A stretch of 64,000 nt of DNA from Flavobacterium terrigena (GTDB taxonomy: Bacteria; Bacteroidota; Bacteroidia; Flavobacteriales; Flavobacteriaceae). Of the stretch, positions 1 to 64,000 are shown one piece after another. The DNA is taken from contig NZ_FNYA01000004.1 in the NCBI RefSeq assembly GCF_900108955.1, positions 1 to 64,000 on the forward strand. The letters run 5' to 3'. The stretch's first letter is position 1. Each line of letters begins with the position of its first letter. The notes under the pieces are model-generated. The model saw only the letters and a list, made by a program, of their open reading frames with translations. It did no database searches and was not told the origin of the DNA. The position numbers were made by a program, and so were the translations under genes.

Positions 1-18
1 TTTTATTTCTTTAATTTT

Positions 19-267
19 ATGTTTTACGTTTATATTCTCTACAGTTTATAGAAAGGAAAATATTATATTGGTCAGACAAATAATATGGAAGATAGGTTGC
101 GTCGTCATAATTCTGGTTATTCTTTGTCAACTAAAAATGGAATTCCTTGGGAGTTAATTACTTCATTTAGTTTGCCAAATAGGAGTGATGCTATAATTTT
201 AGAGAAAAAGATAAAAGCTTACGGAGCTAAACGATATTTAATTTCCGTTGGGTTTTATGAACAGTAA
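19..267 (+). pseudogene. GIY-YIG endonuclease, interrupted by an in-frame stop
   Basis: Reading from the ATG at 19 gives the family start MFYVYILYSL, an in-frame TAG at 49-51, then KGKYYIGQT and the conserved Arg helix (EDRLRRHN), ending at TAA 265-267. The YVYI and YYIG pieces are the two strands that name the GIY-YIG fold. At about 83 codons the total length fits the small single-domain GIY-YIG proteins (UvrC/SLX1-like nuclease core) common in flavobacteria. The stop falls between the two signature strands, so a product starting at the internal ATG (85) would lack the catalytic Tyr residues. It is therefore probably dead unless the TAG is read through or is a sequence error. A tRNA-like 3' tail follows at once, which suggests a tRNA-linked element. 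Confidence 0.75.
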
Positions 268-319
268 TCGCGTCCCGTTTTGACGGGAAGGCCGCAGGTT
301 CGAATCCTACCACCCCGAC
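268..319 (+). pseudogene. tRNA-like 3' half (tRNA-Pro-like tail)
   Basis: Directly after the GIY-YIG stop come a TCCCG/CGGGA hairpin, a T-arm with the loop TTCGAAT, and an acceptor 3' strand CACCCCG plus discriminator A. The T stem (GCAGG/CCTAC) has one mismatch. No matching 5' half lies upstream within the window, so this is a detached tail and not a functional tRNA. The acceptor strand would pair with CGGGGTG, the usual start of bacterial tRNA-Pro. Confidence 0.6.
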
Positions 320-320
320 A

Positions 321-353
321 AAAGAGATTTTCGAAAGAGAGTCTCTTTTTTTT
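321..353 (+). terminator. Rho-independent terminator after the tRNA-like tail
   Basis: AAAGAGA pairs with TCTCTTT across a 14-nt loop, followed by a run of T. It would end transcription coming through the GIY-YIG/tRNA-tail segment. Confidence 0.6.
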
Positions 354-375
354 ATTTTAATTTGAAACGGATTTG

Positions 376-383
376 TATCTTTG
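376..383 (+). promoter_or_regulatory. Bacteroidota -7 box for the lipoprotein-dciA pair
   Basis: TATCTTTG matches TAnnTTTG and lies 21 nt before the ATG at 405. A TTTG is seen only 12 nt upstream, so the -33 element is weak or absent. Confidence 0.45.
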
Positions 384-404
384 AATTTCAAATTATTACT
401 TCCA

Positions 405-827
405 ATGAAAAACTATTTTTACTTAGTATTACTTACGATTAGCTTAATTTCTTGTACTTCAAAACCTAACAAAGAAGATATTGTAAAACTGAATGGGTAT
501 TGGGAAATTGAAAAAGTGGAGTTTCCTGATGGTGACAAGAAAGAATATAAAGTTAATGAATTTCTTGATTACATTGTGTTGAAAGATAATAAAGGAACGA
601 GACAAAAAGTAGCACCACAATTAGACGGGAGTTTTATAAAAGGTGTTTTGCAAGACAATATCAAAGTTGTGGATAGTGCGGATTGCTATTATATGAAAAC
701 AAAATCGAAATTTACGAAATGGGAAGAAAAGATTGTTTCTGTTTCTGATAAAGAATTTGTTTTAGAAAACGAAGCTAAAATTGTATATCACTTTAAGAAA
801 TTCGTACCTTACGATAAAAGAAAATAA
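405..827 (+). CDS. Lipocalin-like lipoprotein
   Basis: A 140-aa protein with a lipoprotein signal peptide (hydrophobic stretch ending LISC, so the mature protein would start at Cys17). The mature part opens with a 'LNGYWEIEKVEFPDG' stretch like the N-terminal strand of small lipocalin-like proteins of Bacteroidota and is predicted to be mostly beta. Ligand and role cannot be read from sequence. I chose the ATG at 405, not the upstream TTG at 381, because that TTG is inside the -7 box and the ATG gives a proper signal peptide. One base separates its stop from the next gene, so the two are co-transcribed. Confidence 0.7.
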   Translation: MKNYFYLVLLTISLISCTSKPNKEDIVKLNGYWEIEKVEFPDGDKKEYKVNEFLDYIVLKDNKGTRQKVAPQLDGSFIKGVLQDNIKVVDSADCYYMKTKSKFTKWEEKIVSVSDKEFVLENEAKIVYHFKKFVPYDKRK

Positions 828-828
828 G

Positions 829-1122
829 ATGAAGAGATTTAATGATGATTTTTCTATTGGAGATGTAATGAAAGAGTTTATGAATAAAAATAAACTCGAA
901 GCTGGTTTGGATATTATAAACGTAAAAGAGACTTGGTTTAAAATGATGGGTCCGGCTTTTAAAAATTACACGGAACAAATTGAATTGAGAAGACAAACTT
1001 TGTATGTGCAATTGAATTCTTCGGTAGTGAAACAAGAATTAGAATACGGAAAATCGAAGATTATAAAAATGCTGAATGAAGAACTTGGAAAAGAATTGAT
1101 TAAAGAGATTGTTTTTAGGTAG
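829..1122 (+). CDS. DUF721 / DciA-like protein
   Basis: A 97-aa basic protein matching the DUF721 family, with the typical 'ETWFKMMGPAFKNYTEQIELRRQTLYVQ' layout and the 'SSVVKQEL' motif that precedes the C-terminal helix. DciA proteins interact with the replicative helicase DnaB and help its loading in bacteria that lack DnaC or DnaI. Short Bacteroidota versions like this one hold only the core KH-like domain, so a helicase role is inferred. The ATG at 829 follows the upstream stop by one base. Confidence 0.8.
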   Translation: MKRFNDDFSIGDVMKEFMNKNKLEAGLDIINVKETWFKMMGPAFKNYTEQIELRRQTLYVQLNSSVVKQELEYGKSKIIKMLNEELGKELIKEIVFR

Positions 1123-1183
1123 AAAAAGGCAAAAGTGAAAAGGGATAAGGCAGAAGTAAAAAGATTAGAGAATTATAAAACAG

Positions 1184-1217
1184 AAAAAGGCGACTTGAAA
1201 TTTCAAGTCGCCTTTTT
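1184..1217. terminator. Bidirectional terminator between dciA and ndk
   Basis: A perfect 34-nt palindrome with 17-bp arms (AAAAAGGCGACTTGAAA and its complement), A-run on one side and T-run on the other, between convergent genes. The preceding 1123-1165 is a purine-rich degenerate repeat (AAAGGCAAAAG-like) also seen at 10818-10896. Confidence 0.85.
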
Positions 1218-1265
1218 ATATTTATATCAACTGCTCACTAAATAGGGAACACTGAATGTTTTTTA

Positions 1266-1685
1266 TTAGAATTGCTCTCTTCCAGCAAAGTGGAATGCAC
1301 CTTCAATAGCAGCATTTTCATCAGAATCTGAACCGTGAACAGCATTTTCTCCAATAGAAGTAGCATATTTTTTACGGATAGTTCCTTCAGCAGCATCTGC
1401 AGGGTTTGTAGCACCAATTAAAGCTCTGAAATCTTCTACAGCGTTATCTTTTTCTAAGATAGCAGCAACGATTGGTCCACGAGTCATGAATTCTACTAAT
1501 TCACCGAAGAAAGGTCTTTCAGAGTGAACTGCATAAAATTTCTGTGCGTCAGCAACAGTTAATTGTGTTAATTTCATTGAAACGATTCTGAAACCACCTT
1601 CAGTAATCATGTTTAAAATTCCACCGATGTGTCCGTTTTCAACTCCATCAGGCTTAATCATTGTAAATGTTCTATTTGTAGCCAT
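1266..1685 (-). CDS. ndk: Nucleoside diphosphate kinase
   Basis: A 139-aa protein of full family length that transfers the gamma-phosphate from ATP to NDPs in the cytoplasm through a phosphohistidine. The N-terminal '[11 protein letters not shown]' strand and the active-site motif NAVHGSDS are both present, with the catalytic His at residue 117. The Arg and Lys residues that grip the phosphates ('GTIRKKY') are also visible. It is a single-gene unit with its own promoter and a bidirectional terminator. Confidence 0.97.
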
Positions 1686-1702
1686 TTTTCTTAAATTTTT
1701 TG

Positions 1703-1731
1703 CAAAGGTAGTATTTAATTCTTTATTGCAA
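1703..1731 (-). promoter_or_regulatory. ndk promoter
   Basis: On the minus strand TACCTTTG (1703-1710) is the -7 box and TTG (1729-1731) the -33 element, 18 nt apart. It sits 18 nt before the ndk start codon. Confidence 0.6.
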
Positions 1732-1747
1732 AGCGGTTTATTGAAAA

Positions 1748-2572
1748 TTATTGAACAACTGTTTTTACTAAACGGAAACCATAAAATTCATGTGTTTTCT
1801 CTGGAGCAGTAGAAATTCTGTTTGCTGGTCTAGCATAATTTGGCTGACTATCCCAAGAACCACCTCTTACACATTTTTTTTCTCCACTTTCTGGTCCTTT
1901 TGGGTTTTTACCATTTTCAATTTTGTAGTAATCTTTGTTATACCAATCCCAACACCATTCCCAAACGTTTCCAGTCATATCGTATAAACCTAATTCATTT
2001 TGTAATTTACTTCCAACAACATGTGGCGTACCATTACTATTTCCTTTGTGCCAAGCAATTTCGTCTAAAGTATTACTTCCAGAATATTTGTATCCTTTAG
2101 TTAATTTTCCACCTTTTGCTGCATATTCCCATTCTGCTTCAGTTGGTAATCTGTATCCATTTGCTGCAAAATTACAAGCGTAAAATGGACCATTCATTGT
2201 ATAAACAGGTGTTAAACCTTCTTTTTTACTTAACCAGTTGCAATATGAAATAGCTTCTTCCCAAGTAATATTGTTCATTGGTAATTTATCTTTCCAACCC
2301 CATTTTGGAGCTTTAGGCATTTTAAGCTTTTTCGCTTTTACGAATTGTTTCCATTCCCAAACGGTAACTTCAAATTTGCTGATTTCAAAAGAGTTTAAAG
2401 TGACTTCATGCTTTTTTTGTTCATCAACTTCTGCTGTTCCATCTAAATCATCTGATCCCATGAAAAAGTTTCCACCTTCTACTTTAACCATAGAAAAAGG
2501 AAGTGTAGTAAATGATAATAATGTAATTGAAATTAGTAGGATTGCAGTTAATGAAATTGTTATATTTTTCAT
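1748..2572 (-). CDS. Formylglycine-generating-enzyme-fold (SUMF1) protein
   Basis: A 274-aa secreted or membrane-anchored protein with an N-terminal hydrophobic segment (residues 4-22) followed by a complete FGE-sulfatase fold. Visible motifs in order are [23 protein letters not shown], a [10 protein letters not shown] stretch, RGGSW and FYGFRL. The fold is shared by true formylglycine enzymes, by oxidases of other kinds and by structural gliding-motility lipoproteins such as GldK and GldJ. No lipobox is seen here and no sulfatase is adjacent, so the substrate is open. The ATG at 2572 was preferred to an upstream TTG because the promoter box lies between them. Confidence 0.8.
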
Positions 2573-2614
2573 GTTTTTTAAGTTAAATGTTAAATTTGGG
2601 TCATTTTTCTGGTA

Positions 2615-2647
2615 CAAATATAGAATTAGACACAAATAAAACAACAA
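2615..2647 (-). promoter_or_regulatory. Promoter of the SUMF1-domain gene
   Basis: Minus-strand TATATTTG (2615-2622) with TTG at 2645-2647, 22 nt apart, fits the Bacteroidota consensus and lies 42 nt before the start. Confidence 0.6.
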
Positions 2648-2734
2648 AAAACAGATGAATTTTAATTAAAATCGATGAAATGCAGTTTATTTGAAAACTG
2701 AAGCGCTTTTTTGAGGGATAAAATTGCGAATACT

Positions 2735-4315
2735 TTAAATTTTGACGATTTTAAAATGTGTTTTTAATGGATTTGACAATAAAATAATGTTATTTATGAA
2801 TTCTTTTGAATAAAACTCACTGAAATTGCTTTTTCGTTCTTGTAAACTTCCATTTGTAAACAATTGATTTTGAATATCAAAAATTCGTTCCAATTTATCG
2901 GCATGAACTCTTTTTTCCGCTTTTAGTAAGCGTTTTTCCAGATTTTCTAAGCCTTTCGTTTGTTTTGCTTCTTGAGCTTTAACAGCACCTAGAAAAGATT
3001 TGTCCGTTTGCTCTGCAATTTTCAATAATTCGGAAAATTGTTTTTTTAACGTTTCTTTCTGTTCTGAAAAATCAATTTTAAAGTTGGAGAATTCTTTTGT
3101 TTTCTTATTGAATAATTCCTGTTGAGGTAAAAACAAGTCAGCCCAAGTAATTTCTAGTTTGTCAATTTTGTCTAGTTGTTTTTCAGTGACAACTACAAAT
3201 GAATTTCGTACGATTAACATTGGAAAAGTAACCTTTTGTGCATTGAAATTACTTTTCAATTCTAACCAATACGCAATTTCACCAGCACCACCAATATAGG
3301 CCAAGTTGGGTAAAATTACTTCTTGATATAACGGTCGTAAAATTACATTTGGACTAAATTTTTCTGGCGAATTTTTAAGTACTTCTAAAATTTCTGATTC
3401 AGAAAATGCAATTTTCGTGTTGTTGACTTTATATAGGTTGTTTTCAAAAACAATTCGTTCGCGTAAATGATCTTCAATATAAAACAGATTAATTTCTCTT
3501 GGATTAACTTGAACAGCATAATCTTTTAAGTGCTGAATGGTTTTTGAAACTTCTTCAAATGAATTCTGATGAAGTAATTCGTCTTTAATATAAGGTGTGA
3601 AAAGTGTTTTCAAATTCGAATCGTCACCATCAATAATAATTAAACCTTCTTCTGAAAACAATTCATTGGCTAAAAAACGAGTCGCATCCGCTAAATTAGA
3701 ATGTTCTAAATAAGATTTTTGGAATAATTCTTTCAAGTATTCGGCGGTTGAACCAACACCAATTGTATCTGAAAAAGCTTTATAAATTTTATCTAATCCT
3801 TCGGTCGATAATCGGCCTACTGGTCCTAAACTATCTTTTTTCCAAGTAATTTTTTTATCTTTAAAATTGAAATGATTAATTTCTTCAAAATCGTGATCTT
3901 CAGTCGCCATCCAATAAACGGGCACGAAATTATACTCCGAATATTTTTCTTTTAATTGCTTACATAAATTAATTACTGAAGCAATTTTGTAAATAAAATA
4001 TGCGGGACCAGTGAATAAATTCAGTTGATGACCAGTAGTTATAGTAAAGGTTTTCTCTGATTTCAGAAGTTCAATATTAGCTTGAGTCAATTCTGAAATG
4101 GGAAAGTTTGCGTTTTGATTTTTTAAGGCTTCAGCTAAAATTTGTCGGTTTTCTAAACTATAGTTTATTGCTTTTTCATCAATTTGAGCGGCAAAATTTT
4201 CTAAGGCTGGAAAACGATGATATAAAGACTGTATTTCAGGTTTTTCATCTAAATAATCTACAATTAGTTTAGAGAAATAACCCGATTTTTGATACGTAAT
4301 ACAATCTGTTGGCAT
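2735..4315 (-). CDS. bshC: Bacillithiol biosynthesis cysteine-adding enzyme BshC
   Basis: A 526-aa protein of normal BshC length. It adds cysteine to glucosaminyl-malate, the last step of bacillithiol synthesis. Family hallmarks are the TTGHQLNLFTGPAYFIYK segment of the Rossmann-like core, the 'PVYWMATEDHDFEEINH' motif, the late 'ILRPLYQE..LPNLAYIGG' block and a long coiled coil near residues 400-470. No other bsh gene lies in the window, as is usual for this scattered pathway. A possible -7 box (minus-strand TATTTTTG, 4336-4343) precedes the ATG. Confidence 0.93.
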   Translation of the reverse strand: MPTDCITYQKSGYFSKLIVDYLDEKPEIQSLYHRFPALENFAAQIDEKAINYSLENRQILAEALKNQNANFPISELTQANIELLKSEKTFTITTGHQLNLFTGPAYFIYKIASVINLCKQLKEKYSEYNFVPVYWMATEDHDFEEINHFNFKDKKITWKKDSLGPVGRLSTEGLDKIYKAFSDTIGVGSTAEYLKELFQKSYLEHSNLADATRFLANELFSEEGLIIIDGDDSNLKTLFTPYIKDELLHQNSFEEVSKTIQHLKDYAVQVNPREINLFYIEDHLRERIVFENNLYKVNNTKIAFSESEILEVLKNSPEKFSPNVILRPLYQEVILPNLAYIGGAGEIAYWLELKSNFNAQKVTFPMLIVRNSFVVVTEKQLDKIDKLEITWADLFLPQQELFNKKTKEFSNFKIDFSEQKETLKKQFSELLKIAEQTDKSFLGAVKAQEAKQTKGLENLEKRLLKAEKRVHADKLERIFDIQNQLFTNGSLQERKSNFSEFYSKEFINNIILLSNPLKTHFKIVKI

Positions 4316-4372
4316 AGTTTTTTATTTACTTTCTACAAAAATAATCATTTTTCGCTATCAATAATTAATTTT

Positions 4373-4380
4373 TATCTTTG
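4373..4380 (+). promoter_or_regulatory. -7 box for the radical SAM gene
   Basis: TATCTTTG fits TAnnTTTG. It overlaps the most upstream in-frame TTG (4378), which rules that TTG out as the translation start. Confidence 0.5.
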
Positions 4381-4395
4381 TCAAAACATTTTCTT

Positions 4396-6576
4396 TTGAA
4401 AAACTTGCTCCTTATCACGCCACCTTTTACGCAATTGAATACGCCTTATCCTGCAACGGCTTATATCAAAGGGTTTCTAAATACGAAAAGTATTTCTGCT
4501 TTTCAAATGGATTTGGGGATAGAAGTGATTTTAGAATTATTTTCCAAAACTGGTTTACAACAAATTTTCGATTCCGTTGAACAATCTGAACTTACAACTG
4601 AAAACTTACAACGCATTTATAGTTTAAGAGCTGATTACATCAATACAATAGATGCGGTAATCGCTTTTCTACAAGGAAATAATCCAACGTTAGCACGACA
4701 AATTTGTAGTGGAAATTTCTTGCCAGAAGCTTTTCGTTTCAATCAATTAGACGATATGGAATGGGCTTTTGGAAACATGGGAATGCAAGACAAAGCGAAA
4801 CATTTAGCCACGTTATATTTAGAGGATTTATCCGATTTTATTGTAGAATGTGTCGATGAAAATTTCGGATTTAGTCGCTACGCAGAACGATTAGGTAGAA
4901 GTGCGAATTCGTTTGACGAAATGTATGCCGAATTACAAAATGAAACAACCTATATCGATAAAATCACGCTTAAAATTTTAGAAGAAAGAATAAAAGAAGT
5001 ACAACCGAAACTGGTTTTAATTTCTGTGCCTTTTCCTGGAAATTTATATAGTGCTTTTCGTTCCGCTCAATTTATAAAAGCCAATTTCCCAGAAATCAAA
5101 ATTTCTATGGGTGGCGGTTTTCCAAATACCGAATTACGTAGCTTAAAAGACACCAGAGTTTTTGAGTTTTTAGATTTTATTACACTCGACGATGGAGAAT
5201 TGCCAGTAGAATTATTATTTGAAGCAGTTTGTCAGACTGAGCGTGTTGAAGTCCAATTCAAAAGAACATTTCTTCTAGAAAACAATGAAGTCGTTTATAA
5301 AAACAACACCACAAAACACGATTACAAGCAATCGGAAGTTGGAACACCAGACTATTCGGATTTACTTTTAGATAAATATATTTCTGTTATTGAAATCGCC
5401 AATCCAATGCACAGTTTGTGGAGCGATGGACGTTGGAATAAACTAACCATGGCGCACGGTTGCTATTGGGGAAAATGTACGTTTTGCGATATCTCGTTAG
5501 ATTATATTAAAATTTACGAACCCATTGCAGCTAAGACTTTAGTCGACAGAATGGAAGAAATGATTGCTCAAACTGGTGAAACCGGATTTCATTTTGTAGA
5601 TGAAGCCGCGCCACCAGCTTTAATGCGTGAAGTGGCTTTAGAAATCTTAAATCGTAAGTTGGTTGTTACTTGGTGGACAAACATTCGTTTTGAAAAAAGC
5701 TTTACACAAGATTTGTGTTTATTACTAAAAGCTTCTGGTTGTATAGCCGTTTCTGGTGGGTTAGAAGTTGCTTCAGATAGATTATTGAAATTAATAGATA
5801 AAGGCGTAACGGTAGAACAAGTGGCGAAAGTCACACATCATTTTACGGAATCTGGAATTATGGTTCACGCATATTTGATGTACGGTTATCCAACTCAAAC
5901 AATTCAGGAAACGATTGATAGTTTAGAGATGGTTCGACAATTATTCGAATTAGGTGTGATTCAATCCGGATTTTGGCATCAATTTGCTATGACAGCACAT
6001 TCTCCTGTAGGCTTAAATCCAGAAGAATTTGGAGTAATTCCACAACAAAACGACATTACATTTGCCAATAACGATATTCAATTTACAGACAAAACCGGAA
6101 TCAATCACGATAAGTTTAGCTTCGGATTAAAAAAATCGTTGTTCAATTATATGCACGGTATTTGTTTCGATTACGATTTACAAGATTGGTTCGAATTTAA
6201 GATTCCAAAAACGAAGATTCAGCATAATTTTATTGAAAACGCTATTCTAGATTCAGATAATTTTTCACTAAAACCAACTGCGAAAATTATTTGGATTGGA
6301 AACCAACCGATTGTAGAACATTTTACTAAATCTAAAAAAGGAAATAGCTGGGAAATGTCTAAACTTATGTTTCATATGAAATCGGATTCTGTAGAAATAA
6401 CCTTAGAAAGAGACAAAGCAGAATGGTTAATTTCAGTACTTCAATCTGTTTCTAATAAAAGTGAGGCATTAAAAAACATAAAACAAGATTTTGAAACGCA
6501 TTTTGAAGATTTTGAATTGTTTTGGTTTAGTAAACCTATAAAAACTTTGCGCGATACAGGATTGTTAATTCTGTAA
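4396..6576 (+). CDS. B12-binding-domain radical SAM protein
   Basis: A 726-aa iron-sulfur enzyme. The N-terminal half (to about residue 310) resembles a cobalamin-binding Rossmann domain, including 'KPKLVLISVPFPGNLYSAF' and 'SMGGGFPNTELR'. A radical SAM barrel follows, with cluster cysteines C356, C361 and C364 in HGCYWGKCTFCDIS, then 'SGGLEVASDRLLKLIDKGVT' and 'YLMYGYPTQT' as later barrel strands. The spacing C-x4-C-x2-C is slightly off the usual C-x3-C-x2-C. Substrate is unknown. There is no ATG near the start; TTG at 4396 gives MKNLLLITPPF, the usual opening of the family, and leaves about 10 nt of leader. Confidence 0.82.
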   Translation: MKNLLLITPPFTQLNTPYPATAYIKGFLNTKSISAFQMDLGIEVILELFSKTGLQQIFDSVEQSELTTENLQRIYSLRADYINTIDAVIAFLQGNNPTLARQICSGNFLPEAFRFNQLDDMEWAFGNMGMQDKAKHLATLYLEDLSDFIVECVDENFGFSRYAERLGRSANSFDEMYAELQNETTYIDKITLKILEERIKEVQPKLVLISVPFPGNLYSAFRSAQFIKANFPEIKISMGGGFPNTELRSLKDTRVFEFLDFITLDDGELPVELLFEAVCQTERVEVQFKRTFLLENNEVVYKNNTTKHDYKQSEVGTPDYSDLLLDKYISVIEIANPMHSLWSDGRWNKLTMAHGCYWGKCTFCDISLDYIKIYEPIAAKTLVDRMEEMIAQTGETGFHFVDEAAPPALMREVALEILNRKLVVTWWTNIRFEKSFTQDLCLLLKASGCIAVSGGLEVASDRLLKLIDKGVTVEQVAKVTHHFTESGIMVHAYLMYGYPTQTIQETIDSLEMVRQLFELGVIQSGFWHQFAMTAHSPVGLNPEEFGVIPQQNDITFANNDIQFTDKTGINHDKFSFGLKKSLFNYMHGICFDYDLQDWFEFKIPKTKIQHNFIENAILDSDNFSLKPTAKIIWIGNQPIVEHFTKSKKGNSWEMSKLMFHMKSDSVEITLERDKAEWLISVLQSVSNKSEALKNIKQDFETHFEDFELFWFSKPIKTLRDTGLLIL

Positions 6577-6697
6577 CATTTTTGCGTAATAGCGTTTTAT
6601 TGTGTTGTTTTATCGTTATTTTGTTGTTATTTTTACATTAAATTATGTTTTTTGTTGATTTTTTTATATATTTAAAGAAATATAGAGAAATTCATCT

Positions 6698-8797
6698 ATG
6701 AATATAATAGTACGCAACCTCAGAAATTCAACTTATTTAAAGGTGGTAACTCTGTTATCTGTAGTTTCTTTTGGATTATTACTAATTGTAGTTTTCCTTT
6801 ATTTCTATATGCGAGTTCAAGAAAAAGAAATTTTTAAGAACAGCAAAGAATTATATCAAAATGAAATCAATTCTCTTCTAAAATTAAATTCAGAATCTTA
6901 TTCAGCTGTTGTAAATGATGCCACTTATTGGGATGAATTTGTAAAATTTACTCAAACAAAAGATTTAAAATGGTTTAATACATCAATTGCGATATTAATT
7001 GATACGTATGATGTAGAACATTTATCCGCTTATTCTGCAGATGGAGAATTTATTACCAAAGTCTCCACTTTAAAAATTAAAACGAAAGACTTTATCCCAA
7101 AGGAAGTTTTTAGTCTTATCAAAGAGAAAAAATTCGAGAAATTTTATATAAGAATTCCAGAAGGAATTGTAGAAATTTACGGAGCATCTATTCATCCATC
7201 AAACGATCCATTCAAAAATAAAACAAAACCGTCTGGATATTTTTTCATGGCGCGACTTTTAGATAGAGATTATTTCGCAAATATTGAAGAAATCTGCAGT
7301 TCTAAAATAAAGTTTTATACGGGTAAGGAACGAGCTTTAAAAACTGTTTTTACAACCATTCCATTACTTGATATCAATAAGAGGGAAGTGGCCAAATTGT
7401 ATTTCAAAAGATCTTACGATATCGATTTTTATATTACGAAAAGTATTTTATGTATTATGGCAATGGCCATAATTTTATCGTGGGGAATTTTCTTTTTTTA
7501 TGCAAATAAATGGGCGCAAGTGCCTTTGGAATTAATTAAAAGAATTTTAAAAGGAGATACGGTAGCCATCGAAAAATTAAAAAAGATTAAAGGTGAATTC
7601 CGTCATATGGGTAAACTCTTTGAAGAAAATTTAAACCAAAAAACGGAACTGATTGCATCTAAAATAAAAGCAGAAGAAAGCGATAAACTAAAATCGGCGT
7701 TTTTGATGAATTTGTCTCACGAAATTAGAACGCCAATGAATGCCATTGTTGGTTTTTCTGATTTGCTATTAGATGAGAAAACAACAGAGTTTGAAAAACA
7801 CGAATACGTTAGAATTATACAATATAATAGCAGAAGTTTGCTAAGTATTGTAGATGATTTAATTGAAATGTCGAAAATTGATTCCGATTTAATTAAACCA
7901 AATTACAGTAATGTAAGTCTGGAAAAACTATTAAAAGCTGCTTATGAATCGGCAAGTTTCTCTAATAAAAACAGTAATGTTGTTGTTAAATTACAAGAAC
8001 CAAGCGAAAAACCTAAGAGAAATATTGTTACCGATGCTGTAAAACTGAATCAAATTTTAGTTAACTTATTGAATAATGCCTTAAAATTCACAGATGAAGG
8101 TTTTGTGATTTTAGATTACGAAATTGATCCTGTAAAAAATCTAATTATTTTTGAAGTGAAAGATTCTGGAATTGGAATGCCTGAAGAATTTAAAGAGAAA
8201 ATTTTTAAACGTTTCAATAAAATCAATGCGAAAAAGATTTCTGCAAATGAAGGTTTAGGTTTAGGATTGGCCATTTCTAAATCATATGTGGAAATGCTTG
8301 GCGGAACCATTTCTGTAGAAACAAAAGAAGGTTTGGGTTCTACATTTAGGTTTACCATACCTTTGCAATATGCTACAAATGATAATGCTGAGGTGAAAAA
8401 AGTAAACTCAATTGAGAATTACACTTTAGGAAACGAAGAAGTTGTTTTAGTAGCAGAAGACGATAATATTAATTTTAAACTTATCGAAAAACTATTGAAG
8501 ATCTTTAATTTTAAAGTGATTAGAGCAGTAGACGGATTAGAAGCGGTTGAAATTTGTAGAACCCATAACGAAATTGATTTGGTTTTTATGGATATTAAAA
8601 TGCCGAATTTAGATGGTTATGGCGCTTTTCAAAAAATTAGAGAATTCAATAAAGAAATCCCAATAATTGCTCAAACTTCTTATTCATTTCCTGAAGAAGT
8701 GGATAAAATTAAAGAACTCGGATTCAACGATTTTATTTCTAAACCTTTAGAAAAAGAGAAATTGTACGAATTGGTTAAAAAATACTTTAATAAGTAA
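6698..8797 (+). CDS. Hybrid sensor histidine kinase with periplasmic CHASE4-like domain
   Basis: A 699-aa membrane protein. Residues 14-38 form TM1, followed by a periplasmic domain with the CHASE4-like 'SAVVNDATYWDEFVKF' stretch, and TM2 lies near residues 248-270. The cytoplasmic part has a DHp helix with the phospho-acceptor H341 (LSHEIRTPMN), a complete ATPase domain (N box LNNALKFTDEG, G boxes DSGIGMP and GLGLGLAIS) and a C-terminal receiver with acidic pair EDD, phospho-acceptor D632 (FMDIKMPNLDG) and Lys in ISKPLEK. No dedicated response regulator or HPt gene is adjacent, so the phosphorelay partner and the signal are unknown. Confidence 0.9.
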   Translation: MNIIVRNLRNSTYLKVVTLLSVVSFGLLLIVVFLYFYMRVQEKEIFKNSKELYQNEINSLLKLNSESYSAVVNDATYWDEFVKFTQTKDLKWFNTSIAILIDTYDVEHLSAYSADGEFITKVSTLKIKTKDFIPKEVFSLIKEKKFEKFYIRIPEGIVEIYGASIHPSNDPFKNKTKPSGYFFMARLLDRDYFANIEEICSSKIKFYTGKERALKTVFTTIPLLDINKREVAKLYFKRSYDIDFYITKSILCIMAMAIILSWGIFFFYANKWAQVPLELIKRILKGDTVAIEKLKKIKGEFRHMGKLFEENLNQKTELIASKIKAEESDKLKSAFLMNLSHEIRTPMNAIVGFSDLLLDEKTTEFEKHEYVRIIQYNSRSLLSIVDDLIEMSKIDSDLIKPNYSNVSLEKLLKAAYESASFSNKNSNVVVKLQEPSEKPKRNIVTDAVKLNQILVNLLNNALKFTDEGFVILDYEIDPVKNLIIFEVKDSGIGMPEEFKEKIFKRFNKINAKKISANEGLGLGLAISKSYVEMLGGTISVETKEGLGSTFRFTIPLQYATNDNAEVKKVNSIENYTLGNEEVVLVAEDDNINFKLIEKLLKIFNFKVIRAVDGLEAVEICRTHNEIDLVFMDIKMPNLDGYGAFQKIREFNKEIPIIAQTSYSFPEEVDKIKELGFNDFISKPLEKEKLYELVKKYFNK

Positions 8798-8890
8798 TAT
8801 TTAAACTATATCATTTTTGCAATTTCTTGTAAATAAAATTTACTTAAACGTTTTCTTTTGCTTATTTTTACGCTCAAATTTTATGTAATT

Positions 8891-9376
8891 ATGAGTAAAC
8901 CTTATAAAATTTCAGTAAACGAAAATCAAGTTTTTAACTTTACTGAAAATAGCGTAACTGCTTTAGATGCTGTAAGTGTAGAAGAAAATCATTTTCATAT
9001 TCTAAACGAAAACACACCTTTTCAGGCAGAAGTTGTCACTGCCGATTTCAATTCAAGAAAGTATAGCGTAAAAGTTAATGGAAATACTTACGATGTGAGT
9101 ATTGCCAACGAATTAGATTTATTAATTGAATCTATGGGAATTTCTGTGGGTGCGAACAAAGTAGTCAACGAAATTAAAGCGCCAATGCCAGGATTAATCC
9201 TTGAAGTTTGCGTTGCAGTTGGACAAGAAGTTACCGAAAATGAACCTTTATTAATTTTGGAAGCTATGAAAATGGAAAACACGTTAGTGTCGCCTCGTAG
9301 TGGAAAAATTAAGTCTATTGCCGTTGAAAAAAGCAACGCCGTAGAAAAAGGACAATTGTTAATCGAGTTTGAATAA
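8891..9376 (+). CDS. Biotin carboxyl carrier subunit of an acyl-CoA carboxylase
   Basis: A 161-aa protein whose C-terminal 75 residues form a biotinyl domain with the attachment motif EAMKMENT (biotinylated K127) and the 'IKAPMPGLILEVCV' lead-in strand. The N-terminal half resembles the linker domain of propionyl-CoA carboxylase-type carriers. It is the first gene of a three-gene biotin-dependent carboxylase operon, followed after one base by the biotin carboxylase. I chose the ATG at 8891 over an upstream alternative start at 8858 because it gives the compact family N terminus. Confidence 0.9.
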   Translation: MSKPYKISVNENQVFNFTENSVTALDAVSVEENHFHILNENTPFQAEVVTADFNSRKYSVKVNGNTYDVSIANELDLLIESMGISVGANKVVNEIKAPMPGLILEVCVAVGQEVTENEPLLILEAMKMENTLVSPRSGKIKSIAVEKSNAVEKGQLLIEFE

Positions 9377-9377
9377 G

Positions 9378-10817
9378 ATGAAAAAAATATTAGTTGCAAA
9401 TAGAGGTGAGATTGCTATTCGAGTAATGCAAACCGCCAAAAAAATGGGAATTAAAACGGTTGCTGTATATTCTACAGTAGATAGAAATTCGCCACACGTA
9501 AAATTTGCCGATGAAGCCGTTTGTATTGGTGAAGCGCCATCGAATCAATCGTATTTATTAGGTGATAAAATTATAGAAGTTTGTAAACAACTAGGCGTGG
9601 ATGGAATCCATCCGGGTTATGGATTTTTGAGTGAAAATTCAGATTTCGCAGAACTAGCCGAAAAAAATAACATTACGTTCATCGGACCGAAATCTAAGGC
9701 GATGAAAGTAATGGGAAGTAAATTAGCTGCGAAAGAAGCAGTGAAAGCTTTCAATATCCCTATGGTTCCTGGTTTAGATGAAGCAATTACAGATATCGCT
9801 TTAGCGAAAAAAGTAGCGTCAGAAATCGGATTTCCTATCTTAATTAAAGCATCTGCTGGTGGTGGTGGAAAAGGAATGCGTATCGTAGAAAACGAAGCAG
9901 AATTTGAATCACAAATGGACAGAGCAATTTCTGAAGCAACAAATGCTTTTGGAGATGGTTCTGTTTTTATTGAAAAATATGTGGGTTCTCCTCGTCATAT
10001 CGAAATACAAATTATGGCGGATAGTCATGGAAATATCTTGTATTTATTCGAAAGAGAATGTAGTATTCAACGTCGTCATCAAAAAGTAGTGGAAGAAGCA
10101 CCTTCTTCTGTTTTAACTCCAGAAATTAGAAAAGCAATGGGTGAAGCTGCTGTAAAAGTGGCGCAATCTTGTGATTATTTAGGAGCTGGAACAGTTGAGT
10201 TTTTATTAGACGAAAACAAGAATTTCTACTTTTTAGAAATGAATACGCGTTTACAAGTAGAACATCCGGTAACGGAAATGATTACAGGTTTAGACTTAGT
10301 AGAAATGCAAATTCGTGTCGCTCGTGGTGAAAAATTAACGATTACTCAAGACGATTTACAAATTAAAGGGCACGCGATGGAATTACGTGTGTACGCTGAA
10401 GATACGTTAAACGATTTCTTACCAAGTGTTGGGCATTTAGATGTGTACCAAATCCCGGTAGGTGAGGGCATCCGTGTTGATAATGGTTTCGAACAAGGAA
10501 TGGATGTGCCAATTTATTACGATCCGATGTTAGCGAAGTTAATTACGTACGGTAAAACACGTGAAGAATCTATCGAATTGATGATTAAAGCGATTGCTAA
10601 TTATCATATTGAAGGAATTAGTACAACGTTACCATTCGGAACATTTGTAATGGAGCATGAAGCGTTCCGTTCAGGAGATTTCGATACGAATTTCGTGAAG
10701 AAATATTACGACAGTAACAAACTAAAAGCCAAGTTCGATAAAGAAGCAGAAGTTGCGGCTTTAGTAGCTTTGAAAAGATATTTAGAGGATAAAGAGATTG
10801 TAAGAATCCCGAATTAG
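9378..10817 (+). CDS. accC: Biotin carboxylase subunit of acyl-CoA carboxylase
   Basis: A 479-aa ATP-grasp enzyme that carboxylates the biotin of the carrier protein using ATP and bicarbonate. It shows the biotin carboxylase N domain (KKILVANRGEIAIRV), the glycine-rich ATP loop (KASAGGGGKGMR), the metal-binding 'EMNTRLQVEHPVTE' segment with the catalytic Arg, and a C-terminal domain. Length is that of a stand-alone biotin carboxylase, slightly extended by a 30-residue tail. The cassette order carrier-carboxylase-carboxyltransferase points to propionyl-CoA or a broad acyl-CoA carboxylase more than to the acetyl-CoA enzyme, but the substrate is inferred. Confidence 0.93.
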   Translation: MKKILVANRGEIAIRVMQTAKKMGIKTVAVYSTVDRNSPHVKFADEAVCIGEAPSNQSYLLGDKIIEVCKQLGVDGIHPGYGFLSENSDFAELAEKNNITFIGPKSKAMKVMGSKLAAKEAVKAFNIPMVPGLDEAITDIALAKKVASEIGFPILIKASAGGGGKGMRIVENEAEFESQMDRAISEATNAFGDGSVFIEKYVGSPRHIEIQIMADSHGNILYLFERECSIQRRHQKVVEEAPSSVLTPEIRKAMGEAAVKVAQSCDYLGAGTVEFLLDENKNFYFLEMNTRLQVEHPVTEMITGLDLVEMQIRVARGEKLTITQDDLQIKGHAMELRVYAEDTLNDFLPSVGHLDVYQIPVGEGIRVDNGFEQGMDVPIYYDPMLAKLITYGKTREESIELMIKAIANYHIEGISTTLPFGTFVMEHEAFRSGDFDTNFVKKYYDSNKLKAKFDKEAEVAALVALKRYLEDKEIVRIPN

Positions 10818-10896
10818 GGAAAAGGCAAAAGGGATAAGGGAAAAGAGTCAAGTAAAAAGGCAAAAGGCAAAAGTAATTGCTGAACGCTAAAAGCTA
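10818..10896. repeat. Purine-rich degenerate intergenic repeat
   Basis: Repeated AAAAGGCAAAAGG-like motifs fill the gap between the carboxylase genes and resemble 1123-1165 and, more loosely, 61093-61130. They carry no open reading frame and probably form part of the operon transcript. Confidence 0.5.
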
Positions 10897-10904
10897 AAAA
10901 ATAT

Positions 10905-12446
10905 ATGCAAGACAAAATAAAAATATTAGAAGATAAAATTGCCTTAGCCAAATTAGGCGGTGGTGAAAAACGTATCGCTTCGCATCATGCTAAAAAGAAA
11001 TTAACGGCAAGAGAAAGAGTGGAATACTTATTAGACGAAGGTTCTTTTGAAGAAATTGGTATGTTGGTTACACATCGTACGACAGATTTCGGGATGGAGA
11101 AAGAGCAATATTACGGAGATGGAGTAGTAACTGGTTACGGAACAATCAACGGAAGAGCGATTTATATTTTCGCACAAGATTTCACTGTTTTTGGTGGTTC
11201 ATTATCTGAAACTCATGCAGAGAAAATCTGTAAAGTGATGGATATGGCTTTGAAAAATGGTGTTCCAATGATTGGTTTAAACGATTCTGGTGGTGCTCGT
11301 ATTCAAGAAGGTGTGCGTTCATTAGGTGGTTATGCTGATATTTTCTACAGAAACGTTCAGGCATCTGGAGTGATTCCGCAAATTTCTGCGATTATGGGAC
11401 CATGTGCTGGTGGAGCGGTTTATTCTCCAGCAATGACCGACTTTACTATGATGGTGGAAAACAACAGTTATATGTTTGTAACTGGTCCGAACGTAGTAAA
11501 AACAGTTACGAATGAAGAAGTGACTTCAGAAGAATTAGGTGGTGCGAGTACGCATTCAACGAAATCTGGAGTAGCGCATATTACGTCTGAAAATGGAATT
11601 GAATGTTTGGAAGATATCAAACGTTTGTTGAGTTATGTTCCTCAGAATAATAGAGAAACAGCACCTGCGATTCCTTTTGAATTGAAAGACGAAATTAGAG
11701 AACAATTGAGTAATATCGTACCAGATTCTGCGAATAAGCCGTACGATATGCACGAAGTTATTAAAGGAATTATTGATGAAGATTCTTTCTTTGAAATTCA
11801 TAAAAACTTTGCTGAGAATATTATTGTTGGTTTTGCACGTTTGGGTGGAAGAAGTATTGGTATTGTGGCCAATCAACCGATGTTTTTAGCAGGTTGTTTA
11901 GATGTAAACAGTTCGATAAAAGCGGCAAGATTTGTACGTTTTTGCGATTGTTTCAATATTCCTTTATTGGTGTTAGAAGACGTTCCAGGATTTTTACCAG
12001 GAACTGACCAAGAGTGGAACGGGATTATTACTCACGGTGCGAAATTATTATATGCCTTTAGTGAAGCGACAGTTCCAAGAATTACGGTGATTACTCGTAA
12101 AGCTTATGGTGGTGCTTATGATGTAATGAACTCGAAACACATTGGTGCGGATATGAATTTTGCTTGGCCAAGTGCAGAAATTGCTGTAATGGGAGCAAAA
12201 GGTGCTTCGGAAATTATCTTTAAGAAAGAAATTAGTGAAGCCGCTGACCCTGCAGCTAAATTATTAGAAAAAGAACAAGAATATGCGGATTTATTCGCGA
12301 ACCCATACACGGCAGCGCAACGTGGTTTTATTGATGAGGTGATTTTACCAAAAGACACTCGTAAGAAATTAATAAAAGCGTACAGCATGTTAGAAAACAA
12401 ACAGGTTTTATCACCGCCAAGAAAACACGGTAATATTCCTTTATAA
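10905..12446 (+). CDS. Acyl-CoA carboxylase carboxyltransferase (beta) subunit
   Basis: A 513-aa crotonase-fold carboxyltransferase of propionyl-CoA carboxylase beta length. It moves the carboxyl group from biotin to the acyl-CoA. Visible features are '[24 protein letters not shown]', the N-domain oxyanion glycines in [16 protein letters not shown] and the C-domain '[19 protein letters not shown]' with a second glycine pair. The protein contains both carboxyltransferase halves, unlike the split AccA/AccD of acetyl-CoA carboxylase, supporting a propionyl- or methylcrotonyl-type enzyme. A strong terminator follows 20 nt after the stop. Confidence 0.92.
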
Positions 12447-12463
12447 GTACTTTATAAAAACAG

Positions 12464-12496
12464 AAACTCCCAATGTGAATTGGGAGTTTTTTTTTG
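12464..12496 (+). terminator. Terminator of the carboxylase operon
   Basis: AAACTCCCAAT / ATTGGGAGTTT stem of 11 bp with loop GTGA and a long T run. A near-identical stem recurs at 12971-13004, on the other side of the tandem array. Confidence 0.85.
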
Positions 12497-12539
12497 CTTC
12501 TTATAGTAGCAAGTATAACTTTAATGTGATGCTAATATA

Positions 12540-12959
12540 GGAAATAAAGTTGTTAATTCTGGAAATACGTTTGTTAATTGCGGAAATGAAGTTGCTAATT
12601 TCGGAAATGAAACTGCTAAAACTAGAAACAAAGTTGCTAAAACTGGAAATGAAACTGCTAAAACTGGAAACAAAGTTGCTAAAACTGGAAACAAAGTAGT
12701 TAAAACTGGAAACAAAGTTGTTCAAACTGGAAATGAAGTTGTTCAAACTGGAAATACGGTTGTTAGTTTCGGAAATGAAACTGCTAAAACTGGAAATGAA
12801 ACTGCTAAAACTAGAAACAATGTTGCTAAAACTGCAAATGAAGTTGCTAAAAGTCCATAGTAATATGCTAAAACTACATACAAAGTTGTAAAAAGTCCAA
12901 ACAAAGTTGTCAAAAGTCTAAAGTAATATGTGAAAAGCACAAACAAAGTTGAAAGTATT
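12540..12959. repeat. Tandem array: 20 units of 21 bp, no indels
   Basis: Twenty consecutive 21-nt units, consensus about GGAAACAAAGTTGCTAAAAC(T), run from 12540 to 12959 with every unit exactly 21 nt. The central units are nearly identical; the last six (from about 12834) are more diverged. The plus strand is open for about 105 codons as a seven-residue repeat (GNKVAKT-like) but has no start codon and stops in unit 15. Short minus-strand frames read as hydrophobic repeats but are broken by stops. I treat it as a non-coding minisatellite. It accounts for most of the 646-nt gap between the carboxylase and the PH-domain gene. Confidence 0.9.
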
Positions 12960-12970
12960 TCTTTGTAAAT

Positions 12971-13004
12971 AAAAAAACTCCCAATTTACATTGGGAGTTT
13001 TTTT
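12971..13004. terminator. Second copy of the bracketing terminator
   Basis: The same 11-bp stem AAACTCCCAAT / ATTGGGAGTTT as at 12464, loop TTAC, with A and T runs on both sides. It can end transcription from either direction. Confidence 0.75.
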
Positions 13005-13010
13005 GTGATT

Positions 13011-13043
13011 AGACCTGACAGGTTTTTGAAACCTGTCAGGTCT
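13011..13043. repeat. REP-like perfect palindrome
   Basis: AGACCTGACAGGTTT and its exact complement form 15-bp arms around a TTG loop. It lacks a T run, so it is not a normal terminator. It resembles in size and layout the palindrome at 63737-63777 next to a REP-associated transposase, but the sequence differs. Confidence 0.7.
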
Positions 13044-13092
13044 GTAGAGACTTTGTTCAGCTTGTCCTATTTCAAAACGTGATGCGCCAAAA

Positions 13093-13434
13093 CTACACAT
13101 TTACCGATTTGTTAAATTGTTTTTTAATGCTTGGTTGCGTTTCACTAGAAACCCAAATTTTCAATTCGGCTTCTAAGTCAAATGTTCCAGCGGTTTCTAT
13201 GCTGAAACGTGAGATGCTTTTATAGCTTATCGATTTATATTCCGTTTTACTTCCAGTAAGACCTTGCACATCGACTAAAATTAGACGTTTGTTGGTAAAA
13301 ATAAACGTATCACGAATTAACTTGAAACCTAATTCTATTTCTTCTGAATCGGTTAATAATTGACCGTATTTTTTTACTAAATCTTCTTGGCTAACGGCTC
13401 CTGCGTTACCTAGTAATGATGAAAATATTCCCAT
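13093..13434 (-). CDS. Bacterial PH-domain protein
   Basis: A 113-aa soluble protein. Its 'LTDSEEIELGFKLIRDTFIFTNKRLILVDVQGLTGSKTEYKSISYKSISRFSIETAG' core is the typical bacterial pleckstrin-homology fold (bPH family), ending in a beta strand 'ELKIWVSS' and a short C-terminal helix. These small proteins usually assemble as rings or domes; ligands are mostly unknown. It stands alone on the minus strand between the tandem array and a palindromic element. Confidence 0.8.
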   Translation of the reverse strand: MGIFSSLLGNAGAVSQEDLVKKYGQLLTDSEEIELGFKLIRDTFIFTNKRLILVDVQGLTGSKTEYKSISYKSISRFSIETAGTFDLEAELKIWVSSETQPSIKKQFNKSVNV

Positions 13435-13475
13435 GTTTTTGTTTTTGGTTTTTGATTTATATTGTTTGTTTTTTT

Positions 13476-13582
13476 GCTGTGCAAAGTCTCCTGACTTTGA
13501 ACTTATTTTATTTGCTTTTTTTAATGGCTCAAAGTCGGGAGACTTTGCGTAGCTGGCTCAAAGTCGGGAGACTTTGCGCAGC
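13476..13582. repeat. Palindromic element copy A (with a duplicated right arm)
   Basis: Left arm GCTGTGCAAAGTCTCCTGAC + TTTGA (13476-13500) is an inverted match to TCAAAGTCGGGAGACTTTGC + GTAGC (13529-13553); the right arm is repeated again at 13558-13582. The 28-nt spacer is rich in T. A second copy with the same arms and nearly the same spacer lies at 13961-14037. Confidence 0.85.
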
Positions 13583-13597
13583 AGGTTTTTTATTTAT

Positions 13598-13930
13598 TTA
13601 ATCTTTTTTATCTTTAAAAAGTTCTTGAACAAGCTTTTCTTGTTCAATTTTTCTCTCTAGTTCATTTATTTTTTGTTGGGAGCTTTCAATAACACCAAAA
13701 CAAACTACAGGAACAATACCAAAAGTAATTACACATGCAAATAAAACACCTCCCCAATATCCATATTGTTCAATAAGAGTACCCTTTTTTAATGGGATAA
13801 ATGGTAGTATAAATGTGAAAACAACCAAAAATAAAAATAACTTTAATTTTGAATTTTTCATTTTAAATAACTCTTCTTTTTTGGATTTAAGTTGGTTTTC
13901 TAATTCTAATAGTCTGTTGCTATTATTCAT
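13598..13930 (-). CDS. Small membrane protein with flanking coiled coils
   Basis: A 110-aa protein I do not recognise. Residues 3-30 are a charged helix (LLELENQLKSKKEEL), two hydrophobic segments follow near residues 30-47 and 59-82, and residues 83-110 are a second charged helix ('QQKINELERKIEQEKLVQELF'). Both ends would face the same side of the inner membrane. The ATG at 13930 was chosen because the longer reading to 13969 begins inside the repeat. The gene sits exactly between the two palindromic elements. Confidence 0.6.
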   Translation of the reverse strand: MNNSNRLLELENQLKSKKEELFKMKNSKLKLFLFLVVFTFILPFIPLKKGTLIEQYGYWGGVLFACVITFGIVPVVCFGVIESSQQKINELERKIEQEKLVQELFKDKKD

Positions 13931-13960
13931 ATTAAAAATGTTGGTTTTATATTTCTTGGT

Positions 13961-14037
13961 GCTGTGCAAAGTTTCCTGACTTTGAACTTATTTTATTTGC
14001 TTTTTTTGAGGCTCAAAGTCGGGAGACTTTGCGCAGC
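13961..14037. repeat. Palindromic element copy B
   Basis: Arms at 13961-13985 and 14013-14037 match copy A (13476-13582) with one base different in the left arm; the spacer ACTTATTTTATTTGCTTTTT is shared. The 25-bp arms would form a long hairpin. The two copies flank the small membrane gene in the same orientation. Confidence 0.85.
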
Positions 14038-14083
14038 GAGTTAGTTCGTGTGCAAATCCGAGCTATCAAGAGCATTTGTCTTT

Positions 14084-14593
14084 TTAAATATGAAAGTAAT
14101 ACTTTAAAATTAATGTTACAATTACTGATGCAATAATTCCTGAAATAAAAAGTAGGTAATCCCTCAATGCGCTTCTTTTGTCTCCTTTGTTTAGAATTGC
14201 TTCAAAATGTGTTAAAGCTTCTAATGGAACTTTTTGCAATGTTTCAACTTTGGTTTTGAGATTTATTTCTTCGTTAGAAAGTTCAGCAAGTCTTTTTTCT
14301 ATTGCATCAATATTTTTTTCTTTTTCTTTCATTAATTCAGAAAATTCTACAGTTGCCTTATCAACTTCTACAAAGGCATTTTTTAAAACAGATAAAGTAT
14401 CTTCAAGCCTTTGCTTATAAGATTTCTGTTCATTAATTTCTATGTCAAATAATTTCGCAATAAATTCTTGTGTTTTACCAATTTGTCCTTTTTTAATTGA
14501 ACTTTCAAGAAATTCTTTTGCAATTGTTCTTAAAATTGGTAGAATTCCACCTAGTAAAGTAGCTATTAGTCCTGCAATAATTTCTATTCCCAT
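14084..14593 (-). CDS. Coiled-coil membrane protein of unknown function
   Basis: A 169-aa protein. It opens with a hydrophobic stretch (EIIAGLIATLLGGILPILRTI, residues 3-23), continues as a long coiled coil (about residues 40-125, heptad-rich around 'EFSELMKEKEKNIDAIEKRLAELSN'), and ends with a clear transmembrane helix (residues 146-165). The first 25 residues resemble the N terminus of the receiver protein at 15775-16527, in the pattern EI..GLI....G.IL. It lies 103 nt downstream of the kinase on the same strand and probably belongs to that unit. No known domain is recognised. Confidence 0.65.
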   Translation of the reverse strand: MGIEIIAGLIATLLGGILPILRTIAKEFLESSIKKGQIGKTQEFIAKLFDIEINEQKSYKQRLEDTLSVLKNAFVEVDKATVEFSELMKEKEKNIDAIEKRLAELSNEEINLKTKVETLQKVPLEALTHFEAILNKGDKRSALRDYLLFISGIIASVIVTLILKYYFHI

Positions 14594-14696
14594 TTTGAAA
14601 TGTTATTATCTTATTATTAATTCTGTTTTTGGTTGTTTTTCGATAGCTTTGTCACTAACGTTAAGTGGTTTAGCGCTTTAGTAGCAGTTTACTATA

Positions 14697-15773
14697 TTAG
14701 TTTTTACTAATTGGTAATTCGAATTCAAATATATTTAGTCCAATAGGTCCATTTTCTCTTGGGTTCTTATGATATTCTAGTTTGCAATTATGAGCTTCTA
14801 AGATTTGATTTGCAATCCATAATCCCATTCCCATTCCTTCTTTTGAGAATTTTTTTCCTGATTCATCTCTGAAGAATTTTTCAAAAATATTTTCTTTATT
14901 TTGGTCATTGACTAAAGGGCCAATATTTTTAACAATTACTTTTAATACGCCATAGTGTTGTTCAAATTTAATATCAATGTCTGAGCCACTTACAGAGTAT
15001 TTTAATGCATTATCTAATAGTATTAATGGGATAAACTCAATTGATTCATAACAATAACAATCATCAACTCTAATTTCTGAGCTTAATTTTATATTTACAT
15101 CTCTCTTTTTAGTTGATAAGTGTTCAAATAAAGCTTTAATTTTATCAAAAAGTTTATATAAGTTTATTGGTTTCTTTTTTCCAAATTGTATGCTGTTTGG
15201 GTTTAAAATTACGTCAACCATTCCTAATTGCGAAGTAATCAAATCTAGAGAATTATATAGATCTTTATAGGATTTATCACTATTTTCTAATTTTTCAGTA
15301 AAAGTATTTCCTTCCAAATTATTAATTATATCTTGTGTACAAGTATAAAAAATTGACATTGATGTTTTAAAATCGTGAAACATTGAGAAGTTTTTCTCAG
15401 TAGTTTCATTAATTCTTTTTTCTAAATATAATTCTATCTCTTGAATTTTTTTTGAAAACAAAACAACTTCATTTCGATTTATTTGCCATTCTTTTCTAAC
15501 ATCTTTCCTTCCATTTGGAACTGATTTATTATCTTGAAAAATTAAGCCATTAATGATGAATTTTATTTCTCCTACTATAGATAAAATATTATTATAACCC
15601 TTTGAACAAATATATTCTTCCAAATTATTATTACTTTCTGTTAATTTTAAACAATCTTTTTCATTGCATTTTTCAACACAAGTTTTGTTTTGTTTTAACT
15701 CAATTGAATCGATAAAATCATTTTCAATAATAAAAGGATATTTTGATAAGGCTTTTATAAGTTCTTTATCCAT
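14697..15773 (-). CDS. Cytoplasmic histidine kinase with an N-terminal Cys cluster
   Basis: A 358-aa protein without membrane segments. Residues 30-60 hold four cysteines (C32, C36, C41, C56), which may bind a metal or sense redox state. A DHp-type helix has the phospho-acceptor H133 in MFHDFKTSM, close to the HisKA box. The C-terminal ATPase domain has the N box LLDNALKYS and the glycine-rich lid 'KEGMGMGLWIANQILEAH', but the G1 region is degenerate ('VKNIGPL'). It begins one base after the stop of the receiver gene, so the two are translationally coupled. The pair looks like a complete two-component system whose output is not DNA binding. Confidence 0.8.
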   Translation of the reverse strand: MDKELIKALSKYPFIIENDFIDSIELKQNKTCVEKCNEKDCLKLTESNNNLEEYICSKGYNNILSIVGEIKFIINGLIFQDNKSVPNGRKDVRKEWQINRNEVVLFSKKIQEIELYLEKRINETTEKNFSMFHDFKTSMSIFYTCTQDIINNLEGNTFTEKLENSDKSYKDLYNSLDLITSQLGMVDVILNPNSIQFGKKKPINLYKLFDKIKALFEHLSTKKRDVNIKLSSEIRVDDCYCYESIEFIPLILLDNALKYSVSGSDIDIKFEQHYGVLKVIVKNIGPLVNDQNKENIFEKFFRDESGKKFSKEGMGMGLWIANQILEAHNCKLEYHKNPRENGPIGLNIFEFELPISKN

Positions 15774-15774
15774 T

Positions 15775-16527
15775 TTATTTAAAAAATTTTATAATTGTTT
15801 CACTAAGGCTTTTAATTTGTTTTGCTAGGTCTGTTCTATTTTGTATGAATTCTAAGGATTTATTCCAATCAGGAGCTTTTTTTCGTTTAATTGCTTTAGC
15901 GATTTCTGCTTTTATTTTTTTTATGTTACTATCGCTAATGTTGTTTTTTAAAAGTAACTGATCTAAAGCACTTATATATCTGTCAGGTTTAAATTGAGTG
16001 GTAATTAAATTATCTAAAATATTCTTAATCTTTAAAAAATCACTTGGTTTAGCAATATTCTCGTCTGCAAGTTGAAAAAATTCAATTTTACTTAAATCAA
16101 AGCTATGTTGAGAATAAGAAATTATTATTTGCGCAGGATTATTCTTTTTTAAACTTATTAATACGCCTAGACCATCATCCTCAGAAATATGTAATGCTAC
16201 ACCTTTTATATCTAGAACTATTATATCAAAAAAACCATTTTCCAACTTACTATAATCTTTTACAATGTCCCATTTGTCAATTGTATATCCTTCATCCTTA
16301 AATAATTTTGTTGGAAAACTATTTTCATCATCAATTACTATAATTCTTGTTCTTTTTTTTAATTCATCAAACTCATCAGAAATTTTAAAATTTTTAAGAT
16401 TTATATTTTTATTAGTCCAAATAAAATTTTTTGAACTTCCTGTTATACTGTTATAAATTTTTGTTGATGCAAAATTTAAAATTGAACCGCCAGCAGCGAC
16501 TATTAAACCTGTTGCTATTTCTGTCAT
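15775..16527 (-). CDS. Receiver-domain protein with hydrophobic N terminus
   Basis: A 250-aa protein, first in a minus-strand unit. Residues 1-25 are a glycine-rich hydrophobic stretch (EIATGLIVAAGGSILNFA). A receiver domain covers about residues 60-175, with the acidic pair D66-D67 (IIVIDDENS), phospho-acceptor D106 (IIVLDIKGV), S137 (IIISYSQH) and K160 (NIAKPSD), so all key residues are present. The last 75 residues are helical and basic, with no helix-turn-helix that I can see. It is likely phosphorylated by the downstream kinase. A weak minus-strand -7 box (TATGTTTG, 16594-16601) precedes it. Confidence 0.75.
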   Translation of the reverse strand: MTEIATGLIVAAGGSILNFASTKIYNSITGSSKNFIWTNKNINLKNFKISDEFDELKKRTRIIVIDDENSFPTKLFKDEGYTIDKWDIVKDYSKLENGFFDIIVLDIKGVALHISEDDGLGVLISLKKNNPAQIIISYSQHSFDLSKIEFFQLADENIAKPSDFLKIKNILDNLITTQFKPDRYISALDQLLLKNNISDSNIKKIKAEIAKAIKRKKAPDWNKSLEFIQNRTDLAKQIKSLSETIIKFFK

Positions 16528-16613
16528 TTTTTTATTTAATTTTAAGTTTAATACTTATTTATAAAAAATTTAATAAACTATTATCTATTTTCCCAAACAT
16601 ACAAAAAATCCCA

Positions 16614-16641
16614 CAAAAAAAGACCGCTAAAAGCAGTCTTT
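16614..16641 (-). terminator. mtaB terminator
   Basis: AAAGAC-GCT / AGC-GTCTTT stem with one mismatch and a loop of AAAA, followed on the minus strand by a run of T. It lies 25 nt after the mtaB stop. Confidence 0.7.
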
Positions 16642-16665
16642 CTATATCAGTTATCAACAATTTTA

Positions 16666-17994
16666 TTATGCAGGTACGTTTACAAATTCCATGCGTACCA
16701 AACCATCATCGTCAATTTTAGTTAGTGTAATTTCGTGTAAAGTGTTGGCTAATTCTGGGTTCCAAGGCGTTTTTACTTTTACGTAGTTTTCGGTAAAACC
16801 AGTAATGTAACCTTCTTTGTTTTCGTTTTCAAACAAAACCGTACGAGTCGTGCCAATTTGACTTTCATAATACGCTCTGCGTTTTTTCACAGAAAGGCCA
16901 CGTAACATTTTACTACGTTTACTTCGCACATTACCTGGCACTGCGCCTGGCATATTTGCGGCTTCCGTATTGTCGCGCTCACTATACGTAAACACGTGTA
17001 AATAAGAAATGTTCATTTCATTTAAATAATTGTACGTTTCTAAAAAGTGTTCGTCGGTTTCACCAGGAAATCCTACAATTACATCCACACCAATACAAGC
17101 GTGTGGCATTACTTCTTTAATTTTATTTACGCGTTCCGTATAAATTTCACGTTGGTAACGACGCTTCATTTTTCCTAAAATTTCATTGCTACCACTTTGT
17201 AATGGAATATGAAAATGCGGAACAAACGTGCGGCTTTTACTCACGAATTCTATCGTTTCGTTTTTTAGTAAATTAGGCTCAATGCTTGAAATTCTTAATC
17301 TTTCAATACCATCAACTTTGTCTAATTCTTGTACTAATTCTAAGAAAGTATGTTCGTGTTTTTTATTTCCAAATTCACCTTTACCGTAATCCCCGATGTT
17401 TACACCAGTTAACACAATTTCTTTAATGTTTTGCTCTGAAATTTCTTTGGCGTTTTTCAACACATTTTCCAAAGCATCACTTCTCGAAATCCCACGCGCT
17501 AACGGAATTGTACAATACGTACATTTATAATCGCAACCATCTTGTACTTTTAGGAAAGCACGCGTTCTGTCGCCAATAGAATAACTGCCCACATAAAAAT
17601 CGGCTTCTTCAATTTCGCAACTGTGCACTTCTCCCATATCGTTTTTCGATAGGTCGTTGATGTAATCGGTGATTTTAAATTTTTCTGTAGCACCTAAAAC
17701 CAAATCTACTCCATCAACTGCGGCTAATTCTTCTGGTTTCAGTTGGGCATAACAACCCACAGCAGCAACAAAAGCTTTGTCGTTTAGTTTCATTGCTTTT
17801 TTCACCACTTGTTTAAACTGTCTATCGGCATTTTCCGTTACCGAACACGTGTTAATCACGTAAATATCGGCTACTTCTTCAAAATCCACTCTGTCAAAAC
17901 CTTCGTCATTGAAGTTTCTGGCAATAGTAGAAGTTTCTGAAAAATTCAGTTTACAACCTAGTGTATAAAAAGCTACTTTTTTTCTATCAGACAT
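16666..17994 (-). CDS. mtaB: tRNA t6A37 methylthiotransferase MtaB
   Basis: A 442-aa radical SAM enzyme that converts t6A to ms2t6A at position 37 of ANN-decoding tRNAs. The N-terminal UPF0004 domain has its three cluster cysteines C14, C50 and C81. The radical SAM cluster is C154, C158 and C161 (CDYKCTYC), and a C-terminal TRAM domain follows ('GTTRTVLFENENKEGYITGFTENY'). The MtaB-type opening KVAFYTLGCKLNFSE separates it from MiaB and RimO. The start is preceded by a 150-nt leader that holds a dispersed hairpin repeat. Confidence 0.95.
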   Translation of the reverse strand: MSDRKKVAFYTLGCKLNFSETSTIARNFNDEGFDRVDFEEVADIYVINTCSVTENADRQFKQVVKKAMKLNDKAFVAAVGCYAQLKPEELAAVDGVDLVLGATEKFKITDYINDLSKNDMGEVHSCEIEEADFYVGSYSIGDRTRAFLKVQDGCDYKCTYCTIPLARGISRSDALENVLKNAKEISEQNIKEIVLTGVNIGDYGKGEFGNKKHEHTFLELVQELDKVDGIERLRISSIEPNLLKNETIEFVSKSRTFVPHFHIPLQSGSNEILGKMKRRYQREIYTERVNKIKEVMPHACIGVDVIVGFPGETDEHFLETYNYLNEMNISYLHVFTYSERDNTEAANMPGAVPGNVRSKRSKMLRGLSVKKRRAYYESQIGTTRTVLFENENKEGYITGFTENYVKVKTPWNPELANTLHEITLTKIDDDGLVRMEFVNVPA

Positions 17995-18007
17995 AATCGT
18001 TTTCTTT

Positions 18008-18137
18008 GGGCGTGCCCTTTCAGGTCGTGCTATCCGTTACAATCTTTTTTATTTGTGCCTTCGAGAGCACTTCGACAGGCTCAGTGTGACACCTCAGGCG
18101 ACAATTAAAAAAGGATTTCCACTCTTATCACTCACGC
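18008..18137. repeat. Dispersed hairpin element in the mtaB leader
   Basis: GGGCGTGCCC starts a segment with outer arms like CCGTTACAATCTTTTTT (18029-18045) and AAAAAAGGATTTCCAC (18107-18122), which can pair imperfectly. Inside it is CACTTCGACAGGCTCAGTG (18069-18087), itself a short imperfect hairpin. No reading frame is supported. This arrangement resembles dispersed flavobacterial intergenic hairpin elements as I remember them; that comparison was not checked. Confidence 0.45.
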
Positions 18138-18147
18138 AAATCGGTTG

Positions 18148-18178
18148 CAAAATTACGTATTTTTTATATAAGGCGCAA
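18148..18178 (-). promoter_or_regulatory. mtaB promoter
   Basis: Minus-strand TAATTTTG (18148-18155) with TTG (18176-18178) 20 nt upstream. It places the transcript start about 145 nt before mtaB, so the repeat at 18008-18137 would be transcribed as leader. Confidence 0.5.
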
Positions 18179-18182
18179 TAAT

Positions 18183-18912
18183 TTGCCACGAAGACGCTAA
18201 GGCGCGAAGATTTTGATTTTTTTATGTATTTTAGTCGATAATTTTAAAACCCATGAAAAAAGCCATATTACTTTTATTTATACTATTTTCAAATTTGGTA
18301 TTTTGTCAAAACTTACCTAAACTTCAGTTAAGAGATGCGGTAATTGAAGATACGTTAGTAAATGAAAAAATAGATAAAGACGAAATTTGTGTAATAATCA
18401 AAAGTACAGGTGGTTCATTTGCTCATGATACTTATTTCTACTTTTTTTTTAAAAGCGAGAAGAAAATAAATGCTTATATAGTAAGTACACCTAAATCATA
18501 TTTGAAAAAAAATAAAAAATTAATAACAACAATAGATAAAACGGAATTAAGTTTAGAAAATGAAAAATTACTTTTTTTAGCTTTAAACTCTAATCAAACT
18601 GCAGAATTTCTAAATTTTACCCAATCTGATTTTAAGAACATAACAAACGAAAAAGAAAGACCTTGTTTAATAAATGATGCTTCTGGTTGTTCTATGACAT
18701 TTATACAAAACGGAAAACAAAACACGTATTATTATCACGCTCCCAAATACATGCTTGAAAAATGTAATAATAAAAGCATAAATAAAGTTACTTTAGAGAA
18801 ATACATTCAGCTTTTAGATTTATGGCAAGTCAATAATCTATTTAAAGATTATTTTTTTAAAAAATACATACAAAAGTAAAATTAAACTTAGCGAATTTGT
18901 GTCTTTGTGGCA
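18183..18912. repeat. Inverted repeat pair around the secreted-protein gene
   Basis: TTGCCACGAAGACGCTAAG (about 18182-18201) faces its inverted, diverged partner at about 18884-18913 (CTTAGCGAATTTGTGTCTTT then GTGGCAAAC). The arms share TTTGCCAC-AAGAC and CGCTAAG but one has an extra 7-9 nt. They bracket the whole gene at 18253-18879. Confidence 0.6.
18253..18879 (+). CDS. Secreted protein of unknown function
   Basis: A 208-aa protein with a Sec signal peptide (residues 1-18, cleavage probably after VFC or before QN). I recognise no domain. The mature part is rich in Lys and Asn and has four cysteines after the signal region, two of them in 'CLINDASGCSM'. The C-terminal 40 residues are helical. 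It has no co-directional partner and lies between inverted repeats, so it could be a recently acquired unit, but its codon use is not obviously different from its neighbours. Confidence 0.6.
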   Translation: MKKAILLLFILFSNLVFCQNLPKLQLRDAVIEDTLVNEKIDKDEICVIIKSTGGSFAHDTYFYFFFKSEKKINAYIVSTPKSYLKKNKKLITTIDKTELSLENEKLLFLALNSNQTAEFLNFTQSDFKNITNEKERPCLINDASGCSMTFIQNGKQNTYYYHAPKYMLEKCNNKSINKVTLEKYIQLLDLWQVNNLFKDYFFKKYIQK

Positions 18913-18960
18913 AACCAAAAGCATATAGTTTTGTGCCTTTATTTTTCTTTTTAAAAAAGT

Positions 18961-18990
18961 TTGTAGGTTTAATATAAATACCTATATTTG
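18961..18990 (+). promoter_or_regulatory. rpmE2 promoter
   Basis: TTG (18961-18963), 19 nt, then TATATTTG (18983-18990): the best consensus match in the window. Transcription would start near 18997 and give a leader of about 100 nt. Confidence 0.7.
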
Positions 18991-19016
18991 CACCCTGAAA
19001 TAAAAACAAAATTAAC

Positions 19017-19058
19017 AAAAGGTTATAAGGCGTTTACACCTTTTTATTGTAAAAAGCC
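19017..19058 (+). promoter_or_regulatory. Candidate structured L31 leader with two competing stems
   Basis: Stem A pairs AAAAGGT (19017-19023) with ACCTTTT (19038-19044). Stem B pairs GGCGTTTAC (19029-19037) with GTAAAAAGCC (19049-19058). The two stems cannot form together, since stem B's 5' arm and stem A's 3' arm enclose each other's loops. This is the layout expected of an autoregulatory ribosomal-protein leader, but binding by L31 is inference. Confidence 0.4.
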
Positions 19059-19097
19059 GCGAAACAAATTATAATCATACATTTAAAGATTTACAAA

Positions 19098-19352
19098 ATG
19101 AGAAAAGGAATTCACCCAGAAAATTACAGATTAGTCGCTTTTAAAGACATGTCTAACGATGACGTATTCATCACAAAATCAACTGTTGAAACTAAAGAAA
19201 CTATCACTCACGAAGGTGTTGAGTATCCAGTTTTCAAAATGGAGATTTCTAGAACTTCTCACCCTTTTTACACAGGTAAATCTAAACTTATTGATACTGC
19301 AGGTCGTATTGATAAATTCAAAACTAAATACGCTAAATTCGATAAAAAATAA
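19098..19352 (+). CDS. rpmE2: 50S ribosomal protein L31 type B
   Basis: An 84-aa ribosomal protein of type B length. It has the 'MRKGIHPENYRLVAFKDMSNDDVFITKST' start and 'EISRTSHPFYTGKSKLIDTAGRIDKFKTKY' end typical of the family, and lacks the CxxC zinc motif of type A L31. Type B forms are zinc-independent. It has its own strong promoter, structured leader and terminator. Confidence 0.97.
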   Translation: MRKGIHPENYRLVAFKDMSNDDVFITKSTVETKETITHEGVEYPVFKMEISRTSHPFYTGKSKLIDTAGRIDKFKTKYAKFDKK

Positions 19353-19373
19353 TATCAAATTTATCTATCATAC

Positions 19374-19402
19374 AAAACCTCGAATTTATTCGGGGTTTTT
19401 TT
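19374..19402 (+). terminator. rpmE2 terminator
   Basis: AAAACCTCGAA / TTCGGGGTTTT stem with one G-T pair, loop TTTAT, then T run. Confidence 0.8.
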
Positions 19403-19481
19403 ATGCGCTAAAGGGAAGGATTTTTTTTGCATCGTCAATTTAATTATTTTACTTTTACCATTCAACTTTGAAATTCACAAA

Positions 19482-20654
19482 ATGAACTATATACTTTTTG
19501 ATGGCCCGCATCGTAACGCTTTGTTGCCATTTACTTTCACCAGACCTGTTGCCGATATTCGTGTTGGGATTTTAACCATTCGCGAAAAATGGGAAAAACA
19601 TTTGGGTTCTACCACTACGACAATCACCGAAGAATATTTGTCAGACAAATGGCCCATGGTGGAAATGGAAAACAACGTGATGATTAACGCGTCGTTTTTA
19701 CCAACGGAAATTTTGGTAGAAATGATTAAGAATTTAGAGTTAAATCAGGCGATTTTTCAAGAAGAAGAAGTCGTAGCGTTTTATGCTAAAGAAGGTGAAG
19801 AAGTCGATTTCGATTCTTTTGAAGTGATTGAGTTTACTAACGAATGTATAAAAATAGAAAACACTTGGGATATTTTCCAAAAAAATGACGTTGCTATTCG
19901 TGAAGATTTCGAATTGCTAACAGAAGATAGATATTCGCAACCGATTCCTAAATCGGTTAACGTAATTGCTCCAGAAAATATTTTTATAGAAGAAGGTGCT
20001 AAATTAGAATTCGTAACCTTAAACGCAGCAACAGGACCGATTTACATTGGTAAAAATGCTGAAATCATGGAAGGTTCTGTGATTCGTGGACCTTTTGCTT
20101 TGTGCGAATCGGGAAGAGTGAAACTGGCAACTAAAGTATATGGCGCAACTACGGTTGGACCACATTCAGTAATTGGTGGTGAAGTGAACAATTCGGTTTT
20201 ATTTGGCTATTCAAATAAAGGGCATGATGGATTTTTAGGAAATGCCGTTTTAGGAGAATGGTGTAATATTGGTGCAGATAGTAACAATAGTAACCTGAAA
20301 AACAACTACGAAGAAGTGAAATTGTGGAGCTACGAAACGGAAAATTTCGCTAAAACGGGCTTACAATTTTGTGGTTTAATGATGGGAGATCACAGTAAAT
20401 GTGGTATCAACACGATGTTTAACACGGGAACAGTAGTTGGAGTTAGTACCAACATTTTTGGCGCTGGATTTCCAAGAAATTTCGTTCCAAGTTTCAGTTG
20501 GGGTGGCGCTTCTGGATTTACAACATATGTAACCAAAAAAGCTTTTGATACGGCTAAAATTGTAATGGCGAGAAGAAATGTAGAATTTTCGGAAGAAGAT
20601 GCTAAAATTTTAGAGCATGTTTTTGAAGAGACTAAAAAATATAGAAAAGAGTAA
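19482..20654 (+). CDS. GlmU-like sugar-1-phosphate nucleotidylyltransferase/acetyltransferase
   Basis: A 390-aa protein of the Bacteroidota GlmU-like family, proposed to act in UDP-GlcNAc synthesis. The N-terminal part opens MNYILFDGPHRNALLPFTFTRPVADIRVG, a diverged nucleotidyltransferase start without the classic GGxGTRL loop. From about residue 160 it forms a left-handed beta helix of hexapeptide repeats ('IFIEEGAKLEFVTLNAATGPIYIGKNAEIMEGSVIRGP'), the trimeric acyltransferase fold. The degenerate nucleotide loop means activity of the first domain is less certain. Confidence 0.85.
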   Translation: MNYILFDGPHRNALLPFTFTRPVADIRVGILTIREKWEKHLGSTTTTITEEYLSDKWPMVEMENNVMINASFLPTEILVEMIKNLELNQAIFQEEEVVAFYAKEGEEVDFDSFEVIEFTNECIKIENTWDIFQKNDVAIREDFELLTEDRYSQPIPKSVNVIAPENIFIEEGAKLEFVTLNAATGPIYIGKNAEIMEGSVIRGPFALCESGRVKLATKVYGATTVGPHSVIGGEVNNSVLFGYSNKGHDGFLGNAVLGEWCNIGADSNNSNLKNNYEEVKLWSYETENFAKTGLQFCGLMMGDHSKCGINTMFNTGTVVGVSTNIFGAGFPRNFVPSFSWGGASGFTTYVTKKAFDTAKIVMARRNVEFSEEDAKILEHVFEETKKYRKE

Positions 20655-20668
20655 GCACTTTTTAATTT

Positions 20669-20725
20669 AACATATAAGTCATATAAGTTTTTAAAATAAA
20701 TAGAAACTTATATGACTTATATGTT
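20669..20725. terminator. Bidirectional terminator with 22-bp perfect stem
   Basis: AACATATAAGTCATATAAG + TTT (20669-20690) pairs exactly with 20704-20725 around a 13-nt loop, between the convergent GlmU-like and START genes. Confidence 0.8.
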
Positions 20726-20733
20726 TTAAGAAA

Positions 20734-21171
20734 TTAGTTTTCGCTTAAGTTTTTCACCAATTCAATGGCTTTTGGCATATGGTCATTGAAAAACCCAACA
20801 TAATTCTCTAAAGTGTCCACTTTTACGGTTAGTTTCGTTTGGTTGTTTGCTTCTTTTAATTCGTAAATTTCTTTAGAATTTGACCATAATTTGGTTTCTT
20901 CATCTAAAGGCATTTCTTTCAAATCCATAATGTTTCCAATGTGTCTGAACGACATCAATTCATTATCAATTTTCTTCTCAATTACGCTATACATTCCATT
21001 TCCATTTGGATCTAAAAAATGTACGGAATCGCCTTCATTCCAGTTGCTCACTGCGTATGAACCTTCACAAAAAGCGGTTGTCCATTTTCTGTAAGTGACA
21101 TCATCCCATAAAACGTTCCAAACCTTTGAAGCTGGTGCGTTGATATCTACTGTAAATTGTAGTGTTGTCAT
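20734..21171 (-). CDS. START/SRPBCC-fold protein (second copy)
   Basis: A 145-aa soluble protein of the SRPBCC ligand-binding superfamily. It begins with the typical 'FTVDINAPASKVWNVLWD' strand-helix and ends in a long C-terminal helix. Ligand unknown. The ATG at 21171 lies one base after the stop of the upstream SRPBCC gene, and was preferred to a TTG further upstream. It is the last gene of a three-gene unit with the AHSA1-like protein and the DUF1801 protein. Confidence 0.8.
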   Translation of the reverse strand: MTTLQFTVDINAPASKVWNVLWDDVTYRKWTTAFCEGSYAVSNWNEGDSVHFLDPNGNGMYSVIEKKIDNELMSFRHIGNIMDLKEMPLDEETKLWSNSKEIYELKEANNQTKLTVKVDTLENYVGFFNDHMPKAIELVKNLSEN

Positions 21172-21172
21172 T

Positions 21173-21580
21173 TTAATTTGATTCAATATATTTTTTGAAA
21201 TTATCCAAAATCATTTGCCAACCAGTTTGTTGCATTTCTTCTGAATTTACTTTTTCAGGATCAAATTTTTCAATCAATTCGATACCTTCTTCAGTTTCTT
21301 GGAATGTGACGAATATTTTTCTATCATCTGCTAAAATGTAGCTTATTTTTGCAAATTCTTCTATTTCGGTATAAATTCCGCTAAAATCGAAGCTCATTTC
21401 ACCGTTTTTAGCTGCCATTGTGTAGGTAAAAGATTTTCCTACTTCTAAATTGTTTTCTGCTTTCGGACAATGCCAATCTTCGCCAGCGTGATTCCAATTC
21501 ATTACGTGTTTCGGATTGGTAAAATAGTCCCAAACTTGGGCTAATGTCTTGTTTTTGATTACTGTGCTAACTGTTATCAT
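21173..21580 (-). CDS. START/SRPBCC-fold protein, AHSA1-like
   Basis: A 135-aa AHSA1-type SRPBCC protein: 'VSTVIKNKTLAQVWDYFTNPKHVMNWNHAGEDWHCPKAENNLEVGKSFTYTM' is the usual N-terminal half with the W-N pair of that subfamily, and the protein ends in the 'GWQMILDNFKKYIES' helix. No catalytic residues are expected; members bind small hydrophobic ligands or act as co-chaperone-like folds. Its start overlaps the upstream stop by four bases. Confidence 0.85.
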   Translation of the reverse strand: MITVSTVIKNKTLAQVWDYFTNPKHVMNWNHAGEDWHCPKAENNLEVGKSFTYTMAAKNGEMSFDFSGIYTEIEEFAKISYILADDRKIFVTFQETEEGIELIEKFDPEKVNSEEMQQTGWQMILDNFKKYIESN

Positions 21581-21957
21581 TTCTTCTTATTTTTTATAAT
21601 AGATAGTTTTAGGTTTTCTTCGACTCTAAATTTAGTAATTTTTTCAATTAAATCGTACGGAATCGGTTCAGACAATTGGAATTGAATTGTTCCTTTTGAA
21701 AAGTTATAGTTGGTTAATTCGTCTTTAAAATGTTCCACACCAGAAGCACCAGGATAAAATCCAATGTGATTTTTAAAGTTAGCAAAATGTACCAAATTAC
21801 CATGAAGTTTGAATGTCGGAATTGCATAACTAATTGTTTCCGTGGCTTCGGGAGCTACTTTTTTGATGGTTGCTCGAACTTTTTCAAAAAGCACAGCAAT
21901 TTCTGCTGGTTGAATAGCAATGTATTCGTCTATGGTTTTAAAATCATTTTTAATCAT
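21577..21957 (-). CDS. DUF1801 (YdhG/frataxin-like fold) protein
   Basis: A 126-aa protein with the DUF1801 core: 'TIDEYIAIQPAEIAVLFEKVRATIKKVAPEATETISYAIPTFKLHGNLVHFANFKNHIGFYPG'. The fold resembles the Bacillus iron chaperone Fra/YdhG, but function in other bacteria is unproven. It leads the operon with two START-fold proteins, a grouping frequent in soil bacteria with small stress-linked cytosolic proteins. Confidence 0.85.
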   Translation of the reverse strand: MIKNDFKTIDEYIAIQPAEIAVLFEKVRATIKKVAPEATETISYAIPTFKLHGNLVHFANFKNHIGFYPGASGVEHFKDELTNYNFSKGTIQFQLSEPIPYDLIEKITKFRVEENLKLSIIKNKKK

Positions 21958-21991
21958 CCTTTCTAATTTCTAAAAATCTAAAATATCTAAA

Positions 21992-23557
21992 CTAAGAACT
22001 ACAACTCAACATCGAACTTCCAATTTTTTGTCGCGCCCAATCGGGTCTTTTGGCGAACCATTTTTCAAAATCGGGTTGTTCATCGTACGGATTTAAAAGT
22101 AGAGTATACAATTCGTCAATTAAAGAATAATTTTCTTTTTCGGCTAATTCAATCGCCATTTGCGCCATATAATTTCGTAGAACGTATTTCGGATTTACTG
22201 AGTTTAATTGCAATTTTCGTTCATCATCTGAAGTTGTTTCTTCTTTTAAAATCGTCAAATATTGAGCAAACCAAAAATGCCAAGTTTCTAAAATAATTCC
22301 AGTGACTTCTTCAGATTTATAAAAAGAAAAGTTGATTTTCGAAACACAATCTTCAACGGAATCTTCTTTATTGATTTGATTCAAATTTCTGAAAAATATC
22401 GTAAAATCGGTTTCGGTTTGTTCTAAATTGTAGAGTAATTGCTGAATTAACTTATCGTTTTCTTCATTTTTAGAGGTAATTCCGAGTTTTTTCAACATCA
22501 TTTCCGAAAAGTCTTCGTCGTATTTTTTTGCGAAATTATTTAGAATCGTTTCTAAAGGTTCAGCTTCTTCCACTAACGGATATAAGGCATTTGCCAATTG
22601 GTATAAGTTCCACAATGCAATATTGGCTTGGTTTCCAAAACGGTATCTTTTGCCTTCTGCATCTGTGGTATTTGGAGTCCAATTCGGATTGTAATCTTCT
22701 AGCCAACCGTAAGGTCCGTAATCAATTGTAATCCCGTGAATGCTCATGTTATCGGTATTCATTACACCATGAACAAAACCTACACGTTGCCAATGCACAA
22801 TCATTTCTCGTGTTTTTTCGGCAACAGAGTTAAAGAATTCGATATATTTTTCTTTTCCTTCAAGTTGAATTTCAGTATAATAATTCGAAATCGTATAATC
22901 AGCTAGTAACTTTAAATTCTCAATATCATTTTGAGACGAAAACAATTCGAAACTTCCAAAACGAATAAAACTTGGTGCTATTCGGCATACAATCGCACCT
23001 TTTTCCATGGCTGGATTTCCGTTGTACATCACATCTCGTAAGACTTCGTCACCAGTTGAAACTAGAGATAAAGATCGGGTAGTGGGAACGCCTAAATTAA
23101 ACATCGCTTCGCTACATAAATGTTCACGAATAGAAGAACGCAAAACCGCTAAACCATCGGCACGACGTGAATAGGGTGTAGCGCCAGCGCCTTTTAATTG
23201 TAAGGTAAAAATTTGATTGTTGTTTTCAATTTCTCCTAAAACGATGGCTCTTCCATCGCCTAATTGTCCAGCCCAATTTCCAAATTGATGTCCGGCATAA
23301 TTCATGGCGAAAGGTTTTGCATTGGAAACAATTTCTGCTCCAGAGACTAATTTTAAAAAGGTTTCTGATTGTACGAATTCATCTGAAAAACCTATTAAAT
23401 TCTGTACTTCTTTAGAAATATGAATCAGTTTTGGTTGACTCGGAATTTTTGGTGTTACGAATGAGAATGCGGCTTTCGGAACTTGACGTGTGTAATTTTC
23501 TTCAATAGTATCTGAAGGTAAATTAGTGGTGAATTTATGTAGAAATTGAATAGACAT
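21992..23557 (-). CDS. selO: Protein adenylyltransferase SelO (YdiU/UPF0061)
   Basis: A 521-aa pseudokinase-fold enzyme that transfers AMP to protein hydroxyl groups and is linked to redox stress. Family blocks are 'YAGHQFGNWAGQLGDGRAIVLGE', 'LQLKGAGATPYSRRADGLAVLRSSIREHLCSEAMFNLGVPTTRSLSLV' and the catalytic 'GFVHGVMNTDNMSIHGITIDYGPYG'. It ends SMLSCSS, with Cys in the place where some eukaryotic homologues have selenocysteine. The ATG at 23557 was preferred to a TTG at 23578 that lies in the -7 box. Confidence 0.95.
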   Translation of the reverse strand: MSIQFLHKFTTNLPSDTIEENYTRQVPKAAFSFVTPKIPSQPKLIHISKEVQNLIGFSDEFVQSETFLKLVSGAEIVSNAKPFAMNYAGHQFGNWAGQLGDGRAIVLGEIENNNQIFTLQLKGAGATPYSRRADGLAVLRSSIREHLCSEAMFNLGVPTTRSLSLVSTGDEVLRDVMYNGNPAMEKGAIVCRIAPSFIRFGSFELFSSQNDIENLKLLADYTISNYYTEIQLEGKEKYIEFFNSVAEKTREMIVHWQRVGFVHGVMNTDNMSIHGITIDYGPYGWLEDYNPNWTPNTTDAEGKRYRFGNQANIALWNLYQLANALYPLVEEAEPLETILNNFAKKYDEDFSEMMLKKLGITSKNEENDKLIQQLLYNLEQTETDFTIFFRNLNQINKEDSVEDCVSKINFSFYKSEEVTGIILETWHFWFAQYLTILKEETTSDDERKLQLNSVNPKYVLRNYMAQMAIELAEKENYSLIDELYTLLLNPYDEQPDFEKWFAKRPDWARQKIGSSMLSCSS

Positions 23558-23575
23558 AGTTGTAAAATTGTCTAT

Positions 23576-23607
23576 CAAAAGTACTTATAAATTTTCAACT
23601 ATTTCAA
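23576..23607 (-). promoter_or_regulatory. selO promoter
   Basis: Minus-strand TACTTTTG (23576-23583) with TTG (23605-23607) 21 nt upstream. Confidence 0.55.
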
Positions 23608-23660
23608 TGATTGCTATAGTTTTAAGAATTATTTAGAGTTTTGTTTTAATTCTAATTGTT

Positions 23661-24032
23661 CTATTTAGCAATCAGAAAAAAGCGTTTTACTCTTAATACT
23701 AATTCTACTGGATTAAATGGTTTTGCAATTAAATCATCAGCACCTAATTTAAAGGCTTCAATAACCGTTAAGTCTTCTTTTCCTAAAGATGAAATAATAA
23801 TAACAGGAACGTCAGGAAAATTAGCTTTAGAGTACGAAGTAATTTCTAAGCCTGATTTGTACGGAAGCATAATGTCGGTAATAATTAAATCGGGTAGAAA
23901 AGAATTGATTTTTTCCAAACCAATTAAACCATCTTCAGCAAATTCAATTTCATAACCTTCTTTTTTCAATAAGAATTCGATTATGTTTTTGATGATCTTA
24001 TCATCTTCAATAATTAATATTTTGTTATTCAT
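23661..24032 (-). CDS. Single-domain response regulator
   Basis: A 123-aa stand-alone receiver. The acidic pair EDD (residues 9-11), phospho-acceptor Asp in IITDIMLPYKSG (about residue 53), Ser in IIISSLG and Lys in IAKPFNP are all present. There is no output domain, so it would act by protein contact. It ends a four-gene minus-strand unit with polysaccharide-type genes and follows the barrel gene by 21 bases. Confidence 0.88.
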   Translation of the reverse strand: MNNKILIIEDDKIIKNIIEFLLKKEGYEIEFAEDGLIGLEKINSFLPDLIITDIMLPYKSGLEITSYSKANFPDVPVIIISSLGKEDLTVIEAFKLGADDLIAKPFNPVELVLRVKRFFLIAK

Positions 24033-24053
24033 TTAGTAGGGGGTTGTTTGATT

Positions 24054-25307
24054 TTAAAATAAGTATGTCAAATCAATGGAAATGTTGTATTCGTTTTGAA
24101 ATTTTTCTGGATAATATTCTTGATTGTTGAAGCTTGAATTTACTCCAATTATGTATTTTTTCGCGAAAAGTTTACTGTAACCTGCACCAAATCGGAAAGA
24201 AGTTAAAGCAACTCTATCTTGAAACTGTGTTAGCGTTTGTCTTTCATCGGGAGAAGTTCCGTAACCTAAGTTAAATGAAAAATAGTCGTATTTTGTGTTG
24301 TAATAATGTCTGAAAGTGGATGAAAACGAAGGATATAATTTTGGTTCATTTATTAAGAATGAAGTTCTGAAATTGATCCAATTGTTTTTGAAATATTTCC
24401 CTAAAGCCAATATTCCAGAGCTTAATTTTATGTCTTGTTGTTGGTTGTATCGGTAACCAATTTCTGTTTCAAACCCTTTTCCTAGCGTTAAATAATAAGA
24501 GTATAAAAATCGGAATTCTGGAAACACTTTTCCTTCGCTAAAGCCTATATTTGCAAATGAATAGCTTTTTTTCGTAGTTTTAAAATACGATTCTATTTCA
24601 TAAAAATAACCGAAATTAGCACTAGCGCCGTTGATTCTTCTATCGATATAACTAATTCTTCCGCCAATTGAAGCTTTGTTGAATTGTTTCATGTAATTTA
24701 CACTGCTCAAATGCCACGGCCCGTAGTTGTCTCGACTGAATGAAGTATAACTATAATTCGCACCAATTCTATTTGATTTCATGTTACTTTTTACTTCTCG
24801 AAGTTGGTTAGTAAACATTACATTTTCTGGATATTTCGCAGTTAAAAACTCCAAATATTCCAAACTTTTTTTAGGATTTTCTTCGCTATTTATAATTTGA
24901 AGTTTTACTAAGTAAAACTCTTTTTCTTCAGGATAAATCGCAATTCCTTTGTTGATAGTTGCTAAAGCTGCTTCGTTATTCTTCCCATCTAATTCAGTCT
25001 TACTCAAAAACACAAATGCTTCTTTGTATTTTGGATTGGCATCAATAACGTGTTGAAAGTAATATTTAGCACTGTCAATGTTTTGTTCATTTTTATGAAT
25101 TCTTCCTAAAGCCATATGAAAATCTAAATAATCTGGCGCTACTTTTAAACATTGATGTGCTATTTTTTTAGCTTTAAAATACTCTTTTGTATCAGATTTT
25201 ATAATATTGTTTGTCACTACCAATAAACTATCTGTGTTGATTTTTTGAGCAAAAACAGAGTTGCAAACGCCTACAAAAAATAATAAAAATTTAAGTTTCA
25301 TACTCAT
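24054..25307 (-). CDS. TPR protein with YaiO-type outer-membrane beta-barrel
   Basis: A 417-aa exported protein: signal peptide (residues 1-20, cut near VFAQ), three to four TPR-like repeats to about residue 170, and a C-terminal 16-strand-type barrel region rich in alternating aromatics and ending in the strand 'EYNISIDLTYLF', typical for outer-membrane insertion. The combination of periplasmic TPRs and a barrel recalls PgaA, the PNAG exporter, and E. coli YaiO next to YaiP. Its start overlaps the glycosyltransferase stop by one base (TAATG). Confidence 0.82.
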   Translation of the reverse strand: MSMKLKFLLFFVGVCNSVFAQKINTDSLLVVTNNIIKSDTKEYFKAKKIAHQCLKVAPDYLDFHMALGRIHKNEQNIDSAKYYFQHVIDANPKYKEAFVFLSKTELDGKNNEAALATINKGIAIYPEEKEFYLVKLQIINSEENPKKSLEYLEFLTAKYPENVMFTNQLREVKSNMKSNRIGANYSYTSFSRDNYGPWHLSSVNYMKQFNKASIGGRISYIDRRINGASANFGYFYEIESYFKTTKKSYSFANIGFSEGKVFPEFRFLYSYYLTLGKGFETEIGYRYNQQQDIKLSSGILALGKYFKNNWINFRTSFLINEPKLYPSFSSTFRHYYNTKYDYFSFNLGYGTSPDERQTLTQFQDRVALTSFRFGAGYSKLFAKKYIIGVNSSFNNQEYYPEKFQNEYNISIDLTYLF

Positions 25308-26731
25308 TAGTTAGCGGTTTTAAATCCTTTACGTGACATTTCTCCCCATTTTTTTTCTTTTTGTAATAAGAAGTGTGTGTATCCTTTTAATGAAGCATAA
25401 ACATTTAAAGGATGATAGATTATTGGTTCAATAAATACCATTAAAATTAGTTGGATCACTTCTTTTAAATTGGAATATTGTTTGTGAATCATTTGATCTA
25501 AAAAGATAGAACTTAGCGTAATTAAAACATAGAAACTATATACGGCGAAACTAACTGCAAGTAAGAAAGGAATATTTATGCCAAAGAAGTAAATATTTAA
25601 CAGCAAAACGACAAGTCCAATTGCTTCTAAAACAGGTACAATTAATTCGCAAAAAACATAATATGGAAAAACAATTAATCCTGTTTTTTTGTATTTCGGA
25701 TTAAAGAATAATTTTCTATGTAAAACTAGTGTTTGAATTAAACCTCTTGCCCAGCGAACACGTTGACGTATAAATACTTTTTTATCATCGGGAACTTGTG
25801 TCCAACATAAAGATTCTGGAATGTATTTTATTTCGAAGTCTTTTTTCTGTTCATGCATGTACATTCGCATTCGAGTGATTAATTCTAAATCTTCACCTAA
25901 AGATTTATTCCAATATCCGCCAACTGCATTAACCGTGTCTTTATCAAAAATTCCCAAACCACCTGAAACTAAAAGTAAACCGTTTAATTTACTCCAAGCC
26001 ATTCTTCCAAAAATAAAAGAACGAATGTATTCAAGTTCTTGAAATCTTGCGAAAAAATTATTTGGATAATGCGATTCATAAAGCATTCCTTCTTTAAAAG
26101 TACAAGAATTTGAAATTCGTAATGCCGCACCAGCAGCAATCACTTTTTTATCACTTTCCAGAAATGGTTTCACTAACATGGCGATTGTATCTCTTCTTAA
26201 AATACAATCTACATCGGTACAAATAAACAGCGAATATTTTGTAGAATTGATTCCTGCATTTGAGGCATCAGCTTTACTTTTTCCGTTTACTTTGTCAACA
26301 ACTAAAAGTTTATTGTAAATAGGATTTGTAGAACGATAATGTCCTTTTACGGGTTCAGTTTTGATTTTTTCAATGTAAAAAAAGTCGACTTTTACAAGAT
26401 CAAATTCGGAAATTAGTTTTTCAAGCGTATCATCTGTGCTGCCATCATTAATAATAACAACTTCAAACTTTGGATATTCTTGAGAAAGTAGGGATTTTAC
26501 ATTCGAAATAATAGTCAAACCTTCATTAAATGCAGGTGCAACTATTGAAACTCCAAGTGCATTATTTGATTTGATAATCACATCTTTATGAAGAAAATAC
26601 TTGTTGATATAGTACTTTTTTATTTCATAAAATGATGAAATGGCCAATATGATATACACTAAAATATAAAATATGGAATAGCAGCCGAAGAAAAATTCGG
26701 AGCTGTTAATTATGCGTTCTAAAGTGATCAA
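25307..26731 (-). CDS. Membrane-bound processive family 2 glycosyltransferase
   Basis: A 474-aa inner-membrane enzyme with one N-terminal TM (residues 15-37) and several near the C terminus (about 340-430). The GT2 domain has the motifs of processive polysaccharide synthases: NDGSTDD, CTDVDCIL (DxD), GEDLELITRM (ED) and QRVRWARG (QxxRW). The last motif separates polymer-making synthases such as PgaC, cellulose and hyaluronan synthases from single-transfer enzymes. The polymer is unknown. It overlaps the HEAT gene by four bases. Confidence 0.88.
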   Translation of the reverse strand: MITLERIINSSEFFFGCYSIFYILVYIILAISSFYEIKKYYINKYFLHKDVIIKSNNALGVSIVAPAFNEGLTIISNVKSLLSQEYPKFEVVIINDGSTDDTLEKLISEFDLVKVDFFYIEKIKTEPVKGHYRSTNPIYNKLLVVDKVNGKSKADASNAGINSTKYSLFICTDVDCILRRDTIAMLVKPFLESDKKVIAAGAALRISNSCTFKEGMLYESHYPNNFFARFQELEYIRSFIFGRMAWSKLNGLLLVSGGLGIFDKDTVNAVGGYWNKSLGEDLELITRMRMYMHEQKKDFEIKYIPESLCWTQVPDDKKVFIRQRVRWARGLIQTLVLHRKLFFNPKYKKTGLIVFPYYVFCELIVPVLEAIGLVVLLLNIYFFGINIPFLLAVSFAVYSFYVLITLSSIFLDQMIHKQYSNLKEVIQLILMVFIEPIIYHPLNVYASLKGYTHFLLQKEKKWGEMSRKGFKTAN

Positions 26732-27864
26732 TTTAAATAGGGGCAGTTTGAATGAGCAATCATTTTTTGTAATTCTGTATTCTTTTCTTCTTTGCTGAAT
26801 TTGAAATTATTGAAAAAAGAAGCATCCATTTTATTTATGAAGTTTACAATTTCCAGTTTCAAATCTAATTCTAAATTTTCTTCTTGTTTTAACAATACCG
26901 ACAAAATGTTAATATTTTCCGTTGTACCGATGATATTCAATGTTTTTATAACAGAAATTTTATTCCTTAAGTTGGTTTCGACTTTGAAATGAGCCATGAT
27001 AATCTCATTTGCTTCAAACATAACTAGCTCTCTAATAGCTAGAATAACTTCTTTTCTAACAGTTGGATTTTCCGATTTTAATAAGATTGAAATTTGCGCT
27101 AATGAAAGGTTTTCTTGTTGTCTAAATCTAACAATTAGTTTAATGGCAATGATTACAATGGAGTCGTTTTTACTGTTTAACCAATTGCTAATGTTTTTCG
27201 GAATGTTTGATTTTTTTCGATAGATAATATCTAAAATTTTAACTTCATCAGATTTTGAAATGTTGTATTTGTAGTTGTCTAAAACATCAAATTTTTTATC
27301 CGATAAGGAAATTAGTGCAATGATGGCATTGGAACGTAAAGCGGTATTTTTACTATCTAAAAACTGTTTTAGATGACCCGTTTTAATCTTATATCCAATA
27401 TTTTGATAATGATGAAAGGCTTCCGATTTAGAAGACCATTTTCTGTTGCGAATTAATTTATTTGAAATCTCATCAAAACCGAAATACTTGTAAATCAATA
27501 AAATTGTATGTTCGTTGGTTTCGTTTAAATTTTCTTTAATATGTATAATTTTATCTAAAATATACTTTCTTAAATTATTATTTAATGGGTGTTTCAATTT
27601 AAATTCATTAATCTTATTTTTAATTTCCTTAGGCTTGTAATCAGAAAAAATAAGTTCCGTTAAAAATGAATTGATCTCATTTTCAATATTTTCTTTAATA
27701 TCGTCATTTTTATCTCCAGAATATCTAGAATATAATAATGAGAAGATAATTAGAACAACAAATAGAACAATTAAAGGAATGAAAAAATAGAGTAAAAAGT
27801 AATAAATAGTCTCGGAATTAACACTAAATAAAGCACATGTAGCTTTGATTTGAAAAGGAATCAT
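26728..27864 (-). CDS. HEAT-repeat membrane protein, first gene of the polysaccharide unit
   Basis: A 378-aa protein with one TM segment (residues 22-46) and a long cytoplasmic alpha solenoid. Repeats such as 'DSKNTALRSNAIIALISLSD', 'SKNDSIVIIAIKLIVRF' and 'KSENPTVRKEVILAIRELV' are HEAT-like. HEAT scaffolds often hold partners together, so it may organise the glycosyltransferase and the lone receiver. No enzymatic motif is seen. It leads a tightly overlapping unit: HEAT, GT2, TPR-barrel, receiver. Confidence 0.78.
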   Translation of the reverse strand: MIPFQIKATCALFSVNSETIYYFLLYFFIPLIVLFVVLIIFSLLYSRYSGDKNDDIKENIENEINSFLTELIFSDYKPKEIKNKINEFKLKHPLNNNLRKYILDKIIHIKENLNETNEHTILLIYKYFGFDEISNKLIRNRKWSSKSEAFHHYQNIGYKIKTGHLKQFLDSKNTALRSNAIIALISLSDKKFDVLDNYKYNISKSDEVKILDIIYRKKSNIPKNISNWLNSKNDSIVIIAIKLIVRFRQQENLSLAQISILLKSENPTVRKEVILAIRELVMFEANEIIMAHFKVETNLRNKISVIKTLNIIGTTENINILSVLLKQEENLELDLKLEIVNFINKMDASFFNNFKFSKEEKNTELQKMIAHSNCPYLN

Positions 27865-27898
27865 TTTAATTATAATTTTTTTAACAATGGGATTTTGA

Positions 27899-27906
27899 CA
27901 AATATA
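27899..27906 (-). promoter_or_regulatory. -7 box of the HEAT/GT2/barrel unit
   Basis: Minus-strand TATATTTG lies 34 nt before the HEAT start. No clear TTG at the -33 distance. Confidence 0.45.
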
Positions 27907-27991
27907 TTAAAATGAAATTTAGATAACCTATTGTGTATCTATTATTTATTAGAATTTTAACGGTTTTTTTTTAACTGAATAAAAAAAGACG

Positions 27992-27999
27992 TAATTTTG
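27992..27999 (+). promoter_or_regulatory. -7 box of the class V aminotransferase-fold gene
   Basis: TAATTTTG lies 18 nt before the ATG at 28018 and overlaps the only upstream in-frame start (TTG 27997). Confidence 0.45.
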
Positions 28000-28017
28000 G
28001 AGGTAAAATATCAAGTA

Positions 28018-29505
28018 ATGAACGCAACAACACTAGCTAAAACTAAATTAGAAACTTATTTTCAACAGTTTAGAGAAAATATTATTGGAATTAATCAATC
28101 TTTTGTCTCGCCTTTTGGAGAAAAAAATATTGTTTATACCGATTGGACAGCAAGTGGAAGATTATATCGTCCAATTGAAGAAAAACTAATGAATTCTTTT
28201 GGGCCTTTTGTTGCTAATACACATACTGAAACTTCTATTACTGGAACAGCAATGACAATGGCGTATCACGAAGCGCGTCATATTATAAAAAATCACGTAA
28301 ATGCTAATGATAACGACGTTTTAATTACTGACGGAACGGGTATGACTGGCGTGGTGAATAAATTGCAACGTATTTTAGGATTACGTATTGCCGAAAATTT
28401 AAAAGAATACACAACGATTCCAAAAGAAATTAAGCCAATCGTTTTTATTTCGCACATGGAACATCATTCTAATCAAACGTCTTGGTTGGAAACAATTGCA
28501 GATGTTGTGGTGATTCCAGCAAATGACGAAGGTTTATTTTGCTTAGATAAATTCACAGATTTAGTCAATCAATATAAAGATAGAAGTTTTAAAATTGCTT
28601 CTATTACTTCTTGTTCAAACGTAACTGGAATTAGAACACCATATCATGAAGTTGCCAAAATTATGCACCAAAATAATGGAGTATGTTTTGTAGATTTCGC
28701 TTGTTCTGGCCCATATGTAGAAATTGATATGCATCCAGAAGATAAAGACGCGTATTTAGATGCGATTTTCTTTTCTCCACACAAATTTTTAGGTGGACCT
28801 GGAACTTGTGGTGTGATGGTTTTTAATAAAGAATTATATAAAAATAATGTTCCAGATTGCCCAGGTGGTGGAACCGTAAGTTGGACAAATCCTTGGGGTG
28901 AACACCAATATATCGACAATATTGAAGATAGAGAAGATGGTGGAACGCCAGGTTTCTTACAAGTTATTAAAGCAGCACTTTCTGTTCAGTTGAAAGAGAA
29001 AATGGGTGTGAAAAACATTTTAGAAAGAGAACACGAATTGGTAGATTATATTTTTGAAAGATTATCACCAATTGAAAATATCAATATTTTAGCGGAACAA
29101 CATACCAATAGGTTAGGCGTAATTTCGTTTTATATTACTGATTTACACTTTAATTTAGGAGTGAAATTATTGAATGATAAATTCGGAATTCAAGTTCGTG
29201 GTGGTTGCAGTTGCGCTGGAACTTATGGGCATTATTTGTTAAATGTAAATCAAGAAACTTCTAATTCTATTACTTGTAGTATTAACGAAGGTGATTTAAC
29301 AAATAAACCAGGTTGGATTCGTATGTCGATTCATCCAACAACGACTTCAGAAGAAATTCAATTGGTTTGTGATGCGATTATTGATTTAGCGGAGAACTTT
29401 ACCACTTGGCAAGAAGATTATGTGTACAATCCTGCTAAAAATGATTTCAATCATAAAGACGATACTAAGCCAGAAGTAGAAATGGTGAAAGGTTGGTTTT
29501 TATAA
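28018..29505 (+). CDS. Class V aminotransferase / cysteine desulfurase-like PLP enzyme
   Basis: A 495-aa PLP-dependent enzyme of the class V fold. The Schiff-base lysine is K256 in FFSPHKFLGGPGT; the family 'TGTAMTMAYHEARHIIKNHVN' and 'HMEHHSNQTSWLE' blocks are clear, and 'VDFACSGPYVEIDMHP' holds the Asp that contacts the pyridine nitrogen. A Cys pair in RGGCSCAGTYG occupies the region of the desulfurase active-site loop. It is longer than IscS or SufS, and no iron-sulfur assembly genes are adjacent, so sulfur transfer is not established. Confidence 0.85.
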   Translation: MNATTLAKTKLETYFQQFRENIIGINQSFVSPFGEKNIVYTDWTASGRLYRPIEEKLMNSFGPFVANTHTETSITGTAMTMAYHEARHIIKNHVNANDNDVLITDGTGMTGVVNKLQRILGLRIAENLKEYTTIPKEIKPIVFISHMEHHSNQTSWLETIADVVVIPANDEGLFCLDKFTDLVNQYKDRSFKIASITSCSNVTGIRTPYHEVAKIMHQNNGVCFVDFACSGPYVEIDMHPEDKDAYLDAIFFSPHKFLGGPGTCGVMVFNKELYKNNVPDCPGGGTVSWTNPWGEHQYIDNIEDREDGGTPGFLQVIKAALSVQLKEKMGVKNILEREHELVDYIFERLSPIENINILAEQHTNRLGVISFYITDLHFNLGVKLLNDKFGIQVRGGCSCAGTYGHYLLNVNQETSNSITCSINEGDLTNKPGWIRMSIHPTTTSEEIQLVCDAIIDLAENFTTWQEDYVYNPAKNDFNHKDDTKPEVEMVKGWFL

Positions 29506-29529
29506 TTTCGGCATTCTTTAATAAAAATA

Positions 29530-29573
29530 AAAATTCGTTATTAACTTGAAATAGTCAATAACGAATTTTTTTT
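29530..29573 (+). terminator. Terminator of the PLP-enzyme gene
   Basis: AAATTCGTTATT / AATAACGAATTT stem, loop about 16 nt, long T run. Confidence 0.75.
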
Positions 29574-29587
29574 GTGCCTTATTTTTT

Positions 29588-29613
29588 ACCAGAAGTTGAA
29601 ATGGTAAAAGATT
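29588..29613 (+). repeat. Duplicated tail of the PLP-enzyme gene
   Basis: ACCAGAAGTTGAAATGGTAA onwards (26 nt) repeats 29469-29494, the last codons of the PLP-enzyme gene, with four differences and encodes PEVEMVK followed by D and a stop. The terminator lies between the two copies. Confidence 0.6.
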
Positions 29614-29617
29614 AAAG

Positions 29618-29914
29618 TTATTTAATAAAGAAAATATCTCCGTTCCAAGAAAACTCTCCGCCTCTTCCATAAGTCGCCTTGTAGATAATTAACATACAAA
29701 TAAGGCCAAATATAAAGATTAATAGAAACCAATAGGTGTTATTGTTTCTTTTGATTAGTCTTCTGGTTAAAAGAATATGAGTTATTGTAAATAAGATAAT
29801 TGGAGGGAAATATAAAATATTACCTAAACCGTGACCGAAATTTAGAAGTCCCATAATCATTAATATACATAGAGCAATTAAAGTATAAAGAACGATCTTA
29901 TTTAGTAATTTCAT
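29618..29914 (-). CDS. Small inner-membrane protein
   Basis: A 98-aa protein with three hydrophobic segments (about residues 7-27, 35-52, 64-83) and a polar C terminus. I do not recognise a family. It follows the acyltransferase by five bases on the same strand. The ATG at 29914 was chosen because the longer reading would overlap the acyltransferase stop. Confidence 0.6.
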   Translation of the reverse strand: MKLLNKIVLYTLIALCILMIMGLLNFGHGLGNILYFPPIILFTITHILLTRRLIKRNNNTYWFLLIFIFGLICMLIIYKATYGRGGEFSWNGDIFFIK

Positions 29915-29919
29915 GATTT

Positions 29920-30792
29920 TTATCTCTTGTGTTTCCAACGTTTATGCGTCCACAAGTAAAATTCGGGAGCTTCATAAATTTGTTGTTCAACTAATTTTAA
30001 GAAATTATCAGTGATTTCATAATTCGGGATATCTTTTGCATTTCCATCACAAAGCACTTCAAAACTAGCTTCATAATACCCACGTTTAATTTTCTTCGTT
30101 TTTAAGAAAATCACATTCATGTCGTATTTTTTAGCTAGCATTTCACCTCCAGTATGAACAGGAACTTCAACTCCCATAAATTTTTGCCAATGATGTGTAG
30201 CGCTTAATTTTGGCGATTGATCACTCACTAAACCATAGATACTAAATGTTTTACTTCTGAAGTTTTTAGCCATGGTTGGAATCGTTTCTTTACTATCAAT
30301 TAGCTGACTTTGGAATTTAGAACGAATTTTTCGTACTAATTTGTCAAAATACGGATTGGCTAATTTTTTATAAACACCATAACCAATATAGTTAATGTGG
30401 AAATTCATTGAAACTGCCCATTCATAACTGGCGTAATGAGCACATAATAAAGCAATACTTTTCTCTTTTTTTTCTAATTCGTAATAGACTTCCATGTTTT
30501 TGAAAACGTATCTTTTTTCAATTTCTTTACGAGAAATAGAGAGTGTTTTAGCCATTTCTAGAAACATATCGCACATATGAGAATAGAATTTTTTCTCAAT
30601 TATATTTCTTTCTTTTTCAGATAAATGAGGAAGTGCTAAAGCAATATTTGCTCTAACTACTCTTTTTCTGTATTTAATGACTCTATAAACTAAAAAATAG
30701 ACAACATCTGATAAAAGATATAAAACGGGAAATGGAAGTATTGAAATGAACCAAATTATAGGATAAATCAATATATATAGTACTAATTGCAT
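29920..30792 (-). CDS. LpxL/HtrB-type lysophospholipid (lipid A) acyltransferase
   Basis: A 290-aa inner-membrane enzyme of the lipid A late acyltransferase family. The N-terminal membrane anchor is residues 2-30. The catalytic box is HYASYE (His-x4-Glu) in LLCAHYASYEWAVSM, followed by the 'VYKKLANPYFDKLVRKIRSKF' and 'GLVSDQSPK' blocks. In Bacteroidota it adds a secondary acyl chain to lipid A or to related lipids; which one cannot be read. The ATG at 30792 precedes the hydrophobic anchor; the longer frame would include the promoter box. Confidence 0.9.
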   Translation of the reverse strand: MQLVLYILIYPIIWFISILPFPVLYLLSDVVYFLVYRVIKYRKRVVRANIALALPHLSEKERNIIEKKFYSHMCDMFLEMAKTLSISRKEIEKRYVFKNMEVYYELEKKEKSIALLCAHYASYEWAVSMNFHINYIGYGVYKKLANPYFDKLVRKIRSKFQSQLIDSKETIPTMAKNFRSKTFSIYGLVSDQSPKLSATHHWQKFMGVEVPVHTGGEMLAKKYDMNVIFLKTKKIKRGYYEASFEVLCDGNAKDIPNYEITDNFLKLVEQQIYEAPEFYLWTHKRWKHKR

Positions 30793-30805
30793 GAATCTTT
30801 TTTTG

Positions 30806-30813
30806 CAAATATA
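30806..30813 (-). promoter_or_regulatory. -7 box of the acyltransferase gene
   Basis: Minus-strand TATATTTG lies 13 nt before the start; a TTG at 30838-30840 is 24 nt upstream, slightly far. Confidence 0.45.
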
Positions 30814-30920
30814 ATGTTTTGTTATTTCTTCTGAAAACAATTTAAATTTTGGTTAACAGATGAGATTTTTCATACGAATTTCAATAATTATCTTACCTTT
30901 ATATTTATTAAATTTTTTAT

Positions 30921-31559
30921 ATGTATTCTATTACAACAATTATCGTAGCAATTACTGCTATAGTTACTTTTACAGGTTTATCCAATTTAGAATTTTTCGA
31001 CAAGTTTAAGTTTAATATTTCAAGCATTAAAGCAGGAGAACAATATCGTATGATAACTTCAGGTTTTTTGCATGCGGATTGGTTTCATTTCGCTTTTAAT
31101 ATGTTTAGTTTTTGGAGTTTTGCAACTTTTTTAACACAGGAATTTAGCACTACGAATTTTCTAGTAATTTACTTCGGAAGTATGGCAATTGGAAGTTTGT
31201 TAACCTATTATATTCATAAAGAAGAACCTTATTATTCGGCAATTGGAGCTTCTGGAGCTGTTATGGGAATCATTTATTGTGCGATTTTATTGTATCCACA
31301 AAATTCGATTTTGCTGTTTGGTGCTTTGCCTATTCCAGGCTATATTTTTGCGTTTTTATATTTGGCTTATTCTATTTACGGAATGAAAGGAAAATATGAT
31401 AATATTGGTCATACGGCACATTTAGGTGGTGCAATTGGAGGATTGGTTTTTACTTTGTTGATTCGACCAAGTTTATTTGAAACTCGATTGATATTTATAG
31501 GAATTTTATTAGTTCCAATTGCAGTTTTGACCTATTTAGTCAAAATGAAAAAGATATAA
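30921..31559 (+). CDS. Rhomboid family intramembrane serine protease
   Basis: A 212-aa six-TM protein. The catalytic Ser is S111 in IGASGAVMG and the catalytic His is H167 in HTAHLGGAIGG. The conserved loop 'ITSGFLHADWFHFAFNMFSFWSFA' of the L1/TM2 region carries the HxxxN pattern. It cuts substrates within the membrane; its substrates are unknown. A SIMPL-domain gene follows after 43 bases. Confidence 0.93.
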   Translation: MYSITTIIVAITAIVTFTGLSNLEFFDKFKFNISSIKAGEQYRMITSGFLHADWFHFAFNMFSFWSFATFLTQEFSTTNFLVIYFGSMAIGSLLTYYIHKEEPYYSAIGASGAVMGIIYCAILLYPQNSILLFGALPIPGYIFAFLYLAYSIYGMKGKYDNIGHTAHLGGAIGGLVFTLLIRPSLFETRLIFIGILLVPIAVLTYLVKMKKI

Positions 31560-31602
31560 TGGCATACTATTTGAATAAGAAATTAAAAATAAATAAATCA
31601 AT

Positions 31603-32301
31603 ATGAAAAAGTTAATTTTATTACTAACATTAATTACAACAATGAATGTTATGAGTCAAGAACAACACAAATTAGTGCCACAAATCTCTATTTCTGGTGA
31701 AGGAAAAATTAAAGTAACGCCAGACATTGCTGTGATTCAATTAGGAGTGCAAAACAATGGAAAAGATGCTAAAGAAGTCAAAACGCTTAATGATGTAACT
31801 ATTGAAAAAGTAATTAAGTATATCAAAAAGTTTAATATTCCAACTTCAGATTATCAAACGGCTCAAATGAGTTTATATAAAAATTACGATTACGAAAAAA
31901 AGAAATATTCATACCAAGCGAATCAAACGATTTCGGTTACTTTAAAAGATATTTCTAAGTACGATGCGTTTATGATGGACGTTATGGAAACAGGAATAAA
32001 TGTAATTAACGGAGTAGAGTTTAAGTCTTCTAAAATGGAAACTTACGAAACGGAAGCTAGAAAGAAAGCCATTTTAAACGCTAAGAAAAAAGCAGATGAT
32101 TATGTTTCTGTTTTACCTGGACAAAAAGTGGGTAAAGCCATCTTGATTTCTGAAAATTCTTATACACACTATCCACAACCAATGCTTATGGCTAAAGGGG
32201 CTTGGGCTTCTGATGAAGCTGCTGCTGCACCAAGAGAAACTTTAGCGCTTGGTGAAATTGAAATCATTTGTACGGTTAATGTTAGTTTTAGTTTGGAGTA
32301 A
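31603..32301 (+). CDS. SIMPL-domain (DUF541) exported protein
   Basis: A 232-aa periplasmic or secreted protein with a signal peptide (residues 1-18, MNVMSQ) and a SIMPL domain ('ISISGEGKIKVTPDIAVIQLGVQNNGKDAKEVKTLND'). Members form ring-shaped oligomers in structures of related proteins, and the role in bacteria is not settled. It shares a transcription unit with the rhomboid protease and ends at a strong terminator. Confidence 0.88.
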   Translation: MKKLILLLTLITTMNVMSQEQHKLVPQISISGEGKIKVTPDIAVIQLGVQNNGKDAKEVKTLNDVTIEKVIKYIKKFNIPTSDYQTAQMSLYKNYDYEKKKYSYQANQTISVTLKDISKYDAFMMDVMETGINVINGVEFKSSKMETYETEARKKAILNAKKKADDYVSVLPGQKVGKAILISENSYTHYPQPMLMAKGAWASDEAAAAPRETLALGEIEIICTVNVSFSLE

Positions 32302-32322
32302 AACTCTCTTAGATATAAAACA

Positions 32323-32360
32323 AAAAAGCTCTCAAGTAAACTTGGGAGCTTTTTCTTTTT
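32323..32360 (+). terminator. Terminator of the rhomboid-SIMPL unit
   Basis: AAAAAGCTCTCAAG / CTTGGGAGCTTTTT stem with one G-T pair and loop TAAA, then T run. Confidence 0.8.
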
Positions 32361-32370
32361 GTAATATTTT

Positions 32371-32415
32371 GTGGGGAGAGCAGTCCCGAAGTTTCGGGAT
32401 AACCTACGAAGTTTT
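32371..32415 (-). pseudogene. Partial tRNA-Tyr tail copy with an inserted hairpin
   Basis: GTGGGGAGAGCAG (32371-32383) is identical to 32458-32470, and AACCTACGAAGTTTT (32401-32415) matches 32477-32491 with one change. Between them, where the intact tRNA has six bases of the T-loop, this copy has TCCCGAAGTTTCGGGAT, a hairpin. It therefore resembles the 3' part of tRNA-Tyr interrupted in its T loop. Confidence 0.7.
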
Positions 32416-32430
32416 ATTTTAATAAAAAAA

Positions 32431-32452
32431 AACCACTTCAATTGAAGTGGTT
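32431..32452. terminator. Hairpin downstream of tRNA-Tyr
   Basis: Perfect palindrome AACCACTTCAATTGAAGTGG + TT with A and T runs on both sides; it would end the minus-strand tRNA transcript. Confidence 0.75.
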
Positions 32453-32458
32453 TTTTTG

Positions 32459-32539
32459 TGGGGAGAGCAGGATTCGAACCTGCGAAGTTTTCACAGCAGA
32501 TTTACAGTCTGCCCTCGTTGGCCGCTTGAGTATCTCCCC
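32459..32539 (-). tRNA. tRNA-Tyr (GTA)
   Basis: An 81-nt tRNA: acceptor GGGGAGA/TCTCCCC, D arm, anticodon stem GCAGA/TCTGC with loop CTGTAAA (anticodon GTA), a long variable arm as expected for class II tRNA-Tyr, and T arm GCAGG-TTCGAAT-CCTGC. The discriminator is A and CCA is not encoded. It decodes UAC and UAU. Confidence 0.97.
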
Positions 32540-32702
32540 GTGGCCATAATTCGATTGCAAATATATAATTGTTTTTTATAGTTGCAAACTTATTTTAAAG
32601 GAATATTTAAATTATTTTATAACTTTCTGAAAACTAAAAGTATAAAAAAATCCCATTTTGTAATAATATACAAAATGGGATTGATTTTTATGGTTTGATG
32701 TG

Positions 32703-33847
32703 TTATTTTACACCTAATAATTCTTTTACTTTAGCTTTTAATTCTTCACCTCTAAGGTTTCTTGCTACAATATTTCCTTGTGCATCTAATATAAACGTAG
32801 AAGGAATTTCTTCTACTTGATATGTTGCTGCAATTGGATCTTTCCAACCTTTTAAATTAGAAACTTGAGTCCAAGTTAATTTATCTTTTGCAATGGCAGC
32901 TTTCCATTTTGTAGCATCATCATCTAAAGAAACACCAATGATGTTTAAACCTTTATTATGTAATTCGTTATATAACGCTACTACATTTGGATTTTCTTGT
33001 CTACATGGTCCACACCAAGATGCCCAAAAATCAATAATTGTAACTTTTCCTAGTGATTCTTTTAAAGAAACTATTTTTCCTTCTGGTGTTTTAGCAGAAA
33101 AATCAGCCGCTTTGGTAGTGTTATCTACTTTTTTTTTTTATTCTTTGCGTTTTCAATTGGTAATTGAGTGTCTAAAAATTTCTTTACACTTTTTCCGCTT
33201 AAAGTTTCTTTTAAGTCAGAATCTAATCCGTCATAAAAGACTTTTACTTTTGAAGCATCCATTTTGTAATTGTAAAACAAATTTTCAACTAATAATAAAG
33301 AAACAAAAGTATTTGGGTTTTTAGCAACAAAATCTTTTGATCTTTTGTCCATTTCTAATTGAATTTTTTGAAATTCAGCCATGATACCTTGAGCTTTTAC
33401 TTTTTCCTCTTCAGTTTCTGGATTTTTTTTCATGAACTCACCATTCGCATCATAAATTGCTTTAACCTTTTTATGAATATCTAAATTTGCATTATTGTAA
33501 GATTGGTATAAATCATTGTTTTTAGTTCCACTAATAGCATTTTTGTCAAGATTTTTAACATCGAAATTAACAGCAATAGTTCCTTTTTCTAAAACAAATC
33601 CAACATTTCCATTTGGAGTTTTGTCAAAAGCAATATATGCAATTTCTGGCATGTCACTTTTACCTTCAAACTCAAATTTCCCATCTGTTACTTTAACAGT
33701 GTCTTTTGGTTTTGGAGTTCCAGTTGAATCTGAAGTTACTAAAAATACATCTGTTCCGTTAGCTACACCAGTTGTTGTTCCTTCAACCTTGTACTTGTTG
33801 CAAGAAATTAAAATTAATGCAGAAAATAATACTACTACTTGTTTCAT
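32703..33847 (-). pseudogene. DUF4369-TlpA lipoprotein split at a run of 11 A
   Basis: The first frame (33847 to 33125) encodes a 240-aa lipoprotein: lipobox 'LILISC', then a DUF4369 domain ('YKVEGTTTGVANGTDVFLV') and a helical region ending NAKNKKKK and stop. In the next frame from 33128 to 32703, without its own start, lies a complete thioredoxin domain with FWASWCGPC (CxxC). The switch is at 11 consecutive A on the coding strand; 12 A (or 9) would fuse both parts into a ~380-aa protein, the normal layout of this family. It is thus a frameshifted gene, a base-call error in the homopolymer, or a slippage-dependent gene. Confidence 0.85.
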
Positions 33848-33961
33848 TTTTATATTTTGTAATTGTTATACTGAAAAATTCAGATTTTGGTTTTAATTGG
33901 CTGCAAATGTATTAATTTTTTTAGGATTAATAAAATCTTCTCCGAAAGCAAAATAGATGAT

Positions 33962-33969
33962 TATCTTTG
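33962..33969 (+). promoter_or_regulatory. -7 box of the 182-aa protein gene
   Basis: TATCTTTG lies 4 nt before the ATG at 33974, so the mRNA would be leaderless or almost so. Confidence 0.45.
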
Positions 33970-33973
33970 CAAA

Positions 33974-34522
33974 ATGAATGTTTATCATAAGAACAATTTT
34001 CACAAACATACTTTTTGCTTGTTTCAACAAGTGGATGCTTCAGTTTTGTCCGATTTGAAATTGGGTTACAAAAGCAATTCGGGTAGCGAATATTATTTCA
34101 CAGAAATTGGCGTGTATAGAAAATCCAATCATTGGGGAAGAGCAGCTAATTGTCGTTGGCGATTAATCGTGAATTCGGAATATAAAAATCAAACAGAAAT
34201 TATCGGATTTGCACGTTGGACCGATTTTTATTCGAATAACGAAACTGAAAAATTGTTTTATATTGAAATAAATGAATCTAAAAATGAAGTGAATTTCAAT
34301 CACAAAAACAATCCAAATTATACGAATCAAGTTTTAAGAAGCGCTTCAGAAACGGCAAAAAGAATTAAAGAGATTAAAGAAGTTTTGCAAAATAATTCTT
34401 GGGCAAAATACTTAGTTTTTGATGATTTTGAAGAAATTAGACGTAAAATGCTAACAGAATTGAGTAATACCAACGAAAGTTTCGTAAATTTGCGTAAAAT
34501 ATTAAAAGATGGGAAGAAATAA
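33974..34522 (+). CDS. Conserved protein of unknown function
   Basis: A 182-aa cytoplasmic protein with no signal peptide. The N-terminal two thirds is beta-rich with aromatic residues ('YYFTEIGVYRKSNHWGRAANCRWRLIV', 'EIIGFARWTDFY') and the C-terminal third is helical and charged. I recognise no domain. The ATG at 33974 was preferred to the longer reading from 33887, which runs across the promoter box. Its 3' end overlaps a 49-aa gene. Confidence 0.6.
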   Translation: MNVYHKNNFHKHTFCLFQQVDASVLSDLKLGYKSNSGSEYYFTEIGVYRKSNHWGRAANCRWRLIVNSEYKNQTEIIGFARWTDFYSNNETEKLFYIEINESKNEVNFNHKNNPNYTNQVLRSASETAKRIKEIKEVLQNNSWAKYLVFDDFEEIRRKMLTELSNTNESFVNLRKILKDGKK

Positions 34523-34658
34523 CTCCGTAAATAAAGACAAGCATAAGAAGCAATTGGATAATCACATGAAGAAAATTCAAAAGACAAAACAAACGTCTGC
34601 TGCTAAAAAAGCTTCTATTTTAGAGCAATACAAGCAATCTTTGAAAAAAGATAATTAA
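34509..34658 (+). CDS. Small basic 49-aa protein
   Basis: An ATG at 34509, inside the last codons of the 182-aa gene and in the +1 frame, opens MGRNNSVNKDKHKKQLDNHM and runs 49 codons to TAA at 34656-34658. It has about 15 Lys or Arg and no hydrophobic segment, like small ribosome- or nucleic-acid-associated proteins. The 14-nt overlap suggests translational coupling with the gene before it. Confidence 0.55.
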   Translation: MGRNNSVNKDKHKKQLDNHMKKIQKTKQTSAAKKASILEQYKQSLKKDN

Positions 34659-34766
34659 TTTACGATTTGAGATTTTGGATTTACGTGTTATTATTTTAGT
34701 AGGTATTCATTAGATCAGGCATCTAGGTAACAAATCCCAATTCCCAAATTAAAAATCGTAAATCAT
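34658..34766. repeat. Imperfect inverted repeat before the methyltransferase
   Basis: ATTTACGATTTGAGATTTTG (34659-34678) and its diverged complement CAAATTAAAAATCGTAAATC (34745-34764) are 66 nt apart. Similar AATCGTAAATC motifs recur at 60594-60605. No reading frame lies in between. Confidence 0.45.
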
Positions 34767-34804
34767 AAATAAATTTTGCTATATTTGAGTAAATCAGTTT
34801 TTGT

Positions 34805-36409
34805 ATGACGACAACTTCAAATTTTAGGCAAAGAATTTTTCAACATTTAGATGGATTGGTGACTGCGCCAGTTGTTTATGCGCTTCATCAAAAAGGGATA
34901 TTACAATTTCTGCTCGAAAATAAAGAAGTTTCTCTATCAAAATTATCTTCAGAATTTAAAGCCAACGAAGGATACCTAAACGTTGCTTTGCGTGTTTTAG
35001 CATCTCAAGGTTTGTTAGAATATAAATTAGACAATGCCAATAATTCGGTTGTAGTTACAACCAATTCAAAATCGGTACTTTTCTTTTCATTAGCGCCAGT
35101 TTACGAAGAAGTTATAGATGTTTTAAAAGAGAAAGATTGGTTTACTTCGGTACAAATTCAGAACGAATCGTATCAAGATTTAAACATGTTGTTTGAATGG
35201 TATAAGAACAATTGTCATATTCAACTTTCTGAAAATGATGATGAAAGAGCCATTCAAGAGCAAGTTCTCGCACATATTGAGGGCTATTTGGTTGGACCAA
35301 TTATTGTAAGTTTAGGAATGACCGGAATGTTTCATAAGTATTTTATGGAAACATCGTTTAGTCCAGAAGAATTTCATAAACATCCAGAAGTTTTTAAAAT
35401 TATATTAGATTTCTTTACGCATTTAGGTTGGTTTACTCGTAAAAAAGACAACTATCAATTTACAGAATTAGGATTATGGTTTGCCAAACGAGCTTCAGCT
35501 TATGGTGTAACAGTTTCTTATTTACCAATGTTTAAAAATATTGATGCGTTATTGTTCGGAAATCCGAAATTATTGAGAGAAACTGGCATAAATGAAGATG
35601 AAATTCATGTCAATAGAGAAATGAATGTTTGGGGAAGTGGTGGCGCACACACGACTTATTTCAAAGTTATTGATGAAATTATAATCGAATTATTTAACAA
35701 ACCTATAAATGAACAACCTAAAGGAATTTTAGATATGGGTTGCGGAAATGGAGCGTTTTTACAACACATTTTTGAAGTGATTGAACGTCAAACGATTCGT
35801 GGGAAAATGTTGGATGAATATCCATTGTTTTTGGTCGGAGCCGATTATAATCAAGCCGCATTGAAGGTGACGAGAGCGAATTTGATAAAAGCAGATATTT
35901 GGGCAAAAGTAATTTGGGGTGATATTGGAAATCCAGAATTATTAGCATCCGATTTAGAAGAAAATTATAATATCGATTTGAAAGATTTATTGAATGTGCG
36001 AACATTTTTAGATCATAACCGAATTTGGGAAACACCAAAAACGATTTCTAAAGATAGAATTAGCACATCAAGCGGCGCTTTTGCACACCGAGGCGTTTGG
36101 ATTAAAAACAACGAAGTTGAAGATAACTTATTTGAACATTTACAAAAATGGTCGGCTTATGTGCATAAATTTGGATTGTTAATTATAGAATTACACACGA
36201 TTCCGCCAGAAATAACAGCAAATAATTTAGGAAATACAGCTGCAACAGCTTATGACGCAACACATGGATTTTCGGACCAATATATTGTAGAAATTGATGT
36301 TTTGCATAAAGTAGCTGCCGAAGTTGGTTTGTTTCCAGAACCCTTATATTTTAAAAAGTTTCCTAATACCAATTATGCCACAGTTAGTATTAATTTATTG
36401 AAAGGCTAA
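34805..36409 (+). CDS. SAM-dependent methyltransferase with winged-helix modules
   Basis: A 534-aa soluble protein. Residues 10-75 and about 150-230 are two similar helical, winged-helix-like modules ('HLDGLVTAPVVYALHQKGILQFLLE' and 'HIEGYLVGPIIVSLGMTGMFHKYFME'), the dimerisation type seen in O-methyltransferases. The class I SAM-binding core follows with motif I ILDMGCGNGAFLQHI near residue 305 and 'FLVGADYNQAALKVTRANL'. The double module is unusual in length; natural-product methyltransferases have similar layouts. Substrate unknown. A -7 box TATATTTG is at 34780-34787. Confidence 0.8.
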   Translation: MTTTSNFRQRIFQHLDGLVTAPVVYALHQKGILQFLLENKEVSLSKLSSEFKANEGYLNVALRVLASQGLLEYKLDNANNSVVVTTNSKSVLFFSLAPVYEEVIDVLKEKDWFTSVQIQNESYQDLNMLFEWYKNNCHIQLSENDDERAIQEQVLAHIEGYLVGPIIVSLGMTGMFHKYFMETSFSPEEFHKHPEVFKIILDFFTHLGWFTRKKDNYQFTELGLWFAKRASAYGVTVSYLPMFKNIDALLFGNPKLLRETGINEDEIHVNREMNVWGSGGAHTTYFKVIDEIIIELFNKPINEQPKGILDMGCGNGAFLQHIFEVIERQTIRGKMLDEYPLFLVGADYNQAALKVTRANLIKADIWAKVIWGDIGNPELLASDLEENYNIDLKDLLNVRTFLDHNRIWETPKTISKDRISTSSGAFAHRGVWIKNNEVEDNLFEHLQKWSAYVHKFGLLIIELHTIPPEITANNLGNTAATAYDATHGFSDQYIVEIDVLHKVAAEVGLFPEPLYFKKFPNTNYATVSINLLKG

Positions 36410-36424
36410 TTTTAGAAAAAAGAT

Positions 36425-36649
36425 ATGTTTACAGAACAAATAGTAAATTTAAAACCAAAAGTTCAAACTATTATCGACTTTATTGCCAAAAAAGATTGGG
36501 TAAACGCCAATGTTTATTTGCATGAAGTGAGTGATGAAGTGGAAGATTTAATTGATTCCGTTACGTTGGATGAGCATTTAATTGAGTTGGGAAAATACCA
36601 AGTTTTATTGAAACATTTATTACTTAAAATTCAAAATGATAAAGACTAA
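36425..36649 (+). CDS. Small helical protein of unknown function
   Basis: A 74-aa acidic, helical protein, not recognised. It starts 15 bases after the methyltransferase stop and its 3' end overlaps the SEC-C/YchJ gene by 14 bases, so the three genes form one transcript. Confidence 0.6.
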   Translation: MFTEQIVNLKPKVQTIIDFIAKKDWVNANVYLHEVSDEVEDLIDSVTLDEHLIELGKYQVLLKHLLLKIQNDKD

Positions 36650-37019
36650 ACCTTGTCCGTGTGGCAGTGAATTAAATTTGGAACATTGCTGTTCTCCATA
36701 CATTTATGATGGAGTAGTAGTACCAACTGCAGAAAAACTAATGCGTTCTAGGTTTACAGCTTATTGTTTGCAAAATGCGGAATATTTGTACAATACAACA
36801 CACGTTTCTCAGAAAAAATACACCAATAAATCAGATATTTTAGCTTGGGCGAAATTGAACACTTGGCAAAAATTAGAAATTATAAATTTCTCTGAAAATA
36901 CGGTAGAATTTAAAGCCTATTATTTAGATGAAGACAAAAAACCACAAATTCACCACGAAAAATCAACTTTTATCAATTTTCAAGATAATTGGTATTATGT
37001 GGATGGGAAATTTTATTAA
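36636..37019 (+). CDS. YchJ-type SEC-C metal-binding protein
   Basis: A 127-aa protein. The N-terminal SEC-C zinc motif is CPCGSELNLEHCCSPYI (Cys-x-Cys ... Cys-Cys), followed by the NTF2-like YchJ domain ('AEKLMRSRFTAYCLQNAEYLYNTTH'). Members bind zinc; their role is not defined. Its start overlaps the end of the 74-aa gene. Confidence 0.88.
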   Translation: MIKTKPCPCGSELNLEHCCSPYIYDGVVVPTAEKLMRSRFTAYCLQNAEYLYNTTHVSQKKYTNKSDILAWAKLNTWQKLEIINFSENTVEFKAYYLDEDKKPQIHHEKSTFINFQDNWYYVDGKFY

Positions 37020-37021
37020 AT

Positions 37022-37057
37022 AAAAAATCCGTCTCGAAATAATCGGGACGGATTTTT
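37022..37057. terminator. Bidirectional terminator
   Basis: AAAAATCCGTCTCGA / TCGGGACGGATTTTT stem with one G-T pair; same GGACGGATTT core as the hairpin at 40301-40339. Confidence 0.8.
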
Positions 37058-37092
37058 TTATTGACTAATCGACTAATTGTCGAATTGACTCA

Positions 37093-39261
37093 TTATTTCT
37101 TCAAATGCACATCAAAATAATCAGCAATTTTTGCATACATGTGAATTCTGTCTCTTCCGCCAACATTGTGTTCGTGGTTTGGATATAAGAAATAATCTAC
37201 TTGTTTTCCAGCTTTAATAGAAGCTTCAATGAAATTCATACTGTGTTGTTGTACTACTACAGGATCTTGCGCTCCGTGAATGATTAATAATCTTCCTTTT
37301 AAGTTTTTTACTTTGTCTAATAAAGATGTTTTTGCATAACCTTCTGGATTGTCTTGTGGCGTGTCCATATAACGTTCTCCGTACATGATTTCATAATATT
37401 TCCAATCGATTACTGGTCCGCCAGCAACACCAACTTTAAACGTATCAGGTTGAGAAGTCATTAATGAAGTTGTCATAAATCCTCCAAAACTCCATCCGAA
37501 AACTCCGATTTTATTTGCGTCTACGAATGATTTTGATTTTAAGAATTCCACACCTTTCATTTGGTCTGCCATTTCGTTTACACCTAAATTTCTATGTGTT
37601 ACTTCACAGAATTTTTTTCCACGAGCTTCACTTCCTCTGTTATCTAAAGTAAATACTACATAACCTTGTTGTGCCATATAAATGTCGAAATAACCAGCGC
37701 CACCTAACCATTTGTTAGTTACTAATTGTGCGTGCGAACCTCCGTAAACATAAACCATTACTGGATATTTTTTAGTCGCATCAAAATTAGCAGGATAAAT
37801 TAATCTTCCATTTAAAGGTGTTTTACCATCAGGAGAAGTTAAGGTTACCATTTCAATTCTTGGTAAATCAATTTTTCCAGTGAATGGGTTTTCCGCTTTC
37901 ACTAAAGTGGTGTTTGCCATTTTCGTTTTGATGTTTAAAATCGAAATTTCATTTGGCGTTGTTGCGTTGCTATATTGGTCTAAAACCATTGTTCCGTCTG
38001 AAGAAACAGAAGCATTATGCGTTCCAGAAATAGAAGTTAATTGAAAAGTATTTCCTGATTTTAAATCTACTTGAAACAATTGTCTGTCTAAACCATTATT
38101 AGTTGTTCCGATGTAGTTGATTTTAGAATTCGAAGCATCGAAACCTAATAAATTTGTCACAACCACATCTTTAAAACCTAAGTTTTTAATCAATTTTCCA
38201 TCAGTATTGTATAAATACATTTGGTTGTAACCATTAAAATCTGTTTGATAAATAAATTGATTTGGATTGTTTGGAACGAAAGTCAAAGCGTGTTGCGGTT
38301 CTACCCAAGTTGTTGCTTTTTCTTCAAATAAAGTTTTTACTAAAGCTCCAGTTGAAGCATCATATTTATTGAATTTTAAATGATTTTGATCTCTATTTAA
38401 GATTCCGATAAAAATATATTTTCCAGTTGGTTCCCAAGAAACCATTGTTAAATATTGTTCTTTTGGTTCACCAGTTTGAATTGTTACTTTTTTACCAGTT
38501 GCTACATCATAGACCACCAAAGTAACATTCTCACTTGTCATTCCAGCCATTGGATATTTGATGTCGTTGTTTACAGCTTCGCGTTCGTTCCAGTTGATAA
38601 TTGGATAATTACCAACCATAGTTTCATCTTTTCTGTAATACGCTAATTGCATTCCTGAAGCATTCCACCACATTCCTCTATCGATACCAAATTCTTGGCG
38701 GTGTACATAGTCTGAACCATTTACAATCGCTTTGTTTTCGTCGTTTGTAACTTCGATAGTTTTATTGTTTGATGTAATTCTGATGTTGTTATCTTTTAAC
38801 CAAGCTACATTATTATTTGAAGCGAATTTAGCTTGAGTACCTTCGTTTGAATAGGTAATTGCAGAAGAAATCTGTTTTGTAGTTACATTGTAAACAACTT
38901 TATAATTATTTGTTTTTGAAGCGACTTCCGTTTCAAAAGTATTTGAAGTTTTCCATTCAAATGCAAAAGGAAATGTTCTTAAAGTGAATTCTTCTGTTGG
39001 GAATTTTGCTTTTAAAGCGGCTTCAAATTCTGCTTTTGTAGAAAGTGTAGTTTCTTTCCAACCTGTTGCTGCGCTTTTCTCTAATAAATTAGAAAAATCT
39101 GCACTTAAATACGTAATCGATTTAGAATCTTTTCTCCATTGTTGTGCCAATAATGAAGTTGGTGCATATTTTCTTGGACCAGTTACAGTTTCTTCAATAG
39201 TTAATTTTTGTGCGAAAGACATACTTCCGACCAAAAGAAAACTTAAAATATATTTTTTCAT
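37093..39261 (-). CDS. Dipeptidyl peptidase IV (S9B) family exopeptidase
   Basis: A 722-aa exported serine peptidase: signal peptide (residues 1-17), an N-terminal eight-bladed propeller (to about residue 480) and a C-terminal alpha/beta hydrolase. The nucleophile is in GWSFGGFM, the acid Asp in HGAQDPVVV and the His in NHEHNVGG. The propeller filter and the S9B layout indicate release of X-Pro (or X-Ala) dipeptides from peptides in the periplasm. Confidence 0.93.
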   Translation of the reverse strand: MKKYILSFLLVGSMSFAQKLTIEETVTGPRKYAPTSLLAQQWRKDSKSITYLSADFSNLLEKSAATGWKETTLSTKAEFEAALKAKFPTEEFTLRTFPFAFEWKTSNTFETEVASKTNNYKVVYNVTTKQISSAITYSNEGTQAKFASNNNVAWLKDNNIRITSNNKTIEVTNDENKAIVNGSDYVHRQEFGIDRGMWWNASGMQLAYYRKDETMVGNYPIINWNEREAVNNDIKYPMAGMTSENVTLVVYDVATGKKVTIQTGEPKEQYLTMVSWEPTGKYIFIGILNRDQNHLKFNKYDASTGALVKTLFEEKATTWVEPQHALTFVPNNPNQFIYQTDFNGYNQMYLYNTDGKLIKNLGFKDVVVTNLLGFDASNSKINYIGTTNNGLDRQLFQVDLKSGNTFQLTSISGTHNASVSSDGTMVLDQYSNATTPNEISILNIKTKMANTTLVKAENPFTGKIDLPRIEMVTLTSPDGKTPLNGRLIYPANFDATKKYPVMVYVYGGSHAQLVTNKWLGGAGYFDIYMAQQGYVVFTLDNRGSEARGKKFCEVTHRNLGVNEMADQMKGVEFLKSKSFVDANKIGVFGWSFGGFMTTSLMTSQPDTFKVGVAGGPVIDWKYYEIMYGERYMDTPQDNPEGYAKTSLLDKVKNLKGRLLIIHGAQDPVVVQQHSMNFIEASIKAGKQVDYFLYPNHEHNVGGRDRIHMYAKIADYFDVHLKK

Positions 39262-39310
39262 TTATAAATTATTTAATTTGTATTAGTTGGCAAATCTAAT
39301 AAATTGTTAC

Positions 39311-39343
39311 AAAAAAATCCGACTCATTTCTAAATCGGATTTT
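39311..39343 (-). terminator. Terminator of the type IX secreted protein gene
   Basis: AAAATCCGA / TCGGATTTT stem with a 12-nt loop, T run on the minus strand. Confidence 0.6.
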
Positions 39344-39347
39344 GATA

Positions 39348-40274
39348 TTATTCTTTTATGAATTTTTTGGTGAGTTTTCCTTCTTCGGAAATAAATTCTA
39401 TATGATAATAACCAGTATTTAAATCAGATAAATGAATGGAGTTTTGAGGTTTATTAAATTGTTTTACCAATTGCCCTAAAGTGTTGTAGATATTGATTTC
39501 TTTAATAGAAACTGTCTTTTCAAATGAAAAATTCAATTCGTTTTTTACCGGATTTGGAAATAAAGTAACTTGATTATTACTAAAGCTTTCTGAACTTAAA
39601 GTGCAGTTTGAACTCGTGCTAAATTGTACATTTTGTTGAGGAGGTCCTGAAAAATAGCCCATATTTTCATTATCGTCTAAACAAACCAATTGTAATGCTG
39701 GGCAACCTAAAAACATAACACATGTATAATCACTTCCTGTAAATGGAAAAACAATACACATATTTAAAACATTGTTTTTTAAATTGATTAATTGTAAATT
39801 AGGATTATTTCCAAAATTACCTTGAACAAAACCAGTTGTGCTTAAATCTAAGCTTTGTATAAGGTTTGAAGAACAGCTAAAATTGGTAAGATTTGGTAGG
39901 TTATTCAAAACTAAATTGGTAATCTGATTATTATCGCAAAATAAAGTTGTGATAATATTATTGTTTTGAAAATTTATAAAGGTTAAATTATTATTAGTAC
40001 AATCTAATTTTTGAAGATTAGTAAAGTTTTCAATTCCACTTAAATTACTAATATTCTGTCCAAAAACCAAAAGTCGTGTTACTGCAAGTGCTTCAGATAA
40101 CTGAATTTCATTATCATTGTCAGTATCTGCATCTGATTCACCAGTTCCGTTGTTATCAATATCAACACAATTTGTATTAATTAAAGCATTTTTAAAATTC
40201 ACATCCGAAAACGTAATGTTTTGTCCATTTAAAAAAGACGTTACAAGAATTAAAAGAAAGATGTATTTTTTCAT
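39348..40274 (-). CDS. Leucine-rich-repeat protein with type IX secretion sorting domain
   Basis: A 308-aa surface or secreted protein. It has a signal peptide (residues 1-17), an acidic 'DIDNNGTGESDADTDNDNEIQ' segment that may bind calcium, LRR-type turns (FTNLQKLDCTNNNLTFINFQ, LPNLTNFSCSSNLIQSLDLS), and a type A sorting domain at the C terminus ('LFPNPVKNELNFSF' ... 'GYYHIEFISEEGKLTKKFIKE'). It would leave the cell through the type IX system. Ligand unknown. Confidence 0.9.
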   Translation of the reverse strand: MKKYIFLLILVTSFLNGQNITFSDVNFKNALINTNCVDIDNNGTGESDADTDNDNEIQLSEALAVTRLLVFGQNISNLSGIENFTNLQKLDCTNNNLTFINFQNNNIITTLFCDNNQITNLVLNNLPNLTNFSCSSNLIQSLDLSTTGFVQGNFGNNPNLQLINLKNNVLNMCIVFPFTGSDYTCVMFLGCPALQLVCLDDNENMGYFSGPPQQNVQFSTSSNCTLSSESFSNNQVTLFPNPVKNELNFSFEKTVSIKEINIYNTLGQLVKQFNKPQNSIHLSDLNTGYYHIEFISEEGKLTKKFIKE

Positions 40275-40300
40275 TGTAAGTAAATTTTTACCAAACTTAC

Positions 40301-40339
40301 AAAAAAAATCCGTCCCAATTTATCGAGACGGATTTTTTT
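40301..40339 (-). terminator. Terminator of the methionine gamma-lyase-like gene
   Basis: AAATCCGTC / GACGGATTT stem with inner C-G pairs, T run on the minus strand. Confidence 0.7.
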
Positions 40340-40360
40340 GTTATGCATTTCTATTTGATG

Positions 40361-41578
40361 TTATGCATTTTCTAATTGTAAGATACCTAATTCTTTCATA
40401 CAAGCATTCATACTTTGGTATGTTCTTTCAATATCGTTATCTAAACCAATTGAGAAACGAATTAAACCATCTGTTAAACCCATTTCTGCTTGTTCTTCTA
40501 AAGGAATTTCAGAAGAAGTTGAAGTTCCAGGTGCACTAAATAACGTTTTGTAGAAACCTAAACTTACGGCTAAATACCCTAAATTTCTTTCTTGCATTAA
40601 TTCCATTAAAGCATTGGCTTTATCTAAACTTCCAACGTCAATTGTCATCATTCCTCCAAAACCATATTCTGGATTAATCATGTTTTTATACACTTCATGA
40701 CTTGGATGACTTGCTAAACCTGGATAAACTGTTTTGATTCCGTCAGCTTCAAATTTATTAGCCAAATACATTGCATTATGACTGTGTTGTTTCATTCTAA
40801 TGTGTAATGTTCTTAGGTTTTTCATCACTGATGCTGAACGTAAACTGTCCATTGTTGGTCCTAATAACATACTTGCACCAGAATTTACGTTTTTCAAATC
40901 GTTAATAAATTCTTGACTCGCACAAGTTACACCACCAACTGTATCAGAACTTCCGTTAATGTACTTTGTAAGAGAATGAATTACGATATCAGCACCCAAT
41001 TTTGCTGGAGAAACCGATAAAGGTGAAAAAGTGTTATCTACGACTAATTTAATGTTGTGTTTTTTAGCAATTTTAGCCAAAGAAGCAATATCTGCCACTT
41101 CTAACAATGGATTACTAACTGTTTCACAATATAAAACTTTAGTATTTGGAGTTATTGCAGCTTCTACAAGATCAAGTTTTGTGATGTCAACAAAAGTTGT
41201 TGCTACACCAAATCTTGGAGCAAAATTCTTTAAAAACGCATACGTTCCACCATAAATGGTTCTACTAGAAACTACGTGGTCACCTTGTCCACAAAGTTGT
41301 AAAATAGTTGGTGTAATAGCTCCCATTCCTGAAGCAGAAACATTTGCAGTTTCCGTTCCTTCCATTGCTGCCAAAGCTTTGTCTAAATATAAATTACTTG
41401 GAGAAGAATGACGAGAATATAAATAACATCCTTCTGCGTTACCTTCAAAAGTGTCAAACATTGTTTTCGCTGAAAGAAACGTGTAAGTTGAAGAATCAGA
41501 AATTGAAGGATTTACGCCTCCAAATTCACCAAAATATTGTAAATCTTGGATTTTGTCTGCTGGATTAAAGTTGTTCAT
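40361..41578 (-). CDS. PLP-dependent Cys/Met gamma-lyase family enzyme (methionine gamma-lyase-like)
   Basis: A 405-aa trans-sulfuration-type enzyme. PLP lysine K205 lies in HSLTKYINGSSD, and D181 (VVDNTF) contacts the cofactor ring. The SRHSSPSNLYLDKALAAMEGTE and 'ASGMGAITPTILQLC' blocks are typical. Methionine gamma-lyase, cystathionine gamma-synthase and gamma-lyase share this fold, so the substrate is uncertain. The divergent Lrp/AsnC gene suggests control by an amino acid and favours a catabolic role. Confidence 0.85.
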   Translation of the reverse strand: MNNFNPADKIQDLQYFGEFGGVNPSISDSSTYTFLSAKTMFDTFEGNAEGCYLYSRHSSPSNLYLDKALAAMEGTETANVSASGMGAITPTILQLCGQGDHVVSSRTIYGGTYAFLKNFAPRFGVATTFVDITKLDLVEAAITPNTKVLYCETVSNPLLEVADIASLAKIAKKHNIKLVVDNTFSPLSVSPAKLGADIVIHSLTKYINGSSDTVGGVTCASQEFINDLKNVNSGASMLLGPTMDSLRSASVMKNLRTLHIRMKQHSHNAMYLANKFEADGIKTVYPGLASHPSHEVYKNMINPEYGFGGMMTIDVGSLDKANALMELMQERNLGYLAVSLGFYKTLFSAPGTSTSSEIPLEEQAEMGLTDGLIRFSIGLDNDIERTYQSMNACMKELGILQLENA

Positions 41579-41663
41579 AATGTTTGTGTGTTAGTGTTGT
41601 TTTAATTTTTTATTCATCAAAATTGATTATAAAAAATTAATATTTCAATAGATATATTGTTTT

Positions 41664-41711
41664 TTAGATTAAAAAACTAAAAAAAACGCATTTTAATGAT
41701 TTTTAATCTAA
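41664..41711. promoter_or_regulatory. Perfect 12-bp inverted repeat, candidate Lrp operator
   Basis: TTAGATTAAAAA (41664-41675) and TTTTTAATCTAA (41700-41711) are exact complements with a 24-nt spacer, in the divergent intergenic space. The right arm touches the -33 element of the regulator gene. Lrp/AsnC proteins bind such spaced AT-rich repeats, which makes this a candidate operator for both genes. Confidence 0.5.
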
Positions 41712-41713
41712 GC

Positions 41714-41748
41714 TTTGAAATAAAATTTAAAAAAAAATGATATATTTG
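41714..41748 (+). promoter_or_regulatory. Promoter of the Lrp-type regulator
   Basis: TTTG (41714-41717), 23 nt, then TATATTTG (41741-41748). Confidence 0.6.
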
Positions 41749-41782
41749 CGTCACTAACAACACACACAACAACACAACTAAA

Positions 41783-42238
41783 ATGGATGCAACAGACAAA
41801 AAACTGTTAGAATTAATGCAAATTGATTCTAAAAAAACTACTAAAGAGCTTTCTGGTAAACTAAATCTTTCTGTCACTGCGGTTTATGAAAGGATAAAAA
41901 AACTAGAACGAGAAGGAATTATAAGCAAGTATGCTACAATTTTGGACAAAACTAAAATCGATAAAGGATTTGTGGTATTTTGTCATATCAAACTAATTAA
42001 ACACTCTAAAGATTTAATTTCTGAATTCGAAAAAGAAGTCGTTACACTAAACGAAGTTTTAGAATGTTTTCACGTAAGTGGTGATTACGATTATATTCTG
42101 AAAATCTGCGTAAAAGACATGGAAGAATACAGAGAATTCATGGTTACAAAGTTAACAACACTGCAACATATTGGTAGTACACACAGTACTTTTATGATTG
42201 GTGAGGTTAAAAATTCAACTTCTTTTGTAATCAATTAA
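41783..42238 (+). CDS. Lrp/AsnC family transcriptional regulator
   Basis: A 151-aa regulator. Residues 1-60 form the helix-turn-helix domain ('DATDKKLLELMQIDSKKTTKELSGKLNLSVTAVYERIKKLEREGIISKY'), and residues 65-148 the RAM ligand domain ('VSGDYDYILKICVKDMEEYREF'). It binds an amino acid and likely acts as an octamer. Divergent placement with the gamma-lyase gene suggests that it controls that gene and itself. Confidence 0.95.
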   Translation: MDATDKKLLELMQIDSKKTTKELSGKLNLSVTAVYERIKKLEREGIISKYATILDKTKIDKGFVVFCHIKLIKHSKDLISEFEKEVVTLNEVLECFHVSGDYDYILKICVKDMEEYREFMVTKLTTLQHIGSTHSTFMIGEVKNSTSFVIN

Positions 42239-42246
42239 ATTTATTG

Positions 42247-42288
42247 AAGTTTTTAAATAAATATCAGTACATATTTATTTAAAAACTT
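42247..42288. repeat. Perfect 18-bp inverted repeat after the Lrp gene
   Basis: AAGTTTTTAAATAAATAT (42247-42264) and its exact complement (42271-42288) flank the loop CAGTAC. It has no long T run. Its right end touches the lpdA -7 box, so it may act as terminator, operator or both. Confidence 0.7.
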
Positions 42289-42296
42289 TACTTTTG
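42289..42296 (+). promoter_or_regulatory. -7 box of lpdA
   Basis: TACTTTTG matches TAnnTTTG, 45 nt before the lpdA ATG. No TTG is seen at the -33 distance because the inverted repeat occupies that space. Confidence 0.45.
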
Positions 42297-42340
42297 TACT
42301 CGAAAATAATACAACAATCATTTTATAAAAATAAATATTT

Positions 42341-43744
42341 ATGAGTCAATTTGATGTAACCATTATTGGTTCTGGACCTGGAGGATATGTTGCAGCTATT
42401 CGTTGCGCACAATTAGGATTTAAAACAGCAATTATTGAAAAATACTCAACTCTTGGTGGAACTTGCCTTAACGTAGGTTGTATTCCATCAAAAGCATTAT
42501 TAGCTTCTTCTCATCATTATGAAGAATTACAACATTTTGCAGATCACGGAATTGAAGTTTCAGGTGATGTAAAAGTGAATTTAGAAAAAATGATTGCTCG
42601 TAAACAAGCAGTTGTAGATCAAACTTCTGGTGGAGTAAAATACTTAATGGATAAAAATAAAGTTACAGTTTTTGAAGGTGTAGGTTCATTTGAAAGTGCT
42701 ACTTCAGTTAAAATAACTAAAAATGATGGTTCGTCAGAAGTGATTGAATCTAAAAATATTATTATCGCTACAGGTTCTAAACCATCTTCTTTACCTTTTA
42801 TCAAATTAGATAAAGACAGAATTATTACATCAACGGAAGCTTTAAAATTAAAAGAAGTTCCTAAACACTTAGTAATTATTGGTGGTGGAGTTATCGGTAT
42901 TGAATTAGGTCAAGTTTATTTACGTTTAGGAGCGCAAGTTTCTGTAGTGGAATTCATGGATAGAATTATTCCAGGAATGGATGCTTCTTTATCTAAAGAA
43001 TTGACTAAAGTATTGAAAAAACAAGGTATGAAGTTTTACACGTCTCACAAAGTTCAATCGGTTGATAGAGCAGGAGATGTGGTAACTGTTAAAGCTGAAA
43101 ACGCTAAAGGAGAAATCATCACTTTAGAAGGTGATTATTCTTTAGTTTCTGTGGGGCGTCGTCCTTATACAGATGCCTTGAATGCTGATAAAGCTGGTGT
43201 TAAAGTTACAGAAAGAGGTCAGATTGAAGTGAACGATCATTTACAAACTTCAGCTTCAAATATTTATGCTATTGGTGACGTGGTTCGTGGAGCGATGTTA
43301 GCACACAAAGCGGAAGAAGAAGGTGTTATGGTTGCTGAAATTTTAGCTGGACAAAAACCGCATATCGATTACAATTTAATTCCTGGTGTAGTGTATACTT
43401 GGCCTGAAGTTGCTGCTGTTGGTAAAACAGAAGAGCAATTAAAAGCAGAAGGAATTGAATTTAAAGCAGGAAGTTTCCCTTTCAAAGCATTAGGAAGAGC
43501 TCGTGCTGGTGGCGACACAGACGGATTTGTAAAAATCTTAGCTGATGCGAAAACTGACGAAGTTTTAGGTGTTCACATGATTGGTGCACGTTGCGCCGAT
43601 TTAATTGCAGAAGCTGTTACAGCAATGGAATTTAGAGCATCTGCTGAAGATATTTCAAGAATGTCTCACGCACATCCAACTTTTGCTGAAGCCATCAAAG
43701 AAGCGGCATTAGCAGCAACTGGAAACAGAGCATTACACGTATAA
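42341..43744 (+). CDS. lpdA: Dihydrolipoyl dehydrogenase
   Basis: A 467-aa flavoprotein (E3 of 2-oxoacid dehydrogenase complexes and glycine cleavage). It has the FAD motif GSGPGGYVAAIRCAQLG, the redox disulfide GGTCLNVGCIPSK, the NAD motif 'VIIGGGVIGIELGQVYLRLGA' and the C-terminal His-Glu dyad in HAHPTFAEAIKE. Length is normal. It stands alone with its own terminator, so it probably serves several complexes. Confidence 0.97.
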   Translation: MSQFDVTIIGSGPGGYVAAIRCAQLGFKTAIIEKYSTLGGTCLNVGCIPSKALLASSHHYEELQHFADHGIEVSGDVKVNLEKMIARKQAVVDQTSGGVKYLMDKNKVTVFEGVGSFESATSVKITKNDGSSEVIESKNIIIATGSKPSSLPFIKLDKDRIITSTEALKLKEVPKHLVIIGGGVIGIELGQVYLRLGAQVSVVEFMDRIIPGMDASLSKELTKVLKKQGMKFYTSHKVQSVDRAGDVVTVKAENAKGEIITLEGDYSLVSVGRRPYTDALNADKAGVKVTERGQIEVNDHLQTSASNIYAIGDVVRGAMLAHKAEEEGVMVAEILAGQKPHIDYNLIPGVVYTWPEVAAVGKTEEQLKAEGIEFKAGSFPFKALGRARAGGDTDGFVKILADAKTDEVLGVHMIGARCADLIAEAVTAMEFRASAEDISRMSHAHPTFAEAIKEAALAATGNRALHV

Positions 43745-43763
43745 TCAGATAGATTTAAAATAT

Positions 43764-43804
43764 AAAATCCCAAATTCCTTAACTGGAGTTTGGGATTTTT
43801 TTTG
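43764..43804 (+). terminator. lpdA terminator
   Basis: AAAATCCCAAA / TTTGGGATTTT stem, 14-nt loop, long T run. Confidence 0.85.
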
Positions 43805-43860
43805 TTTCAAAATGTTTCGATTGTTAATAAATTTCCAATCTATATTCAGTGTCAAAATCG

Positions 43861-43868
43861 TACCTTTA
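43861..43868 (+). promoter_or_regulatory. Possible -7 box of the umuC-umuD unit
   Basis: TACCTTTA is one base off TAnnTTTG, 4 nt before the ATG at 43873. No SOS box can be named with confidence. Confidence 0.3.
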
Positions 43869-43872
43869 CGAT

Positions 43873-45138
43873 ATGTTTGCATTGGTCGATTGTAATAATT
43901 TTTATGTGTCTTGTGAGCGTGTTTTTCAACCTCAATTCAAGAAAAAACCAGTTGTCGTTTTATCCAATAACGATGGTTGTGTGATTTCAAGAAGTGATGA
44001 AGCAAAAGCGCTCGGAATTGCTATGGGCGTACCTGAATTTAAAATTAGAAACGAAATTATGGAACATCAAATTGCTGTTTTTTCTTCCAATTATGCTTTG
44101 TATGGCGATTTAAGCAAGCGTGTAATGGACGTATTAGCCGATTTTACGCCAGATATCGAAAATTATAGTATCGACGAAGCTTTTCTTAATTTTAAAAACA
44201 CCAATACGACTAATTTTGAAGCTTGTGGCTTGCAAATGAAACAACGCGTACAAAAATGGGTTGGCTTGCCAGTTTGTATTGGTTTTGCTGAAACGAAAGC
44301 ATTGAGTAAAGTCGCGAATAAAATTGCTAAAAAATTCCAAGACAGAACAGGCGGAGTTTATGTTATTGATACCGATGAAAAACGAATCAAAGCCTTAAAA
44401 TGGACGAAAATTGGTGACGTTTGGGGAATTGGGTACCAATTAGTAAAAAAAATGAAAGCTTTCGGAATAGTTACGGCTTACGATTTTACAAAACCTCATA
44501 ATGTAGATTTCATAATACGAACCATGGGCGTGATTGGAAAACGACTTCGTGCCGAATTATTAGGACAATCGGTATTAGAGTTAGAACATCAACCTGAAGC
44601 TAAAAAAAATATTACGATAACGAGAACTTTCGAAAAACCCATTACGAGTTTAAATGAGTTAAAAGAACGTGTTTCAACTTTTGCATCCGTAGCTGCGGAA
44701 AAATTACGATTACAAAAATCGTGTTGCAATGCAATTGTGCTTTATCTTAGAAAAGACCAATATAAAGCAGGAAATGAGCGTTATAATTTTACGAAGTATG
44801 AAAGTATTCCTTTCGCCACACAATCGAGCATCACGTTAAGTACAACCGCTGTAAAAATGGTAGAAAAGCTTTTTGAAGCTGGTCAGACTTATACAAAAGC
44901 TGGAATTATTATTTCAGAGATTATTCCTCAAGATCAAAAGCAATTTAATTTATTTGTGGAAGAAAATCCGAAACATGAAAAATTAATGAAAGTGATGGAT
45001 GATATTAGAATGAAAACGGGTGAAAGAAAAATTCGACTCGGAAACCAAGATTTACAAAGGACTTGGAAAATGAAACAGAATTTTTTGTCCAAAAAATATA
45101 CAACAGATATAACAGAATTATTAGAAGTAAAATGCTAG
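43873..45138 (+). CDS. umuC: Y-family DNA polymerase (UmuC-like)
   Basis: A 421-aa translesion polymerase catalytic subunit. The palm has the catalytic MFALVDCNNFYVSCERVF and YSIDEAF motifs (carboxylates of the two-metal site), and the 'VVLSNNDGCVISRSDEAKALGI' finger motif is UmuC-like. The UmuC C-terminal domain is present ('FEAGQTYTKAGIIISEIIPQDQKQFNLF'). The ATG at 43873 was preferred to a GTG at 43849. It overlaps the next gene, UmuD, by seven bases. Confidence 0.93.
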   Translation: MFALVDCNNFYVSCERVFQPQFKKKPVVVLSNNDGCVISRSDEAKALGIAMGVPEFKIRNEIMEHQIAVFSSNYALYGDLSKRVMDVLADFTPDIENYSIDEAFLNFKNTNTTNFEACGLQMKQRVQKWVGLPVCIGFAETKALSKVANKIAKKFQDRTGGVYVIDTDEKRIKALKWTKIGDVWGIGYQLVKKMKAFGIVTAYDFTKPHNVDFIIRTMGVIGKRLRAELLGQSVLELEHQPEAKKNITITRTFEKPITSLNELKERVSTFASVAAEKLRLQKSCCNAIVLYLRKDQYKAGNERYNFTKYESIPFATQSSITLSTTAVKMVEKLFEAGQTYTKAGIIISEIIPQDQKQFNLFVEENPKHEKLMKVMDDIRMKTGERKIRLGNQDLQRTWKMKQNFLSKKYTTDITELLEVKC

Positions 45139-45566
45139 AGAAAAATAGCTTATCGTTTTTTATTCCAAATGTAGATGGTAATTTAGAAATGCCTTATATT
45201 TCTAGTGGTATAAAAGCCGGATTTCCTTCTCCAGCTGCCGATTTTGATGGTTCCAGAATTAGTATCGATCAAATTGTGGTGAAAAATCAGACGGCTACTT
45301 TTTACGCTAAAGCGAATGGTAACTCGATGATTGGCGCTGGAATTGATGATGGTGATATTTTAGTTATCGATAAAAGTATAGAACCAGAAGATGGTAAAAT
45401 TGCCGTTTGTTTTATTGATGGAGAATTTACCGTAAAACGAATAAAAGTACAAGAAAACAGTTTGTTGTTATTGCCCGAAAATTCTTTGTTTGAACCTATT
45501 GAAGTCACCCAAGAAAATGATTTTATCATTTGGGGAATTGTCACTTATGTAGTGAAGAAGTTATAA
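45132..45566 (+). CDS. umuD: UmuD-type LexA-fold S24 self-cleaving peptidase
   Basis: A 144-aa protein. The self-cleavage site is the A29-G30 bond in GIKAGFPSPA, and the catalytic dyad is S65 (NGNSMIG) and K102 (FTVKRI). RecA-stimulated cleavage would give UmuD', which joins UmuC for translesion synthesis. The ATG at 45132 overlaps the umuC stop (ATGCTAG). Usual operons have umuD first; here it is second. Confidence 0.92.
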   Translation: MLEKNSLSFFIPNVDGNLEMPYISSGIKAGFPSPAADFDGSRISIDQIVVKNQTATFYAKANGNSMIGAGIDDGDILVIDKSIEPEDGKIAVCFIDGEFTVKRIKVQENSLLLLPENSLFEPIEVTQENDFIIWGIVTYVVKKL

Positions 45567-45569
45567 ATA

Positions 45570-45599
45570 AAAAAATCCTGATGAACTCAGGATTTTTTT
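45570..45599. terminator. Terminator after umuD
   Basis: AAAAATCCTGA / TCAGGATTTTT stem, loop TGAAC, flanked by A and T runs; serves the convergent DoxX gene as well. Confidence 0.8.
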
Positions 45600-45610
45600 G
45601 GTTTGTATAT

Positions 45611-45988
45611 TTATGGTTTTACAATTTCTTTGTAACTGTCCCAATTTGCGTAAATTAAAAATACATTTGCTAGTAAAATAGCAGCTGCAATTGGAATATC
45701 TGTTCCTGTAACAACCGTATGGATTAGAAAAATATTAATACTAATAGGTAATAAAATAATAGTTCCTAATTTGACGAATTTGCCACTAACTAACATTAGA
45801 CCTGCTAGTAATTCTATAGTTTTCGCAACTGGAAAAATATATTTTGACGCCATAAAACCAGCCATCAAAGTTGCTAAATCTCCTGTCGGCTTAGGTTGTT
45901 CACCTGCTAAATCAAAAAAATAAGAAATAGAAGCAAATAACATCATAGCTCCTAAAAGTACTCGTACAATAATGGTTGCAATTTTCAT
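45611..45988 (-). CDS. DoxX family membrane protein
   Basis: A 125-aa four-TM protein with the DoxX layout ('IIVRVLLGAMMLFASISYFFDL', 'KTIELLAGLMLVSGKFVKLGTIILLPISINIFLIHTVV'). Members link to membrane redox or quinone processes; the role here is open. Monocistronic. Confidence 0.85.
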   Translation of the reverse strand: MKIATIIVRVLLGAMMLFASISYFFDLAGEQPKPTGDLATLMAGFMASKYIFPVAKTIELLAGLMLVSGKFVKLGTIILLPISINIFLIHTVVTGTDIPIAAAILLANVFLIYANWDSYKEIVKP

Positions 45989-46033
45989 AAACTTTTTATT
46001 TTTAAAGATTAATCTTATAAAAATAATAAAAAT

Positions 46034-47494
46034 TTATGACTTCGCTAATTCTTTTTCTTTTAGATATCCGAATAATTTGTCTTTCTTAATAATTTCAGCC
46101 GTTCCATCAGGTAGCATTTCTTCCCAACCTGGTTCGCCTTTTGCAATCATTTTTAAGATTTTTCTAGAGAAAATATCTAATGTTTTTTCATCGTAGTTTT
46201 CTATATCAGTAACTTTTCCGTTGTATTTAAAGAATTTGTACAATTCTTTCATTCTTGGATGTACTTTTAAGTTTTCTGAATTAATGATTTCACCCGTTTC
46301 AGGATCTTTCATTGGGTATAAATACACTTTTAAGTCTCTGTAAAACAGTTTTCCAAAAGCTTCTAAAATACCACCCGACATGTGACGATAATATTTCTCA
46401 TCGAAGATATCTACTAAATTACTCACACCCATCGCTAAACCAGTTCTCGATTTGGTGAATGAAGAGAAATATTCTAATACTTTATAATATTCTTGGAAGT
46501 TAGAAATCATAACTGTTTGTCCTAATGAACATAGCAATTCTGCTCTATCTAAGAAATCTCGTTCGTCAATTTCACCTTCTGCTTTTAAGTTAGAAAGTGT
46601 AATTTCAAAAACCACAAACGTATTTTCTTTACTGACTTTATTTTCTTGTATAAACATCTCGTAAGATTGCTTATACATATCCATATTTACTTTTGTTACT
46701 GGACGGAAACTTCCACGTAACGCTAAAATGTTCTTTTTGTATAAAACAGCTGCTGGTAAAATATTTTTTCCTTCTGGGTTGAACATTACGGCATCTGTAA
46801 AGCCATATTTTACTAATTGTAAACTCATTAATCTGTTGTCAACATCAGCAAAACGTGGTCCAGAGAAATTCACAGTGTCAATTTCAATCTGATCTTTTTC
46901 TAAATGGTCGTATAAATAACGCAATAATTTCTTCGCATCATTATGTTTGTAAAACGCACCATAAATTAAGTTAACCCCTAAAATACCTAAAGTTTCTTGT
47001 TGTAAACGCGCATCATTTTCTTTAAAACGAATGTGGATTAAAATTTCATTATAAGCCTCATCTGGTTCAACTTGAAATTTAATTCCAACCCAACCATGAC
47101 CTTTAAATTGTTTTGCAAAGTCAATAGTGGCTACTGTATTCGCATAACTAAAAAACATTTTATTTGGATGTTTATCACGACCTAATCTATCTTCAATAAG
47201 TTGCGTTTCGTGAGTTAGCATTTTTCTTAATCTACTTTCCGTAACATAACGTCCATCTTCTTCAATACCATAAATAGCATCACTAAAATCTTTGTCGTAA
47301 GCCGACATTGCTTTAGCGATAGTACCTGAAGAAGCTCCTGCTCTGAAAAAATGTCTAACAGTTTCTTGTCCTGCGCCAATTTCAGCAAAGGTTCCGTAAA
47401 TATTTTCGTTTAAATTAATACGAAGTGCTTTATCCTTAGTAGAAGGAATTTGTTCAATTGCCTTGTCTCCTCTTAATGTAATTTCAGTCGTCAT
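46034..47494 (-). CDS. Large conserved Bacteroidota protein of unknown function
   Basis: A 486-aa soluble protein with no signal peptide or membrane segment. It opens ITLRGDKAIEQIPST and has the conserved 'YGTFAEIGAGQETVRHFFRAGASSGTIAKAMSAYDK' block, then long mixed alpha/beta regions. I recognise the family as widespread in Bacteroidota, where automatic names disagree, but I see no motif that supports any of them. A consensus promoter lies 41 nt upstream of the start. Confidence 0.7.
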   Translation of the reverse strand: MTTEITLRGDKAIEQIPSTKDKALRINLNENIYGTFAEIGAGQETVRHFFRAGASSGTIAKAMSAYDKDFSDAIYGIEEDGRYVTESRLRKMLTHETQLIEDRLGRDKHPNKMFFSYANTVATIDFAKQFKGHGWVGIKFQVEPDEAYNEILIHIRFKENDARLQQETLGILGVNLIYGAFYKHNDAKKLLRYLYDHLEKDQIEIDTVNFSGPRFADVDNRLMSLQLVKYGFTDAVMFNPEGKNILPAAVLYKKNILALRGSFRPVTKVNMDMYKQSYEMFIQENKVSKENTFVVFEITLSNLKAEGEIDERDFLDRAELLCSLGQTVMISNFQEYYKVLEYFSSFTKSRTGLAMGVSNLVDIFDEKYYRHMSGGILEAFGKLFYRDLKVYLYPMKDPETGEIINSENLKVHPRMKELYKFFKYNGKVTDIENYDEKTLDIFSRKILKMIAKGEPGWEEMLPDGTAEIIKKDKLFGYLKEKELAKS

Positions 47495-47534
47495 TTTTTC
47501 AAATGTATTTTTGGGGAAATTATAATATATATTG

Positions 47535-47563
47535 CAAAGTTAACAAATTATAGGTTTTAACAA
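47535..47563 (-). promoter_or_regulatory. Promoter of the 486-aa protein gene
   Basis: Minus-strand TAACTTTG (47535-47542) with TTG (47561-47563) 18 nt upstream. Confidence 0.55.
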
Positions 47564-47690
47564 GAGTAATTTGTTATTTTTGTATAAAAATATTAGCATT
47601 CAAAAGCTAATTAGCAACAGATTGTAAAAATAATTGTAAAATAAGGAAAAGGACACCCTGTTTAACCAATAATAAATAGGCTTTACATAT

Positions 47691-48458
47691 ATGAAGATTT
47701 ACTTTTTAGGTACGGGCACATCTCAAGGAATTCCAGTAATTGGAAGCAGTCATTTTGTATGTTTAAGTGAAGATCATAAAGACAAACGATTGCGTGTTTC
47801 TGTGTGGATTCATGAGGAAGATTTTTCTGTTGTAATTGATTGCGGACCCGATTTTCGTCAGCAAATGCTAACCAGTAAATGTTCGCATATTGATGCTTTA
47901 CTATTTACTCACGAACACGCCGATCATACCGCAGGTTTAGATGACATTAGACCATTTTATTTTAAACAAGGTGATATTCCAGTTTATGGTCATCAACGTG
48001 TTTTAGCTAATTTAGCCAAACGATTCGATTATATTTTCGAAAAAGAAAATAAATATCCAGGCGCGCCTTCGGTAATGCCATTTGAAGTGGTAAATAACCA
48101 AAATATACAAATTAAAAATCAAGAAATCATTCCAATTAATGCGATGCATGGGAATTTGCAGGTTTTTGGGTACCGAATAAAAGATTTTGTATATTTAACG
48201 GATGTTAAAACGATTGACACTTCAGAATTAGAAAAATTAAAGCATATTGATGTTTTGGTTATCAATGCCTTACGATTTGAACCACATAATACACATTTTA
48301 ACATAGAAGAAGCTATAAATTTTATAAATTTGGTGCAGCCAAAAAAAGCCTATTTAACGCACATTAGTCATATTTTGGGATTACATGAAGAAGTGCAAAA
48401 ACAATTGCCAGAGAATGTGTTTTTAGCTTACGATAACTTAGAAATAGAAATTAAATAA
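47691..48458 (+). CDS. MBL-fold metallo-hydrolase (PhnP/RNase Z-like)
   Basis: A 255-aa metallo-beta-lactamase-fold hydrolase. The first metal motif is FTHEHADHTAG, preceded by the GTGTSQGIPVIGS strand typical of RNase Z/PhnP-like members; later ligands are His in AMHGN, Asp in LTDVK and His in THISH. Probably a phosphodiesterase, but the substrate is open. Two exported-protein genes follow in the same direction. Confidence 0.88.
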   Translation: MKIYFLGTGTSQGIPVIGSSHFVCLSEDHKDKRLRVSVWIHEEDFSVVIDCGPDFRQQMLTSKCSHIDALLFTHEHADHTAGLDDIRPFYFKQGDIPVYGHQRVLANLAKRFDYIFEKENKYPGAPSVMPFEVVNNQNIQIKNQEIIPINAMHGNLQVFGYRIKDFVYLTDVKTIDTSELEKLKHIDVLVINALRFEPHNTHFNIEEAINFINLVQPKKAYLTHISHILGLHEEVQKQLPENVFLAYDNLEIEIK

Positions 48459-48465
48459 TTACAAA

Positions 48466-48954
48466 ATGAAGAAAAATTTATTGCTTTACGGATTAGTATT
48501 TTCAGTATTAATTAACATTTTTCAGATGGTTAACTCATCTAATATTTTAAAAAGAAGCGAAGAAGTTTCAACAATTAGTAAAAAAGAATTAAAAAAAGCG
48601 CAAGATTCTATCGTGAAATTATTAGATGACGATAAATTTTCTTTAGATCATAATGAATATGCTCAAGAATATTATTTTGAACACAATTTAAAGGCTTTAA
48701 AAACAAAAGTAAAGGAAGATTTAATGGCTTTTAATGCTGATAAAAGAGGAAATAAATATGTTTCTTATGAACAAATTGGTGAAAATCCTTTTTTAATAAA
48801 TAACATTAAAATTTTAAATCACCGATGGATTATCGCTAACTTTTCAGATGGTAAAGTTTGGGGAGAAGTTTTAATAAAATACTTCATTAATGAAGATAAA
48901 CCAACAGATTTTGAAACTGTTGAAACGTTAATTTATCAAGAAACTCTTAATTAA
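48466..48954 (+). CDS. Membrane-anchored protein of unknown function
   Basis: A 162-aa protein with an uncleaved or cleaved N-terminal hydrophobic stretch (residues 4-21) and a charged extracytoplasmic part. It starts seven bases after the MBL gene. The C-terminal half ('NNIKILNHRWIIANFSDGKVWGEVLIKYFINEDK') resembles a small beta-sandwich. No family recognised; possibly a hydrolase-like inhibitor or envelope protein. Confidence 0.55.
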   Translation: MKKNLLLYGLVFSVLINIFQMVNSSNILKRSEEVSTISKKELKKAQDSIVKLLDDDKFSLDHNEYAQEYYFEHNLKALKTKVKEDLMAFNADKRGNKYVSYEQIGENPFLINNIKILNHRWIIANFSDGKVWGEVLIKYFINEDKPTDFETVETLIYQETLN

Positions 48955-48958
48955 AAAT

Positions 48959-49438
48959 ATGAAGAAAATTCTATATATTTTAACATTGTTATCGTTGTTT
49001 TCATGCGATTATATTCTTAAAAATCCTACCTCTGATGAAGAGATGTTAGATTCAATTGTAGGAAATCAAGTGAACGACGATAAAAACGAAAACGGTTGCG
49101 ATTTAAAAGCAGGTTACAAATGGTCTAATATGACTAAAAAATGTGTGCGTGTTTTTGATGAAGGTTATCGTTTAACTTCAATTGAAAAAGATACCTTAGG
49201 AAAAAGTAAAAATGCTTACTTTTTTGTGGATGAAGACAGTTTAATTGCAGAAGTTTTCTTACCTGATTCTAAAGAATCTATCATTTTTACAAGAGAAAAC
49301 GAAGATGATAATTTCAAATTTAAAAACTTCGAATTTCGTACCAAAAAAGGGTTCAATTTGTATTATAATGAAACGCTAATGTTTCAACCAGCGATTCCAG
49401 TTGATACTAAAATTTTAGGAAAAGACGAGGAACATTAA
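48959..49438 (+). CDS. Lipoprotein of unknown function
   Basis: A 159-aa protein with a lipobox 'LSLFSC' (Cys16). The mature part has a Cys-containing segment 'ENGCDLKAGYKWSNMTKKCVRVF' in which the two cysteines may pair. Its 3' end overlaps the convergent peptidase gene by four bases. It forms an operon with the two genes before it. Confidence 0.6.
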   Translation: MKKILYILTLLSLFSCDYILKNPTSDEEMLDSIVGNQVNDDKNENGCDLKAGYKWSNMTKKCVRVFDEGYRLTSIEKDTLGKSKNAYFFVDEDSLIAEVFLPDSKESIIFTRENEDDNFKFKNFEFRTKKGFNLYYNETLMFQPAIPVDTKILGKDEEH

Positions 49439-50466
49439 TTAAATTTCTTTTCATCCACATCTTTCAAAAACTGAATTAAACCTTTGAAATACGTTTCTTG
49501 GTCGTCGTATTGAGATAAATGACTTCCGTTTTTACAAAATAAAAAGCGACCGTTTTGCACTTGAGTTGCCATCCATTTCATATGTTCTGGATCCATAGTG
49601 TCGTATTTGGAGCCGATGGTTAAAGTTGGAACGGTTAATTCTTTCAAACGTTTAGAAACATCCCAATTTTTAATGTAAGCATCACCAGTAATTCCAAATT
49701 CACTATAACCTTGCATCGAAATGTAAACTTCAGAATTAATGTGTTTAAAACATCTTGTAATCGATTCTGGCCACTCTTTTTGTGGTTTACGTAAGATGTG
49801 TTCGGTGTAATAATTTTCAAAAAGCAATTCGGTATAACGTGGATTCGCAAAATCGTTATTTTTTTCCAATTGCATAATTTCATCGTACACTTCTTTTTTC
49901 ATTTGCGGACCTAAAACTTCTTGCGCATATTTATTATACAACGGAATGCTCGAAACCATATTGGAAATAATCAATCCTTTTAGGTTTTTCTGGTATTTCA
50001 AAGCATAATCCATCGCTAAAATGCCGCCCCAAGATTGTCCTAAAATGTAAAAATTGTCTTTGTTTAAACCTAGCGCAATTCGAACTTGTTCTACTTCTTC
50101 CACAAAACGTTCGTTCGTCCAAAGTGATTTGTCTTTCGGTTGGTCAGAATAATATGAACCTAATTGGTCGTAGTAAATAAATTCAATACCTTCTTTTGGT
50201 AAATAGCCTTCAAAAGATTCGTACAATTCGTGAGTTAAACCTGGTCCGCCATGTAAAAGCAAGACTTTTATTTTCGGATTGTTTCCAATTCTTTTCGTCC
50301 AAACGTTAAATGTTCCTTTTGGCGTTTTAATTGGGATCATTTTTATCCCGCCAGAATATTGGGCTTCTTTATTGTCGAATGAATGATAGTTTTGTAACGA
50401 AAAATCTTCGCTCTTTTTACATGAAAAAAAAGCGAAGATTAACGAAATGAAGAATATTTTTTTCAT
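49435..50466 (-). CDS. Lipoprotein alpha/beta hydrolase, proline iminopeptidase-like
   Basis: A 343-aa lipoprotein (Cys16 of FAFFSCKK). The S33 layout is clear: HGGPGLTHELYESF oxyanion motif, YYDQLGSYYSD, nucleophile in GQSWGGILA, Asp in GSKYDTMDPEH and His in NGSHLSQYDD. Proline iminopeptidases remove N-terminal proline; the DQxG and GQSWGG boxes favour that group. The lipid anchor places it at the envelope, which is less common for this family. Confidence 0.88.
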   Translation of the reverse strand: MKKIFFISLIFAFFSCKKSEDFSLQNYHSFDNKEAQYSGGIKMIPIKTPKGTFNVWTKRIGNNPKIKVLLLHGGPGLTHELYESFEGYLPKEGIEFIYYDQLGSYYSDQPKDKSLWTNERFVEEVEQVRIALGLNKDNFYILGQSWGGILAMDYALKYQKNLKGLIISNMVSSIPLYNKYAQEVLGPQMKKEVYDEIMQLEKNNDFANPRYTELLFENYYTEHILRKPQKEWPESITRCFKHINSEVYISMQGYSEFGITGDAYIKNWDVSKRLKELTVPTLTIGSKYDTMDPEHMKWMATQVQNGRFLFCKNGSHLSQYDDQETYFKGLIQFLKDVDEKKFN

Positions 50467-50477
50467 TTTAGATGTTT

Positions 50478-52253
50478 TTATTCTCTATAAATTTTATCAT
50501 AAAGAGATTGGTATTTTTCTTTAATAATTTTACGTTTCAATTTCATAGTTGGCGTTAAATGACCATCATTAATTGACCAAACATCTGGAGTTAATTCAAA
50601 ACGTTTCACTTGTTCCCAATTTCCGAATTTTTTATTTGCTTCGTCAATATCTTCTTGAATTCTAGCAATAACTTCTGGATTTTGACAAATTTCTTGATTT
50701 GAATTTCCTATGTTAACTTTATGTCTGCTTGCCCATTCTTTAACGAAATCAAAAGCTGGTTGAATGAAAGCGGCTGGCATTTTTTCACCATCACCAATAA
50801 CCATAATTTGTTCGATAAAACGAGATTGCTTGAATGTATTTTCTAAAATTTGTGGTGCTACATATTTTCCACCTGAAGTTTTGAACATTTCTTTTTTACG
50901 ATCCGTGATTTTTAAGAAGCCTTCTGAGTCAATTTCTCCAATATCTCCAGTGTGGAAATAACCATTTTTAATCACTTCAGCCGTTTGTGCTTCATCTTTG
51001 TAGTAACCCATCATTACGTTTGGACCTTTGCAAAGAATTTCGCCATCTTCAGCAATTTTCACTTCCACATTATCGATAACTTTACCAACAGTTCCAATTT
51101 TGAAACCTCTGTTCCTCATGTCATTTACCGAAATTACTGGAGAAGTTTCTGTTAAACCATAACCTTCCATTACTGGAATTCCAGCTGCAGTAAATACTCT
51201 TGTTAAACGCGTTTGTAAAGCAGCACTTCCTGAAACTAAAAGTTCTAATTCGCCACCTAAACCTTCTTGCCATTTTGAGAAAATCAATTTTCTAGCAATT
51301 CCTAGTTTGAAATTATAAAAAGCACCATTTTCATTATATGGTTTAAATTCCATCCCTAAATCTAATGCCCAAAAGAATAATTTCTTTTTAATTCCAGTTA
51401 AATCGGAACCTTTAGCATAAATTTTATCGTATACTTTTTCTAAAAGCCTTGGTACAACTGACATTACGTGTGGATGAACTTCTTTTAAATTATCCGATAT
51501 TTTTTCAATACTTTCTGCAAAATAGATTGAAATTCCACCATATTGATACACATAAGTCAGCATTCTCTCGAAAATATGACAAATTGGTAAAAAACTCAAC
51601 GCACGAGTACTTCCTTTTCTTAGAGGCATTCTACTATCAGAACTCAATACGTCAGAAACAATGTTATTATGAGAAAGCATTACACCTTTTGGTCTTCCAG
51701 TTGTTCCAGAAGTATAAATAATCGTAGCTAAATCAGTTGGTAAAACATTATTTTTACGTTCTTCAACTATTTTTTGATTTGAAGTATCAGCTCCAGATTC
51801 TAAAAGATCGCTCCATTTTTTGCAACCAGAAATTTCGTTAAATGAATAAATTTCTACTAATAATGGAATTCTTGAATGTACTGCTTTTAATTTATCGTAC
51901 ACTTCTTGGTCTGAAACGAAACAATATTTAGCTTCAGAATGGTTTAAAATATATTCGTAATCTTCAGATGAAATAGTTGGATAAATAGGAACGTTTTGCG
52001 CACCAGTTTGTAAAATTCCAATATCTGAAATATGCCATTCTGTTCTGTTATTTGAAGAAATAACAGCAATTTTATCGTTTTTTTGAATTCCTAAATTCAG
52101 TAAAGCTCTTGATAAAGCATTGGCTTTGTTTATATATTCTTGAGTAGATGTTTTCACCCATTCATTACCATATTTGGTTACTAATGCATCTGGTAAATTG
52201 TAGTGTTCTAATTGATAGTAAGGGAAATCGAAAAGCCTAGTAATATTTTGCAT
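50478..52253 (-). CDS. Long-chain acyl-CoA synthetase (AMP-forming)
   Basis: A 591-aa adenylate-forming ligase. The P-loop-like motif is IIYTSGTTGRPKGVMLSHNN, followed by 'EGYGLTETSPVISVND' and the hinge 'YFHTGDIGEIDSEGFLKITDRKKEMFKTSGGKYVAPQ', all typical of long-chain fatty acyl-CoA synthetases. It activates fatty acids for beta-oxidation or lipid synthesis, probably with the membrane nearby. The gene precedes the proline-iminopeptidase-like gene by 11 bases on the same strand. Confidence 0.92.
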   Translation of the reverse strand: MQNITRLFDFPYYQLEHYNLPDALVTKYGNEWVKTSTQEYINKANALSRALLNLGIQKNDKIAVISSNNRTEWHISDIGILQTGAQNVPIYPTISSEDYEYILNHSEAKYCFVSDQEVYDKLKAVHSRIPLLVEIYSFNEISGCKKWSDLLESGADTSNQKIVEERKNNVLPTDLATIIYTSGTTGRPKGVMLSHNNIVSDVLSSDSRMPLRKGSTRALSFLPICHIFERMLTYVYQYGGISIYFAESIEKISDNLKEVHPHVMSVVPRLLEKVYDKIYAKGSDLTGIKKKLFFWALDLGMEFKPYNENGAFYNFKLGIARKLIFSKWQEGLGGELELLVSGSAALQTRLTRVFTAAGIPVMEGYGLTETSPVISVNDMRNRGFKIGTVGKVIDNVEVKIAEDGEILCKGPNVMMGYYKDEAQTAEVIKNGYFHTGDIGEIDSEGFLKITDRKKEMFKTSGGKYVAPQILENTFKQSRFIEQIMVIGDGEKMPAAFIQPAFDFVKEWASRHKVNIGNSNQEICQNPEVIARIQEDIDEANKKFGNWEQVKRFELTPDVWSINDGHLTPTMKLKRKIIKEKYQSLYDKIYRE

Positions 52254-52331
52254 TTGAGTTGGTTTTAAACTGCAATTTATAAAAAAAATAGATATTTATA
52301 AATATTTTAACGGTAAAACTTCGAATATTGT

Positions 52332-52339
52332 TAATTTTG
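52332..52339 (+). promoter_or_regulatory. -7 box of the LTA-synthase-like unit
   Basis: TAATTTTG, 20 nt before the ATG at 52360. Confidence 0.4.
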
Positions 52340-52359
52340 CAAGAATTAATTTTTTAAGT

Positions 52360-54297
52360 ATGAAATCTATTTTCAGGTTAGATGAGTATAAGGTTCTGTT
52401 ATACAGAATTTTATTAGCTTATATCTTTTATTTTATAGCAAGAGTTTTATTCTATGCTTACAATAGTGAAATTGTTGAAGTAGATTCCATTTCTGAATTT
52501 TTGAAAATTTCCTATCACGGATTAGCTTTTGATACTACAGCAATTTTATATATAAATGGATTGTTCATAGTACTATCGGTTTTACCCTTTTTTATCAACA
52601 CCAAACCCAAATATCAAAAGGTTTTATTCTATTTGTATTTCTTTTCGAATTTACTTTTTTTCTCTTTCAATTTTGTAGATTTCATTTATTACAAATATAA
52701 TTTTTCTCGTTTAACGCTTGCTGCTTGGGACATTCTAAAACATGAAGAATCTAAAGGAGGCATGTTATTCCGATTTTTGATTACTTATTGGCATGTGTTT
52801 TTATTATACATAGCTGTTTCTGCTTTATGGGTATTTTTATATCAAAAAGTTAAAGTAAAACACAATTTGGTGGAGCATTCCAAAGTGAAATATACACTAA
52901 AATCAATTTTTGGGTTTTTAATTATTTCAACATTATGTATTGGTGGAATTCGTGGTGATTTCAAAAAAAGTACACGACCAATTAATTTAGTTGACGCCAA
53001 TCAGCATGTAAAAAAAGCACAACAAGCCGATTTAGTTCTGAATTCTCCTTTTACTTTTCTAAGAACTTTAGGCATAAAATCATTTAAAAGACCAGAATTC
53101 AATATTCCACAAGCTATAGTTGATTCCAACTTTCAACCGATAAAATTTTACAAATCGAATAGTCCGTCAACACCAAATATTGTTCTGATTATTACCGAAA
53201 GTATGGGTCGAGAATATATTGGAGCTTTCAATAAAAATGCAAATATTAAAGATTATGTAAGTTATACACCTTTTTTGGATTCATTGGCTACAGAAAGTTT
53301 AATTTTCACGAATGCATATGCAAATGGTTATAAATCGATTCATGGAATGTCGTCTATTATTTCTGGAATTCCGTCGTTTAAAGAAGCGTTTACTTCATCG
53401 CCTTATGCGAAACAAAAAATAGAATCATTAGTTTCTTGTTTAAAAAGTAAAGGCTATGATACTTCGTTTTTTCATGGTGCACCAAATGGATCAATGGGAT
53501 TTTTAGGCTATGGAAATATTTTAGGTTTCGACCATTATTATGGAATGACAGAATATGGAAACGACAAAGATTTTGATGGTTCTTGGGGAATTTGGGATGA
53601 ACCTTTTATGCAATTTATGAATCAAACCATAAGTAAAAAGAAAGCACCATTTTTCAGCACAATTTTTACCGTTACTTCGCACGAACCTTATGTAATTCCA
53701 GAAAAATTTAAAAACAAAATTCCTAAAGGAACTAATCCGATGCACCAACCTGTTGGTTATACGGATTATGCTTTTAAAAAGTTTTTCGAATCGGCAAAAA
53801 AACAACCTTGGTTTGAAAATACGATATTTATCATCACGGCAGACCACTGTAATTTGGTGAATTATTCGGAAGAATATACTGATAAAGTCACAAACAGATT
53901 AGCAGTTCCTATTTTGTTTTATTCTCCAAAATACAAATTGAAAGGTGAAAACAACGATTTGGCACAACATATTGATATTTTTCCAACAGTTATGGATATG
54001 ATTGGTTATGACAAGCCTTTTAGAAGTTGGGGAAGAAGTTTATTAGACAAAAAACAACAAATTCAACCTTTTGTGATCAATCATAACTCGGGTTTATATA
54101 ACTTTGTTCGAGGAAATTATATTTGTGCCTTTGATGGAAAAGTTGCTGTTGGATTTTATGATAAAAACGACAAAAAGCAATTACATAATTTAATTGGGAA
54201 ACGAAACAAAGAAATGAATGATATGGAAATTGCTTGTAAAGCTTTTATTCAGGATTATTTTAATAGAATTATTGATAAAAAATTAACTGCGAAATGA
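52360..54297 (+). CDS. LTA-synthase/MdoB-family phosphoglycerol-transferase-like sulfatase-fold protein
   Basis: A 645-aa inner-membrane protein with about five TM segments in residues 10-200 and a C-terminal periplasmic sulfatase-fold domain. Metal ligands are visible as Glu in IITESMGREYIGAF, the DH pair in ITADHCNLVNYSEEY and His in FTVTSHEPY. The nucleophile position, Thr in staphylococcal LtaS, is Ser in NGYKSIHGMSS. Gram-negative members include MdoB-type and phosphoethanolamine transferases; the donor and acceptor here are unknown. A phosphatase gene overlaps its end. Confidence 0.85.
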   Translation: MKSIFRLDEYKVLLYRILLAYIFYFIARVLFYAYNSEIVEVDSISEFLKISYHGLAFDTTAILYINGLFIVLSVLPFFINTKPKYQKVLFYLYFFSNLLFFSFNFVDFIYYKYNFSRLTLAAWDILKHEESKGGMLFRFLITYWHVFLLYIAVSALWVFLYQKVKVKHNLVEHSKVKYTLKSIFGFLIISTLCIGGIRGDFKKSTRPINLVDANQHVKKAQQADLVLNSPFTFLRTLGIKSFKRPEFNIPQAIVDSNFQPIKFYKSNSPSTPNIVLIITESMGREYIGAFNKNANIKDYVSYTPFLDSLATESLIFTNAYANGYKSIHGMSSIISGIPSFKEAFTSSPYAKQKIESLVSCLKSKGYDTSFFHGAPNGSMGFLGYGNILGFDHYYGMTEYGNDKDFDGSWGIWDEPFMQFMNQTISKKKAPFFSTIFTVTSHEPYVIPEKFKNKIPKGTNPMHQPVGYTDYAFKKFFESAKKQPWFENTIFIITADHCNLVNYSEEYTDKVTNRLAVPILFYSPKYKLKGENNDLAQHIDIFPTVMDMIGYDKPFRSWGRSLLDKKQQIQPFVINHNSGLYNFVRGNYICAFDGKVAVGFYDKNDKKQLHNLIGKRNKEMNDMEIACKAFIQDYFNRIIDKKLTAK

Positions 54298-54881
54298 TGA
54301 AAAAAATAATAAGAATACTAATTCCAATTTTACTTATTGGAGTACTTCTATGGGCTAAAAGTTATTTTTATGATTATAAAATAAATCATAATTTAAAAGT
54401 TATTTCTGAAGGAAAAGTGTATAAAAGTGGTGTAATTCCGCCAGATGACATTGCTAACTTTGTTAAAGAACACAATATTAAAAGTATTATCGATTTGCGT
54501 TTTCCAGGAACGGGTGATGATGTCAATAATCCTGAAATTCCTGTAGAACTTGTTGCAGAAAAAGAAGCAGCTGCCAAAATTAAAGGGTTGAATTATTTTA
54601 ATATTGGTTCAGATCAAGTGCCAAAACCAGAAAATTTAGAAGCTTTTTTTAAAGTAATGGACAATCCTGCGAATTATCCAGTGCTTATTCATTGTTTTCA
54701 TGGTGTTGGACGTGCCGAAATGTATTCAGCGATATATCGCATAGAATATGAAAATTGGGACAAAGACGAAGCCAGAGAAGAAACGAGATTGTTAACGAAA
54801 TTTAGTTCTTTCGATTTAGGAAAACCAAAAGGTGATTTTTTACATAATTATGTTTCTAGAAAAGAGAAAGCTGGGAAATAA
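54294..54881 (+). CDS. Membrane-anchored dual-specificity/tyrosine phosphatase-like protein
   Basis: A 195-aa protein with an N-terminal TM segment (residues 7-22). The PTP loop is HCFHGVGR with Cys134 and Arg140 (C-x5-R), and 'SIIDLRFPGTGDD' may hold the general-acid region. The PTP fold also covers lipid and glycerophosphate phosphatases such as PgpP-like enzymes. It overlaps the LTA-synthase-like gene by four bases, so a role on the same lipid or glycan product is likely but inferred. Confidence 0.82.
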   Translation: MMKKIIRILIPILLIGVLLWAKSYFYDYKINHNLKVISEGKVYKSGVIPPDDIANFVKEHNIKSIIDLRFPGTGDDVNNPEIPVELVAEKEAAAKIKGLNYFNIGSDQVPKPENLEAFFKVMDNPANYPVLIHCFHGVGRAEMYSAIYRIEYENWDKDEAREETRLLTKFSSFDLGKPKGDFLHNYVSRKEKAGK

Positions 54882-54928
54882 AATGTACAAAAATTATAAT
54901 ACATTTATAGAAATCACGTTTTACTATA

Positions 54929-55438
54929 ATGATAAAACTAATTTACTTTCTTTTGTTTTCCGTTTTTTGTTTTTCACAAAATGAGAATAGCTATAAAATT
55001 GATAAAGAAATAAAAATAAGTTCTATTTCTTTTGAGAAAACTACTGGTCCAATTTATAGAGCTGATAAATCTCATATTTTATCAAAAGTTACTTTGTCTT
55101 TTCAAAATGATAGTTGTTATGTTTCTACAAAGTATACTGATGATATTGGAAAAGAATTATCTGATGAAGAATATCTAAGATCTAATTCTTATAATAATTA
55201 TGATTTTATTATTTCAAAATCAAGTTTTTTTGATATAGTAAATCAATTAGAGAATGTAAATTTTGATGTCATTGAAAAGAATAATTTCAATGTTTTTGAT
55301 GGATGTATTTACAATATTAATTTTGGTAATGCCAATTACGAATTTAATTATAGTTATCACGCTTTGAATTATGATAAAACAAATAATGGTTTAAAGTTGA
55401 TGAAACTATTTGATGAAGTTTGGAAGCTTGTTAAATAG
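54929..55438 (+). CDS. Exported protein of unknown function
   Basis: A 169-aa protein with a signal peptide (residues 1-16, cut near CFSQ). Beta-rich mature part, two Cys; no family recognised. It lies 47 nt after the phosphatase and may share its transcript. Confidence 0.55.
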   Translation: MIKLIYFLLFSVFCFSQNENSYKIDKEIKISSISFEKTTGPIYRADKSHILSKVTLSFQNDSCYVSTKYTDDIGKELSDEEYLRSNSYNNYDFIISKSSFFDIVNQLENVNFDVIEKNNFNVFDGCIYNINFGNANYEFNYSYHALNYDKTNNGLKLMKLFDEVWKLVK

Positions 55439-55440
55439 GT

Positions 55441-56214
55441 TTACACAATCCCCAATCCTAAAGCCATCGCAAACAAAATAATCATAAATGCTACGATTTT
55501 CTGAATGGTATTTATGGTTATTTTTTTGACCAATTTGTTTCCGAAATACACGCCAATAAAAGCGGCAAGTGTTGCGATGCAAATTAAGTTCCAATTTAAA
55601 CTGTCTTTGACTTTAGAAATATTTGTAAAATACACCGACATTCGGCTTACATCAATCATACAAGCGATAATTACGCCAGTGGCAATAAATGCTTCTTTAG
55701 ATAACCCAACTTTAGTTAAAAACGCACTTCGTAACGCACCTTGATGTCCGGAAAGTCCACCAAAAAAACCACTTAAAATTCCGCCAATAGGTAAATATTT
55801 CTCAGGAAATTGTAAGTTTTTTAGTTTCGGAAGTAACTCAAATAAAGCAAAGAAAATCAGTAAAAAAGCAACAATAATTTTCATTAATGTAATTTGAAAA
55901 ACTTTGTTGTTTAAAGTATATTCGTCTAGAATATTTGCATTGGTAATCTTATCTAATAGAAATGCTCCTAGTAAAGAGAAAAGCAAAGCTGGTAGTCCAA
56001 ATTGTAAGGCTATTTTCCAATTGATATGTTTTCGAACCAATACAAATTTAAACGCATTGTTTAAAAAATGTACAATCGCAGTTAAGGCAATCGCCACATC
56101 GACAGGGAAAAATAATGCAAAAGCAGGTAATAATAAAGTTCCCAATCCGAAACCTGAAAAAAATGTTAGGACAGAAGCGAGTAGTGCTACAATTGGGATT
56201 AAGATGTATTCCAT
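55441..56214 (-). CDS. TSUP (TauE/SafE) family membrane transporter
   Basis: A 257-aa protein with about eight TM helices and the two half-repeats of the family ('LTFFSGFGLGTLLLPAFALFFPVDVAIALTA' and 'GGILSGFFGGLSGHQGALRSAFL'). TSUP proteins carry sulfite, sulfoacetate or related anions. No sulfur genes are adjacent, so substrate is unknown. Two bases separate it from the convergent gene. Confidence 0.88.
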   Translation of the reverse strand: MEYILIPIVALLASVLTFFSGFGLGTLLLPAFALFFPVDVAIALTAIVHFLNNAFKFVLVRKHINWKIALQFGLPALLFSLLGAFLLDKITNANILDEYTLNNKVFQITLMKIIVAFLLIFFALFELLPKLKNLQFPEKYLPIGGILSGFFGGLSGHQGALRSAFLTKVGLSKEAFIATGVIIACMIDVSRMSVYFTNISKVKDSLNWNLICIATLAAFIGVYFGNKLVKKITINTIQKIVAFMIILFAMALGLGIV

Positions 56215-56225
56215 TAATAAATCAT

Positions 56226-56585
56226 TTAATTACAAATAATATTGATTGTTTTACTATTCCAATTTCCATGTCCACCTCTGGCTTTAACTATGATTTTATA
56301 TTGAGTGTTTGATTGAACTTGTATGTTCTCATCAAATTCATATTCGAAACAGAAATCACCATTTTTAATATTTACAATAGTATCATTAGATTGTGTGATG
56401 ACAAATAATTCTTCATTCATAATAGAATCTCCATCATCTGAAATTTTTACCTTAATGTTCACATTGTTTCCACTAGCAAAAGTCTGACCTTCTTCAGGTG
56501 AAATTATTTTAATTCCAGGAATCTTGTGATCTGAATCGCAAGAAATAATAGTAACTAAAGCTAATAATACTAAATATTTTTTCAT
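56226..56585 (-). CDS. Small lipoprotein with Ig-like domain
   Basis: A 119-aa lipoprotein (lipobox TIISC, Cys16). The mature part is a single Ig-like beta sandwich opening 'IPGIKIISPEEGQTFASGNNVNIKVKISDDG'. Its start overlaps the tpiA stop by one base (TAATG), so it is translated from the tpiA transcript. Role unknown. Confidence 0.65.
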   Translation of the reverse strand: MKKYLVLLALVTIISCDSDHKIPGIKIISPEEGQTFASGNNVNIKVKISDDGDSIMNEELFVITQSNDTIVNIKNGDFCFEYEFDENIQVQSNTQYKIIVKARGGHGNWNSKTINIICN

Positions 56586-57334
56586 TAAATGCCAGAAATA
56601 ATTCCGAAGAAATCAGTAGCGTTTAAAGCTGCACCACCAATTAATCCGCCATCAACATCTGGTTTTGAGAAAATCTCTTTTGCGTTGTCTGGTTTCACAC
56701 TTCCGCCATATAAAATAGAAACGTTTTCAGCGATTTCTCTTCCGAAAACTTTATCTACTAAGTTTCTAACAAATAAATGCATTTCTTGCGCTTGTTCTGG
56801 AGAAGCGGTTTCACCTGTTCCAATTGCCCAAACTGGCTCGTAAGCCAATACGATATTCTTCCAGTTTTCTTTCGAAATATGGAACAAACCATCACGTAAT
56901 TGGTATTCTACTACATTAAAATGATTGTTATTTTGTCTGTCTTTTAATTCTTCGCCAAAGCAAAAAATTACTGTCATATCATGAACCAATGCTGTGTCAA
57001 CTTTATTCGCTAATAACGCATCATTTTCATGAAAATACGCTCTTCTTTCGCTATGCCCTAAAATTACAGTATTAACACCAACGCTAGTTAACATAGACGC
57101 GGCAACTTCACCTGTAAAAGCGCCACCTTCCGCTTGATGCATATTTTGTGCAGCGATTTTAATATCTGTACCAGCAACTAATTCCACCGCTTTTACTAAA
57201 TATGGAAACGGTGTTGCTAAAATAACTTCAGCATTGTTATTTGGTTTGTTGTTTTTGATTTCGTTTATTAATTCAATGGCTTGTGGTAATGTTTTGTTCA
57301 TTTTCCAGTTACCCGCTACAATGTTCTTTCTCAT
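56585..57334 (-). CDS. tpiA: Triosephosphate isomerase
   Basis: A 249-aa TIM barrel, full length. K11 (GNWKMN), catalytic His94 (ILGHSERR) and Glu166 (AYEPVWAIGTG) are all present, with the 'YGGSVKPDN' phosphate loop. It interconverts DHAP and glyceraldehyde-3-phosphate in glycolysis and gluconeogenesis. Genes for two thioredoxin-fold proteins precede it on the same strand. Confidence 0.98.
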   Translation of the reverse strand: MRKNIVAGNWKMNKTLPQAIELINEIKNNKPNNNAEVILATPFPYLVKAVELVAGTDIKIAAQNMHQAEGGAFTGEVAASMLTSVGVNTVILGHSERRAYFHENDALLANKVDTALVHDMTVIFCFGEELKDRQNNNHFNVVEYQLRDGLFHISKENWKNIVLAYEPVWAIGTGETASPEQAQEMHLFVRNLVDKVFGREIAENVSILYGGSVKPDNAKEIFSKPDVDGGLIGGAALNATDFFGIISGI

Positions 57335-57421
57335 AATTTTAGTTCAAAAATCAATGTCAATATCAAAAATCAATGTCTAAAATGGACATTAAAATTTAAT
57401 ATTGACATTGCAATTGTTTTT

Positions 57422-57931
57422 TTATTTTGCCTTTTCTAATGTTTCTCTAATTTTATCAAAATCCTTCTCAATAGCTCTGAATAGCACAATTTTGCCATCT
57501 TTGTCAACTACAATAAAACGAGGAATCCAATCTAATTTAATAGATTTTCCGAATGCCCCTTTCATTCCGTCTTTAATTAAATAGTTTTCTCCAGTAACTT
57601 CGTGTTTTTCAATACCAACTCGCCAAGCATCGTAGGTTTTATCACAAGATAAATTTACGAAAGCTACTTCTGGAAATTTTGCTTTCAATTCTTTTACTTC
57701 TGGCATGCTTTTGATACAATCTGAACACCAAGATGCCCAAACATCAATTACTATCGCTTTTCCATGATTTTCTTTTAAAATTTCTTCAAAAGATATGTCT
57801 TTATTGTCGATTGTAGTTAATCTGGTTTCTAAACTTTCTTTTGAAAATTCAGTTTCTGAATTACACGAAGTGAATGAAAACGCTACGACTAATACACTTA
57901 CTATTGCTAATGCTGTTACAACTTTTTTCAT
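57422..57931 (-). CDS. TlpA-family thioredoxin-like lipoprotein
   Basis: A 169-aa envelope protein with lipobox FSFTSC (Cys23) and a thioredoxin fold with the redox pair C69-C72 in VWASWCSDC. The CSDC active site differs from the CGPC of the split TlpA gene at 32703-33847. It forms a unit with the DoxX-thioredoxin protein (gap 24 nt) upstream. Confidence 0.88.
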   Translation of the reverse strand: MKKVVTALAIVSVLVVAFSFTSCNSETEFSKESLETRLTTIDNKDISFEEILKENHGKAIVIDVWASWCSDCIKSMPEVKELKAKFPEVAFVNLSCDKTYDAWRVGIEKHEVTGENYLIKDGMKGAFGKSIKLDWIPRFIVVDKDGKIVLFRAIEKDFDKIRETLEKAK

Positions 57932-57955
57932 ATTTGTTTTTTCTAAATTATTATT

Positions 57956-59020
57956 CTATTTTTTATAAATTACTTTTTCTAATGCTTTACTATTAAAGGC
58001 TTTTTCTGCGATTCCATCAAAAAACTTAATTACGTTTCCGTTGTGTAAATATACAACACCAGGTGTATCTTTTCCAGAACCTAATTTCGTCCAAAACGGA
58101 ATAACATCAATGACTTTATATGGAAATTGTTTGCCTGCATATTTTAAGAAATCCGGAATTTTTTCCGCTTCTTCATCCATAAATACAATTTGTACTTGTG
58201 GAAAATCTTTGTGTTTCTTTTGTAAAGCATTTAAATCTTTTGCAGCTTCACGACAATGTTCACAACCAGGAACAAAGAAACATAATATCTTTTGACCTTT
58301 ATCTATATCTGCATAAAACTCCGAATAACCTGAAACGGCTTGTTTTGGACCAACATCTTTTTTGACTTCCTCAACAACTTTTTCAACTTTAATTTTTGAT
58401 GAATCGATAGCTTTAATTTCGGCAACTTGAACCGTGTCTTCTATTTGGGAAATTGTATCAGTTAAAACACTTTCATTGATGTCTAATGCAGGACTTGTTG
58501 TAGTCGAAGCTTTCATCGGAGCCATCATAAATAAGGCTAAAATACACCCTAAAGTTACGGTTGTTAATATCCAAAAATTCGATTTTTCATCTTTTTTTGA
58601 AATTTGAAATAGATAAACTAATAAACCAACTGCGATGAAATTTTTAATGATGGCTTCAATTGGTGTCATTGGGATTAATTCTCCAAAACAACCACAATTT
58701 CCTGAAGTTCCACCACTTAAAAAAGTTACATAACTTAAATGAACAATAAAAACAACTAATAAACCAATCGTTGCTGGAATCGTAATGCGTTTCAAGAAAT
58801 TATTATTCAGTAATAAAAAACCAAGTGCAAACTCAATTCCGATTAAAATTCTTGAAAAATATGGTGCAATGGTATCTGAAAATCCTAATGTATATAATTG
58901 TTTGACTTCAAATGTGGAAATAGCAAAATAAGGCGACGGATATAACTTCGCAACTGCCGAAACTATAAAAAGTAAGGCAACCACAATTCTAATAGTCCAA
59001 GAGATATTTTTTTTGTTCAT
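57956..59020 (-). CDS. DoxX/MauE-like membrane domain fused to thioredoxin domain
   Basis: A 354-aa inner-membrane protein. Residues 5-175 hold five TM segments of the MauE/DoxX type, with a Cys pair GNCGCFGELIP in the loop after the third TM. A linker follows, and the C-terminal domain is thioredoxin-like with CFFVPGCEHCREAA (GCEHC). A membrane thiol-shuttling role together with the downstream TlpA protein is likely. The ATG at 59020 was preferred to a TTG in the repeat upstream. Confidence 0.85.
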   Translation of the reverse strand: MNKKNISWTIRIVVALLFIVSAVAKLYPSPYFAISTFEVKQLYTLGFSDTIAPYFSRILIGIEFALGFLLLNNNFLKRITIPATIGLLVVFIVHLSYVTFLSGGTSGNCGCFGELIPMTPIEAIIKNFIAVGLLVYLFQISKKDEKSNFWILTTVTLGCILALFMMAPMKASTTTSPALDINESVLTDTISQIEDTVQVAEIKAIDSSKIKVEKVVEEVKKDVGPKQAVSGYSEFYADIDKGQKILCFFVPGCEHCREAAKDLNALQKKHKDFPQVQIVFMDEEAEKIPDFLKYAGKQFPYKVIDVIPFWTKLGSGKDTPGVVYLHNGNVIKFFDGIAEKAFNSKALEKVIYKK

Positions 59021-59038
59021 GTATTTTTTTGTTGTTTT

Positions 59039-59165
59039 TGTTTCAGGTTTCAAGTTTCAGGTTGTCCTAAAACAAATTTATATTTTAAGTTAACAAATTT
59101 AGTTATGCTTTTGGATTGATTTTGTTAACAATATGTTATTTAACTTGAAACCTTAAACTTGAAAC
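59039..59165. repeat. Inverted degenerate repeats between DoxX and DUF1599 genes
   Basis: TTTCAGGTTTCAAGTTTCAG (59041-59060) faces its diverged complement near 59148-59167 (AACTTGAAAC/ACCTTAAACT units). A short AT-rich core lies between. No reading frame. Confidence 0.5.
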
Positions 59166-59707
59166 TAATTAAAACGATTCATAAGTATCAATGCAAAAAC
59201 AGAATAGTTAATCATGTCTTGATAATTCGCATCAATACCTTCCGAAACTAAGGTTTTTCCTTTATTATCTTCAATTTGTTTTACGCGTAATAACTTCTGA
59301 ATAATTAAATCCGTTAAAGAACTCACACGCATATCGCGCCAAGCTTCACCATAATCGTGATTTTTATCTTCCATTAATTCTTTAGTGATATCAATTTTAT
59401 GATTGTATAATTTGATAGCTTCTTCAGCAGATAAATCGGGTTGAGTGGCAATACCTTTATCCATTTGAATTAAAGCCATCACGCAATAATTGATAATTCC
59501 GATAAATTCTGAAGCTTCATCTTCATCTACTTTTCGAACATCATTTTCTTGTAAACTTCTGATGCGTTGTGCTTTAATAAATATTTGATCGGTTAACGAT
59601 GGCAAACGTAAAACGCGCCAAGCCGTTCCGTAATCGTGAGCTTTTTTGGTAAATAAATCTCTGCAAACTGCAATTACTTTGTCGTATTCTTGTGAGGTAT
59701 TGCTCAT
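59165..59707 (-). CDS. DUF1599 protein (two repeats)
   Basis: A 180-aa soluble protein made of two copies of the same ~80-residue unit: first 'KKAHDYGTAWRVLRLPSLTDQIFIKAQRIRSLQ', second 'DKNHDYGEAWRDMRVSSLTDLIIQKLLRVKQIE'. The HDYG-AWR signature defines DUF1599, of unknown biochemical role; the all-helical fold resembles nucleotide pyrophosphohydrolases of the MazG type, which is an inference. It is divergent from folP over a shared promoter region. Confidence 0.85.
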   Translation of the reverse strand: MSNTSQEYDKVIAVCRDLFTKKAHDYGTAWRVLRLPSLTDQIFIKAQRIRSLQENDVRKVDEDEASEFIGIINYCVMALIQMDKGIATQPDLSAEEAIKLYNHKIDITKELMEDKNHDYGEAWRDMRVSSLTDLIIQKLLRVKQIEDNKGKTLVSEGIDANYQDMINYSVFALILMNRFN

Positions 59708-59715
59708 TATTATTT

Positions 59716-59741
59716 TATATTTGTATCAAAGTTCAAATATA
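59716..59741. promoter_or_regulatory. Face-to-face -7 boxes for folP and the DUF1599 gene
   Basis: TATATTTG on the plus strand (59716-59723) and on the minus strand (59734-59741) are only 10 nt apart and point at each other, so the two transcripts would overlap by a few tens of bases. Confidence 0.5.
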
Positions 59742-59754
59742 ACTAAAAAATTGT

Positions 59755-60576
59755 ATGTCAACAATAAACTGTAAAGGAACGCTCATCGATTTATCAACAC
59801 CTAAAGTAATGGGAATTGTTAATGTTACACCAGATTCATTTTTTGATGGTGGAAAACTGACGAATTCCAATGAAATTGTAGGTCAAGTTGAGAAAATGCT
59901 ACACGATGGCGCTGCATTTATAGATTTGGGTGGTTATTCGAGTAAACCTGGAGCAGAATTTGTTTCGGAAGATGAAGAATTAAATCGAGTGATACCAATT
60001 GTGAAGTTATTAGTGGAGAAATTTCCAGATATTTTATTGTCGATTGATACGTTTAGAAGTGAAGTGGCAAAACAAGCTGTGGAAAACGGCGCTGCAATAA
60101 TTAATGATATTTCGGCTGGTTTGTTAGATGAAAAAATGTTGGAAACCGTTGCGAAATTGCAAGTTCCATACATTATGATGCATATGAAAGGTACGCCAAA
60201 AACGATGCAAAGCCTTGCTAAATATGACGATTTGCTTAAGGAAATGAATTTTTATTTTTCGGAACGAATTGCCAAAGCAAGAAGTTTTGGTTTAAACGAT
60301 ATTATCATCGATCCGGGATTTGGATTTGCGAAAACAATCGAACAGAATTACGAATTACTACAGAATTTAGAATTACTTCAATTTCATGAATTACCTGTTT
60401 TAGCTGGAATTTCAAGAAAATCAATGATTTATAGAACGTTTGATACTAAACCAGAAAATGCTTTAAACGGAACGACATTTTTACATGCGTTTTGTTTGCA
60501 AAAAGGTGCGAATATTTTACGTGTTCATGATGTGAAAGAAGCGGTGGAATGTTTGAAATTGTATTTGCGATTTTAG
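59755..60576 (+). CDS. folP: Dihydropteroate synthase
   Basis: A 273-aa TIM-barrel enzyme joining pABA to dihydropterin pyrophosphate in folate synthesis; target of sulfonamides. It has MGIVNVTPDSFFDGG, 'SIDTFRSEVAKQAVENGAAIINDISAG' and 'DPGFGFAKTIEQNYELLQNL' and the C-terminal 'GISRKSMIYR' loop. Full length, single gene with its own promoter. Confidence 0.97.
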   Translation: MSTINCKGTLIDLSTPKVMGIVNVTPDSFFDGGKLTNSNEIVGQVEKMLHDGAAFIDLGGYSSKPGAEFVSEDEELNRVIPIVKLLVEKFPDILLSIDTFRSEVAKQAVENGAAIINDISAGLLDEKMLETVAKLQVPYIMMHMKGTPKTMQSLAKYDDLLKEMNFYFSERIAKARSFGLNDIIIDPGFGFAKTIEQNYELLQNLELLQFHELPVLAGISRKSMIYRTFDTKPENALNGTTFLHAFCLQKGANILRVHDVKEAVECLKLYLRF

Positions 60577-60620
60577 ATTTGGGATTTTCTGAAAGTCGTA
60601 AATCTAAAATCACAAATTTT
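60577..60620. terminator. Convergent terminator of folP and rlmH
   Basis: ATTTGGGATTTT (60577-60588) pairs with AAAATCACAAAT (60606-60617) with one mismatch across a 17-nt loop. A weak terminator. Confidence 0.5.
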
Positions 60621-61092
60621 AATTATGATGATACGGTTCGTTATTTAAAATCGTAAAACCACGATAAATCTGCTCAATTACAAATAATCGGACCATTTGA
60701 TGAGAGAAAGTCATTTGAGATAACGCCACTTTTCCTTGTGCTTTTTGGTACACTTCTTCCGAAAAACCATAAGGTCCGCCAATTACAAAAACCAACGTTT
60801 TAATTCCAGAATTCATTTTTTTTTGTAGAAAATCAGAGAAACCAACACTGTTGAATTCTTTTCCGTTTTCGTCCAATAAAATTAATTGGTCGGTTGGCGT
60901 TAATTTGGATAAAATAAGTTGACCTTCTTTCGTTTTTTGCTCACTTTCCGATAAGTTTTTTACGTTTTTTATATCCGGAATAATATCTAAATCGAACTTA
61001 ATATAAAATCCCAATCGCTTCGTATATTCGTCAATTAAAGCTTGCAAATTTTTATTGTCGGTTTTGCCAATGGCTATAAGTTTGATGTTCAT
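60619..61092 (-). CDS. rlmH: 23S rRNA pseudouridine-1915 N3-methyltransferase RlmH
   Basis: A 157-aa SPOUT methyltransferase of normal length. The C-terminal trefoil knot has 'LVFVIGGPYGFSEEVYQKAQGKVALSQMTFSHQMVRLFVIEQIYRGFTILNNEPYHH', the RlmH signature, and it ends in the usual YHH-type tail. It methylates position 1915 in helix 69 of 23S rRNA. Confidence 0.97.
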   Translation of the reverse strand: MNIKLIAIGKTDNKNLQALIDEYTKRLGFYIKFDLDIIPDIKNVKNLSESEQKTKEGQLILSKLTPTDQLILLDENGKEFNSVGFSDFLQKKMNSGIKTLVFVIGGPYGFSEEVYQKAQGKVALSQMTFSHQMVRLFVIEQIYRGFTILNNEPYHHN

Positions 61093-61132
61093 TTTAGCTT
61101 GGAGTTAGAAGTTGGAAGCTTGAAGCTGGAAG

Positions 61133-61173
61133 AAAAAATGCAGAATTTAATTAAATCAAATTCTGCATTTTTT
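61133..61173. terminator. Terminator between yebC-type gene and rlmH
   Basis: AAATGCAGAATTT / AAATTCTGCATTT stem with a 9-nt loop, A and T runs on both sides; preceded by degenerate GGAAGCTTGAAGC repeats (61093-61130). Confidence 0.75.
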
Positions 61174-61202
61174 TACTGTAAACTGTGACTGAAAACTGAA
61201 TA

Positions 61203-61919
61203 CTAATTCTCAACCATTGTATGGAAAACGTTCATTACGTCATCGTCTTCTTCAATTTTTTCTAATAATTTTTCCACATCAGCTACTTGCTCTGGTGTTA
61301 ATTCTTTAGTTACTTGTGGAATTCTATCAAATCCAGAAGATAAAATTTCTAAACCTCTAGATTCTAATTCTTTTTGGATGGCTCCGAAACTTTCAAAAGG
61401 CGCATACATTAAAATTCCGTCTTCATCATCAGCGAAAATTTCTTCTACACCGAAATCAATCATTTCTAATTCTAATTCGTCAATATCTTGTCCAGCTGCA
61501 GGAATTCTGAAATTACAAGTATGATCAAACATAAATTCAACCGAACCTTGTGTTCCCATTGTTCCATTACATTTATTGAAATAACTTCTAATATTTGCAA
61601 CAGTTCTGTTGTTATTATCTGAAGCGGTTTCAATTAAAATCGCAATTCCGTGTGGTGCGTAACCTTCAAATAAAATTTCTTTATAGTTCGCTGTGTCTTT
61701 ATCTGTTGCTTTTTTAATGGCGCGTTCTACGTTTTCTTTTGGCATATTTACTGCCTTAGAGTTTTGAATAACTGCTCTTAGACGCGAGTTAGCTTCCGGA
61801 TTTGGACCACCTTCTTTAACCGCCATTACAATATCTTTACCAATTCTGGTAAACGCTTTAGCCATTGCCGACCAACGCTTCATTTTTCTTCCTTTTCTGA
61901 ATTCAAACGCTCTTCCCAT
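61203..61919 (-). CDS. YebC/PmpR family regulator
   Basis: A 238-aa protein of the YebC/PmpR/TACO1 family. It starts MGRAFEFRKGRKMKRWSAMAKAFTRIGKDI and has the 'NSRLRAVIQNSKAVNMPKENVERAIKKA' segment and acidic central domains. Members are reported both as DNA-binding regulators and, for YebC, as ribosome-associated factors that relieve stalling, so function is not fixed. The usual start is MSGHSKW; this variant with MGRAFEF is the YebC_II-like form. Confidence 0.92.
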   Translation of the reverse strand: MGRAFEFRKGRKMKRWSAMAKAFTRIGKDIVMAVKEGGPNPEANSRLRAVIQNSKAVNMPKENVERAIKKATDKDTANYKEILFEGYAPHGIAILIETASDNNNRTVANIRSYFNKCNGTMGTQGSVEFMFDHTCNFRIPAAGQDIDELELEMIDFGVEEIFADDEDGILMYAPFESFGAIQKELESRGLEILSSGFDRIPQVTKELTPEQVADVEKLLEKIEEDDDVMNVFHTMVEN

Positions 61920-62050
61920 TTCTCGTTTTGGTTTTTATATATAAGTGCAAAAATAAAACTCTCAAACAGTAAAAAAAAATGTTTCAGAGTTTTTTTTAAT
62001 TATTAAGAATTTTTCCAAATTATACTCTTAAAATAATATCTTAATTACTT

Positions 62051-62058
62051 TATCTTTG
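62051..62058 (+). promoter_or_regulatory. -7 box of the RluA-type gene
   Basis: TATCTTTG, only 4 nt before the ATG at 62063, implying an almost leaderless mRNA. A hairpin at 61956-61996 lies just upstream. Confidence 0.45.
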
Positions 62059-62062
62059 CCCA

Positions 62063-63733
62063 ATGCAAAACCAATTTTTTCAACCTTTTCAAACCGATAT
62101 TTCAGGAATTTCTTTACCTGAAAAATTCACGTTTCCGTTTTATTATCAGCCACATCAATTAAGTGAAATTGCGGCTTCAGCTTTGCAAAATCATTTAGAA
62201 ACACAAACCGATTTTGATCATAATTTTGGTTTAGATACAACTCAAAATGGATTAGTGATTGGAAAAATGTTTGGTGTTTTGGTTTGTCAAAATGAAAAGG
62301 GTGAATTAGGTTATTTATGGGCATTTTCTGGGAAATTAGCGAATGAAAATCATCATAATTACTTTGTGCCGACGGTTTTTGACATGTTAACCGAAAATAG
62401 TTTTTTCCGTAAAGAAGAAGAATTGCTAAATGCTTACAATCGTAAAATAGAAAACTTGGAAAAAGATTCCAATTATCACATTACGTTAGAAAATTTCAAT
62501 CAATCTAAAATCCAAGCAGAATTCGAATTACAACTGCAAAAAACGAGAATAAAAGAACAGAAAATACTTCGTGACGAAAAGAGAAATCAACTCGCACCAA
62601 CATTAAACGAAGAAGATTTACAACATCTTAATTTTGAATTATCAGAAGATAGCAAGCAAGAAAGTATTTTGTTGAAAAAAATGACAAAATATTGGAAATT
62701 GACTTTACTGACTTTGGAAGAAAAAGTAGCTGTTTTTACTGATGAAATCAATCAATTAAAAGAAGAACGAAAAGCGAAATCTGCAGCTTTACAACAAAAA
62801 TTATTCGCTGAATATTCGTTTTTCAATCAATATAAAGAAAAGAAAAGTTTAGGCGAAATTTTCAATAATAATCCACCCGCTGGAGCAGGTGAGTGTGCCG
62901 CTCCGAAGTTACTACATTACGCTTTTCAACATAATTTGAAGCCGATTTGTATGGCAGAATTTTGGTGGGGACAATCGCCAAATTCAGAAGTGCGCCAACA
63001 CAAACAATTTTATCCGTCTTGCAAAAGTAAATGTGAACCTATTTTAATGGGACATATGTTACATGATTTAGAAATGGAAGAAAATCCGTTTATCATGAAT
63101 CACGCAGAAGGAAAAGATATTGAAATTGTTTACGAAGATGAAGTTATGCTTGCGATAAATAAACCTACAGAATTTTTATCGGTTCCAGGAAAAACTATTT
63201 CCGATTCGGTTTATGCTCGAATTAAGGAAAAATATCCAGATGCGACTGGTCCACTAATTGTTCATCGTTTAGACATGTCGACTTCCGGAATTATGCTTAT
63301 CGCGAAAAATGAAGCGACAGCTGTACAATTACAAAGTCAGTTTATAAATCGAACGATTAAGAAGCGTTATGTGGCTTTATTGGATGGTTTATTGGAAAAA
63401 TCTCATGGTTATATCGATTTGCCTTTACGAGTAGATTTAGACGACAGACCCCGACAATTAGTTTGTTACGAACACGGAAAACCCGCGCAAACCAAATGGA
63501 AAACCATTGAAGTCAAAAACGGAAAAACAAAAGTTTATTTTTATCCCATTACAGGAAGAACACACCAATTGCGTGTTCACGCTTCTCATAATTTAGGATT
63601 ACACACTCCAATTGTTGGCGACGATTTATACGGAACCAAAGCAGATAGGTTGCATCTTCATGCTGAATATATTCAGTTTGAACATCCGATTACAAAGGAA
63701 GTTATGGAGATTATGGTGGAAGCTGGATTTTAG
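62063..63733 (+). CDS. RluA-family pseudouridine synthase with long N-terminal extension
   Basis: A 556-aa protein. The C-terminal 200 residues are a RluA-type catalytic domain with D404 in VHRLDMSTSGI and the 'GRTHQLRVHASHNLGLHTPIVGDDLYG' block. The N-terminal 350 residues include a coiled coil (about 130-260) and a Cys-rich stretch ending 'HKQFYPSCKSKCEPILMGHML', typical of the Bacteroidota members of this group. Substrate RNA unknown. Its stop lies four bases before a REP-like palindrome. Confidence 0.9.
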   Translation: MQNQFFQPFQTDISGISLPEKFTFPFYYQPHQLSEIAASALQNHLETQTDFDHNFGLDTTQNGLVIGKMFGVLVCQNEKGELGYLWAFSGKLANENHHNYFVPTVFDMLTENSFFRKEEELLNAYNRKIENLEKDSNYHITLENFNQSKIQAEFELQLQKTRIKEQKILRDEKRNQLAPTLNEEDLQHLNFELSEDSKQESILLKKMTKYWKLTLLTLEEKVAVFTDEINQLKEERKAKSAALQQKLFAEYSFFNQYKEKKSLGEIFNNNPPAGAGECAAPKLLHYAFQHNLKPICMAEFWWGQSPNSEVRQHKQFYPSCKSKCEPILMGHMLHDLEMEENPFIMNHAEGKDIEIVYEDEVMLAINKPTEFLSVPGKTISDSVYARIKEKYPDATGPLIVHRLDMSTSGIMLIAKNEATAVQLQSQFINRTIKKRYVALLDGLLEKSHGYIDLPLRVDLDDRPRQLVCYEHGKPAQTKWKTIEVKNGKTKVYFYPITGRTHQLRVHASHNLGLHTPIVGDDLYGTKADRLHLHAEYIQFEHPITKEVMEIMVEAGF

Positions 63734-63736
63734 TTT

Positions 63737-63777
63737 CTTTAACCCTTCGAGGGTTCAAAACCCTCGAAGGGTTAAAG
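63737..63777. repeat. REP-like perfect palindrome, 19-bp arms
   Basis: CTTTAACCCTTCGAGGGTT (63737-63755) and its exact complement (63759-63777) around loop CAA. The stop codon of the transposase gene (63772-63774) lies inside the right arm. Elements like this are mobilised by REP-associated tyrosine transposases. Confidence 0.85.
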
Positions 63778-64000
63778 GAACTCGTAGTCAAATTTTTTTA
63801 ATGATAAATTTGAATTATGAAATTCAATAAAATTTGAAATATTTCCAAACATATCTACAACTTCATTTCTTTTTAATTGGGTGTTTTTTGTTGAAATGAT
63901 TGATTCATAAGAACTCCAAGGATACAAATTCATGCTTTTACAAAAACCGTGATGTACAGGATTATTGTGTATGTAATAAATTAAGTTTTTTAAATATTCT
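63772..64000 (-). CDS. REP-associated tyrosine transposase (IS200-like), 3' end only
   Basis: The minus strand from the window edge to TAA at 63772-63774 is one open frame of 75 codons: EYLKNLIYYIHNNPVHHGFC, then a LYPWSSYESI motif. YIHNNPV and YPWSSY are the conserved C-terminal motifs of RAYT transposases (Y1 HUH superfamily). The catalytic HUH and Tyr lie beyond the window end. The frame starts outside, so no start codon is visible. A REP palindrome covers its stop. Confidence 0.88.
   Translation of the reverse strand, partial: EYLKNLIYYIHNNPVHHGFCKSMNLYPWSSYESIISTKNTQLKRNEVVDMFGNISNFIEFHNSNLSLKKFDYEFL

Follow-up and report, generated by a model that had tools for sequence, protein, structure and literature searches.

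The receiver and kinase genes here called REC and HK are a real, recurrent two-gene system and, judged by sequence, a divergent clade of an existing defence candidate, PDC-M43. Both lie within the window, the whole 64,000-nucleotide stretch of Flavobacterium terrigena DNA that was analysed. The reading we favour, at about even confidence, is that of a PDC-M43-type phosphorelay, coupled in one operon and spread by horizontal transfer, which would act in anti-phage (or anti-element) defence. Gene coupling, residue conservation, the relation to PDC-M43, patchy spread and the defence neighbours of relatives point to this reading; we infer the trigger that is sensed and the part of REC as a membrane effector and, from context, the defence role itself.

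The original prediction placed three genes here, and all are open reading frames on the minus strand: REC, the receiver protein (15775-16527, 250 aa), HK, a soluble histidine kinase (14697-15773, 358 aa), and a coiled-coil protein gene (14084-14593, 169 aa) that lies downstream of HK after a gap of 103 nt and is a neighbour outside the conserved unit. Translational coupling of REC and HK had been proposed as well. It is borne out by a gap of 1 nt in the window, and the tight spacing is repeated in 13 other pairs. REC precedes HK in all 14 loci where both genes are readable (loci carry L numbers below), the spacing between the two ranging from -11 to +1 nt (13/13 loci, and -1 in L121). These 14 pairs come from Bacteroidota and related genomes and from two gammaproteobacterial conjugative plasmids; the count leaves out L024, which is cut by a contig end, and L067, whose kinase lacks an open frame in the stretch read.

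The setting is AT-rich, as predicted, the pair having a G+C of 0.246 where its 5-kb flanks have 0.336. Palindromic elements were also correctly expected nearby. Copies with near-complementary arms occupy 13475-14037, 3' of the coiled-coil gene, and the 28-nt element GGCTCAAAGTCGGGAGACTTTGCGCAGC is found three times within 13526-14037 (13526-13553, 13555-13582 and 14010-14037), with one additional copy in the genome when up to 2 mismatches are allowed. Upstream of REC is a gene (16666-17994) that, by its family, we take to be mtaB. The interval between mtaB and REC contains a terminator-like hairpin with a T-run on the minus strand (16605-16660, dG -18.3 kcal/mol, z -5.1), which is absent from the listing of a simple consensus terminator scan. 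The hairpin suggests that transcription does not read through from mtaB into the pair and, on the same grounds, that REC and HK may be transcribed from a separate promoter.

Searches against PADLOC-DB 2.0.0 connect both proteins with PDC-M43. REC is matched by three models, with PDC-M43A (PDLC04646) at 3.8e-13, and HK by PDC-M43B (PDLC04647, 2.2e-16), while no PADLOC family other than PDC-M43 matches either protein up to E 1. The seemingly ordinary receivers L017 and L018 reach the PDC-M43A model too (2.3e-9 and 7.4e-9), so a second character was used for membership: an insertion of 5-6 residues after the phosphorylated Asp, found in 15/15 RECs and in 0/12 ordinary receivers, eight of these twelve being near-copies of one protein. 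At this loop RECs read DIKGVALHISEDDG and ordinary receivers DIK-----MPKMDG. The insertion is our own membership criterion, and that of two adjacent genes, receiver first and overlapping or touching, was drawn from the loci and not taken from a published definition. Unrooted trees split RECs from ordinary receivers with 98% support (13 versus 4), with 88% after addition of L121, L067 and the eight near-copies (15 versus 12), and with 97% when the insertion columns are left out. A separate branch (94%) is made up of the window clade with L019 and L121, and L012, L013, L014, L066, L067 and L068 are grouped at 100%; placements of L015 or L080 as the REC nearest the ordinary receivers have just 40-64% support.

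According to PMC12988326, PDCs are guilt-by-embedding candidates and as yet unvalidated. The name PDC-M43 occurs in no paper of the literature collection searched. To call the system undescribed was nevertheless too strong, because the wider family is already represented in PADLOC-DB 2.0.0 by the candidate models PDC-M43A/B.

REC comprises a hydrophobic N-terminal helix (residues about 4-26), a divergent receiver domain (about 57-178, with D66, D67, D106, S139 and K160) whose loop insertion amounts to 5 residues after D106, and a C-terminal helical extension (181-249). K57, D66, D67, D106, G119, G121, D155 and K160 are invariant in 13/13 aligned receivers. Four of the receiver residues named originally (D66, D67, D106 and K160) are thereby confirmed, and the switch residue had to be corrected from S137 to S139. 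This phospho-switch position is nearly invariant, with T in L015 and L080, and is S/T in ordinary receivers. Response_reg is the sole Pfam match of REC up to E 1 and stays sub-threshold (21.1 bits versus a cut-off of 30.2); neither Pfam nor NCBIfam, which returned a weak receiver match only, recognises an output domain, DNA-binding or other. Pfam assigns HK a single match up to E 1, HATPase_c (divergent repeats such as TPRs could escape detection). The prediction of a signalling pair in which no output domain is recognised is supported.

The hydrophobic N terminus that had been predicted for REC is present, with a best 19-residue mean hydropathy of only 1.45, borderline as a membrane span. The corresponding values are 1.51-1.87 in L019-L023 and 1.5-2.1 in L012, L066 and L068; at 0.4-0.8, a clear hydrophobic helix is missing in 4/13 (L013, L014, L015 and L080). 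The AlphaFold model of REC (mean pLDDT 75) shows a receiver fold preceded by a low-confidence N-terminal helix (5-29) and followed by a confident helical part (181-249, pLDDT mostly 86-93). Model residues 55-182 match ordinary receivers with Z 12.5-13.8 among the best 50 rows listed; no fold was identified for the C-terminal helices, which these searches barely covered.

HK combines an N-terminal Cys4 region (C32, C36, C41 and C56) with an H-box at H133 (FHDFKTS), an N-box at N255, a G2 box at G313/G315/G317 and an HATPase_c domain (Pfam, 2.1e-13). All 6/6 clade kinases share the four cysteines, H133, K136, N255 and the glycines of the G2 box, and residue 134 is D or E throughout the six. The Cys4 cluster reported at first is thus confirmed in these six, and the description of the kinase as soluble agrees with a top hydropathy of 1.31, which leaves HK without a strong membrane segment. 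The AlphaFold model (mean pLDDT 61) renders the Cys4 region poorly. Its structure matches are ordinary histidine kinases, and the kinase core resembles HK853 and others. The cysteine spacing followed by G-[YF] is reminiscent of PocR; whole kinases gave no Pfam match to PocR (up to E 1 for the window kinase and up to 0.1 for that of L121).

This conservation bears on the idea that the pair is a functionless remnant in the window genome. Spread is patchy, the kinase of L023 is frameshifted (in a MAG, where misassembly is possible) and the L067 kinase has no open frame in the part read, all of which would suit decay. Both window ORFs are intact, however, their key residues are conserved, and relatives within the window clade are 53-83% identical in REC and 56-82% identical in HK, so that we regard a remnant as highly improbable.

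Under the favoured defence reading, the cytoplasmic HK would sense infection or its consequences through the N-terminal Cys4 region, which is probably metal- or redox-linked. HK would then autophosphorylate on H133, and phosphotransfer to REC, at D106, would follow. REC would be the output, its N-terminal hydrophobic helix and C-terminal helices changing state upon phosphorylation and acting, most likely at the inner membrane, to bring about growth stop or death of the infected cell. No third gene keeps company with the pair in the loci read, and neither a DNA-binding nor an enzyme domain is recognised in REC; the parts flanking the receiver are therefore the best output candidates, and REC is probably a membrane-seated output. 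A minimal relay, in which a metal-binding kinase senses infection and a membrane-inserted REC itself kills by membrane perturbation, with no separate effector, nucleotide signal or gene regulation, is a specific form of this mechanism that we consider rather unlikely.

Kinase relatives were surveyed in one genome per species (84,980 species) by close sequence patterns only, and 7 loci were found, four of them near full length. They include Flavihumibacter (L020, 63% identity), Pseudoflavitalea (L022, 56%) and two Bacteroidota MAGs (L021 and L023, 83%), together with L024, the relative cut by a contig end; the distant relatives L025 (34%) and L026 (27%) were left out of the locus comparisons, and additional loci were drawn from G556 and G818. 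Counting the genome of origin, the kinase N terminus occurs in 1/299 family genomes and the kinase clade in 2/395 class genomes. The window clade, recognised by its Cys4 kinase N terminus and canonical H-box, is sporadic in Bacteroidota. The window REC has no plasmid match. The PDC-M43 receiver of L012 matches 3/72,556 plasmids, from Shewanella (L066), E. coli (L068) and Kosakonia (L067). Those of L066 and L068 are conjugative, and the pair on the L068 plasmid has no match in E. coli genomes in either near or distant mode.

Comparison of the site beside mtaB also points to movement. Among relatives, the two with the closest MtaB have mtaB immediately next to the homologue of window 4378-6576, and about 10 kb (6577-16665), which includes the pair but not the pair alone, is missing there; exact insertion borders are not claimed. 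The best reading of these sequence data is that the pair is mobile by horizontal movement. A phage-borne origin was rejected, as the queried proteins (the window REC not among the phage-record queries) have no match in phage records or viral contigs. A PH-domain gene has different surroundings in 19 loci of relatives, for which 1.5-kb flanks were read.

Linkage to known defence genes had been proposed as a sign of a defence role. Genes of known defence systems, assigned by HMM, were found in 6/15 neighbourhoods (L020, L022, L023, L066, L081 and L121), with none identified around the window pair itself among the matches listed. L020 carries Septu PtuA (1.8e-99), and L022 a type VI retron reverse transcriptase (RT_VI, 6e-75) that is convergent and about 370 bp away. 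AbiEi, AbiEii (1.2e-132), AbiH and a ThsB-like TIR protein (2.8e-110) lie in L023, two 2TM CBASS effectors in L066, and type I RM HsdR (9.5e-55) in L081, the set scanned with it also giving matches to type I methylase and specificity models. In L121 two ORFs with N6_N4_Mtase matches are followed by a 592-aa gene that matches nothing in Pfam or PDB and whose end lies 43 nt upstream of REC; this locus is counted solely for its DNA methylases, enzymes that may also be orphan. In the set scanned with L066, one member is matched by a cyclase model as well.

Weaker evidence comes from four further loci. In L079 the motifs NPPY and DPAGGSG, with a stretch E.K, mark a 914-aa gene 31 nt upstream of the pair as a possible type IIG restriction enzyme, although Pfam, PADLOC and PDB searches gave nothing. 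L078 has a TIR match (7.5e-10), L068 a NACHT protein (PDC-S60, 6e-14) and L024 PDC-S04. No defence gene is among the matches listed for the remaining five of the 15 (the window, L021, L080, L082 and L083). The PADLOC scan took in 156/159 neighbours within 6 kb, in sets of 75 and 81, three window genes being left out for number, and its matches are the best 25 of 146 families and the best 25 of 97 families. L121 neighbours were searched with Pfam only, and those of L067 lie outside the scan.

As a control, 148 proteins from 12/14 segments of six pair-bearing genomes were scanned and matched 28 PADLOC families (best 25 listed). The top matches were RtcR (7.1e-110) and MzaA (4.1e-50), with pVip, Csa3, E1-E2 and others below 1e-12, and we read them as cross-matches of common proteins. 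The segments had fixed, author-chosen coordinates and 2/14 were dropped for size, and the cases include two plasmids. One-sided Fisher tests gave p 0.017 for 6/15 versus 0/12 and p 0.037 for 5/15, without L121; if one or two control segments are counted as positive, 6/15 gives p 0.075 or 0.19. We take this enrichment as supportive only. Together, the defence-gene linkage elsewhere, the patchy spread and the PDC-M43 matches support the signalling or defence role that had been raised as a possibility.

The same neighbourhoods bear on two other explanations. The pair might be a switch that controls neighbouring defence systems (RM, retron, Abi) and not defence by itself. Its position directly downstream of methylase-containing runs in L121 and L079 would fit such a switch, and PMC13373217 gives CapK/CapS as regulators adjoining immune operons, a sign that regulators can be so placed. 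Yet the adjacent systems vary by locus, several loci have no identified defence neighbour among the matches listed, and a DNA-binding domain is unrecognised in REC; we judge a neighbour-controlling switch to be decidedly unlikely. Alternatively, a membrane-associated two-component pair responding to stress or a metabolite, with no defence function, could ride mobile DNA into variable spots where defence genes gather. Kinase and receiver both keep their catalytic residues, the mtaB-side site varies between relatives, and 5/15 neighbourhoods, the window among them, are without an identified defence gene among the matches listed, as such a pair would allow. Against it, no transporter, regulon or enzyme gene was seen to accompany the pair repeatedly among the loci listed. 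REC has no recognised DNA-binding domain, and the pair follows a methylase-containing run (L121) and a methylase-motif gene (L079) at the short distances given above. We consider a stress or metabolite pair rather unlikely.

The third gene of the original prediction did not prove to be part of the system. Its product has the C-terminal hydrophobic segment described (residues about 145-163), and a second one, not foreseen, at the N terminus (about 3-21). Lying 103 nt downstream on the same strand and sharing a hydrophobic N terminus with REC, the coiled-coil membrane protein could be an effector released by REC phosphorylation, perhaps a lineage-specific one. No homologue turned up in 15 other loci that contain all or part of the pair (E 0.30 for the best match, put down to chance), in 298 other family genomes, in plasmids or in viral contigs. 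The three-gene system, for which we see very little likelihood, was therefore rejected; at no other locus read do homologues of all three genes occur together, and the coiled-coil gene was excluded from the unit because its linkage to the pair recurs nowhere searched.

Two-component signalling is a very common sensing device in bacteria, and no accepted use of it in defence other than Detocs is known. If the two-gene defence reading is true, the recurrence of the pair on conjugative plasmids and close to RM, retron, CBASS, Septu and Abi genes would mean that phosphorelays make up a wider group of immune sensors. The system would also be compact and genetically tractable, with one kinase, one receiver and clear point mutants. 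The pair is more interesting than an ordinary two-component system and less novel than first supposed.

Comparison with known systems places the pair closest to PDC-M43, with which it shares the two-gene REC-HK order and coupling, the receiver loop insertion and, in several members, the hydrophobic N terminus. The window clade differs by its Cys4 kinase N terminus, whereas the kinases of L015, L066 and L068 are without Cys4; its H-box reads H(D/E).K and its G1 box (N/S).G, whereas the kinases of L012, L013, L014, L066 and L068 read H-N-(L/I) and have an unrecognisable G1 box. The C-terminal helical extension of the window-clade REC is likewise missing from L012, L066, L067 and L068. From an ordinary two-component regulator the pair differs in that its receiver has no Pfam output domain. 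PorX, the T9SS response regulator, supplies the top Foldseek rows for the REC model and shares a receiver followed by helices, but its PglZ domain was not found in REC by Pfam. The rmsd to the REC model is about 13 A over the whole alignment, and VIA-align spans the receiver part only (model residues 55/58-177), as it does for many other receivers. Detocs genes encode a kinase, which bears TPRs, a stand-alone receiver and a receiver-effector. The likeness to our pair is that, in a defence setting, a histidine kinase is joined by a receiver that has no transcription output; here, unlike in Detocs, the recurring genes are two, they include one receiver protein, and the loci read show no recurrent third gene. 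Detocs is described as a family of three genes, the best known of its forms having a PNP effector that degrades ATP (PMC11249213), and Pfam finds no PNP or other enzyme domain in REC up to E 1. Finally, HATPase and REC domains are named together among the predicted, unvalidated systems of DefensePredictor in the legend of Fig. 6F (PMC13092281), and by this legend text alone the pair shares its domain names with them.

In the window, the receiver protein and the neighbouring coiled-coil protein (14084-14593, minus strand) both start at the N-terminus with a short hydrophobic GLI...GG stretch, a shared feature that may be due to chance. The 28-nt palindromic element GGCTCAAAGTCGGGAGACTTTGCGCAGC occurs in three copies between 13475 and 14037, and the genome holds one further copy elsewhere. 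Repeat analysis of the array of 21-nt units at 12477-12959, which lies between carboxylase genes on one side and a PH-domain gene on the other, reported 15 in-register positions; terminator-like 30-nt inverted repeats are found at both of its edges (12464-12493 and 12971-13000). Upstream of mtaB lies a match to the Flavo-1 sRNA (Rfam RF01705, 50.6 bits; 18019-18142, minus strand).

Relatives of the receiver-kinase pair have other neighbours. At L078 in G556, a 306-aa gene (7344-8264, minus strand) located 163 nt downstream of the kinase encodes a product with weak matches to Nuc_deoxyrib_tr (1.8e-5) and TIR-effector (7.5e-10). At L121, two methylase ORFs are separated from the pair by a gene (10674-12452, minus strand) for a 592-aa protein that yielded no match in Pfam and PDB searches and contains an ENK stretch; this protein is possibly a restriction enzyme. 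Finally, the Shewanella conjugative plasmid (L066) carries a CBASS-like cluster at 5978-7803 that includes a gene annotated as diadenylate cyclase flanked by two 2TM effectors, one on either side.
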